A stretch of DNA of 37,610 nt from Actinomycetota bacterium (GTDB taxonomy: Bacteria > Actinomycetota > Acidimicrobiia > Acidimicrobiales > MedAcidi-G1): NCBI GenBank assembly GCA_014381745.1, contig JACNLA010000034.1, positions 30,645 to 68,254 of the forward strand, in the 5' to 3' direction. This document shows, in pieces, positions 1-37,610 of this stretch; within the stretch, counting starts at the first letter, position 1, and every line of letters begins with the position of its first letter. Position numbers and translations under genes: made by a program. The notes under the pieces were generated by a model. It searched no databases. It was given only the letters and a program-made list of their open reading frames with translations, and was not told the origin of the DNA.

Positions 1-331
1 GTTGCAGCAACCTCGAAGCCAGGGAGGGATGCCCGGCGCTGGCCGCGCACGACTTTTGCTTATGAGGAGCAGCGGACACGCTCCGGGCGTCCCGCTCGGG
101 GGTTGGGGGTTCGGTGATCTCCCGCAAGGGAGGGCTGTCCGGCGCTGGCCGCGCACGACTTCTCTTCAGCCCAGCAAAGCCCAGGGAATCTCTGAACCCG
201 TAATGGGAGTTGGGGCCTGAGGTTGCAGCAACCTCGAAGCCAGGGGGGAGCGCCGAAGGCGACCGCGTACGACTTTTGCTTATGAGGAGAAGCGGGCGCG
301 TTCGGCGCTCCCCCCTGGCACTAGAGAAGAA
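1..331. repeat. cluster of palindromic intergenic repeats, no gene
   Basis: No credible gene is seen. A 24-base segment at 1-24 recurs exactly at 222-245, and a 32-base segment centred on ACGACTTTTGCTTATGAGGA recurs at 44-75 and 264-295 with a few mismatches. A 23-base piece at 33-55 recurs exactly at 139-161, giving a third, partial copy. Each repeat opens with the near-palindrome GGTTGCAGCAACC. The copy at 222-318 ends in a perfect 18-bp inverted repeat (240-257 with 301-318); the first copy has a looser version (about 26-36 with 82-92). The block lies just past the thiolase stop and could fold at the end of that transcript, but there is no T-run typical of an intrinsic terminator. A small non-autonomous palindromic element family (REP/MITE-like) is the best guess. 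Confidence 0.7.
240..318. repeat. 18-bp perfect inverted repeat (hairpin)
   Basis: Bases 240-257 (CCAGGGGGGAGCGCCGAA) are the exact reverse complement of 301-318, separated by 43 bases. The loop contains the conserved ACGACTTTTGCTTATGAGGA core. It sits 13 bases beyond the thiolase stop codon, so it would form in the 3' end of that mRNA. Confidence 0.75.
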
Positions 332-1534
332 TCAACTCAGGCGCTGAACGATCATCGCCATTCCCTGGCCGCCACCCACACACATCGACTCCAGGCCGAA
401 TTCCTTGTCGGAGTCTTCGAGGCCGTTGAGGAGGGTGGCCATGATGCGTGAGCCGGTCATGCCGAAGGGGTGGCCGAGGGCTATGGCGCCGCCGTTCACG
501 TTCAGCTTGTCGTGGTCGATTCCGAGTTCGTCGGCTGAGGGCAGGACCTGGGCGGCGAATGCTTCGTTGATTTCGACCAGGTCGATGTCGTCGATGGTCA
601 TGTTGACGCGGCCGAGCGCGATTCGGATGGCTTGAATGGGGCCGAGGCCCATTATTTCTGGGCTTATTGATGAGACGCCTGAGGAGATGATCTTGGCGAT
701 GGGGGTGATGCCCAGTTCGGCTGCGCGGGTGGCGTTCATGACGACGACTGCGGCTGCTCCGTCGTTGAGGGGGCAGGCGTTGCCGGCGGTGACGGTTCCG
801 TCGGGGCGGAACACGGGGTTGAGTTGGGAGACTTTTTCGTAGGTGGTTCCGGCCCGGATGCCGTCGTCGGTGCTGACGATGGTTCCGTCGGGGAGGGTGT
901 AGGGGGTGATTTCGCGTTCGAAGAAGCCTCGGTCGCGTGCTGCTTCGGCGCGGTTTTGTGATCGGACGCCCCATTCGTCCTGGGCTTTGCGGGATACGCC
1001 TTTGTAGGCGGCCACGTTTTCGGCTGTCTGGCCCATTGCCATGTAGATGTCGGGGAGGCCTTCGGGTGGTGTCCAGGTTTCGGCTCCGCCTGTGGTGCGG
1101 TCGGCGGTGCGGGTTTCGGCGTCTGCGAAGAGGGGGTTGTGTGGTCCGGTGTCGGCTGCTCCGTACTGGTAGCGGCTGACGCATTCGACGCCGCCGGAGA
1201 CGAAGACGTTGCCCATGCCGGCCATGATGGTGTGAGCTGCCATGCGGATGGTCTGGAGTGACGATGAGCAGTACCGGTTGACGGTTACTCCGGGTGAGTC
1301 GAGGCCGGCCAGGATTGCTGCTACGCGGGCAACGTTGTAGCCCTGTTCGCCGCCGGGTTGGCCGGTTCCCCAGATGACGTCTTCGACTTCGTCTCGGGGT
1401 AGGTCGGGGACCTTGCCGAGCACGTCGTTGATGATGAAGGCGGACATGTCGTCTGGCCTGGCATCGACGAGGCTGCCTTTGTTGGCGCGACCGATTGGGG
1501 TGCGGGAGGTTGCGACGATTACGGCTTCGGGCAT
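332..1534 (-). CDS. thiolase (acetyl-CoA C-acyltransferase)
   Basis: A 400-residue thiolase of usual family length. It catalyses thiolytic cleavage of 3-ketoacyl-CoA or the reverse Claisen condensation. The start ATPIG-type N-terminus ([10 protein letters not shown], residues 7-16) is typical. The nucleophile lies in NRYCSSSLQ (Cys89), the histidine in [10 protein letters not shown] (His355), and the second catalytic cysteine in CVGGGQG (Cys385), so all catalytic residues are present. The ATG at 1534 is chosen over an in-frame ATG 60 bases upstream because GGGAG lies just before it and the protein then starts at the family N-terminus. It is transcribed away from the peroxiredoxin gene, sharing the intergenic region 1535-1677. 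Substrate chain length cannot be read from the sequence; beta-oxidation or acetoacetyl-CoA synthesis are both possible. Confidence 0.93.
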
Positions 1535-1677
1535 TGTGGTGCTCCCTGAGGGTGTGTGGGGGGTCTCCTGATGGGGTCGGAGCCTAGCCAGCACCGTGCC
1601 CGGGGCCCCATCGGACGGTGTCTCTCCGGCTATGGTCGGCGCACGACAGCCGCATCTTTAACTACAGGGGGATATCA

Positions 1678-2145
1678 ATGCTCGAGGTTGGAACGGTCGC
1701 ACCGGCGTTTTCGGCGCCTGATCAGAACGGCGACATGGTCAGTTCCGATGATCTGGCTGGGTCGTGGGTGGCGCTGTGGTGGTATCCGAAGGCGTCGACG
1801 CCTGGTTGAACGATTCAGGGACAGGGGTTCCGTGATCGAACCTCATCATTTTCGCAGGCCGGTGCGGTGGTTGTCGGCGCAAGCTTTGACACGGTCGAGG
1901 AGCAGAAGGCCTTTGCCGATGAGCAGGGCTTTGAGTATCCGTTGTTGTCTGATCCCGACAGGGTGATGGGTGCCGCCTACGAGGCTGTTCGCCCTGTCGA
2001 CGATCCCATTGCTGCATTTCCGTACCGCTATTCGTATCTGATCGCTCCGGATGGGACGATTGCGGCCACGTATGACCTGAACTCTTCGCAGAGCCTTGAC
2101 GAGCATGCCGACGAGGTCCTCGCCGACATCTTGTCCCGGTCCTGA
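1678..2145 (+). CDS. selenocysteine-containing peroxiredoxin (BCP/PrxQ-like), TGA at codon 44 read as Sec
   Basis: A 155-residue thioredoxin-fold peroxidase of the AhpC/TSA-BCP type. Translation from ATG 1678 (AGGGGG six bases upstream) gives VGTVAPAFSAPDQNG, then WWYPKASTPG, then TGA at 1807-1809. The same frame continues without another stop as TIQGQGFRDR... to TGA 2143-2145. In this family the motif is YPK-x-x-TPG-C-T, with the cysteine as peroxidatic residue, so the TGA lies exactly on the catalytic position. No cysteine occurs anywhere else, so no resolving thiol is available; the BCP resolving cysteine position is Gln (IQGQGFRD). A hairpin directly behind the TGA (1824-1844) resembles a bacterial SECIS. 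The likely role is reduction of peroxides by a one-selenol mechanism in the cytoplasm. The alternative is a nonsense mutation or base error in a Cys codon; no selA/B/C/D genes lie in the window to confirm Sec decoding. Confidence 0.85.
1824..1844 (+). promoter_or_regulatory. candidate bacterial SECIS hairpin
   Basis: GGGGTTC (1824-1830) pairs with GAACCTC (1838-1844), seven pairs with one G-T wobble, closing a seven-base loop CGTGATC that contains the GT expected in SelB-binding loops. The loop starts about 22 bases after the TGA at 1807-1809, within the spacing usual for bacterial SECIS elements. It lies inside the coding sequence. Folding only by eye. Confidence 0.55.
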
Positions 2146-2169
2146 GCGGAGGGTCCGGCGGGTGGTGGC

Positions 2170-3387
2170 TTGACTGGTCTTGCCCGCCCGCTGGAGGGTC
2201 TGTCGGTTGTTGAGGGTTCGGCGTTTGTGGCTGCGCCGTCGGGTGGTATGGCCCTGGCGCAGTTGGGTGCCGACGTCGTGCGCTTCGACCGGATCGGTGG
2301 TGGCATAGACCACAAGAGGTGGCCTCTTACCGATGAGGGCGTCAGCCTCTACTGGAATGGATTGAATCGTGGCAAGAGGTCGATTGCCGTCGATCTTTCT
2401 GATGCGGGTGTGCAGGAGCTGCTGGGTGAGTTGATTGGTGCTGCTGGCAACTTTTTGACCAACTTTCCGGCGGTGGGGTGGCTGTCGTGGGAGCAGTTGA
2501 GTGAGGGCATCGAGGATCTGGTGATGGTCGCCATCACGGGTAGCCACGATGGCACCACGGCGGTCGATTACACGGTGAACTGTGCGGTTGGGTATCCGGC
2601 GGTCACGGGCCATGTCGACGATTCGAGGCCGGTCAACAACGTGGTCCCGGCATGGGATCTGGTGTGTGGGCAGATGGCGGCGTTGGGCCTTTTGGCTGCG
2701 GATCGCCACAGGTCGATCACCGGCGAGGGCCAGTTGGTTTCGTTGGCTTTGGCCGATGTGGCGTTGGCTGCGGTTGGTGCGTTGGGGAATCTGGCTGAGG
2801 CGCAGGTGAACGGGACGCAGAGGGAGCGGGTCGGCAACGACCTTTACGGGGCCTACGGCAGTGATTTCCCGACGGCCGATGGCCGTCGGGTGATGGTGGT
2901 GGCGATCAGCCCCAAGCAGTGGAGGGGTCTGTTGGCGGCTACGGGTACTGCCGATGAGGTTGGGGCTCTTGCGGGGCGGCTGGGGCTGGATTTCGCCGAT
3001 GAGGGTGACCGGTTCAGGGCGCGTGACGATCTGGGTGGCCTGTTTGGTCCGTGGTTCGCTGAGCGGGGTCTCGATGAGGTGGCCGGGGTGCTTGACGCAC
3101 ATGGCGTCTGCTGGGGCCCGTATCGGAGTTTCATGGAGTTGGTCGATGAGGATCCCCGGTGTTCGATTGCCAACCCGTTGTTCGCTGAGTTGGATCAGCC
3201 CGGTGTGGGGAGTCATTTGGTGCCGGGGTCTCCTCTGGCCTTTGGTGGGCCGGGAGCGGTGGAGCGGGGTGCGTCGACGGCGCCGCTGTTGGGTGAGCAC
3301 ACCGAGCAGGTTCTGAGCGAGGACCTGGGCCTCTCGCCGGCTGAGGTGGGCGAGTTGTTCGACAGGGGTGTGGTGGCAGCTCCCTGA
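2170..3387 (+). CDS. mct: class III CoA transferase, probable mesaconyl-CoA C1-C4 CoA transferase (2-methylfumaryl-CoA isomerase)
   Basis: A 405-residue CaiB/BaiF-family protein. Its N-terminus (VVEGSAFVAAPSGGMALAQL, residues 13-32, then RFDRIGGGIDHKRWP) closely follows what I recall of the Chloroflexus and Accumulibacter mesaconyl-CoA transferases, which move CoA intramolecularly from the C1 to the C4 carboxyl of mesaconate. The catalytic aspartate is Asp163 in PAWDLVCGQMAALG. LDxAGRTGEGQ-type and C-terminal LGEHTEQVL segments are present. The start is TTG 2170, 24 bases after the peroxiredoxin stop, so the two are probably co-transcribed. The next gene, convergent with a 14-base gap, resembles the following enzyme of the same pathway, which strengthens the call. 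Other family III transferases remain possible. Confidence 0.85.
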   Translation: MTGLARPLEGLSVVEGSAFVAAPSGGMALAQLGADVVRFDRIGGGIDHKRWPLTDEGVSLYWNGLNRGKRSIAVDLSDAGVQELLGELIGAAGNFLTNFPAVGWLSWEQLSEGIEDLVMVAITGSHDGTTAVDYTVNCAVGYPAVTGHVDDSRPVNNVVPAWDLVCGQMAALGLLAADRHRSITGEGQLVSLALADVALAAVGALGNLAEAQVNGTQRERVGNDLYGAYGSDFPTADGRRVMVVAISPKQWRGLLAATGTADEVGALAGRLGLDFADEGDRFRARDDLGGLFGPWFAERGLDEVAGVLDAHGVCWGPYRSFMELVDEDPRCSIANPLFAELDQPGVGSHLVPGSPLAFGGPGAVERGASTAPLLGEHTEQVLSEDLGLSPAEVGELFDRGVVAAP

Positions 3388-3401
3388 CCGGGTTCTGGCG
3401 T

Positions 3402-4394
3402 TCAGGCCCCCCAGGTGACGAGGTGCCAGTCCAGTACGGGTGCCACTGTGTCGTCGCGTTCGGCTTCGACGGTGACCCGAAACGCTCTCAGGTTGCCGCC
3501 GGCAGCGGGCCGTTCATCTAGGAGGGTGTGGCTGCATCCGAGCACGTCTCCTTCGTAGACGGGTCTGGTGTGGTCACATGCCTGCCATCCCAGGACCGTC
3601 GCCGTTGACGGCATGAGGCGGTGGAGGGATGCCTGGGCGAGGCCGATGGTGTGGCCTCCGTATACGAGACGCCGGCCATCGCCGGTGGCCGGGTCGCGGT
3701 GGACTGGTGCCAGGTTTTGGGTGAGTCGGACCAGTTCGGTTGCTGAGGTGACCGTGTCGCGTAGGGGGTCGATGCGTGTGGTTCCGGGTTCCCATTGGTT
3801 GTTGTCTGCCAGCGGGGCTGGGTCCCATCCGGTGGGGATGTGACCGGTCCAGTCGCTCAGGTTGATCTGTGGGTCTACGCCTCCGAGGTCGTCGTGGTGG
3901 CCGGTGTCGGCATTCGGGTCGCGCATGTGGAGCATGGCGCATCTCTCGTATTCCACGACCGTGTCGCCGTCGTCGAGGCAGGTGGTGGTGATTCCGAGCA
4001 GGGCCAGTCCGCGGGCGGGTCTGTCGGGGCGCGCTGTGAGCTGTCGGAGGCCGCGGATCTCAACGGTCGTCTCGAGGGTCTCGCCGTGGCGTACTGCCTT
4101 CTGGAGGATGACGCCGCGGTAGAAGAGGTTGGCTATGACGGCGCGTGTGGCGACGGTGCTCTGTCCGATGGAGGTGTGCATCACCAGCGCCGGGTTGACG
4201 AGGGCTCCGGGTGCGCCGGTTACGGCTTCTGCCATGGGTTTGCTGAGGGTGGTGGCCAGGGGGTCGCCGCAGATGGCCTGGTAGGTGGCGGCTTCGCCCG
4301 GTCCGATTGTCATGGCCGGTGCCGGGTTGAGCGTCTGGCCGACGGTCAGGTCATCAAAGAACGGTCCTGTGGGTCGGTTCACGGTTGGGAGCAT
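3402..4394 (-). CDS. meh: double-hotdog hydratase, probable mesaconyl-C4-CoA hydratase (3-methylfumaryl-CoA hydratase)
   Basis: A roughly 330-residue MaoC-type protein. FFDDLTVGQT near the N-terminus, VIANLFYRGVILQKAVRHGE, then VEIRGLRQL and a YERCAMLHMRDPNA segment mirror the Chloroflexus mesaconyl-C4-CoA hydratase, which hydrates mesaconyl-C4-CoA to (S)-citramalyl-CoA. The second half carries APVHRDP and RRLVYGGHTIGLAQA, typical of the C-terminal hotdog. Start choice is uncertain: ATG 4394 gives about ten residues before FFDD as in homologues, while an in-frame ATG at 4430 adds twelve; neither has a good ribosome binding site. It converges on mct and the two would act in sequence. The lyase (mcl) and C1 hydratase (mch) needed to complete the route are not in the window. 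Confidence 0.83.
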   Translation of the reverse strand: MLPTVNRPTGPFFDDLTVGQTLNPAPAMTIGPGEAATYQAICGDPLATTLSKPMAEAVTGAPGALVNPALVMHTSIGQSTVATRAVIANLFYRGVILQKAVRHGETLETTVEIRGLRQLTARPDRPARGLALLGITTTCLDDGDTVVEYERCAMLHMRDPNADTGHHDDLGGVDPQINLSDWTGHIPTGWDPAPLADNNQWEPGTTRIDPLRDTVTSATELVRLTQNLAPVHRDPATGDGRRLVYGGHTIGLAQASLHRLMPSTATVLGWQACDHTRPVYEGDVLGCSHTLLDERPAAGGNLRAFRVTVEAERDDTVAPVLDWHLVTWGA

Positions 4395-4549
4395 GCCAGT
4401 TGGGAGGGGTCGGCGACCACCTCGCGCCATGTTGCTACCGGGTAGTCATCGTGGGAACGTATGCTCGGCTGGCAATACCATCGCTAGTAGAGATAGATAG
4501 GTTCTCTAACAATCATCACGGGCCTCTGTTCAGCAGGTCCGCTGTTTCC

Positions 4550-4555
4550 TACTAT
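4550..4555 (+). promoter_or_regulatory. candidate -10 box for whiB
   Basis: TACTAT at 4550-4555 fits the actinobacterial TANNNT -10 pattern and would give a leader of about 50 bases before the WhiB ATG. A weak CTGTTC lies 18 bases upstream as a possible -35. Read by eye only. Confidence 0.4.
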
Positions 4556-4611
4556 CACCGGTCTGGAAGGGCCCTTGGGAACAGCCCGGGCAACCTAGTG
4601 AGGGGGAGACC

Positions 4612-4950
4612 ATGTCACAGACAGCGGCTAACACGTACGTCGACTGGCAGACACAGTCCTGGATGAGCGACGGCCTCTGTTCGGGGAGGAGCGATCTGTT
4701 CTTCGCCCCGTTCGCAGAGCGTCCAGAGGCCAGGGTGCGCCGCGAATCCAGGGCGAAGGATCTGTGTGCATCCTGTTCGTCGAGCGTGGAATGCATGGCC
4801 TATGCCCGCGACAACCGGGAGTTGGGCTTCTGGGGTGGTGAGTCCGAGTCCGAGCGGGCCACGGCCGGCTTTGCTCCTACGACCCCGATAATCGGGCGCC
4901 GTCAGGTGGCCGCCCAGCGGGCCGCAGCCGCCCTCGCAGAGGCCAGCTGA
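4612..4950 (+). CDS. WhiB-family iron-sulfur transcriptional regulator
   Basis: A 112-residue WhiB-like protein of normal size. Four cysteines, Cys23, Cys52, Cys55 and Cys61 (C-x28-C-x2-C-x5-C), are placed to hold the [4Fe-4S] cluster. GFWGGESESER (residues 72-82) is the G[VIF]WGG turn that contacts sigma factor region 4 in the family. The C-terminal tail is alanine- and arginine-rich and probably contacts DNA. AGGGGGAG just before ATG 4612 is a strong ribosome binding site. WhiB proteins control division, redox or nutrient responses in Actinobacteria. Which paralogue this is cannot be told; no obvious target gene is adjacent, since meh is divergent and gdh is convergent. Confidence 0.95.
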   Translation: MSQTAANTYVDWQTQSWMSDGLCSGRSDLFFAPFAERPEARVRRESRAKDLCASCSSSVECMAYARDNRELGFWGGESESERATAGFAPTTPIIGRRQVAAQRAAAALAEAS

Positions 4951-4973
4951 GCCGGCCCCCACCGGGGTCTTCT

Positions 4974-6242
4974 CTACGGGAAGATCCCACGTTGTTCGTA
5001 GACGACCCGCAGGCGGCGTAGCGCTATCGCGTAGGCGGCGTCGCGGCGTGAGGCGATGTCTAGTTCTTCGCGGATCTCACAAATTGAGTCCGACGCCTTC
5101 CAGAGGATGTCACGCAGCTTGTGATCGACGTCGTCGAGGTTCCACCTCTGCGCCGACCGGTTCTGCAACCACTCGAAGTAGGACACGACCACACCACCGG
5201 CGTTTACGAGAATGTCGGGTAGCACGTCGATTCCCCGCTCGGCCAGGATCGCCTCGGCCTCGAGCGTCGTGGGACCGTTGGCAGCCTCCACTATGACCTT
5301 GGCCTTTATCTGTCCGGCATTGGCGGCGGTGATCTGGTTCTCCAGCGCCGCAGGGATCACCATGTCGGCCTCGATGCCCCACAGGTCGTCTGGTTCGATC
5401 CAGTCGGCGTTGGGGTAGCCGGTGACCGTGCCGTGCTCGCCGGCCCAGTCGGTCAGGGCAAAGGCATCGATGCCGTCCTCGTCGGCGATGGCACCCAGAT
5501 GGTCTGACGCGGCCACCACCCGTGCACCGTGTACCTGGAGAATCCGGCCCGTGGCTCCACCCACGTTTCCCCAACCCTGGATGACGGCGGTGCCGCTGCT
5601 CAGGTCGAAGCCGGTCTCGTCTGCCCAGTGCTGCAGGCAGAACACGACGCCTTGTCCGGTGGCCTTGTCTCGGCCGGGACTGCCGCCGGTCTCGAGGGTC
5701 TTACCGGTGACGATCCGCTTCACGTTCTGGCGTTCGGTGGCCCCGGTGGAGTTGGCGTAGGTGTCCATCATCCAGACCATGGCCTGGGGGTTGCTGCCCA
5801 GATCCGGGGCGGGGATGTCGTGGTCGGGGCCGATGTTGCCGCCGAGGGCGTGCGTGAACCGGCGGACGATCCTCTCCAGTTCTTCGTGTGCGACGTCTCT
5901 GGGGTTGAAGGCGATGCCGCCCTTGGCGCCCCCGAACGGAATCTCGCAGAGCGCCGACTTCCATGTCATCCAGGATGCGAGTGCCTTCACCTCGTCGAGG
6001 TCGACCGCGTGGTGGAACCTGACCCCTCCCTTGTAGGGGCCGAGGATGTTGCTGTGCTGGATCCGGTAACCCCTAAAGACCTGGTAGTCGCCGGTGTTCA
6101 TGAGCACCGGGAAGTTCACGATTATCTCGTTCTTGGGTTGCGACAGGATCGCCCGGATGCTGGCGGGCAACTCGATCAGGTCGGCTCCGCGGTTGAACTG
6201 GGCGAGGGCGGTGGCAAACAGCCCGTTGGTCTCGTCGCTCAT
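4974..6242 (-). CDS. gdhA: glutamate dehydrogenase (Glu/Leu/Phe/Val dehydrogenase family)
   Basis: A 422-residue amino-acid dehydrogenase interconverting 2-oxoglutarate plus ammonium and glutamate with NAD(P)H. GPYKGGVRFH (68-77) and PFGGAKGG (102-109, catalytic Lys107) form the substrate site; Asp147 in IPAPDLGSNP is the general acid. The Rossmann loop is GWGNVGG (223-229). ANGPTT and ILVNAGGVVVSYFEW near the C-terminus are typical of the roughly 420-residue hexameric class. ATG 6242 is chosen over one 33 bases upstream because AGGAGGT precedes it. It lies 82 bases downstream of the P-type ATPase on the same strand and converges on whiB. Coenzyme preference is not evident. Confidence 0.95.
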   Translation of the reverse strand: MSDETNGLFATALAQFNRGADLIELPASIRAILSQPKNEIIVNFPVLMNTGDYQVFRGYRIQHSNILGPYKGGVRFHHAVDLDEVKALASWMTWKSALCEIPFGGAKGGIAFNPRDVAHEELERIVRRFTHALGGNIGPDHDIPAPDLGSNPQAMVWMMDTYANSTGATERQNVKRIVTGKTLETGGSPGRDKATGQGVVFCLQHWADETGFDLSSGTAVIQGWGNVGGATGRILQVHGARVVAASDHLGAIADEDGIDAFALTDWAGEHGTVTGYPNADWIEPDDLWGIEADMVIPAALENQITAANAGQIKAKVIVEAANGPTTLEAEAILAERGIDVLPDILVNAGGVVVSYFEWLQNRSAQRWNLDDVDHKLRDILWKASDSICEIREELDIASRRDAAYAIALRRLRVVYEQRGIFP

Positions 6243-6324
6243 CTGTGCGTACCTCCTGCACCGCCGCTGGTGCACATCTGAGGGCCGTGGTTCAACCGCA
6301 TGGGTCGCCTGTTGTCAGGAGACG

Positions 6325-8661
6325 TTACTCGTCTTGTTTCCTGAGCATGCGGGGGCCGGCAGCTACGAGCAGTCCGCCGATCGTTGAGCAGATGGCGACC
6401 ACCGTCCAGGTGGATGGTCCGGGTACGACCAACTCGAAGTAGTCGCGTCCCGCGGGAAGGGCCAGCACGCCGGCGTAGATGGTTGCCATTGTGGCGGCCA
6501 GCGCCAGCTTCCAGGGCCGGAGTGGTCGGCTGATGGCGATGAGGATCACCAGGCCGACAACCAGAAGGGCCATTGTGGCGGCTGTGCGGGCCTCGGTCAG
6601 GCCGGCATCGCCACGCCTCACGATCTCGTAGCAGGTGAAGGTGGCTACGGCTGCTGCTGCTCCGGCGGGTAGCGAGTATCTGAGGACTCTTCGGAGGAAG
6701 CCGGTGTCGACGAGCGACGTGTCCGGGGCGAGTGCCAGGAAGAATCCGGGTACGCCGATTGAGACCGTTCCGATGAGGGTCAGCTGCTTGGGCAGGAACG
6801 GGAACGGCGAGCCGATGATGGCGACGAGTGCGGTCAGCAGAACGGCGTAGGTGGCCTTGGAAATGAAGAGGTTCGCGACCCGTTCGATGTTGTTGATGAC
6901 GCGTCGGCCTTCGGCGAGGACCCTGGGGAGGGTGGAGAAGCGGTCGTCCAGGAGCACCAGTTGGGCGACTGCGCGGGTTGCCGAGCTGCCTGATCCCATG
7001 GCGATTCCCATGTCGGCGTCCTTGAGGGCGAGCACGTCGTTGACGCCGTCACCGGTCATTGCGACGGTGTGGCCGCGGGACTGGAGTGCGGCGATCATGG
7101 CCCGCTTCTGGTGTGGTGTTACCCGGCCGAACACCGACCGGTGTTCAAGTAGGTCTGCCAGTTCTGCGGGGTCATCGGGGAGGTCCCTGCCGTCAAACCC
7201 CTCGTCGGCTCCTGGTATCCCCGCCCGTCGGGCGACCGCAGCGACCGTCGCCGGGTGGTCTCCCGAGATGACCTTCAGGGCGACTCCCTGGCCGATGAAG
7301 TAGCCGAGGATCTCGGGGGCGTCTTCCTTCACCGTGTCCTGGAGGAGGATCAGGCAGAGTGGGGCCCGGGCCTTCGGCAGCGAGTCGGCGTCCTCTGCAG
7401 GATTGGATGACCGTGTAAGGACGAGGATGCGGTAGCCGGTTTCGGCATGTTCCGCCACCTTGGCCCTGGCGACCGCCCATTCGCCCTGGGGCAGGAGCAC
7501 GTCGGGGGCGCCCAGGTGGTAGACGCCGTGTTCTTCGAACTCGGCGGCTGCCCATTTGTGTGCGGATGAGAACGGGGTCACCGAGACGGGTGCCCAACCG
7601 GGGTCGGTGCAGGCGGCGGCGATGGCAGCGAGGGTGGCGTTTGGCGACGGGTCCGCGGCGGCCATGGCTCCGAGGGCGGCGGCGGCTTCTGCCTCTGTTG
7701 TGGAGCCGAGGGTCTCGATTCGGCCGAAGGAGATGTCGCCGGTCGTGATGGTTCCGGTCTTGTCGAGGCACAGGATGTCGACCCGTGCCAGGAGCTCAAC
7801 CGAGGAGAGTTCCTTGGCGAGGGCCTGTCGTCTGGCGAGGGAGATCACGCCCACGATGAACGAGAGGCTTGTGAGCAGGACGAGGCCGTCGGGGACCATG
7901 GCCACGGCTGCGGCGACGGTACCTCTCAGGGCTTCTTCCCAGAGGTCCTCGGTTGTGAGCAGGCGTAGGAGCAGGAGGCCGGCGGCAGGCGGGATGATCG
8001 CGGTCAGCCAAGCCAGGATGGTGTTGACGCCGGACCGGAGTTCGCTGTCGGCCAGCTTGAAGCGGCGGGCCTCTTCGGCGAGGGAGGCGGCGTAGGAGTC
8101 GGCTCCGATCCTGGTTGCCCGGTAGTGACCTGAGCCGGCTGACGCGAAGCTGCCGGATAGAACCGGATCGCCGGCGGCCTTGTCGACGGGGTCGGCTTCT
8201 CCGGTCAGCAGCGATTCGTCCAACTCGAGACCGGTGCCTGAGATCAGTTCTCCGTCCACGACGACCTGGTCTCCGGGTGCAAGCTCGAGGACGTCGTCGG
8301 CGACCACGGTCGATACGGCAATCTCGTTGGATTCCCCGTCGCGGATGACACGTGCCCTGGGGGCGGACAGGAGGGCCAGCTCGGTCAGGGTTCGTCGGGC
8401 CTTCAGTTCCTGGACCACACCTATGACGCTGTTGGAGACGATGACCCCGGCGAAGAGGGCGTCGCCGGGATAGCCGGCTATCAGGATGAGGCCCAGAAGG
8501 GTTCCCATGATGGCGTTCACCGGTGTGAGGACGTTGGCCTTGAGGATCTCTCCGGTCGTACGGACTGGTGCGTCGGGTACGTCGTTGACCCTTCCGTCGG
8601 CGATGCGTTCGGCTACCTCGGATGCACTAAGGCCGACTGGGGTTTTGAGCTGTTGGTTCAC
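6325..8661 (-). CDS. cation-transporting P-type ATPase, CtpE-like
   Basis: A 778-residue membrane pump. The actuator motif is LTGEADPV (152-159), the phosphorylated aspartate is Asp300 in DKTGT, and the hinge TGDGVND falls near residue 535. Hydrophobic segments sit at about 44-85 and 215-275 and several more follow the P domain. The ion-site helix reads VAMVPDGLVLLTS (from about 253), resembling mycobacterial CtpE, a calcium transporter, rather than heavy-metal pumps; no N-terminal metal-binding CxxC domain is present. The start is GTG 8661, with TACCAT seven bases upstream and no Shine-Dalgarno, suggesting a leaderless message. The N-terminus begins directly with the cation ATPase N-domain segment LSASEVAERIADGRVN. 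Calcium specificity is inferred from family resemblance only. Confidence 0.9.
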   Translation of the reverse strand: MNQQLKTPVGLSASEVAERIADGRVNDVPDAPVRTTGEILKANVLTPVNAIMGTLLGLILIAGYPGDALFAGVIVSNSVIGVVQELKARRTLTELALLSAPRARVIRDGESNEIAVSTVVADDVLELAPGDQVVVDGELISGTGLELDESLLTGEADPVDKAAGDPVLSGSFASAGSGHYRATRIGADSYAASLAEEARRFKLADSELRSGVNTILAWLTAIIPPAAGLLLLRLLTTEDLWEEALRGTVAAAVAMVPDGLVLLTSLSFIVGVISLARRQALAKELSSVELLARVDILCLDKTGTITTGDISFGRIETLGSTTEAEAAAALGAMAAADPSPNATLAAIAAACTDPGWAPVSVTPFSSAHKWAAAEFEEHGVYHLGAPDVLLPQGEWAVARAKVAEHAETGYRILVLTRSSNPAEDADSLPKARAPLCLILLQDTVKEDAPEILGYFIGQGVALKVISGDHPATVAAVARRAGIPGADEGFDGRDLPDDPAELADLLEHRSVFGRVTPHQKRAMIAALQSRGHTVAMTGDGVNDVLALKDADMGIAMGSGSSATRAVAQLVLLDDRFSTLPRVLAEGRRVINNIERVANLFISKATYAVLLTALVAIIGSPFPFLPKQLTLIGTVSIGVPGFFLALAPDTSLVDTGFLRRVLRYSLPAGAAAAVATFTCYEIVRRGDAGLTEARTAATMALLVVGLVILIAISRPLRPWKLALAATMATIYAGVLALPAGRDYFELVVPGPSTWTVVAICSTIGGLLVAAGPRMLRKQDE

Positions 8662-8668
8662 CGGGCCG

Positions 8669-8674
8669 ATGGTA
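8669..8674 (-). promoter_or_regulatory. -10 box of a leaderless promoter for the P-type ATPase
   Basis: On the minus strand TACCAT ends seven bases before the GTG start at 8661, and no ribosome binding site is seen, so transcription probably begins at the start codon. Confidence 0.45.
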
Positions 8675-8701
8675 GGAGGTGTGAGGGGGTCGGTGGCCCG
8701 C

Positions 8702-9448
8702 TCAGCTGTCCGACCTGTCCAGGTGGTAACTGCCGGCGTTCATGGTCAGGCGGTGCCGGGGCCCCTGGATGGAGGGGTCCTCGGCCTCGTATCCGGCATC
8801 GCCGGCCCACATTGCAACCACCCCGTTGTCTGTTCGCGCCATGTGGGTCTCGTAGAAGACGGGGGTCATGTCGTCGAGGGCTGTCAGGGCTGCGTCGGTG
8901 GTGTTCCAGGTTGCCAGCAGGTGGAGCGTCATCCAGGTTGGCGGTGCCAGCTCTATTTCTCCGAGGTCGCGCCGGTTCAGGGCAGAGGCGGGCGACATCC
9001 ATTCGTGTTCGGTGATCTCACCGTCGTCGATTGACACCTCGCCGGCCTCGCCGGGGGCGAGCCGTGTGGCAAAGAAGAAGGTTGAGAAGCGCTTGGGGGT
9101 GATGGGTGGCGGTACCCAGTAGGAGAACCAAACGAGGGACTCTGGGTCGACGGTCAGGTCGGCCTCTTCGGCTGCCTCCCTTACGGCGGCAGCGGACGCG
9201 GTGGCGAGTTCGTCCGGTTCACCGTTGGTCCCCGTGACCGTGTCTGCCTCGTCGATTCGGCCTCCGGGGAACACCCACATGCCGCCGAATGCGATCTTGG
9301 AGTTTCGTCGAAGCATCAGCACCTCGAGGCCGTCGTCCGCGTCGCGCAGGACGATGACGGTTGCGGCCGGGATCAGCTCGGTGGTTCCGTGCTCGTCATG
9401 GCGGCGGGCCCAGACCTCGTAGCGCCGGTCGTCTATGTGTTCGGTCAT
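8702..9448 (-). CDS. Nudix hydrolase (NUDT19/CoA-diphosphatase-like)
   Basis: A 248-residue Nudix protein. The Nudix box is split by an acidic/polar insert: GGRIDEAD at 62-69 and REAAEEADL at 90-98. The segment IAFGGMWVFPGG before it and the insert inside the box resemble eukaryotic NUDT19-type and related bacterial acyl-CoA diphosphatases. Substrate is therefore guessed to be a CoA ester or nucleotide sugar, but not proven. The ATG at 9448 has no Shine-Dalgarno; instead its first bases overlap (ATGA) the stop of a ten-codon open frame at 9445-9477 that has its own leaderless -10 box. It ends 41 bases before the P-type ATPase on the same strand. Confidence 0.88.
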   Translation of the reverse strand: MTEHIDDRRYEVWARRHDEHGTTELIPAATVIVLRDADDGLEVLMLRRNSKIAFGGMWVFPGGRIDEADTVTGTNGEPDELATASAAAVREAAEEADLTVDPESLVWFSYWVPPPITPKRFSTFFFATRLAPGEAGEVSIDDGEITEHEWMSPASALNRRDLGEIELAPPTWMTLHLLATWNTTDAALTALDDMTPVFYETHMARTDNGVVAMWAGDAGYEAEDPSIQGPRHRLTMNAGSYHLDRSDS

Positions 9449-9477
9449 TCGTGCGTGCCGGTGAGGGGTGTGGGCAT
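9445..9477 (-). CDS. upstream mini-ORF MPTPLTGTHE coupled to the Nudix gene
   Basis: ATG 9477 opens a ten-codon frame ending in TGA at 9445-9447 that overlaps the Nudix ATG as ATGA. TACGTT (9484-9489, minus strand) ends six bases before this ATG, the spacing expected for a leaderless transcript. Translation of the mini-ORF could deliver ribosomes to the Nudix start, which lacks its own binding site. The peptide shows no regulatory codon run. Inference from sequence layout only. Confidence 0.35.
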   Translation of the reverse strand: MPTPLTGTHE

Positions 9478-9483
9478 GGGGTG

Positions 9484-9489
9484 AACGTA
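9484..9489 (-). promoter_or_regulatory. -10 box upstream of Nudix mini-ORF
   Basis: TACGTT on the minus strand, six bases before ATG 9477; matches TANNNT. Confidence 0.35.
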
Positions 9490-9588
9490 GTGCGGCCGAT
9501 CGATGGTGCTGTCAGTGGGTGTGGTAGACGGTTGCGCAGGTTGATGCGGCCAGCCGGGTCGTACTGTGGCACCAGGGGTGGTCTCAGC

Positions 9589-10419
9589 ATGCAGGAACTT
9601 GAGGGCCGGGTTGCGGTCGTGACGGGAGCGGCCAGCGGAATCGGCCTGGCCATGACCGAGGCGTTCGTGGCTCAGGGCATGAAGGTGGTGATGGCCGATG
9701 TGGAAGAGGATGCCCTGTCGGCCCAGGCGACTCGTCTCGAGTCGTCGGGTGCGCCGGTACTCGGTGTTCTGTGTGACGTCACCGATCCCGTCGCCGTCCA
9801 GGCACTTGCCGATGCGACGATCGACAACTTTGGTGGCGTGCACCTGCTCTGCAACAACGCCGGTATCGGGCCTTCGGGTCCGATGCTGGAGACGACGCCG
9901 ACAGAGTGGCAGTGGCTGATCGGGGTCAACGTTCTGGGGGTCGCCTACGGGGTGACCACGTTTGCTCCGTTGATGGTCGAGGCGGGCGAGGGTCACATAG
10001 TCAACACGGCCTCGCAGGCCGGCCTCATGACGACGGTGAGGCTTGGCATGTACTGCGCCAGCAAGCACGCAGTGGTCGGCTTGTCGGAGTCGCTGTACCG
10101 GGAACTGGAGGACACACCGGTGGGGGTGTCGTGTCTCTGCCCGGAGTTGGTCCTCACCAACATCTTCGCGTCGGAGCGGAACCGACCGACGTGGGTGGAG
10201 GCTGGGGGCCCGGAGGCCGCCCTTTCGCCGGACCCGGAGATCCTGGAGTACCTGGCTACCCGTGGGATCGATCCTTCCAATGTGGCTGATGAGGTGGTTG
10301 ATGCGGTGAAGGCGGACCGGTTCTGGGTGTTCACCCACGATGTGACCCTTCCGCAGGCGATGAGGCGCTTCGAGGATCTCCAGGCGGGTCGTAACCCTTC
10401 GCCCGGTGAGTTGGAGTAG
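9589..10419 (+). CDS. short-chain dehydrogenase/reductase
   Basis: A 276-residue classical SDR. The cofactor loop is TGAASGIG (12-19), NNAG lies at 89-92, and the catalytic Ser142, Tyr155 and Lys159 (YCASK) are all present. Asp37 after the second strand (VVMADVEE) favours NAD(H). The ATG at 9589 is chosen because the protein then starts nine residues before the first beta strand and AGGGGTGG precedes it; the frame stays open upstream but without coding character. It precedes the cytochrome P450 by 56 bases on the same strand. Substrate unknown; steroid or lipid alcohols are plausible given the neighbour. Confidence 0.93.
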   Translation: MQELEGRVAVVTGAASGIGLAMTEAFVAQGMKVVMADVEEDALSAQATRLESSGAPVLGVLCDVTDPVAVQALADATIDNFGGVHLLCNNAGIGPSGPMLETTPTEWQWLIGVNVLGVAYGVTTFAPLMVEAGEGHIVNTASQAGLMTTVRLGMYCASKHAVVGLSESLYRELEDTPVGVSCLCPELVLTNIFASERNRPTWVEAGGPEAALSPDPEILEYLATRGIDPSNVADEVVDAVKADRFWVFTHDVTLPQAMRRFEDLQAGRNPSPGELE

Positions 10420-10462
10420 CCGGACTCAGGTGGGCGGTTCGGCACTGCCTGCTCGCGGGTTC

Positions 10463-10468
10463 TAGGGT
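10463..10468 (+). promoter_or_regulatory. -10 box of a leaderless promoter for the P450
   Basis: TAGGGT ends seven bases before ATG 10476, which has no Shine-Dalgarno. This suggests the P450 has its own start point separate from the SDR. Confidence 0.45.
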
Positions 10469-10475
10469 CGCCTGC

Positions 10476-11723
10476 ATGCAACTCGGGGACATCGACCTGT
10501 CTGACATGGAGGGGTTCTGGACTCTTCCGATGTCTGAGAGGGAGGCAGCTTTCGCAACCTTGCGCCGTGAGGACCCCATCAGGTTCTTCGAGGAGCGTGA
10601 CATTGAGATTCTCCCTGCGGGGCCCGGTTACTGGGCGGTGACGCGTCATGCGGATGTGATTGAGGCCAGCCGCCGTGCCGACCTGTTCTGTTCCGGAAAC
10701 GGTACGAACATTCCGGACCTGCCGCCCGAGTTCAACGAGTTCTTCGGGTCGATGATCAGCATGGACGATCCTCGCCATGCCCGTATGCGCAGGATCGTGT
10801 CAGCGGGCTTCACGCCGAAGATGATGAGGCGCCTGGAGGTTCATGTCGAGGAGACCGCCGAGTCGATTGTCGACAGCGTGGTCGGCCGGGGCGAGTGCGA
10901 CTTTGTAGGAGATATTGCCGCCCGGCTGCCGCTGGTGATCATCTGCGAGATGATGGGCATCGACCCCGACCGCTACGACGAGGTGTTCGGGCTCTCCAAC
11001 ATCATCCTCAGTCAGGGTGACCCCGAGTTCTTCTCTGAGGGTGATAATCCCCTGGAGACGTTCCTCGCCGCGGGGGCCAGCCTTGCGGCCATCATGAACG
11101 AGACGGCGGAGTCCCGTCGGGGTGGCGGTGGCGAGGATCTCACCACGATCCTCGTGAACGCCGAGGTCGAGGGCGAGAGGCTCACAGCCGACGAGTTGGC
11201 GTCGTTCTTCGTTCTGCTCTGCGTCGCTGGCAACGAGACCACCCGCAATGCCATCACCTGGGGCCTCGAGTTCCTGACGGCCAACCCGGACCAGCGGGAG
11301 CTGTGGCTGTCTGACATTGACGGGATCACGCCGACTGCGGTGGATGAGATCGTGCGGATGTCGAGCCCGGTGATCCACTTCCGCAGGACCGTCACCACCG
11401 ATGGCGCGCGCCTGGGCGACCGGGAGTTCTCGGCCGGGGACAAGGTCGTGCTCTGGTACAACTCTGCCAACCGTGACGAGGCGGTGTTCGAGGATCCGGA
11501 CAGGTTCGATGTGACCCGTGACCCGAACCACCATGTGGGCTTCGGTGGTCCGGGCCCGCACTTCTGTATGGGTTCCCATTTGGCCCGGCGGGAGATCTCT
11601 GTGCTCTACAGGCATCTCCTGCGGCGCCTTCCCGACATCCACGCCACGGCTCCGCCTGACCGGCTGCGTGCCAACTTCGTGAACGGTGTCAAGCGCCTGC
11701 CCTGCGCGTTCACCCCGGTCTGA
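10476..11723 (+). CDS. cytochrome P450 (CYP124/125/142-like)
   Basis: A 415-residue soluble bacterial P450. The I-helix oxygen-activation motif is AGNETT (251-256), the K-helix ExxR is Glu291-Arg294, and the heme-binding loop FGGPGPHFCMGSHLAR has Cys364 as the thiolate ligand. The DDPRHARMRRIVSAGFTP segment (97-114) and general layout resemble actinobacterial CYP125/CYP142/CYP124 enzymes that hydroxylate sterol side chains or branched lipids. Redox partners are not nearby. The N-terminus has no membrane anchor. Sterol specificity is an inference from family resemblance and from the SDR, thiolase and CoA-transferase genes in the neighbourhood. Confidence 0.93.
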   Translation: MQLGDIDLSDMEGFWTLPMSEREAAFATLRREDPIRFFEERDIEILPAGPGYWAVTRHADVIEASRRADLFCSGNGTNIPDLPPEFNEFFGSMISMDDPRHARMRRIVSAGFTPKMMRRLEVHVEETAESIVDSVVGRGECDFVGDIAARLPLVIICEMMGIDPDRYDEVFGLSNIILSQGDPEFFSEGDNPLETFLAAGASLAAIMNETAESRRGGGGEDLTTILVNAEVEGERLTADELASFFVLLCVAGNETTRNAITWGLEFLTANPDQRELWLSDIDGITPTAVDEIVRMSSPVIHFRRTVTTDGARLGDREFSAGDKVVLWYNSANRDEAVFEDPDRFDVTRDPNHHVGFGGPGPHFCMGSHLARREISVLYRHLLRRLPDIHATAPPDRLRANFVNGVKRLPCAFTPV

Positions 11724-11738
11724 TCCAGAGGAGCCGCC

Positions 11739-12704
11739 TCAGGTGAGGGTCCACTCCGCTTCGGGGTCGGGCTCCGGGGCAGCGGTTGCCCTGCCCGTTC
11801 GTTCCAGTGCCAGCAGGTGTGCGTAGACGGATGCTCCGGCTGCCTTGTGAAGCTTTTCGTCCACGTGGGCGTAGATGTCGGCGACGAGCGATGCGATCGT
11901 GCCCGGCCGGGTGGCGAGGGCCGTCACGATCTGGTCTTCGCGGTGCTGTCTGTGGGCCAGCAGGGATTTCACGAAAGGGCGGGGTTCGGTGATGGCGGGG
12001 CCGTGGGTGGGTCGGTAGGTCGTCTCGGTGCGGGTGAGGAGGCGTGCCAGGCCTTCCATGTAGTCGGCCAGATCACCGTCCGGTGCGGGGATGACGGTTG
12101 TGGACCACCCCATCACATGGTCCCCGGTGAAGAGGGTCTGTTCCTCGGCCAGGGAGTAGCAGACATGGTTGGAGATGTGGCCCGGGGTGTGAAGGCATTC
12201 GAAGGTGAAGCCGTCTCCGGCAACGATGTCGGTGTCTACCACTGCCACGTCGGGGACGAAGTCGGTATCGCCGCCGCCTTCTCCGTCGTCTGACTCGGGG
12301 TCTTCTCCAGCTTCGATGGCACGCCTGATGCGTTCCTCATGTGCCCTCACGGCGGCCTCTGGGTGGGGTCCGTAGCCGTAGGTGGTGGCGTCGGTGGCGG
12401 CCTTGACGGCTGCCGTTGCCGGTGAGTGGTCGGGGTGCGTGTGGGTGATGAGGATCTGGGTGACGGTCTGGCCGTCGACGGCGTCCAGAAGTGCGGCCAC
12501 GTGTGCCTCGTCGTCTGGCCCCGGGTCGATGATCGCAACGTCGCCGCCGGTGGGTGGTCCAACGATGAACGTGCCGGTTCCGTGGTAGGTGAACCGGGAC
12601 GGGTTCTGGGCGACGAGGCGTCGCACGAGTGGTGAGACCTGTTCGACGAGGCCGTAGGTGGGTGGGTCCTCGCTGAGCAGGAGTTGGGTGATCGGAACGT
12701 CCAT
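11739..12704 (-). CDS. MBL-fold metallo-hydrolase (LACTB2-like) with C-terminal winged helix
   Basis: A 321-residue metallo-beta-lactamase fold protein. HTHPDH (88-93) supplies the metal ligands, HTPGH and FTGDHVMGW follow, and a C-terminal helix-turn region (about 265-310) matches the winged-helix tail of the LACTB2/RNase-like subgroup. An acidic, glycine-rich insertion (about 136-147) lies between the two metal-binding stretches. The upstream CAGGAT ends seven bases before ATG 12704 with no Shine-Dalgarno, so the message may be leaderless. It converges on the P450 gene. Substrate unknown; family members act on nucleic acid or thioesters. Confidence 0.88.
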   Translation of the reverse strand: MDVPITQLLLSEDPPTYGLVEQVSPLVRRLVAQNPSRFTYHGTGTFIVGPPTGGDVAIIDPGPDDEAHVAALLDAVDGQTVTQILITHTHPDHSPATAAVKAATDATTYGYGPHPEAAVRAHEERIRRAIEAGEDPESDDGEGGGDTDFVPDVAVVDTDIVAGDGFTFECLHTPGHISNHVCYSLAEEQTLFTGDHVMGWSTTVIPAPDGDLADYMEGLARLLTRTETTYRPTHGPAITEPRPFVKSLLAHRQHREDQIVTALATRPGTIASLVADIYAHVDEKLHKAAGASVYAHLLALERTGRATAAPEPDPEAEWTLT

Positions 12705-12784
12705 GACCGAGATCCTGCCCGCCGGAGGGGGTCGATGCTGTGACGGGCGGGATCCCGATCAGGTGGTGGGAGGTTCGACGAGCC

Positions 12785-14584
12785 TCATGTTGCGCACTCC
12801 GAGTCGCCGATTTCGGCCACGTAGGGGCCTGTCTCGTCGAAGTCCACGTAGTAGTCGGGGCCGTCCTCGGGGGTGGGGAACACGTCCAGGTCCTTGAGGG
12901 CAGTGGCGACGCCTGGGGCTCCTCCGGAGCGATCCAGCCAACTGTGGAACGCTTCGCCTGCTTCTCGTTCGTCCACGAATCGGCTGATGACCCTTACGGC
13001 CGCCTCGGGGGCGTTCTTGGCCGGCAGGCGCAGAGCCTTTTGTCCGAACTGGATCTGTTCGGCGCCGACGTGTCCACCCAGCAGCATCTGGTAGCCGGGA
13101 GCGGCCTTTCCGTGGGCCCGCCGTTCTGCGCCGAAGAATCCGATGTCGGCGGTGTGGTGTTGGCCGCAGCTGTTCGTGCAGCCTGAGATGTTGGTGCGGA
13201 CTCCGCCCACCTCGGCGAGGCCGGCTTCGTCGAGGGCGTCGCCGATTGCCTGGGCCAGGCCGCGGCTCTGCGTGACGGCCAGGTTGCATGTGTCGGATCC
13301 GGGGCAGGCCACGACGTCGCGGGACAGCTCGGCTCCGGGTCTGGCCATGCCGGCGGCTTCGAGCATGTCGTAGAGCGCAGGTAGCTGGCGTTCATCGAGG
13401 TTGCGGACGATGAAGTTCTGCCTGTTCGTGACGCGGATCTCAACGTCCAGGGAGCGTACGACGGTCGCCATTGCACGGAACTGGTCGCCTGTGATGTCGC
13501 CCAGGGCGCACCATGCGTAGGCGGAGACCGTGCCGTTGCCGATTCCGCGGACAACGTTGGCCTCGGCCCAGCGGTCATACGGGGTCTTGGCGCCGATGCT
13601 TACCGGCACTCCGTGGCCGACCGGTGTGGGGGTGGAGCCCGGTGCGATGCCGGCCGGATTGTCGCCCCATTTGCTGACCACGTCGGGGATGCCACCGGGC
13701 CATGTGGCGGATGCGGGCAGGAGCTTGCGCGTGGCGAAGATGCGTCGTCGGACCTCGTCGATGCCCAGTTGGTCGACGACCCACTTCATGCGGGCACGCA
13801 GCTTGTTGTCGCGGTTGCCGGTCTGGTCGAAGACCCGCAGGATGGATTCGATGGTGGGGAGCAGGTCTTCTCTGGTGGTGAACTCCTCGAGTGCGAGTGC
13901 GGGGAACGGTGTGGTCCCGAGACCACCGGCTATGTAGACGCGAAAGCCCGCTTCGACGCTGCCGTCGTCGAACGTGCGGCTGGTCGCCACGACCCCGGCA
14001 TCGTTGAACATGGCCTGACCGCAGTCGGTGGCACATCCGGAGAAGTTGATCTTGAACTTGCGGGGTAGGCGTTGGGCGATGGGGTTGCGCACGAAGTGCC
14101 TGTAGGCGGCTTCTGCCCATGGGGTGATGTCGAGCACCTCGAAGGGGCATGCTCCGGCCAGGTGGCAGCCCTGCACGTTGCGGACCGTGTCGCCGCAGGC
14201 TTCCCGGGTGGTCAGGCCGACCGAGGCCAGCTTCTTCATGACCTCTGGGACCTCGGTCAGTTCCACGAAGTGGAATTGCAGGTTCTGGCGGGTGGTTATG
14301 TGTCCCCAGCCGCGGCTGTGGTCCTCTACGAGGGAGCCAAGCATGTCGAGCTGGTCGGCTGTCATGGACCCGTAGGGGACCTTGACGCGAACCATCTGGT
14401 TGGTCCCGCCCTGCCGCTGGCCGTAGATGCCGTTGTTGAGGCGGAACACCCGGAAAACGTCTTCGTCGATGCGTCCGGTCTGGTAGCCGGCCAGCATCTC
14501 CTCGAACTTGACTATGTCGGCCTCGATCTCGGGGTCTATCGGTATGACGAGGCTGGCCGGGGTGGGGCTGGTTAGTTGGGCCAT
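12785..14584 (-). CDS. siroheme- and [4Fe-4S]-dependent sulfite/nitrite reductase
   Basis: A 599-residue assimilatory reductase with the usual two-fold repeat of ferredoxin-like and siroheme domains. The C-terminal half holds C-x5-C (Cys427, Cys433) and C-x3-C (Cys469, Cys473), the standard cluster/siroheme ligands. The N-terminal half shows an equally complete set, Cys140, Cys146, Cys184 and Cys188, with almost the same spacing. The start at ATG 14584 follows GGAGG and gives the family N-terminus; the frame continues open upstream only as an arginine-rich shadow. It overlaps cobA by 13 bases in an operon with cysH, so reduction of sulfite to sulfide is more likely than nitrite reduction. The electron donor is presumably ferredoxin, since no flavoprotein subunit is present. 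Confidence 0.92.
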   Translation of the reverse strand: MAQLTSPTPASLVIPIDPEIEADIVKFEEMLAGYQTGRIDEDVFRVFRLNNGIYGQRQGGTNQMVRVKVPYGSMTADQLDMLGSLVEDHSRGWGHITTRQNLQFHFVELTEVPEVMKKLASVGLTTREACGDTVRNVQGCHLAGACPFEVLDITPWAEAAYRHFVRNPIAQRLPRKFKINFSGCATDCGQAMFNDAGVVATSRTFDDGSVEAGFRVYIAGGLGTTPFPALALEEFTTREDLLPTIESILRVFDQTGNRDNKLRARMKWVVDQLGIDEVRRRIFATRKLLPASATWPGGIPDVVSKWGDNPAGIAPGSTPTPVGHGVPVSIGAKTPYDRWAEANVVRGIGNGTVSAYAWCALGDITGDQFRAMATVVRSLDVEIRVTNRQNFIVRNLDERQLPALYDMLEAAGMARPGAELSRDVVACPGSDTCNLAVTQSRGLAQAIGDALDEAGLAEVGGVRTNISGCTNSCGQHHTADIGFFGAERRAHGKAAPGYQMLLGGHVGAEQIQFGQKALRLPAKNAPEAAVRVISRFVDEREAGEAFHSWLDRSGGAPGVATALKDLDVFPTPEDGPDYYVDFDETGPYVAEIGDSECAT

Positions 14585-15360
14585 TGGGTGCCTCCGTGTT
14601 CGGTGGCCAGCTGGGTGATGAGGTCGTCGAAGCCCCTGGCAGCGGTGCCCGAGTCGGTGACGTCGAGGCCGGCCACGGCTCCGATCACGAGCACGGCAGG
14701 TGGGCGAATGGTGAGGTCGGCCATGTCGGCCAGGGTGGTTCTGTGGACCCGCTGATGGGTGGTGGTGGCCGATTCGACGGCTGCGACGGGGGTGTCGGGG
14801 GCAAGGTCGCCGGCCATGAGGCGCTCGGCTATGACGGCTGAGCGCGTGGCTCCCATTAGCACCACGAGGGTGGTTCCCAGTCGGGCCGCCGCTTCCCAGT
14901 CGATGGCCTTTTCGGCTGTGGGGTCCTGGTGTCCGGTGATGACGGTGAAGCCGCTGGAGTATCCGCGCATGGTCACGGGAATCCCGACCGCAGCGGGGCC
15001 GGCGATGGCGGAGCTGATTCCGGGTACGACCTCGACGTCGATGCCGGCTGCACGGAGGGCCTCGGCCTCCTCGCCGCCACGTCCGAAGACGAAGGGGTCG
15101 CCGCCCTTGAGGCGTACAACGGTGTGGGCGCGGCCGGCTGCTTCGACGAGCACCTGATGGATGCGTTCCTGGGCGTCGGCTGGTCCGCCGGGCCGCTTGC
15201 CGACGTCTATGACCTCGGCCCAGGGTGCTATCAGTGCCAGGACGCCTGGGTCGATGAGGCGGTCGTGGACGACGATGTCGGCGCTGTCGAGAAGCCTGGC
15301 TGCCCGGAGGGTGAGCAGGTCGGGGCTGCCGGGGCCCGCTCCGACCAGGTGGACGGTCAT
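14572..15360 (-). CDS. cobA: uroporphyrinogen-III C-methyltransferase
   Basis: A 262-residue SAM-dependent methyltransferase that makes precorrin-2 from uroporphyrinogen III. VGAGPGSPDLLTLRAARLL (6-24) and VVRLKGGDPFVFGRGGEE (about 81-98) are the diagnostic family motifs, and VPGISSAIAGPAAVGIPVTMRG follows. It overlaps the preceding siroheme gene by 4 bases (ATGA at 15357-15360) and the reductase by 13. In this organism the CysG functions are therefore split into two polypeptides. The context says its product feeds siroheme for the reductase; a second use in cobalamin synthesis cannot be excluded. Confidence 0.95.
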   Translation of the reverse strand: MTVHLVGAGPGSPDLLTLRAARLLDSADIVVHDRLIDPGVLALIAPWAEVIDVGKRPGGPADAQERIHQVLVEAAGRAHTVVRLKGGDPFVFGRGGEEAEALRAAGIDVEVVPGISSAIAGPAAVGIPVTMRGYSSGFTVITGHQDPTAEKAIDWEAAARLGTTLVVLMGATRSAVIAERLMAGDLAPDTPVAAVESATTTHQRVHRTTLADMADLTIRPPAVLVIGAVAGLDVTDSGTAARGFDDLITQLATEHGGTQWPN

Positions 15361-16022
15361 GGTGTTGGCTCCAGCGCTCGTGCTTCGGTGAGTCCCAGGC
15401 CTGCCCGAAGGGCCTGTCGTGCAACGTCAAGGTCGCCGCGGCGAATGGTGTCGACGAGCTTTTCGTTCAACACGGTGTCCCATGCCGGGGATTCGCTGGT
15501 ACCGGTCGCTTCGCGCAGTTCGGCGCGCACCTCTGAGGCGAGGGCCATGAGGGTGGCGTGTTCAGGGCCGATGTCATCAAAGAGGCTTTTCCGCAGCCAG
15601 CGGGAGATGGCGGGGCTGTTCCCGTTGGTCGAGACGGTCACCTGCAGGTCGCCGTGGCGGGATATGGCGGGGAGCGTGAAGGTGCAGCGTTCGGGGTCGT
15701 CGGCACTGTTCAGCCATACGCCTGCCGCCTCGGCATCGCGGTGCACCTGGCTGTCCACGTCGGGGTCACCGGTGGCGGTGACGGCCAGGCGGTACGAGGC
15801 CACCTCGCCGCGTTGGTAGGGGCGTTCGTGCCACCGCAGCCCGCTGTCGTCGGCGATCTCGTCGACGGCGGTGGGGGCGACAACGGTGACGTCGGCACCG
15901 GCGTCGAGGAGGCCGGCCACCTTGCGCGCGGCGACCGGTCCTGCTCCGACGACGAGGGCGCGCCGGCCCGTGAGGTCCAGGTTCACGGGGTAGGGGGTGG
16001 GGTTCACAGGTGGATTCCGCAT
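15357..16022 (-). CDS. precorrin-2 dehydrogenase / sirohydrochlorin ferrochelatase
   Basis: A 221-residue Met8p/CysG N-terminal-type protein. The NAD site is VGAGPVAARK (25-34). The catalytic aspartate region is NSADDPERCTF (105-115, Asp108 or Asp109), and STNGNSPAISRWLR precedes the C-terminal helical domain. It oxidises precorrin-2 to sirohydrochlorin and inserts iron to give siroheme. The start at ATG 16022 overlaps cysH by 19 bases, so translation is probably coupled. It is slightly longer than the core domain because it carries the C-terminal helix region that CysG also has. Confidence 0.93.
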   Translation of the reverse strand: MRNPPVNPTPYPVNLDLTGRRALVVGAGPVAARKVAGLLDAGADVTVVAPTAVDEIADDSGLRWHERPYQRGEVASYRLAVTATGDPDVDSQVHRDAEAAGVWLNSADDPERCTFTLPAISRHGDLQVTVSTNGNSPAISRWLRKSLFDDIGPEHATLMALASEVRAELREATGTSESPAWDTVLNEKLVDTIRRGDLDVARQALRAGLGLTEARALEPTP

Positions 16023-16699
16023 TCGGTTCTGGCGGTGCCGGCCCAGCGGCCGCTCCTGGTTTCGCAGCCGACTGTTGAGCGTTCGGTGCAGGGCCAGCAG
16101 CCAATGGAGTCGTAGCCGTCATCGCCGAGGGGGTTCACGATGATTTCTCTGGCCTCCATGTATGACTCGACGTCGTTTGTCGGCCAGGCGGCGATGGGGT
16201 TTACCTTTATTAGGCCTCGCCGGTCGATGGAGACGATGGGTGTTTCGGACCGGGTTGCGCTGTCGGTCCGCCGCATGCCAGCCAGCCACGCCGCCTTGCC
16301 GGTGAGTGCCTGGTCGAGCGGTGCAACCTTGCGGGCGGCACAGCAGGCGTCGGTTCCGCTGGCCCAGAGGTCCACTGTCGCCGGGTCGGGTCGCTCGACT
16401 CGCAGGTTCATCTCGTAGCGGACCTGCGCCCTGCGCAACACGTCGAGGGTTTCGGCGAAGTGGAAGCCGGTGTCGAGGAATACCACCTCGATGTCGGGGT
16501 CAACCTGGAGTGCCAGGTCCACGAGGAGGGTGTCGGAAAAGGACGTGGCAAGTGCCAGGTTGCTCCCGAAGGTTTCGACCGCCCATTGGATGATCTGGCT
16601 GGGGTGGGTCTTCTCGAAGCACGCGTTCAGAGAGTGGATCTCGGAGCGCGAGAGGTCTGTCGATCTGCGTATCTGGACGGTGGTGTCGGATGGCGCCAT
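16004..16699 (-). CDS. cysH: phosphoadenylyl/adenylyl-sulfate reductase, APS-reductase type
   Basis: A 231-residue PAPS/APS reductase. ATSFSDTLLVDLA (51-63) is the nucleotide loop, and the C-terminal TECGIHL carries the catalytic Cys227. A Cys-Cys pair (119-120) and C-x2-C (Cys201, Cys204) form the [4Fe-4S] signature that marks the APS-reducing class, so adenylyl sulfate is the probable substrate. It is the first gene of the overlapping operon cysH-siroheme synthase-cobA-reductase. ATP sulfurylase and sulfate transporter genes are absent from the window. Confidence 0.95.
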   Translation of the reverse strand: MAPSDTTVQIRRSTDLSRSEIHSLNACFEKTHPSQIIQWAVETFGSNLALATSFSDTLLVDLALQVDPDIEVVFLDTGFHFAETLDVLRRAQVRYEMNLRVERPDPATVDLWASGTDACCAARKVAPLDQALTGKAAWLAGMRRTDSATRSETPIVSIDRRGLIKVNPIAAWPTNDVESYMEAREIIVNPLGDDGYDSIGCWPCTERSTVGCETRSGRWAGTARTECGIHL

Positions 16700-16748
16700 G
16701 TCTCTGGTCCTGGTAAAGCCGATAGAGTTGGTCGGGATTAGGAGGACA

Positions 16749-16777
16749 ACCTACAGAGGGCCGTTCCGAGAATCAAC
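16749..16777 (-). promoter_or_regulatory. candidate promoter of the sulfate assimilation operon
   Basis: On the minus strand TTGATT (16772-16777) and TAGGTT (16749-16754) are 17 bases apart, a good sigma-70-like spacing, with a leader of about 45 bases to the cysH ATG. The AT-rich stretch just upstream (CTAATATGATC, minus strand) stands out in this GC-rich DNA and could be a regulator site; no regulator can be named. Confidence 0.4.
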
Positions 16778-16844
16778 ACTATTCCGATCATATTAGTCAG
16801 GTTTATGTCTGGCGGGTCGTGAGGTGTGATGCCAGAATCCTGTA

Positions 16845-17108
16845 ATGCGCCGCTCGATTGACGACTATCCGTTCAGGTCCGCCGACCTTCCACCGGGATT
16901 CGAAGAGGCCGAGCTGGCACCGGTCTCGTGGGCCGTGGCCATCAGCGACGACTACGACGATGCCCTGCCACGGGTCATCCTCACCGTCGAGGAGGTTGGA
17001 AGCGCCGGTCGGGGGTTGGTCGCCCACCTGGGACCCGACATCGCCCGTCGGCTGCGGGGAGCAATACGCGACGCCCTTGCGGAGATGGGTGAGGAACCGG
17101 GTCGCTGA
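16845..17108 (+). CDS. hypothetical protein, 87 aa
   Basis: Not recognised. A small acidic soluble protein beginning MRRSIDDYPFRSADLPPGFE, with a predicted strand-rich middle (ALPRVILTVEEVG) and a C-terminal amphipathic helix (IARRLRGAIRDALAEMG). No signal peptide, cysteine or membrane segment. CAGAAT lies six bases before the ATG and no Shine-Dalgarno is seen, so it may be leaderless. It is divergent from cysH and 36 bases ahead of the thioesterase gene. Codon usage looks coding. Confidence 0.6.
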   Translation: MRRSIDDYPFRSADLPPGFEEAELAPVSWAVAISDDYDDALPRVILTVEEVGSAGRGLVAHLGPDIARRLRGAIRDALAEMGEEPGR

Positions 17109-17144
17109 CCGCCCACCGATATCCAGCCGCTAGACAGAGGGGCC

Positions 17145-17828
17145 ATGGCCAGCTCTGATCCGATCTCTGAAAGCTCTTCCGCAGGGGAGGACATCTGCGA
17201 CGCGGCGCGCCGTCTGGCTGATCAGGTGAGGGGTCTGGTTGAGGACCTGCACCGGCTGGAGCCAACGCCGCAGCAACTTGAGGAGGCAAGCGGACAGGTT
17301 TCCGATGCAAGGGAGGCGCTGGGCGACTCGGTGAGGCTGCGCTGGTACGAGGTTTCAGAGGAGGGCCTGGACGACGCCGCAAGGGAGCGCCTGCGCGACG
17401 AGCATCGGGAGCACAGCCTCTACCGCGGAGGCCACAACCCCCTGGCACCACCGATGACCGTCACCCGCGTGACCGATGCCGAGGGCAGGCGGATCGTCGT
17501 CGGCGAGGTCCACACGGGCAGGGCCCGGGAAGGTCCGCCGGGGCGTCTCCACGGCGGCTTCCTGGCCGGGTTGTTCGACGACATCCTGAGCGGTGCACCG
17601 GGCCTAGTTGAGGCCGGCCCGGCGGTGACGGCACGCCTCGAGGTCCGCTACCGGAAGGCCACGCCGATTGATGCCGACCTGCGTCTGGAGGCATGGGTTG
17701 AAAAGCAGTCAGGACGCCGCCTGGTAGCGCGGGCCAGGTGCCTGGTGGCGGGCGAGGTCACCGCCGAGGCCGAGGCGCTTTTCGTGGCCGTGACACACAG
17801 CGCTGGCGATCGGGTGACAGGAGGGTGA
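17145..17828 (+). CDS. PaaI-like hotdog thioesterase
   Basis: A 227-residue protein. The N-terminal 100 residues are acidic and probably helical (two predicted amphipathic helices, 20-60). The hotdog domain follows, with GRLHGGFLAGLFDDILSG (about 133-150) holding the HGG and aspartate of PaaI/YbgC-type acyl-CoA thioesterases, then RLEVRYRKATPIDADLRLEA. It would hydrolyse acyl-CoA thioesters in the cytoplasm. AGAGGGG precedes ATG 17145. Its stop overlaps the next gene's GTG as GTGA. Substrate unknown. Confidence 0.85.
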   Translation: MASSDPISESSSAGEDICDAARRLADQVRGLVEDLHRLEPTPQQLEEASGQVSDAREALGDSVRLRWYEVSEEGLDDAARERLRDEHREHSLYRGGHNPLAPPMTVTRVTDAEGRRIVVGEVHTGRAREGPPGRLHGGFLAGLFDDILSGAPGLVEAGPAVTARLEVRYRKATPIDADLRLEAWVEKQSGRRLVARARCLVAGEVTAEAEALFVAVTHSAGDRVTGG

Positions 17829-18352
17829 CGATCGACGGTGGCGAGTCCGACCGGCGGCCGGTCGTCTGCTTCCTTTGCACGGGCAATGCAGCCAGGTCGG
17901 TGATGGCCCGTGTCATGTTCGCTGACAGGGCTCCAGGCTTCAGGGCGGTTGCCGCTGGGACACTGGTTCTTGAGGGGCATCCGATGAGCCAGCGGACCCG
18001 TCTGGCCCTTGCGCGCTTCGACCTTTCCGACATGGGCCACAGGAGCCGTCAGTTCGGCGACGACCACGTGGACTCCGATCTGGTGGTGGCGATGGAACCC
18101 GGCCACGTGGCGTGGATGAGGCGCCACCATCCCGAGGTGGCTCCCCGAACTGCCACCCTTCCCCGCCTGGTACGCCACCTGCCGGCGGACGGACCCCTCG
18201 GTGAACGTCTGGCCGAAATGGACCTTGCGGCCGTCGAGGTGGGGGAGTGGGAGGAGGTCGTCGATCCGGCTTCGGGCGACCAGGACGTGTTCCACGCCTG
18301 CGCCGCCGAACTGGATGGCCTGATCGACCAGTTGGCCGATCTTCTCCGATGA
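17825..18352 (+). CDS. low-molecular-weight protein tyrosine phosphatase / arsenate-reductase-like
   Basis: A 175-residue LMW-PTP fold protein. The active loop is CTGNAARS (Cys18 to Arg24, C-x5-R), preceded by VVCFL, and a late aspartate in VVDPASGD can serve as general acid. The start is GTG 17825, overlapping the preceding stop (GTGA) with AGGAGG directly in front. The ATG of azlC overlaps its stop by 4 bases, so the genes 17145-19340 form one translationally coupled unit. Whether it dephosphorylates tyrosine or arginine, or reduces arsenate, is undecided; the extra cysteines of thioredoxin-coupled ArsC are not evident. Confidence 0.85.
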   Translation: MTIDGGESDRRPVVCFLCTGNAARSVMARVMFADRAPGFRAVAAGTLVLEGHPMSQRTRLALARFDLSDMGHRSRQFGDDHVDSDLVVAMEPGHVAWMRRHHPEVAPRTATLPRLVRHLPADGPLGERLAEMDLAAVEVGEWEEVVDPASGDQDVFHACAAELDGLIDQLADLLR

Positions 18353-19044
18353 AGAACCTGGTGGCCCACCGGCGTCAGGCGTTTGTGCTGGCGGCGGCGA
18401 CGGGCCTCATTGGAGTCACTTTCGGGGTCTTCGCTGATACGTCCGGCTTCTCACTGTCACAGGCATCGGCCCTGTCGGTTCTCACCTTCACCGGAGCGTC
18501 CCAGTTTGCAGTGGTGTCGGTGGTTGCCGGCGGGGGGAGCACAGCGGCGGCGGTGGCGAGTGGTCTGCTGCTGGCAGCGCGCAACTCGCTCTACGGGCCG
18601 GTAATGGCACCGATGCTGGGGGTTGGCCCCGGCCGGCGGTTCGTAGCTGCGCATTTCCTCATTGATGAGACGACGGCGATGGCCACCGCTCAGGATCAGT
18701 CGGAGCACGGTCGGGACGCCTTTTGGTTCACGGGGCTCTGGCTGTTCGTGTTCTGGAACACCGGCACGGTCCTCGGGGTGCTGTTGGGTGGGGTGCTCGA
18801 GGATCCGGGCGCCTGGGGCCTTGATGCAGCGTTCCCGGCGGCATTTGTTGCCCTGCTGGTACCGCACCTGCGGACAAGCCCCGGCAGGGTCACGGCTCTC
18901 GTCGGTGCGGTCATAGCGGTGGTCGCCGTACCCGCTACGCCGGCGGGCCTCCCGATGCTTCTGGCTGCGACAGCCGTTGGGCCTGGCCTCTGGGTGGCTG
19001 CCCGTTCGGCCCGGGCCGACAGCGACGATCTCGGAGGGCTCTGA
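18349..19044 (+). CDS. azlC: AzlC family branched-chain amino acid exporter, large subunit
   Basis: A 231-residue integral membrane protein with about six hydrophobic segments. GVTFGVFADTSGFSLSQA, LTFTGASQFAVVSVVAGGG and LLLAARNSLYGPVMAP are AzlC hallmarks. ATG 18349 overlaps the phosphatase stop by 4 bases, and its own stop overlaps the azlD ATG by one base. Together AzlC and AzlD export branched-chain amino acids in characterised bacteria. Confidence 0.94.
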   Translation: MKNLVAHRRQAFVLAAATGLIGVTFGVFADTSGFSLSQASALSVLTFTGASQFAVVSVVAGGGSTAAAVASGLLLAARNSLYGPVMAPMLGVGPGRRFVAAHFLIDETTAMATAQDQSEHGRDAFWFTGLWLFVFWNTGTVLGVLLGGVLEDPGAWGLDAAFPAAFVALLVPHLRTSPGRVTALVGAVIAVVAVPATPAGLPMLLAATAVGPGLWVAARSARADSDDLGGL

Positions 19045-19340
19045 TGAGTTGGACGGCGGTCATGGTGCTCTCAGCGGGTGCCTATCTGTTCAAGCTGGTC
19101 GGCATATCGGCGGGGGAGCGCTTCAGCAGGCCTCTGGCGCCGGTTGCGTCACTGTTGCCGGCGGCCCTGTTCTCGGCGCTGCTGGTGGTGATGACGGTGA
19201 CCGACGGTGCTGCGTTGACCCTGGATGCCCGCCTGGTCGGCGTAGCGGCGGGTGCTGTGGCCGTCTGGAGAAGGGCTCCGTTCGTTGTCGTTGTCCTGGC
19301 GGCCATGGCTGCCACTGCCGGACTGCGCCTGTTGGTGTGA
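19044..19340 (+). CDS. azlD: AzlD family branched-chain amino acid exporter, small subunit
   Basis: A 98-residue membrane protein with four hydrophobic stretches. AGAYLFKLVGISAGER (11-26) followed by SLLPAALFSALLVVMT is the AzlD pattern. It starts inside the azlC stop (TGATG) and would form the transporter with AzlC. Confidence 0.92.
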   Translation: MSWTAVMVLSAGAYLFKLVGISAGERFSRPLAPVASLLPAALFSALLVVMTVTDGAALTLDARLVGVAAGAVAVWRRAPFVVVVLAAMAATAGLRLLV

Positions 19341-19378
19341 CCGGTGCGGACCGGTCCGAAGATGCCCGGCCCAGCGTC

Positions 19379-19384
19379 TAGGTT
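19379..19384 (+). promoter_or_regulatory. -10 box of a leaderless promoter for the HlyIII gene
   Basis: TAGGTT ends seven bases before the in-frame GTG at 19392, which decides the start of the HlyIII-family gene in favour of 19392 over 19344. Confidence 0.4.
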
Positions 19385-19391
19385 CGTCGGC

Positions 19392-20087
19392 GTGGTGGAT
19401 GCGCACGATGAGGTTCCCGGCAACGTCTCAGAGTCGGTTCGGAGGTCCCTCGTGCACGGACGTCCGCTCTGGCGGGGGATCATGCACCGTGCCGCCGTGC
19501 CCCTCACCGTCGTGGGTGGGAGCGTGTTGGTCTGGACGACGCCTCCGGGTGCCTCCCGTCTGGGGGCCGGTGTGTTCGCTGCGGGAGCGCTGCTCATGTT
19601 CGTCGCAAGCGCCCTCGTGCACCTGCGGCGTTGGCCGATACCGGTCTGGGAGGTTCTGTTCCGCTTCGACCATGCGGCGATCTTCATCCTGATCGCCACC
19701 AGCGCGACGCCTGTTGCTATTTCGGCGCTGGAGGGCCGTTCGGCCATGCTGCTGCTCTGGGCGACCTGGATCGGTGCGGCCATAGGTGTGGCTCTGCGGA
19801 TGTTGCCGTTCCATCCGCCAAGGGGTCTCATGAACACCCTCTTTTTGTCCCTGGGGTGGGTTCCGATTGTGGTGGCGCCTGACCTGTTTCGGGCACTCGA
19901 CACGACGGTGCTGGTGCTGATCGCCGTCGAGGGGGTTCTCTACAGCGGTGGCGCCATCATGTTGGGTGTCAGGTGGCCCGATCTGTCTCCCAGGGTGTTC
20001 GGTTACCACGAGGTCTGGCACGCGCTGGTGACAGCGGCCGTGGCGATCCATTTCGTGGCCGTGGCGATGATAGTCGGCGCCGGCTGA
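19392..20087 (+). CDS. HlyIII/PAQR family membrane protein
   Basis: A 231-residue, roughly seven-helix membrane protein. RGIMHRAAVPLT opens the first helix, SALVHLRRW holds the conserved serine and histidine, FDHAAIFILIATSATP the aspartate-histidine, and GYHEVWHALV the C-terminal histidine pair; these are the metal-site residues of the PAQR/CREST superfamily. GTG 19392 is preferred because a TAGGTT box sits seven bases upstream; a GTG at 19344 would add sixteen residues of low-complexity sequence. Function in bacteria is uncertain (hemolysin III name is historical). Confidence 0.88.
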   Translation: MVDAHDEVPGNVSESVRRSLVHGRPLWRGIMHRAAVPLTVVGGSVLVWTTPPGASRLGAGVFAAGALLMFVASALVHLRRWPIPVWEVLFRFDHAAIFILIATSATPVAISALEGRSAMLLLWATWIGAAIGVALRMLPFHPPRGLMNTLFLSLGWVPIVVAPDLFRALDTTVLVLIAVEGVLYSGGAIMLGVRWPDLSPRVFGYHEVWHALVTAAVAIHFVAVAMIVGAG

Positions 20088-20125
20088 CGGCATCTGGCCC
20101 CGGTCGACAACTACCTTCGCCCGTG

Positions 20126-20509
20126 ATGCGCTATCCCGGTCTCATCCTGGTGTTCGCCTTTGTCTCTGGATCTGTCGTCTCGTGTGGTGACAGCGCGGTG
20201 ACGGAACCGTCCGAGGCCGCAACCTGTGTGGAGCTGACCAGGGCTGGTCGTGCGGTCGCTGAGCAGGTGCTCGAGAGCCTGTCGGGGAGGACCATCGCCG
20301 AGCTGGAGGCTGACGACCCGGAGCACCCGTTTGCGGTGGTGGAGCGCCTCATGCGTACCCAGGAGTTTGAGGACAGGGCGGGGCAGTTGGGGTGTGGCCG
20401 AGGCGAGCTGGAGGTGGCGGCCTGTCTGGCCTACCAGGGTCTGGGCCAGCAGGCCGAGGGTGACCTTGCCCGCGAGTATCTTGCGCCCTACTTCACCGCC
20501 TGCGGCTGA
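20126..20509 (+). CDS. small secreted lipoprotein, hypothetical
   Basis: A 127-residue protein with a signal peptide of about 19 residues (MRYPGLILVFAFVSGS) and a lipobox VVSC at Cys20. The mature part is acidic and mostly helical, with four further cysteines (34, 90, 100, 126) that could form two disulfides outside the cell. TACCTT lies eight bases before ATG 20126 (five before a tandem GTG), fitting a leaderless message. No family recognised. Confidence 0.7.
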   Translation: MRYPGLILVFAFVSGSVVSCGDSAVTEPSEAATCVELTRAGRAVAEQVLESLSGRTIAELEADDPEHPFAVVERLMRTQEFEDRAGQLGCGRGELEVAACLAYQGLGQQAEGDLAREYLAPYFTACG

Positions 20510-20573
20510 ATCGGATGTAGTTGGTGGCGCAGCGCTGGCAGACTGGTGACAACCAGTCCAGCCGGGAGCATCC

Positions 20574-21773
20574 ATGACAATCCAGCGTCTGTCAGCCCGT
20601 GTCGGTGCCATCGCCGAGTCGGCGACCATGGCCGTCACCAACAAGGCCCGTGAGTTGCGTGCGGCGGGCGAGCCGGTCATCGGCTTCGGCGCCGGCGAGC
20701 CCGACTTTCCGACGCCGGACCACATCGTGGCTGCCGCCGTGGCCGCCTGTCAGGACCCGGTGAACCACAAGTACTCGCCGGCGGGTGGGCTTCCAGAGTT
20801 GAAGGCGGCGCTCGTGGAGAAGACCCAGCGCGACTCGGGTTGGCGGCCGGAGGTGTCCCAGGTGCTGGTGACCAACGGCGGAAAGCACGCCGTTTACAAC
20901 GCCTGTGCGGCCCTTTTGAACCCCGGCGACGAGGTCCTGTTGCCGGCGCCCTACTGGACGACCTACCCGGAGTGCATCGCCCTGGCCGGCGGAACGAGCG
21001 TGGTGCTCGAGACCGACGTGGCTTCAGGGTTTCGGGTGACCGTCGACCAGTTGGAGGCTGCCCGTACCCCGAACACCAAGGCCCTGTTCTTCGTGTCTCC
21101 GTCCAACCCGTCGGGTGCCGTCTACCCGGCCGATGAGATCAGGGCCATCGGGGAGTGGGCCGTTGAGCACGGTGTCTGGGTCATCGCCGACGAGATCTAC
21201 GAGCATCTCACCTATGACGGACACGAGAACCACTCCGTTCGCGCTCTTGTTCCGGACCTGGCTGACACCTGTGTGGTGTTGAACGGCGTCGCCAAGACCT
21301 ATGCAATGACCGGTTGGCGGGTCGGCTGGATGATCGGTCCGACCGATCTCATCAAGGCTGCTGCCAACCTGCAGTCCCATGCCACGAGCAACGTCTCCAA
21401 CGTGTCCCAGCGTGCGGCCCTGGCAGCGGTTTCCGGCGATCTCACGGATGTGGTCATGATGCGTGAGGCGTTTGATCGGCGGCGGGTTGCCATGTCGGGC
21501 CTGCTCCGCCAGATAGACGGTCTTGAGTTGTTGGAGCCCCAGGGTGCCTTTTATGCCTATCCGGACATGTCCGCCCTGTTGGGTCGTGAGATCGCCGGGC
21601 GGACCGCATCAACGACCAACGAGTTGGCCGGCATCATCTTGGACGAGGCCAAGGTGGCGATAGTTCCGGGAGAGGCCTTCGGTACACCCGGGTACGCCCG
21701 CCTTTCGTTTGCCCTTGGTGACGAAGACCTCGAGGAGGGCCTGACCCGGATGGTGGCCCTCTTGAACGGGTAG
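20574..21773 (+). CDS. pyridoxal-phosphate aminotransferase, aspartate aminotransferase class Ib
   Basis: A 399-residue fold-type I aminotransferase. [10 protein letters not shown] (175-184), [12 protein letters not shown] (205-216) and the Schiff-base lysine Lys241 in [16 protein letters not shown] are all present; Arg near residue 385 (YARLSFAL) binds the substrate carboxylate. It most resembles bacterial AspC-type enzymes that move the amino group from aspartate to 2-oxoglutarate. A GGGAG precedes ATG 20574. A GC-rich hairpin follows the stop. Side activity on other amino acids is common in the family. Confidence 0.94.
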
Positions 21774-21791
21774 TGCTCCGGGTTGGTCGGG

Positions 21792-21809
21792 TGCCCCGGA
21801 ATCGGGGGC
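21792..21809 (+). terminator. GC hairpin downstream of the aminotransferase
   Basis: CCCCG (794-798 of the 21 kb block) pairs with CGGGG (803-807) around a GAAT loop. No T-run follows, so it is only a weak terminator candidate. Confidence 0.3.
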
Positions 21810-21913
21810 TGAACTAGAGTCTTTCCAAGCCGGGTCGCGGTGAGGCCCCTGCGGTCCGGTGGGAGGGCGCCCGGCGTGGGTGCTCCAGAGGGCCCGAACA
21901 GATCGGTGGCCGC

Positions 21914-24214
21914 ATGGCTCCAGTTTCGCTGAAGCGGGCGATGTCCGGGCTGAGGCCGCGCCGTGAGGCGCCACTCGGCGGACGCAGGCTGGCCGTATTG
22001 GCGGTGGTGCTCAGCATCGGTTTCGGGAGCGCCCTGCTTGCCTACAAGGTGGTCTAGGACAGCACCGAGAAGACCGCTCACGGTGAGTTTGACCGGGCCG
22101 CCCAGGCCACGTCCATGGCGATCAAGATGGAGATCGACATGGACATTGCGACGCTGGCCACGGTTGATTCCCTCTATGCGGCGTCAAACGAGGTGGAGCG
22201 TGACGAGTTCACCACCTTCGTGCGGCACGCCCTGGAGGTACGATCAGGTGTACAGGCGCTTGAGTGGATTCCAAGGGTTGGTGTCGACGAGCGGGGTGCC
22301 TATGAGGACGCAGCTCGCGTTGACGGCTTCCCCGACTTCGCCATTCGCCAGCGGGGTCCCGACGGGAGCCTTGTACCGGTGGATCACCGTGTGGAGTACT
22401 ACCCGGTCTACTTCGTGGAGCCCCTGGTCGGCAACGAGGCCGCTGTTGGGTTTGACCTGGCCTCGAACCTCACGAGGAAGGCGGCCCTCATTGAGTCCCG
22501 TGACTCCGGTCGGGAGGTGGCGACTGGCAGGGTCACCCTTGTCCAGGAGGCAGAGGACCAGTACGCCTTCTTGGTGTTCCATCCCGTCTACAGGAACGGC
22601 TCACCGACGGGAACGATGCTGGAGCGGCGTGAGAACCTGACCGGCTTTGTCCTTGGCGTGTACCGCATCGGCGAGATGCTCACCCGGGCACTTGACCAGA
22701 CGCGGATGGTCAGTGGTGGGCACGATCTCCGGATCCAGCTGTTCGACATGTCGGCACCGTTTGGCGAGCGGGCGTTGACAGATGTTTCATCCGAGGCCCG
22801 TGGTCTGGAGGGTGAGCGGACACACCTCTACTACCGGCAGGACTTCGACATTGCCGGTCGCACCTGGGCGGTAGTCGTTACCTCGGATCGCTCCGACCAG
22901 ATCCTTGGCGACGTGGTGGTGTTGCTCGCTGGGGTCCTGCTCACGATGATGATGTCCCTGTACCTGATCTCTGGTTGGCGCCGAACTGCGCTCGTCGAGA
23001 GGACTGTGACGGTCAGGACAGGTGAGTTGGTCGCAGCCAACTTGGCTCTGGAAGAAAATGTGGTAGCGCTGGACGCGGCTCGCTTCGAACAGGCCGCCAT
23101 CGCGGGAGAGCTGGGTCAGCTGATCGACACGGCTGTGGACGGCATCATCACGATTGACGAGGCGGGAATCATCTTGTCCTTCAACCTGGCGGCCGAGACG
23201 ATCTTCGGCTACATGGCCGACGAGGTCATTGGCAAGAACGTGAGCATCCTGATGCCCGAGCCGGACCATACGGCACACGATGCCTACCTGAACCGGTACC
23301 TGGAGTCTGGCCGACCCCACATTCTCGGTCGTGGCCGCGAGGTGACAGCCCTACGCAAGAACGGCGACCAGTTTCCGATGGACCTGGCTGTGAACGAGTA
23401 TCAGCGTGAGGATCGTCGGATCTTTACCGGCATCGTGCGCGACATAACCGATCGCCGCCAGGTGGAACGCATGAAGGACGAGTTCGTGTCAACCGTGAGC
23501 CATGAGTTGCGAACACCTCTCACCTCGTTGCGTGGTTCGCTCGGGCTGATGACCCTCGATGTCATGGGTACTGTTTCCGATCAAGGACGCCAGATGCTTG
23601 ACATAGCTGTCAGCAACACGGACAGGTTGATAAGGCTCATCAACGAGATCCTGGATGTTGAGCGGATGACCAGCGGTGAGATGCCGATGGACCGCATTGC
23701 CGCGGATTCGGCGTTGATCGTCGCTGCGGCCGTCGACGAGGCGCGCGGGGTGGCCGAAGTTGCGGGCATCACGGTGGTGGGATCCGACCTCTCGATAGGG
23801 GTGTGGGCTGATCCCGACCGCATCGTCCAGACACTCTCCAACCTGATCGGTAATGCGGTCAAGTTCTCCCCTGCAGGGACTGAGGTGCTGGTCTCGATGG
23901 AGGGCGGCGATGGAAAGGTGACGTTCTCGGTTAGCGACCAGGGGCGGGGAATCGAGCCTGAGAATCTGGAGTCCATCTTTGAGAGGTTCCACCAGATCGA
24001 CTCGTCCGATACCCGTGAGATGGCTGGCACAGGCCTTGGGCTGGCAATCTGTCGGCTGATCGTGGAACAGCATGGCGGCAGGATCTGGGCTGAGAGCGTC
24101 CTGGGGGAGGGCAGCACCTTCTTCTTCACCCTGCCGATGGACGACACCAGTTGGAACCGATTCCAGTCGACCGGGGCCGGACCGGCCGCTGCCTCGGATG
24201 AGGACGGGGACTGA
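21914..24214 (+). CDS. CHASE-PAS sensor histidine kinase with in-frame TAG at codon 48
   Basis: A 767-codon frame. ATG 21914 gives a basic N-terminus and a first membrane helix (LAVLAVVLSIGFGSALLAYK, 26-45), then TAG at 22055-22057, then the same frame runs on with no further stop. After it come a CHASE extracellular sensor domain (WIPRVG to FLVFHPVYR), a second membrane helix (about 330-352), a PAS domain (about 400-515), the H-box VSHELRTPL with His530, and an ATPase domain with NLIGNAVKFSP, DQGRGIEPEN and GTGLGLAICR. Translation could restart at ATG 22115, but that product would lack the first helix and so could not place CHASE outside the cell. A CAG-to-TAG change, read-through, or a sequence error are the options. 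The response regulator follows one base after the stop. Confidence 0.8.
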
Positions 24215-24215
24215 G

Positions 24216-24593
24216 ATGACATCACGGCGGATCCTCATCGTCGATGACGAGGCAGACATCAGGGAGGTGACGAGGCTCAGCCTGGAGGCGACCATGGGAT
24301 GGGAGGTCGTGACCGCCGGGTCAGGAGCAGAAGGGCTGGCGCTTGCCGTCCAGGAGCTGCCTGACGCCATCCTGTTGGACATGATGATGCCGGTCATGGG
24401 CGGTGAGGCCGTGCTCGCTCGGCTCAAAGAAGACGATGCGCTGGCCGACGTTCCTGTGATTCTCTTTACCGCAAAGGTGCATCCATCTGACCGGAGTCGA
24501 TATGACGGCCTCGGAAGCGCGGGCCTGATCGTGAAGCCCTATGACCCGTTGACCCTCGGAGGCCAGGTGGTAGAAATCCTGGGATGGGAGTAG
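24216..24593 (+). CDS. single-domain response regulator
   Basis: A 125-residue receiver domain with no output domain. Acidic pocket Asp10/Asp11, phospho-acceptor Asp55 in LLDMMMP, Thr85 in LFTAK and Lys107 in IVKPYDP are all intact. ATG 24216 starts one base after the kinase TGA, so it is the kinase's natural partner. As a stand-alone receiver it must act through protein contact or a phosphorelay. Its end overlaps the S9 peptidase start by 10 bases. Confidence 0.93.
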   Translation: MTSRRILIVDDEADIREVTRLSLEATMGWEVVTAGSGAEGLALAVQELPDAILLDMMMPVMGGEAVLARLKEDDALADVPVILFTAKVHPSDRSRYDGLGSAGLIVKPYDPLTLGGQVVEILGWE

Positions 24594-26515
24594 CGGAAGC
24601 GACACACTGCGGTAGTTGGGGGTCGCCGATCACCGCAGGCCTCCTGGTGGCGGGCGCTGCATCGCCGGGGGAGGTCGTTGTCGACGGCGGCCGGGTCTGG
24701 TGGTCCGAGTCGCGTCCCGACGAGGGCGGACGAACTGTGGTTCTGTGTAACGGTGTTGAGGCTGTCGCCCCCGCGGTGAACGTCCGCACCCTCGTGCACG
24801 AGTACGGGGGTGCGGCTTGGTGGGCTTTTGACGGGGTTCTCGTCTACAGCGACCATTCTGATCAGCGGCTCTACAGGTTGGATGCGGGTGGTTCGCCCCT
24901 TGCGCTCACGCCTCAACCGGATGTCCCACGGGGGCTCAGGTATGCCGACGGTCGGCCCACTCCCGATGGCCGCTGGTACGTGTGTGTCCGGGAGGTCCAC
25001 GGGGTGGGCGTTGAGCCGGCGAACCAGTTGGTGGCCGTGGCGCTCGATGGATCGCTACGGGTTGAGGTCCTGGTTTCAGGTCCCGACTTCGTGTCATCGC
25101 CGCGCATAGCGCCCGATGGTGGACGACTGGCCTGGATCCAGTGGGACCACCCGAACCTGCCCTGGGATGACACCGAGCTGTGGGTAGCTGACCTTGGCGA
25201 CGGTGCCGTCTCCGCCGCATGTGCTGTCAACGGGGTGGGCGGTGATGAGGCCGGTTCAGGTGAGTCGTTCTTCCAGCCGGAGTGGAGCCCGGACGGGGTG
25301 CTCCACGTCGTGACCGATCGTGATGGCTGGTGGCACCTCCATCGGCTGGCCGACGATGGTTCGCTGGTGCAGCTCACCTCGGGAGTGTTTGAGGTTGCAA
25401 CCCCGCAGTGGGTGTTTGGCCTGTTCAGGTACGCCTTCGTGGGTGATGAGGTCTGGTTTGCCCGTCGCGTGGAGGGGGTTGACAGGCTGTCGGTCCTGGC
25501 CGCCGACGGCACCATCACGGACTTGGACGTGGATGCGACGTCGATTGGCTCGGTGTCGGCATTCGGCGATGGAGTCGTGGCGGTTGCGGCGTCTTGGGTG
25601 ACCGAGCCGGCGGTGGTCGTCATCGGTCCGGGTGGCATTGAGGTGCTCGGCAGCCGCCGTGACCTGGGTCTGGAAGCGGCGTGGTTCCCGGTGCCCGAGG
25701 CGGTCTCCTTTCCGACGTCGCAGGGTGAGGTGGCACACGCCCTCGTGTACCCGCCGACCAACCCCGACTACCGGGTTCCCGACGGGGAGCGTCCGCCGCT
25801 GCTTGTGCTGGCCCACGGCGGTCCGACGGGTGCGGCCCGTACCCAGCTGCAGTTGGCCATCGCCTATTGGACAAGCCGCGGTTTTGTCGTGGCTGACGTG
25901 GACTATCGGGGATCAACCGGTTACGGGCGTCCGTACCGTCACCGTCTCTGGGGCCACTGGGGTGTTCTGGACGTCGAGGACTGCGTCGGTGTCGCCAGCT
26001 TCCTGTCCGACAGGGGCGATGTGGACCCGGAGCGCATGGCGATCAAGGGTGGAAGTGCCGGTGGTTTCACGGTGTTGGCGGCGGTCACCTTCCACGATGT
26101 GTTCACGGCTGGGGCCAGCCGCTATGGCGTGGCGGACCTGGCGGCGCTGGCTGCTGACACGCACAAGTTCGAGGCCCGTTACCTGGATCGTCTGGTTGGC
26201 GTGTGGCCGGATGACGAGACCATCTATGCGGAGCGGTCCCCGATCAACCACACCGACCGGCTCGCTACGCCGATGCTGTTGCTGCAGGGAGCTGAGGATC
26301 CGATCGTTCCGCCGAATCAGGCGCGCAGCATGGCAGACGCTTTGAAGGGCAAGGGTGTCCCGTTCGCGTACCTGGAGTTTCCCGATGAGGGCCACGGTTT
26401 CAGGAGGGCTCCCAACATCATCCGGGCACTGGAGGCTGAGCTGTCGTTCTTTGCCCAACGCTTCGGGTTCCAGCCGGCCGACGATCTTCCGCCTCTCGTG
26501 GTGGAGGGCGCCTGA
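24584..26515 (+). CDS. S9 family (prolyl oligopeptidase-like) serine peptidase
   Basis: A 643-residue protein with an N-terminal beta-propeller (to about 370) and a C-terminal alpha/beta-hydrolase domain. The triad is Ser491 in KGGSAGGF, Asp572 in GAEDPIVPP and His604 in DEGHGF; VLAHGGPTG forms the oxyanion region. GSWGSPIT near the start is where acylaminoacyl-peptidase-like members begin. No signal peptide, so cytoplasmic peptide trimming is likely. ATG 24584 overlaps the response regulator by 10 bases, suggesting one transcript with the two-component genes. Confidence 0.92.
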   Translation: MGVAEATHCGSWGSPITAGLLVAGAASPGEVVVDGGRVWWSESRPDEGGRTVVLCNGVEAVAPAVNVRTLVHEYGGAAWWAFDGVLVYSDHSDQRLYRLDAGGSPLALTPQPDVPRGLRYADGRPTPDGRWYVCVREVHGVGVEPANQLVAVALDGSLRVEVLVSGPDFVSSPRIAPDGGRLAWIQWDHPNLPWDDTELWVADLGDGAVSAACAVNGVGGDEAGSGESFFQPEWSPDGVLHVVTDRDGWWHLHRLADDGSLVQLTSGVFEVATPQWVFGLFRYAFVGDEVWFARRVEGVDRLSVLAADGTITDLDVDATSIGSVSAFGDGVVAVAASWVTEPAVVVIGPGGIEVLGSRRDLGLEAAWFPVPEAVSFPTSQGEVAHALVYPPTNPDYRVPDGERPPLLVLAHGGPTGAARTQLQLAIAYWTSRGFVVADVDYRGSTGYGRPYRHRLWGHWGVLDVEDCVGVASFLSDRGDVDPERMAIKGGSAGGFTVLAAVTFHDVFTAGASRYGVADLAALAADTHKFEARYLDRLVGVWPDDETIYAERSPINHTDRLATPMLLLQGAEDPIVPPNQARSMADALKGKGVPFAYLEFPDEGHGFRRAPNIIRALEAELSFFAQRFGFQPADDLPPLVVEGA

Positions 26516-26594
26516 ACCGACGGGGACGTGAACATCGTGTGACGACTGCCGGAACTCGGTTGCGGGCCGGGTCGGGTCGGGGCACGCTCTACGG

Positions 26595-28163
26595 ATGGCA
26601 AGGGTGCTTGTAACCGAGGAGATCGCCGAGAGCGGTCTGGACCTGCTCAGGGAGGGCGGTCACGAGGTCGATCTGCAGCCGGGCCTGAACGGTGCTGATC
26701 TGATTGCAGCTCTCGAGGGAGCGTCGGCGCTCATTGTCAGGTCGGCCACGCAGGTCACGGCCGAGGTCCTGGATTCCATCGAAGGCCTTCTGGTCGTCGG
26801 GCGTGCAGGTATAGGCCTCGACAACGTGGATGTCCGCTGCGCCACCCGCCATGGCGTGATGGTTGTCAATGCTCCGCTCTCGAACTCAATTTCGGCCGCT
26901 GAGCACACCATGGCGCTGCTTCTCGCCCAGGCCCGCTGTATTCCACAGGCCCACGCCGATCTGGTCGGTGGTTCCTGGAACCGGTCGCGCTGGCAGGGTG
27001 TCGAGGTTGCCGACAAGACGCTCGGCATCGTCGGTCTGGGTCGTATCGGTCGCCTGGTTGCAGAGCGTGCGTCTGCGTTCGGTATGCGTGTTGTGGCCCA
27101 TGACCCGTTTGTGGTCGAGGAGAGCATCAGGAACCTGAACATCTCGATGCTGGACCTGATCGAGGTGGTGGAGCAGTCCGATTTCCTGACCCTGCATCTT
27201 GCCCGCACCCCCGACACGGTCGGGTTGGTCGATGCCGAGTTGTTGGCGTTGGCAAAGCCGGGTCAGCGCATCGTGAACGTGGCCCGGGGAGGAATTGTCG
27301 ACGAACAGGCGCTCGCCGACGCGATCCGATCGGGGAGGATCGCCGGGGCCGCCATCGACGTCTTTGCCGAGGAGCCCACCACCGAGTCGCCTCTGTTCGA
27401 CCTCGAGCAGGTGGTTGTCACCCCGCACCTCGGTGCCAGCACCACCGAGGCCCAGGACAAGGCCGGTGCCACCATCGCCGAGCAGGTGCTCCTTGCCCTT
27501 GCCGGCGACTACGTGCCGTTCGCAGTGAACGTCGATGTCGGCGAGGCTCCCGAGGCGATCCGACCGTTCGTGCCGTTGGCCGAGAAGTTGGGCGAGGTGT
27601 TCGGTGCCCTGTCGGGTCGCCTGCCCGATCGTCTGGATGTGGAGTTTCGCGGTCAGGTGGGCGAGGTCGACGACAGGCTGGCGACCCTGGCGGTTGTCAA
27701 GGGTCTCCTCAACCGGGTGGTGGCCGAGGCCGTCACCTACGTGAACGCAGACGAGATGGCACGGGAGAGGGGCATCGACGTGCGAACCATCTCCTCGGCC
27801 GTCGCCACCGACTATCTGAACACCATCACCCTGCGTTCCGGCGACCTTGCGTTGTCGGGAACCCTGGCAGGGATGGCGGCCGAGGCTCGGATCGTGATGA
27901 TCGACGACCACCCGGTTGACGTGCGGCCCTCTGACCACATGCTGGTTGTCCGCAACGACGACCGTCCCGGGATGGTCGGCCTGGTGGGAACCCTTGTGGG
28001 GGATGCCGGCATCAACGTGGCGAACATGACGGTCGGCCACGATGAGGGCGGCTCGACCGCCGTGATGGTGCTGGCCACCGACCAACCGGTTGGTGCCGAC
28101 GTGGTGGAGAACCTTGCCGGGTGTGAGGGGATCCTCAGCGTTCAGGCAGTTGACCTGATCTGA
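26595..28163 (+). CDS. serA: D-3-phosphoglycerate dehydrogenase
   Basis: A 522-residue type I (long) PGDH, first enzyme of serine synthesis. NAD loop GLGRIG (147-152); catalytic Arg231 (VARGG), Glu260 and His278 (PHLGAST). After the catalytic core come the ASB intervening domain (about 315-440) and a C-terminal ACT domain (about 448-522, VRNDDRPGMVGLVGTLVGD) for serine feedback, as in mycobacterial SerA. The upstream 79 bases show no clear Shine-Dalgarno. The next feature is the leuA attenuator. Confidence 0.96.
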   Translation: MARVLVTEEIAESGLDLLREGGHEVDLQPGLNGADLIAALEGASALIVRSATQVTAEVLDSIEGLLVVGRAGIGLDNVDVRCATRHGVMVVNAPLSNSISAAEHTMALLLAQARCIPQAHADLVGGSWNRSRWQGVEVADKTLGIVGLGRIGRLVAERASAFGMRVVAHDPFVVEESIRNLNISMLDLIEVVEQSDFLTLHLARTPDTVGLVDAELLALAKPGQRIVNVARGGIVDEQALADAIRSGRIAGAAIDVFAEEPTTESPLFDLEQVVVTPHLGASTTEAQDKAGATIAEQVLLALAGDYVPFAVNVDVGEAPEAIRPFVPLAEKLGEVFGALSGRLPDRLDVEFRGQVGEVDDRLATLAVVKGLLNRVVAEAVTYVNADEMARERGIDVRTISSAVATDYLNTITLRSGDLALSGTLAGMAAEARIVMIDDHPVDVRPSDHMLVVRNDDRPGMVGLVGTLVGDAGINVANMTVGHDEGGSTAVMVLATDQPVGADVVENLAGCEGILSVQAVDLI

Positions 28164-28184
28164 GCGGGCTTGGCTGGAACCGGG

Positions 28185-28215
28185 TTGCGGGCGCTACCTC
28201 GACCATGACTACACT
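28185..28215 (+). promoter_or_regulatory. candidate promoter of the leucine leader
   Basis: TTGCGG (28185-28190) and TACACT (28210-28215) are separated by 19 bases, slightly long. The -10 box ends eight bases before ATG 28224 and five before GTG 28221, so the leader peptide mRNA probably begins at its start codon. Confidence 0.4.
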
Positions 28216-28223
28216 TGACCGTG

Positions 28224-28259
28224 ATGCGAACCGACCTCAACCTCCTGCTGCTGACCTAG
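28224..28259 (+). CDS. leucine leader peptide MRTDLNLLLLT
   Basis: An 11-codon frame (ATG 28224, TAG 28257-28259) with five Leu codons out of eleven (CTC, CTC, CTG, CTG, CTG), four of them consecutive. It stands directly before a terminator-like hairpin and then leuA, the classical arrangement of a translation-coupled leucine attenuator, which is known for leuA in Actinobacteria. A preceding in-frame GTG (28221) could also serve as start. Scarce leucyl-tRNA would stall ribosomes on the Leu run and alter folding downstream. Confidence 0.85.
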   Translation: MRTDLNLLLLT

Positions 28260-28261
28260 GG

Positions 28262-28283
28262 CGAGCGCACCCATACGCGTTCG
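28262..28283 (+). promoter_or_regulatory. leader hairpin between leader peptide and terminator
   Basis: CGAGCGC (262-268 of the 28 kb block) pairs with GCGTTCG (277-283), seven pairs with one wobble and an eight-base loop. It begins three bases after the leader stop codon and is the natural candidate for the pause or rearranging stem of the attenuator. Confidence 0.55.
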
Positions 28284-28286
28284 TCC

Positions 28287-28328
28287 GAACCTCCTGAGCC
28301 CAAAGGGCCGGGAGGTTCTCTCGTTTTT
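28287..28328 (+). terminator. leuA attenuator (rho-independent terminator)
   Basis: GAACCTCC (28287-28294) pairs with GGAGGTTC (28311-28318); an inner GCCC/GGGC stem closes an AAA loop, giving about 14 pairs with one bulged A. TTTTT follows at 324-328. It lies 50 bases before the leuA ATG. Its 5' arm shares the 9-mer AACCTCCTG with the leader peptide codons at 28239-28247, so the 3' arm has two alternative partners. Confidence 0.8.
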
Positions 28329-28378
28329 CAGCTGAGATTGACAAGCCAGACACAGACAACACAGGACCGGAGACGGCA

Positions 28379-29953
28379 ATGAGCGATACACAGAACAGAG
28401 AACGGGTGGTCATCTTCGATACCACCCTCCGCGACGGCGAGCAGTCGCCGGGTATCTCGCTCGATACGGGTGAGAAGCTGGAGATCGCAGAGCAGTTGGC
28501 GCGTCTGGGTGTCGACTACATCGAGGCCGGGTTTCCCATCGCCAGTCAGGGCGACTTCGAGGCTGTCCACGCCATCGCCTCGAGCGTGCGTGGTCCGGTC
28601 ATATGCGGGCTGTCCCGTACCGCCCATAAGGACATCGACCGTTGCTGGGAGGCCATCGAACCGGCCCAGAAGCGTCGGATCCACACCTTCATCGCAACAA
28701 GTCCCACCCACATGGAGCACAAGCTCAAGATGAGCCCTGAGCAGGTGCTGGCCGAGGCGGCTTCGGCGGTGGCGAGGGCCCGCGGCTACACCGACGACGT
28801 GGAGTTCAGTCCCGAGGATGCCTCCCGTTCGGACTTCGATTTCATGTGCGACGTCCTCCAGGCTGCGGTGGACAATGGTGCCGGGACCCTCAACATTCCC
28901 GACACGGTCGGCTATGCCATTCCCGCGGAATGGGCTGGGCGGATCCGTGCCATCAGGGAGAGGGTCACCGGCGACTATGTGATCAGCACGCACTGTCACA
29001 ACGACCTGGGGCTTGCAGTGGCCAACTCTCTTGCAGCCGTGCAGGCTGGTGCCAGGCAGGTGGAGTGCACGGTGAACGGCATCGGGGAGCGGGCGGGTAA
29101 CGCCGCCATGGAGGAGATCGTCATGGCGATACGTACCCGTCCCGACACCTATGACACCGTCGAGACCAGCATCAGGACCGAGGAATTGGCAAGGTCGTCG
29201 CGGATGGTGAGCCGCCTCACGGGCTATCCGGTTCAGTTCAACAAGGCTGTCGTTGGGCGCAACGCCTTCGCCCACGAGGCTGGCATCCATCAGCATGGTG
29301 TGCTCAACGAGCGCACCACCTACGAGATCATGGATCCCTCCGTGGTGGGCCAGGGTGAGAGCAAGCTGGTGCTCGGCAAGCATTCGGGTCGCGCCGCTTT
29401 CAAAGACGCCCTTTTGAAGATGGGTATCGAGATTCAGGGTGATGCTCTCAACGCCGCGTTCACCCGCTTCAAGGAGTTGGCGGACCGCAAGGTGCAGCTC
29501 ACCGATGCCGATCTGGAGGCGTTGGTAGCTGAGGAGATGGGCGACAGGGTCGAGGCCACCTTTTCGCTTGTCAGCATCGACGTCAGGGCCGGCAGCCAGA
29601 CGACTCCTTCGGCCGACCTGGTCATGCGGGTGCGGGGCGAGGAGAAGGCGGTTTCGGTCGAGGGTTCAGGCATGGTCGACGCCTCTTGCACGGCGGTCAA
29701 GATCGCCACGGGCATCGACGGTCACCTCACCGACTACAACGTGATGTCGGTGACCGGTGGCGTCGACGCCCTTGCCGACGTGGCCCTCTCGTTTGAGAGC
29801 AGCGACGGCCTGAAGGTGTCGGGGCGCGGGCTCGCCAACGATGTGGTGGAGGCGTCTGCCCGTGCGTTCATCTCTGCGCTCAACAAGATCGCCCGAGTTC
29901 GCGACACGGGCGAAGACCCCAATGCGGTGGACAGGCCCGGCCACCTGGGCTGA
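28379..29953 (+). CDS. leuA: 2-isopropylmalate synthase
   Basis: A 524-residue LeuA, first committed step of leucine synthesis (acetyl-CoA plus 2-oxoisovalerate). [14 protein letters not shown] (12-25) opens the TIM barrel; [12 protein letters not shown] supplies the metal-binding histidines; [13 protein letters not shown] and [15 protein letters not shown] follow. The C-terminal LeuA dimer domain (about 390-510) is present, so leucine feedback is expected in addition to the transcriptional attenuator upstream. GGAG precedes ATG 28379. leuC and leuD lie 5 kb away on the other strand; leuB is not in the window. Confidence 0.97.
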
Positions 29954-30035
29954 GTGTGTAGGTGGGCGGGGTACCAATCACCTGCTGTTTAGGGCACACT
30001 GGAACCTCAGGGACCGCCGACGAAACGGGGACACC

Positions 30036-30617
30036 ATGGAGATCACGACCGTCAACGCCCATGAGTTGATGAGCCAGCTGGAGAACGGATCCGCTGTGAC
30101 GCTGGTCGACGTTCGTACCAGCGCCGAGTACGAGACGAGGCACATCGCCGGGTCGGTGCACCTGCCGTTGGACCTGCTTGCGGGACGCTGCGAGCAGGTG
30201 GCCGAGGTCGTTGGTCCGCTTGTGCTGGTCTGTGAGTCCGGCCAGCGGGCCGCCCAGGCCGGTGAGCGCCTGGCTGCAGCCGGATGTGAGACGGCCAGAG
30301 TGCTCGACGGTGGTGTGATCGCATGGAACGAGGCCGGCGGCGACCTGGTGCTCGGTAAGTCTCGGTGGGCAATGGACCGCCAGGTTCGCTTCACGGCGGG
30401 CCTGCTCGTTGTGGCCGGCTTTGCCCTGAACGCGGCTGTGTCGGGCTTTTGGATTCTCTCGCTGCTCATCGGTGCCGCCCTGGCTACGACTGCGGCGCTC
30501 AACATCTGCCCGATGGCGGTCATGTTGGGGATGCTTCCCTACAACCGGGGTTCCTCGGTCGATGCCGACGGTGCGGTTCAGGCGATCAGGGTCGGAGCGG
30601 CCCCGGCGGGCGCATGA
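30036..30617 (+). CDS. rhodanese with C-terminal DUF2892 membrane hairpin (YgaP-like)
   Basis: A 193-residue protein. Residues 1-110 form a rhodanese domain with the persulfide-carrying Cys66 in VLVCESGQRA. Two membrane helices follow (about 118-165, FTAGLLVVAGFALNAAVSG and LSLLIGAALATTAAL), then NICPMAVMLG, the DUF2892 signature also seen in E. coli YgaP. It would hold sulfane sulfur at the inner face of the membrane. ATG 30036 is where the rhodanese fold starts. Its stop overlaps the next gene (ATGA), so the two are made together. Confidence 0.92.
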   Translation: MEITTVNAHELMSQLENGSAVTLVDVRTSAEYETRHIAGSVHLPLDLLAGRCEQVAEVVGPLVLVCESGQRAAQAGERLAAAGCETARVLDGGVIAWNEAGGDLVLGKSRWAMDRQVRFTAGLLVVAGFALNAAVSGFWILSLLIGAALATTAALNICPMAVMLGMLPYNRGSSVDADGAVQAIRVGAAPAGA

Positions 30618-31999
30618 TCTTCACCCAGTACTACCTGGACTGCCTGTCCCAGGCCTCCTATCTGGTTGGCGACGAGTCGACCGGCAGGGCGGTCGTCGTC
30701 GATCCCCGGCGGGATGTCGGCGAGTACCTGGCCGATGCCGCCGATGCCGGCTTGTCGATCGAGCTGGTCGTTGAAACCCACTTCCATGCCGACTTCCTGT
30801 CGGGTCACCTGGAGATGGCTGCTGCAACGGGCGCCGAGATCGGCTACTCGTCGGTTGCGTCGCCCGAGTTCGACTTTCGGCCTCTGGGCGACGGTGAGCG
30901 TCTGGGACTGGGTGAGGTGGTGCTGGAGTTCAGGCACACCCCGGGCCACACGCCGGAGTCTTTGAGCATGGTGGTCTGGGAGCACGCCGACGATCCTGAG
31001 CCCTACGCGGTGCTGACAGGTGACACCTTGTTCATAGGCGATGTGGGTAGGCCGGACCTGCTGGTGTCCTTTGGCCATTCCCGTGACGAGCTGGCCAGCT
31101 GCCTCTATGACAGCCTCCATCAGCGTCTCATGACCCTTCCCGATGCCACCCGGGTGTTTCCCGGACACGGAGCCGGGTCGGCATGCGGAAAGAACCTGTC
31201 GACCGATACGTCGTCGACCATCGGCGAGCAGCGCCGCAACAACTATGCGATCAAGGCCCCCGACAGGGACACGTTCATCGGCCTGATCACCGAGGGGCAG
31301 CCGACCACACCCGCCTACTTCCCCTATGACGCCGTGTTGAACCAGAGCGAGCACGCCCTGTTGGACGAGGAGCAGCATCCGGCCGGCCTGTCGCTCGACG
31401 ACGTGGACCGGGCTGTAGCCGGCGGCGCTGTCCTGGTCGATGTCCGTGACCCCGAGGACTTCGCCCGAGGTCATCTGGTGGGTGCCATCAACGTGGGCCT
31501 CAACGGTCGCTACGCCGAGTTCGCCGGTTCGGTGGTTCCCGTTGATGTGGACATCGTGTTGTTCGCCGACCCTGGAACCGAGCTTGAGGCCAAGAACCGT
31601 CTGGCCCGCATCGGCTTTGACCGGGTGGTCGGCTGCTTGGTCGATCCCTTCCATGTCATGACGCAGCATCCCGAGCGGACCTCTACGGCGTCGCGCCTGA
31701 CAGCCGGTGTGCTGGTGGACCGGATCGCCGACGTCGATGACCTTCAGGTGGTCGACGTGAGGGCGGTGGGCGAGTGCGGCACAGCGGGTGTCATCCCGGG
31801 TTCGGTGAACCTGCCCGTGTCCATGGTGCGTGAACGAATGGGCGAGCTTTCGTCGGAGCGGCCGACCGTCGTCTACTGCGCAGGTGGCTACCGGTCGTCG
31901 GTGGTCGCAAGCATGCTCAGGTGTGAGGGCTTCGGTGACGTGTCGGACCTGGTGGGTGGCTTTGGCGCCTGGGAGTCCTCTGTCGAGAAGGTGGCCTGA
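30614..31999 (+). CDS. MBL-fold persulfide dioxygenase-like protein with two rhodanese domains
   Basis: A 461-residue fusion. The metallo-beta-lactamase domain carries HFHADFLSGH (56-65), HTPGHTPESL, TGDTLFIGDVGRPDL and FPGHGAG, close to ETHE1/CstB-type persulfide dioxygenases. The first rhodanese domain (about 270-355) has Ala-Asp-Pro at the catalytic loop instead of cysteine (VLFADPGTE) and is probably inactive. The second (about 375-461) has Cys422 in VVYCAGGYRSS and should carry persulfide. With the rhodanese-membrane partner just upstream it looks like a sulfane-sulfur detoxification module, perhaps protecting against sulfide made by the sulfate operon. A CsoR/CstR-type regulator is not seen nearby. 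Confidence 0.9.
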   Translation: MIFTQYYLDCLSQASYLVGDESTGRAVVVDPRRDVGEYLADAADAGLSIELVVETHFHADFLSGHLEMAAATGAEIGYSSVASPEFDFRPLGDGERLGLGEVVLEFRHTPGHTPESLSMVVWEHADDPEPYAVLTGDTLFIGDVGRPDLLVSFGHSRDELASCLYDSLHQRLMTLPDATRVFPGHGAGSACGKNLSTDTSSTIGEQRRNNYAIKAPDRDTFIGLITEGQPTTPAYFPYDAVLNQSEHALLDEEQHPAGLSLDDVDRAVAGGAVLVDVRDPEDFARGHLVGAINVGLNGRYAEFAGSVVPVDVDIVLFADPGTELEAKNRLARIGFDRVVGCLVDPFHVMTQHPERTSTASRLTAGVLVDRIADVDDLQVVDVRAVGECGTAGVIPGSVNLPVSMVRERMGELSSERPTVVYCAGGYRSSVVASMLRCEGFGDVSDLVGGFGAWESSVEKVA

Positions 32000-32024
32000 G
32001 GGCCCGATTCTTGCCCGGTTCCCT

Positions 32025-34448
32025 TCAGTACCGGTTGGCGAACCTGACCGTCTGGAGGCGTTCCAGGCTGGACAGGTCGTTGGACTGGATCTGGCCCCAA
32101 CTGTAGGACCAGAGGTCGTCGCCGGCGATCAGCGTGCGTTCGATCTGTGGCATCCAGCCCCAGTTGTTCGGGAAGCAGGCACCGACGGTGGCCCCCTCTG
32201 GAACGTCGATGGCGTCGATGCCGAACTCCGTGCCGTACTCGTCAACCCCGTCGGCATCCAGGAACTCGCACATGTAGCCGTCGACCCATGGGTACAGGTC
32301 CTTGTCGGGGTCGGTGTCGTCGGCGACGCAGAGCATGATCGTTATGTCCTCGGGGATGAAGAGGGCCAACTCGGCTTCACCGCCCTCCAGATAGGCGTCG
32401 CCGCCGAGCAGGTTGGCGTCGATCGTCGGACAGGGGAACTCGGTTGCCTTTCCGGGGTCGGGCTTGTGGTCGACCCGGCCCAGTTCGGTGATGGCTCCGC
32501 TGGTGATCTCGAGGACCACGGCGGCGTTGGTGTTGCTTTGCCAGTCGTTGAACGGCATCACGGCAAGGTTCTCTGGTGCCCACCACAGAAATGCCCGGTG
32601 GTCCCATTCCACCGAGGTGCTTCCGCCGCCGCCCTCCCATGAGTCCAGTGCGGTTGGCGCCGACAGGTCCGACACGTCAAAGAGGGTTGCCTTGGCTCCG
32701 GTTGTTCGGCCTTCGTCGGTGGCGTCCTGGCCAATGCCCAGGATGAGGCCGTCGCCCACTGGGTGCAGGTAGCCGCTGTAGCCGGCGATCTTGAGCTCAC
32801 CCTTCACAACTGGTGCGGTCGGGTCTGTGAGGTCCAGCGTGTAGAACGGGTCGGTCTGGCGGAACGTCACCACGTATCCGGTGTCGCCGATGAAGCGCAC
32901 GGCGAAGATGCGCTCACCCTGGCCCATGTCGCCGACCTGGCCCACCTGGAGCAGCTCGCCCTCGCTGCGGGTCAGGACGGTAACCATCGATTCGCTGTCG
33001 TCGTTGAACCACCATGGGCTGCCCTGGGTGCTGGCAACCCTCAGGTGGCCTTCGTATTCGGACATGGAGAACTGGTTCAGGAGGTGTCCCGGGATGGTTC
33101 CCGATGCCCGGTATGCGGTGGTTGTCGGGTCGGTCACGTCGAACTGGTGGATGGAGGTTGCGTAGTCTTGGTCGTCTTCGTTCCATGGGCCCTCGTCTGA
33201 GTCCACGTAGCGGTTGGTGGCGACGTAGAGGTTCTCGTTGCCGGCGTAGATGGTCTGGCCGTCGGCCAGCACGGCCATGCTGTTGGGGGTTCCCAGCGGT
33301 GCGTCGAGGTCCACTGTCAGGACGGTGAGGGTGGAAAAGCCCGAGAACTCGACCGGGTGGGCGACGTTGCGGCAGTTCACCAGCATTCCGTCGTTGACGG
33401 TGCCGTCGGCGGCCTCGTGGACGTAGCGGGGCATCCAGTCACCAATGGTGGTCTGGGCTACGGCCTCCCGGTTGGCTTGTTCGGCACGGTCCTCACCGGC
33501 GGCGCTGGCCGGGTAGACGAACGGAAGGTCGTCGGGGGATGAGGTGGTCACGATTCGTGCTGCGCCGTTGACCACGCGGGCGCTCAGGTAGCGGCCCCCG
33601 AGGGTGAGCGTGTTGGCGACCGTCAGGTCTGCGGGGTCGCTCAGGTCCACCTCGATGATGCTCGTGAGTTGGCGCCACTGGCCCGGGTTGACCAGCCTGC
33701 TGAGGGGGCTGGCGGCGGCGTCGCCCCCGTCGGGACCGTAGAGGTCGTAGGGCGGGTCGGTGTTGACCATGACCAGCACTCGGTCGCCGGCGAGGAGCAG
33801 GTCGCTTCCCCAGTGGTTGTCCAGGGTCAGCGTGTCGGTGAGAACGGCCTCGGGGCCTGAGATGTCGATGTTGTGCAACTCGTTGCCCTGGATGACGATG
33901 ATCCGACTGCCGTCGGTCTTGATGAGGTCCGGTTCGTCTATGCCCAGTTCCTGGACGTTTGTGCCGGAGAAGTCGGCGCCCTGGATCATTGCCATCTCGG
34001 CTGACTCGTCCATGTCCATGCCGAAGGCTGCGTCGTTTACGGCCATTGCCGGAGCTGCCATGGCCATGCCTTCGTCACGGGCGAACATGACCGGCCCGCC
34101 GAAGTAACCACCGCCCTGGCCCAGGCCGTAGGGGCCGACGCGCTCGATGGCCTCGGCCCTGAGGTGCACGAGCAGGTCCTGGCATGCGGTGAACGGGATC
34201 AGGCCGCTGGTCAGCTCGACGTCGCTGATGTTGATTGTTGGGAGGGTCGTGGTTGTCGTCGGGGGGAGCGTGGTGGGTGGTGCCGTAGTGGTGGTGGTTG
34301 CGGGCGCGTCGACAGCGGTGGTGGTGACGCCAGTGAGTTGAATCGGCCCGGCCGTGTCGGCTGAGCCACATGCAGCGGCGAGGAACGTGAGTGCTATGAG
34401 CAGGGCGGTGGTGCGACGTGGGCTGAAGGGGTTCATCGGCGACAGCAT
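32025..34448 (-). CDS. secreted beta-propeller lipoprotein (C-terminal propeller domain family)
   Basis: An 807-residue exported lipoprotein. The signal peptide ends at the lipobox LAAAC (Cys27). A low-complexity threonine/proline linker (about 43-70, TTTTTAPPTTLPP) follows and probably spans the cell wall. From about 160 on, repeated strand motifs such as GIDEPDLIKTDGSRIIVIQG, IIEVDLSDPADLTVANTLTL and FDVTDPTTTAYRASG mark the beta-propeller domain family known from archaeal and bacterial surface proteins. A Met/Ala-rich segment (about 120-150, MAMAAPAMAV) precedes it. ATG 34448 is used; an ATG four codons later is equally possible. The 3' end converges on the persulfide gene with a 25-base gap. 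Function unknown. Confidence 0.88.
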   Translation of the reverse strand: MLSPMNPFSPRRTTALLIALTFLAAACGSADTAGPIQLTGVTTTAVDAPATTTTTAPPTTLPPTTTTTLPTINISDVELTSGLIPFTACQDLLVHLRAEAIERVGPYGLGQGGGYFGGPVMFARDEGMAMAAPAMAVNDAAFGMDMDESAEMAMIQGADFSGTNVQELGIDEPDLIKTDGSRIIVIQGNELHNIDISGPEAVLTDTLTLDNHWGSDLLLAGDRVLVMVNTDPPYDLYGPDGGDAAASPLSRLVNPGQWRQLTSIIEVDLSDPADLTVANTLTLGGRYLSARVVNGAARIVTTSSPDDLPFVYPASAAGEDRAEQANREAVAQTTIGDWMPRYVHEAADGTVNDGMLVNCRNVAHPVEFSGFSTLTVLTVDLDAPLGTPNSMAVLADGQTIYAGNENLYVATNRYVDSDEGPWNEDDQDYATSIHQFDVTDPTTTAYRASGTIPGHLLNQFSMSEYEGHLRVASTQGSPWWFNDDSESMVTVLTRSEGELLQVGQVGDMGQGERIFAVRFIGDTGYVVTFRQTDPFYTLDLTDPTAPVVKGELKIAGYSGYLHPVGDGLILGIGQDATDEGRTTGAKATLFDVSDLSAPTALDSWEGGGGSTSVEWDHRAFLWWAPENLAVMPFNDWQSNTNAAVVLEITSGAITELGRVDHKPDPGKATEFPCPTIDANLLGGDAYLEGGEAELALFIPEDITIMLCVADDTDPDKDLYPWVDGYMCEFLDADGVDEYGTEFGIDAIDVPEGATVGACFPNNWGWMPQIERTLIAGDDLWSYSWGQIQSNDLSSLERLQTVRFANRY

Positions 34449-34506
34449 GCCATCAGCGGGGGCCTCAGCCGCGGCGCCCGCCAGGATTGTCTCGGATGGT
34501 GACAGG

Positions 34507-35100
34507 TCAGGACGTGGTGGGCATCCAGGCGGAGCGGTCCGCCTCGTAGCCGGCGATGGCGGCCTCGTGGCGAAGCGAGATCCCGATGTCGTCGAGGCCC
34601 ATCAGGAAACGTTCCTGGGTGGCGGCGTCCAGCGGGAAGCCACACGTGATGCCTGCATCCGGGGCATCCAGGGTGAGGTTCGCCACGTCGATGGTCACGA
34701 CCAGTTCCGGGTCGGCTTCGATGGCTGTCAGCAGCGCCTCGCCGACCTGGGCCGGTACCTGTACGGGAACCAGACCGTTCTTCGTGCAGTTGTTGCGGAA
34801 GATGTCGGCGAAGCGTGGCGACACCACGGCACCGAACCCGTACTGCTGGATGGCCCAGACAGCGTGTTCGCGTGATGAGCCGGTGCCGAAGTTGGGGCCC
34901 GCCACCAGGACCACGGCGCCCTCAAACCGGTCGTCGTTGAGGACGAAGTCGCGGTTGTCGCGCCATTCCGAGAAGAGACCCTTGTCGAACCCGGTGCGCT
35001 CCACCCGCTTCAACCAGTCGCTGGGGATGATCTGGTCCGTGTCGACGTCGGCCCGCCGAAGCGGAACGGCGGTGCCTGAGACGATCTCGACTGGTTCCAT
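34507..35100 (-). CDS. leuD: 3-isopropylmalate dehydratase small subunit
   Basis: A 197-residue LeuD, aconitase swivel domain. ADVDTDQIIPSDWLK (17-31), GPNFGTGSSREHAVWA (67-82) and PRFADIFRNNCTKNGLVPV are the family motifs. It forms the isomerase with LeuC. ATG 35100 lies nine bases after the leuC stop with GAGGAG just before it. Confidence 0.96.
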   Translation of the reverse strand: MEPVEIVSGTAVPLRRADVDTDQIIPSDWLKRVERTGFDKGLFSEWRDNRDFVLNDDRFEGAVVLVAGPNFGTGSSREHAVWAIQQYGFGAVVSPRFADIFRNNCTKNGLVPVQVPAQVGEALLTAIEADPELVVTIDVANLTLDAPDAGITCGFPLDAATQERFLMGLDDIGISLRHEAAIAGYEADRSAWMPTTS

Positions 35101-35109
35101 GTCTTCTCC

Positions 35110-36513
35110 TCAGTCCAGGTCGGCCGGCGAGGCGAACCGTCCGACGATTGCGGTTGCGGCGGCAACGGCCGGCGACACCAGATGGGTGCGTCCGCCGCGG
35201 CCTTGACGGCCTTCGAAGTTGCGGTTGCTGGTGCTGGCGCAGCGCTCGCCTGCTGTCAACTTGTCGGGGTTCATTGCCAGGCACATCGAACATCCCGGCT
35301 CACGCCAGTCGAATCCGGCCGCCCGCAGGATGGTTGGAATGCCCTCGGCCTCGGCCTGGGCCTTGACGGCACCTGAACCCGGGACTACCAGGGTGCGGAC
35401 CCCGTCTTTCACCTGGCGGCCTTCGGCCACGGCTGCAACCTCACGCATGTCCTCGATGCGACCGTTGGTGCACGACCCGATGAACACTGTGTCCACTGAA
35501 ACGTCCTTCATGGGCGTACCTGCTGTCAGCCCCATGTAGTCGAGGGCCCTGGTGGCCGACTCGGCGTCACCTGCATCGGCCATCGCCGCCGGGTCCGGAA
35601 CCGAACCGTCCAGGCGCACCACCTGCCCCGGGTTCGTACCCCAGGAGACGTGGGGGACGATGTCGGCGCCGTCCAACACGATCTCTTTGTCAAACACTGC
35701 GTCATCGTCGGTGGCCAGCGACGACCAGTCAGCCACGGCAGCCTCCCAGTCGGAACCTGCTGGTGCATGGCTCCGGCCGGCCAGGTACTCGAACGTGGTT
35801 TCGTCGGGGGCGATCATGCCTGCCCGTGCGCCCGCTTCGATCGACATGTTGCAGACGGTCATGCGCCCCTCCATGGAGAGGTTGCGGATCACGTCGCCCC
35901 GGTACTCGATCACCGAGCCGATGCCGCCACCGGTTCCCAGGCGACCCACGATTGCCAGGATGACGTCCTTGGCGGTTGCACCCTCGGGCAGCTCCCCATT
36001 CACGGTCACGGCCAGTGTCCCCGGCTGCTGCTGTGGGAGTGTCTGGGTGGCCAGCACGTGTTCGACCTCGCTGGTGCCGATGCCGAACGCCAGCGCACCG
36101 AACGCTCCGTGGGTGCTGGTGTGGCTGTCGCCGCACACCACCGTCATGCCCGGCAGGGTCAACCCCATCTCGGGCCCGATGACGTGCACGATGCCCTGCC
36201 CCGGGTCGCCCATCCCGTAGAGGGGGACACCGAACTCGGCGCAGTTGGTCCGCAGGGTCTCGACCTGAAGCCTGCTGACAGGGTCGGCGATCGGCTGGTC
36301 GACGTCGGCGGTGGGGACGTTGTGGTCCTCGGTGGCGACGGTCAGGTCGGCACGGTGCACGCCCCTGCCGGCTGCTCTCAAGCCGTCGAACGCCTGCGGT
36401 GAGGTGACCTCGTGGACTAGGTGGAGGTCTATGAACAACAGGTCGGGTTCGCCCTCGGACGCGTGCACCACGTGGCGGTCCCATACCTTCTGGCTGAGGG
36501 TCTTTCCCGACAT
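35110..36513 (-). CDS. leuC: 3-isopropylmalate dehydratase large subunit
   Basis: A 467-residue LeuC, isomerising 2- to 3-isopropylmalate with a [4Fe-4S] cluster. Cluster ligands are Cys348 in GSCTNGR and Cys408/Cys411 in [36 protein letters not shown] in the first third is diagnostic. GGGAG and AGGA lie before ATG 36513. leuC and leuD form a two-gene operon whose upstream region is the repeat-rich gap to the right. Confidence 0.96.
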
Positions 36514-36641
36514 TCCTGCTCTCCCGTTGCTGTTAGCCCGTCAGGCTACGGGGGTCGCCGCCATCCTCCAGCACCGGTTCCCGGGTCTGACCTCTTCCCC
36601 GGTCGTCTGCTCGTGGTCTTGCCTCCCACCGTGGTGGGCCA

Positions 36642-36693
36642 TCGCCGGGCTCCGCTCGCTCGCAAAATGCGCTCGCTCGTCGAAACCCGACAC
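36642..36693. repeat. 52-bp inverted repeat, left copy
   Basis: Exact reverse complement of 37091-37142. It contains two direct GCTCGCTCG repeats around AAAAT. Sequence flanking it toward 36600 is also weakly similar, in inverted orientation, to sequence right of 37142, so the original inverted duplication was probably longer. Confidence 0.85.
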
Positions 36694-36937
36694 TGGCCTA
36701 CCCGAACAGGTTTCCCGACCGTCGCAGCGGCGGGGCCTCCTCTTGAATCCGGAACCGATGCCGCTGCAGACTCCCGTTGTCGCCTGTCGGTCCCTTTGCC
36801 ACTGCCACCAACTTTTCCGACGCCCCTCCGTCGGCGACTTCTTCCCCGGTGGCCTGGCAATCGGGCGAATCCCGCCTGTTGGCGGCGACGCAGCGGGGGG
36901 GCTGGCACCGAGGCTTGTTCAGGCTGTGAAAGTCGCT

Positions 36938-37021
36938 GCGCCCCACCCTCGACAGTCCGGCTCTCACCCGGAAACCCCCAGCTGCAAGCGAGGCCGACTG
37001 CCTGACCTTCTGGCTGTCTGC
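36938..37021 (+). repeat. 84-bp direct repeat, copy 1
   Basis: Identical base for base to 37270-37353, offset 332. It begins GCGCCCCACCCTCGACAGTC and ends CTTCTGGCTGTCTGC. Sequence on both sides diverges at once. Confidence 0.9.
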
Positions 37022-37090
37022 CAGTTGGTTGGGAGCAGGTGGGGTGTCTCGCTGTCGGGTTCCCTGCTCATGACTGGCTCGGAGAGGGCG

Positions 37091-37142
37091 GTGTCGGGTT
37101 TCGACGAGCGAGCGCATTTTGCGAGCGAGCGGAGCCCGGCGA
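37091..37142. repeat. 52-bp inverted repeat, right copy
   Basis: Exact reverse complement of 36642-36693, about 400 bases apart. A diverged relative that shares GGTGTCGGGT and the following GGAGCC-GGCG pattern is seen at about 37413-37470. Confidence 0.85.
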
Positions 37143-37161
37143 CGCCCACAACCGTGGAAGG

Positions 37162-37257
37162 TCAGGAGACGGGGAAGAAGGAAAACTGGGCAACTCTTGC
37201 TCGATCGACAAGGTCCTGAAAGCCGTCCTTGTCGAGAGCACCAAGGTGGCCGAGCAC
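37162..37257 (-). pseudogene. truncated duplicate of the C-terminus of the thioredoxin-like gene
   Basis: On the minus strand bases 37257 to 37189 encode VLGHLGALDKDGFQDLVDRA, nearly the same as the end of the gene at 37501-37610 (VLGHLGALDKEGFQDLMDRA). The 47 bases 37211-37257 match 37526-37572 with three changes. The original stop TAG is CAG here, so the frame runs on to TGA at 37162-37164. Similarity stops abruptly at 37258, right next to the 84-bp repeat. There is no room for the catalytic domain, so this is a fragment. Confidence 0.8.
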
Positions 37258-37269
37258 ACCCCACCCCCG

Positions 37270-37353
37270 GCGCCCCACCCTCGACAGTCCGGCTCTCACC
37301 CGGAAACCCCCAGCTGCAAGCGAGGCCGACTGCCTGACCTTCTGGCTGTCTGC
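37270..37353 (+). repeat. 84-bp direct repeat, copy 2
   Basis: Identical to 36938-37021. Both copies are followed, after a 60-70 base spacer, by GTGTCGGG and then thioredoxin-like gene-end sequence, so they head two tandem units of about 315-332 bases. Confidence 0.9.
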
Positions 37354-37500
37354 TCGTTGAGGTGCGGATGGTTCGCTGCCTGCATTGCTGGGTGCCTGCG
37401 TTGGAGCGTGAGCGGTGTCGGGTCGGGATTCGGCGGAGCCTGCGCAGCCGAACCCGGCCCGGCGGCGCAGCTGTTGGAACGGAGTGGGGAAGAGGGAAGA

Positions 37501-37610
37501 CTAGGCAGCCCGCGCCCGGTCCATCAGGTCCTGGAAGCCTTCCTTGTCGAGGGCACCAAGGTGGCCGAGCACCCTCCCGTTGGCTGTTACGACGATGGCA
37601 GCCGGCTGTC
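37501..37610 (-). CDS. thioredoxin-like protein, C-terminal end (partial)
   Basis: The gene enters from the right edge on the minus strand and stops at TAG 37501-37503. The visible 35 or so residues begin QPAAIVVTANGRVLGHLGAL and end FQDLMDRARAA. A cis-proline-like P-A-A-I-V-V strand, a glycine-rich turn and a final amphipathic helix are the end of a thioredoxin fold. The active-site CxxC, if present, lies outside the window. Confidence 0.6.
   Translation of the reverse strand, partial: QPAAIVVTANGRVLGHLGALDKEGFQDLMDRARAA

What the first reader, a model, noticed from the sequence alone, without database searches (positions are those of the whole stretch)
2170..4394. mct and meh side by side: a mesaconyl-CoA route in an actinobacterial setting
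Both gene products resemble, over their full lengths as far as I can recall them, the enzymes that move CoA on mesaconate and hydrate mesaconyl-C4-CoA to citramalyl-CoA in the 3-hydroxypropionate bicycle. They allow co-assimilation of glyoxylate and propionyl-CoA without full autotrophy. They converge rather than forming one operon, and the genes for the flanking steps (mcl, mch) are not in the window. A selenoperoxiredoxin in probable operon with mct is an unexplained pairing.
Basis: partly seen in the sequence, partly recalled or inferred. Interest (0 to 1): 0.7.

Follow-up and report, generated by a model that had tools for sequence, protein, structure and literature searches.

The report
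Mesaconyl-CoA isomerase with a Mch-like hydratase
A family of mostly marine actinobacteria carries, as part of its core gene set, an enzyme that moves coenzyme A from one end of mesaconate to the other, next to a hydratase that is not the one first guessed but belongs to the mesaconyl-C1-CoA hydratase/Rv0216 type; they probably serve heterotrophic carbon assimilation, not autotrophic CO2 fixation.

Summary
The mct call holds. Window 2170-3387 encodes a full-length mesaconyl-CoA C1-C4 transferase homologue: 58% identical to the Chloroflexus enzyme, catalytic Asp, Arg and Tyr kept, though below NCBI's equivalog cut-off. The meh call does not hold. Window 3402-4430 encodes a double hot-dog protein whose nearest relatives by sequence and fold are M. 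tuberculosis Rv0216 (no known function) and the mesaconyl-C1-CoA hydratases Mch/MeaC. It has no FAS1_DH_region match and only weak fold similarity to itaconyl-CoA hydratase. It keeps MeaC's catalytic Asn/His and carboxylate-binding Arg. The pairing is real: mct is in 47/47 genomes of the family and the hydratase in 45/47. They co-occur across other families (7/10 versus 1/42) and sit in tandem in Pseudonocardiales, Solirubrobacterales and a myxobacterium. The genome has a malyl-CoA lyase, but of the serine-cycle type beside PEP carboxylase; two sister genera lack it and keep the pair. Isocitrate lyase and methylmalonyl-CoA mutase are present. Crotonyl-CoA carboxylase/reductase and any recognisable Meh are not. 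Best reading: a heterotrophic mesaconyl-CoA module, either glyoxylate/propionyl-CoA co-assimilation or C5-dicarboxylate use. Mct in Actinobacteriota was reported before; the Rv0216-type partner appears new. The selenoperoxiredoxin upstream is real and conserved.

The parts
2170..3387 (+). [quoted passage not shown]
   Evidence: TIGR04253 516.5 bits against a cut-off of 725; 58% identity to 8apq; Asp163, Arg50, Tyr134, Asn98, Phe99, Asp133 kept
3402..4430 (-).
   Evidence: Rv0216 41% identity, VIA Z 39.6; MeaC 29%, Z 36.9; Asn239/His244, Arg163, Asn101, Tyr257, Gly258 match MeaC's malate-binding residues
1678..2145 (+). Bcp-like peroxiredoxin with selenocysteine (Sec) codon, first gene of the probable operon with mct
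   Evidence: PF00578 105.5 bits with TGA read through; best solved relatives are Bcp peroxiredoxins; synteny in relatives
1807..1809 (+). in-frame TGA, probable Sec codon
   Evidence: TGA in 11 of 11 loci read; tRNA-Sec in the genome at 67.5 bits
332..1534 (-). acetyl-CoA C-acyltransferase (thiolase), conserved neighbour of mct in 32 related loci; start set at the second methionine
   Evidence: NF005890 664.6 bits, above its cut-off of 580; cluster 3

Best explanation
The two genes form a mesaconyl-CoA module. Mct moves CoA from C1 to C4 of mesaconate through an Asp163-bound intermediate. The neighbouring MeaC/Rv0216-type hydratase (de)hydrates the branched dicarboxyl-CoA: beta-methylmalyl-CoA to and from mesaconyl-C1-CoA, and possibly also mesaconyl-C4-CoA to and from (S)-citramalyl-CoA. 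[quoted passage not shown] Shown here: gene identity, conservation, co-occurrence, key residues, presence of Mcl and isocitrate lyase. Inferred: both activities, the direction, and above all the second hydration and the citramalyl-CoA cleavage, for which no dedicated enzyme was found.
For: Mct homology and residues. Hydratase homology to Mch/MeaC with conserved substrate residues. Pairing: mct in 47/47 and the hydratase in 45/47 genomes of the family; outside it 7/10 mct+ against 1/42 mct- families (Fisher p 7e-6). Adjacency in two arrangements, convergent in the family and tandem in Pseudonocardiales, Solirubrobacterales and a myxobacterium; the Chloroflexus Mct falls near the tandem group in a quick tree. 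Mcl present (Methylorubrum-type, 414 bits), with the Ala before the Mg-binding Asp that PMC3832036 links to propionyl-CoA binding. Isocitrate lyase present. No crotonyl-CoA carboxylase/reductase above cut-off, so no ethylmalonyl-CoA pathway. Haloarcula Mch hydrates both mesaconyl-CoA isomers (PMC5592240).
Against: The Mcl is of the serine-cycle subfamily (its 70-78% relatives lie in glyA-SGAT-mcl-mtkAB operons) and sits beside PEP carboxylase, so it is explained without mct. Genera g2 and g3 keep mct and mostly the hydratase but have only CitE-like lyases. No Meh found. Methylmalonyl-CoA mutase already handles propionyl-CoA. Mct scores below the equivalog cut-off, and homologues at 45-57% serve other operons.
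Confidence: 0.45

Rival explanations
1. C5-dicarboxylate catabolism. Mesaconyl-C1-CoA comes from methylsuccinate, mesaconate or a similar acid (CoA transferase plus methylsuccinyl-CoA dehydrogenase), Mct turns it into the C4 ester, the hydratase makes citramalyl-CoA, and a CitE-type lyase or the Mcl cleaves it. No glyoxylate or propionyl-CoA is needed.
For: mct persists in sister genera without Mcl but with CitE-like lyases. In Marinobacter the acyl-CoA dehydrogenase of the mct operon matches (2S)-methylsuccinyl-CoA dehydrogenase at 617 bits. A Paraburkholderia plasmid has CoA transferase, PF13452 hydratase, CitE lyase, Ich-type hydratase and mct in one row. The genome has a homologue (392 bits) of that operon's first CoA transferase, next to an acyl-CoA dehydrogenase.
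Against: No methylsuccinyl-CoA dehydrogenase or dicarboxylate genes near mct in this family. Chloroflexus Mct groups with the hydratase-associated Mcts, not with the Marinobacter group (quick tree). Not searched genome-wide.
Confidence: 0.3
2. The transferase acts on a different branched or cyclic dicarboxyl-CoA in aromatic, alicyclic or isoprenoid degradation; mesaconyl-CoA is not the substrate.
For: TIGR04253-like proteins at 45-57% lie in aromatic- or fatty-acid-degradation operons. ThnP is a characterised intramolecular CoA transferase for another dicarboxylate (PMC11659651, abstract only). CoA-phosphate arginines 75 and 104 and Arg314 of the Chloroflexus/Roseiflexus enzymes are not kept.
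Against: Arg47, Tyr136 and Asp165 are kept in essentially all 83 sequences; the partner keeps MeaC's small-diacid-binding residues.
Confidence: 0.15
3. The neighbour is functionally Meh (hydrates mesaconyl-C4-CoA only), having evolved from the Mch/Rv0216 lineage.
For: It is the only hydratase tied to Mct, and Mct makes the C4 ester; Ich-type hot-dog enzymes also hydrate mesaconyl-C4-CoA (PMC12290011).
Against: Closest characterised relatives are C1-CoA hydratases; no PF13452; the fold is much nearer MeaC (Z 36.9) than itaconyl-CoA hydratase (Z 17.8).
Confidence: 0.2
4. Part of a complete autotrophic 3-hydroxypropionate bicycle.
For: Mct is its marker enzyme (PMC9802188).
Against: No recognisable Meh, no glyoxylate-salvage operon, Mcl of the serine-cycle type. 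PMC9802188 found only 68.6% pathway completeness in 27 Actinobacteriota MAGs and argued against autotrophy. [quoted passage not shown]
Confidence: 0.03

Closest known systems
[quoted passage not shown] TIGR04253)
   Same: 58/57% identity over the full length; catalytic Asp165, Arg47, Tyr136, Asn100, Phe101, Asp135 kept; gate residue Leu43 is Ile
   Different: 516.5 bits, below the equivalog cut-off of 725; Arg75, Arg104 and Arg314 replaced by Ser, Val, Gly; no 3HP operon around it
Mesaconyl-C1-CoA hydratase / beta-methylmalyl-CoA dehydratase (Mch, MeaC; PDB 4e3e, 8hgn; PF19315)
   Same: double hot-dog fold (Z 37-38, 315 residues); Asn226/His231, Arg142, Asn85, Tyr248, Gly249 all conserved
   Different: about 29% identity; 15.7 bits to PF19315, below its cut-off of 26.5; Phe71 is Ile, Ser79 is Thr
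Rv0216 of Mycobacterium tuberculosis (PDB 2bi0), function unknown
   Same: closest solved relative: 41% identity to the window protein, 49-53% to the tandem mct partners of Pseudonocardiales, Solirubrobacterales and Myxococcota; Z 39.6
   Different: association of Rv0216 itself with an mct gene was not examined here
Ethylmalonyl-CoA pathway / serine cycle (Methylorubrum, Rhodobacter)
   Same: the genome's Mcl is of this type (5ugr 414 bits, 4l9y 322 bits)
   Different: no crotonyl-CoA carboxylase/reductase above cut-off
Itaconate/methylsuccinate degradation cluster (PMC12290011)
   Same: C5-dicarboxyl-CoA hydratase and citramalyl-CoA lyase chemistry
   Different: that cluster as described holds no Mct; its hydratase is Ich

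Membership tests
Mct (TIGR04253) | equivalog curated cut-off of 725 bits | tested here: not met
   516.5 bits
Mct (TIGR04253) | catalytic Asp165 with carboxylate-binding Arg47 and Tyr136 | tested here: met
   Asp163, Arg50, Tyr134
Mct (TIGR04253) | intramolecular C1-to-C4 CoA transfer on mesaconyl-CoA | not testable with these tools
   needs an enzyme assay
Meh (mesaconyl-C4-CoA hydratase) | FAS1_DH_region (PF13452), as in the Meh-type gene beside a plasmid mct (27 bits); that Meh carries this domain is recalled, no characterised Meh sequence was at hand | tested here: not met
   no PF13452 match for the window protein even at E 10; no similarity between it and the plasmid Meh-type protein
Meh (mesaconyl-C4-CoA hydratase) | activity on mesaconyl-C4-CoA | not testable with these tools
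   needs an enzyme assay
Mch/MeaC (PF19315) | Pfam gathering cut-off of 26.5 bits | tested here: not met
   15.7 bits; the Pseudonocardiales tandem partner reaches 29.8
Mch/MeaC (PF19315) | Asn/His dyad and Arg142 in a double hot-dog fold | tested here: met
   Asn239, His244, Arg163; VIA Z 37.7 and 36.9 to 4e3e and 8hgn
3-hydroxypropionate bicycle, glyoxylate-assimilation half | Mcl in the genome | tested here: met
   C6:68403-69347, best solved relatives are Mcl; serine-cycle subfamily
3-hydroxypropionate bicycle, glyoxylate-assimilation half | separate Mch and Meh | tested here: not met
   PF13452 and PF01575 scans find only a PaaZ fusion, an MFE2-type and a single hot-dog protein besides the window gene; genome 96% complete
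[quoted passage not shown]
   genome searches spent
Ethylmalonyl-CoA pathway | crotonyl-CoA carboxylase/reductase (TIGR01751, 378.55 bits) | tested here: not met
   best 85 bits
Selenocysteine peroxiredoxin | in-frame TGA at the peroxidatic position plus decoding machinery | tested here: met
   11/11 loci have TGA; tRNA-Sec 67.5 bits; SelA/SelB not searched, hairpin after TGA not better than shuffles (z -0.97)

The most novel reading that the evidence does not exclude
The Rv0216 family, which includes a M. tuberculosis protein of unknown function, are mesaconyl-CoA hydratases. Paired with Mct they handle both mesaconyl-CoA isomers, doing the work of separate Mch and Meh and giving a largely marine actinobacterial family a compact route from glyoxylate and propionyl-CoA to acetyl-CoA and pyruvate.
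Probability: 0.2. Interest if true: 0.65.

Novelty: new variant of a known kind. Interest (0 to 1): 0.42.

Why it matters
It corrects the enzyme call: the neighbour is not Meh. It gives the Rv0216 family, structurally known since 2005 but without a function, a concrete testable substrate through a gene pairing conserved in two arrangements across several classes. It also warns that the 3HP marker TIGR04253 is widespread in heterotrophs in unrelated operons, so using it alone to call 3HP autotrophy is unsafe.

Tried and rejected
The Meh search by PF13452 and PF01575 found a PaaZ-type fusion (C7), an MFE2/ChsH3-type hydratase (C40) and a single hot-dog protein (C25), none recognisable as Meh; the C40 protein is 41-43% identical to the hydratase beside mct in gammaproteobacteria, so it is a spare candidate. 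Ethylmalonyl-CoA pathway: rejected, no crotonyl-CoA carboxylase/reductase. A pathway tied to Mcl: weakened, since the Mcl belongs to serine-cycle operons in relatives. No Rfam hit in the window. A first Pfam run on the peroxiredoxin was out of frame because I gave the wrong start; corrected; the NCBIfam run on it used the same wrong start and says nothing. P0002 has no plasmid homologues. The Mct tree is the quick version only; the careful search did not finish. Two cited papers (PMC7318340, PMC3165406) are not held.

Full report
CHECK OF THE OBSERVATION. The window is contig 26, bases 30645-68254, of a 2.19 Mb draft genome, 95.9% complete. Its closest named relatives are Acidimicrobiales/'Microthrix'-type MAGs, many of them marine. 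Two convergent genes lie at 2170-3387 (+) and 3402-4430 (-), 14 bases apart. The first is an Mct homologue: TIGR04253 516.5 bits over 398 residues, NCBI cut-off 725; best solved relatives are the Mct structures 8apq and 7xkg at E 1e-138 or better, with other family III transferases at E 1e-25 or worse; 58% and 57% identity. Of the residues named in PMC9813914 and PMC9196870, Asp165, Arg47, Tyr136, Asn100, Phe101 and Asp135 are kept, Leu43 is Ile, and Arg75, Arg104 and Arg314 are lost. The first group is essentially invariant in 83 family sequences, so it marks the family, not the pathway.

THE SECOND GENE IS NOT MEH. Its best solved relatives are Rv0216 (E 1e-58), then 4e3e and 8hgn, the mesaconyl-C1-CoA hydratases Mch/MeaC. 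A 16-sequence profile gives Rv0216 first and then the same two. A predicted structure (pLDDT 88) matches Rv0216 at Z 39.6, 4e3e at 37.7 and MeaC at 36.9; the next row is 22.5, and itaconyl-CoA hydratase is at 17.8. The window protein has no PF13452 match and falls short of PF19315 (15.7 against 26.5), although a tandem relative passes it (29.8). Every malate-contacting polar residue of MeaC given in PMC10164722 is conserved: Asn85, Arg142, Asn226, His231, Tyr248 and Gly249; Ser79 is Thr or Ser, Phe71 is Ile. So it very probably hydrates a small dicarboxyl-enoyl-CoA, and by kinship the C1 ester rather than the C4 ester.

THE PAIR IS REAL. mct is in 47 of 47 family genomes and in 10 of 52 other families of the order. 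The hydratase is in 45 of 47, and elsewhere in 7 of 10 mct-bearing against 1 of 42 mct-lacking families, one genome each (Fisher p 7e-6, which ignores kinship between families). In the family the genes are convergent; in Pseudonocardiales, Solirubrobacterales and a myxobacterium the hydratase is directly upstream in tandem. In a quick tree the Chloroflexus and Roseiflexus Mcts fall in the clade that holds these tandem pairs.

GENOME CONTEXT. The genome's only CitE-superfamily CoA-ester lyase is at C6:68403-69347, next to PEP carboxylase and near an aminotransferase. Its best solved relatives are the Methylorubrum and Rhodobacter Mcls (414, 322 bits), far ahead of Chloroflexus Mcl (156 bits) (the organisms of these entries are from my own knowledge and PMC3832036). 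Relatives at 70-78% lie in serine-cycle operons: glyA, serine-glyoxylate-type aminotransferase, mcl, mtkA (malate-CoA ligase, above its NCBI cut-off), mtkB. This Mcl is therefore well explained by a serine-cycle-like function; Mcls of this type also make beta-methylmalyl-CoA, and the Rhodobacter one forms citramalyl-CoA (PMC3832036). Sister genera g2 and g3 have no such Mcl but keep mct and mostly the hydratase. Isocitrate lyase and methylmalonyl-CoA mutase are present; crotonyl-CoA carboxylase/reductase is not; no Meh-like gene is recognisable.

WIDER FAMILY. Homologues of mct at 45-57% sit in other operons: with a methylsuccinyl-CoA dehydrogenase in Marinobacter (617 bits to 8ciw), in aromatic or fatty-acid degradation regions on plasmids, and in a Paraburkholderia plasmid cluster of CoA transferase, PF13452 hydratase, CitE lyase, Ich-type hydratase and mct. 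This supports mesaconyl-CoA as the common substrate in several of them, but not the 3HP bicycle as the common pathway.

MECHANISM AND VERDICT. Likely steps: (1) Mcl joins glyoxylate and propionyl-CoA; (2) the window hydratase dehydrates beta-methylmalyl-CoA to mesaconyl-C1-CoA; (3) Mct makes mesaconyl-C4-CoA; (4) hydration to citramalyl-CoA by the same hydratase or an unidentified one; (5) cleavage to acetyl-CoA and pyruvate. The genes for 1-3 are present; 4 and 5 are inferred. The main rival is C5-dicarboxylate catabolism without Mcl. Mct in Actinobacteriota was already reported from 27 MAGs, with co-assimilation proposed (PMC9802188). What I did not find described is the conserved Rv0216-type partner; only open-access papers were searched.

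SELENOPEROXIREDOXIN. The Bcp-like peroxiredoxin at 1678-2145 has an in-frame TGA present in 11 of 11 loci read, and the genome has tRNA-Sec. In many family members a gap of its size separates an aldehyde dehydrogenase gene from mct; outside the family the aldehyde dehydrogenase abuts mct directly. The pairing with mct looks like inherited gene order; no mechanistic link is shown.

Noticed in passing
1678-2145 +, TGA at 1807-1809: Bcp-like selenoperoxiredoxin with the Sec codon conserved in the family members read, just upstream of mct. Its stop codon TGA lies in frame with the mct start (TTG at 2170) here.
   Followed up: yes
L011:8400-12207 (G000:C6): Malyl-CoA lyase of serine-cycle type divergent from PEP carboxylase, with an aminotransferase and carbon-monoxide-dehydrogenase-like (coxM/coxS-type) genes nearby: possible C1 or CO metabolism in this family.
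   Followed up: partly
L088:4449-5492, L097:572-2251, L111:4069-5079, L082:8782-9966: Hydratases in tandem with mct that are 49-53% identical to M. tuberculosis Rv0216, more than the window protein (41%).
   Followed up: partly
L084:6302-7975: Acyl-CoA dehydrogenase of the mct operon in Marinobacter matches (2S)-methylsuccinyl-CoA dehydrogenase (8ciw, 617 bits): a methylsuccinyl-CoA dehydrogenase/Mct operon, with an SDR and a MaoC hydratase, of which I found no description.
   Followed up: partly
4612-4950 +: WhiB-like regulator gene conserved near the pair (PF02467 43.6 bits); cluster 12 of neighbours.
   Followed up: no
12785-16699 -: Sulfite/nitrite reductase and PAPS reductase genes: assimilatory sulfate reduction block.
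   Followed up: no
L010:10283-10771: Short repeats and a run of N between ilvC and the thiolase gene, upstream of the window start.
   Followed up: no
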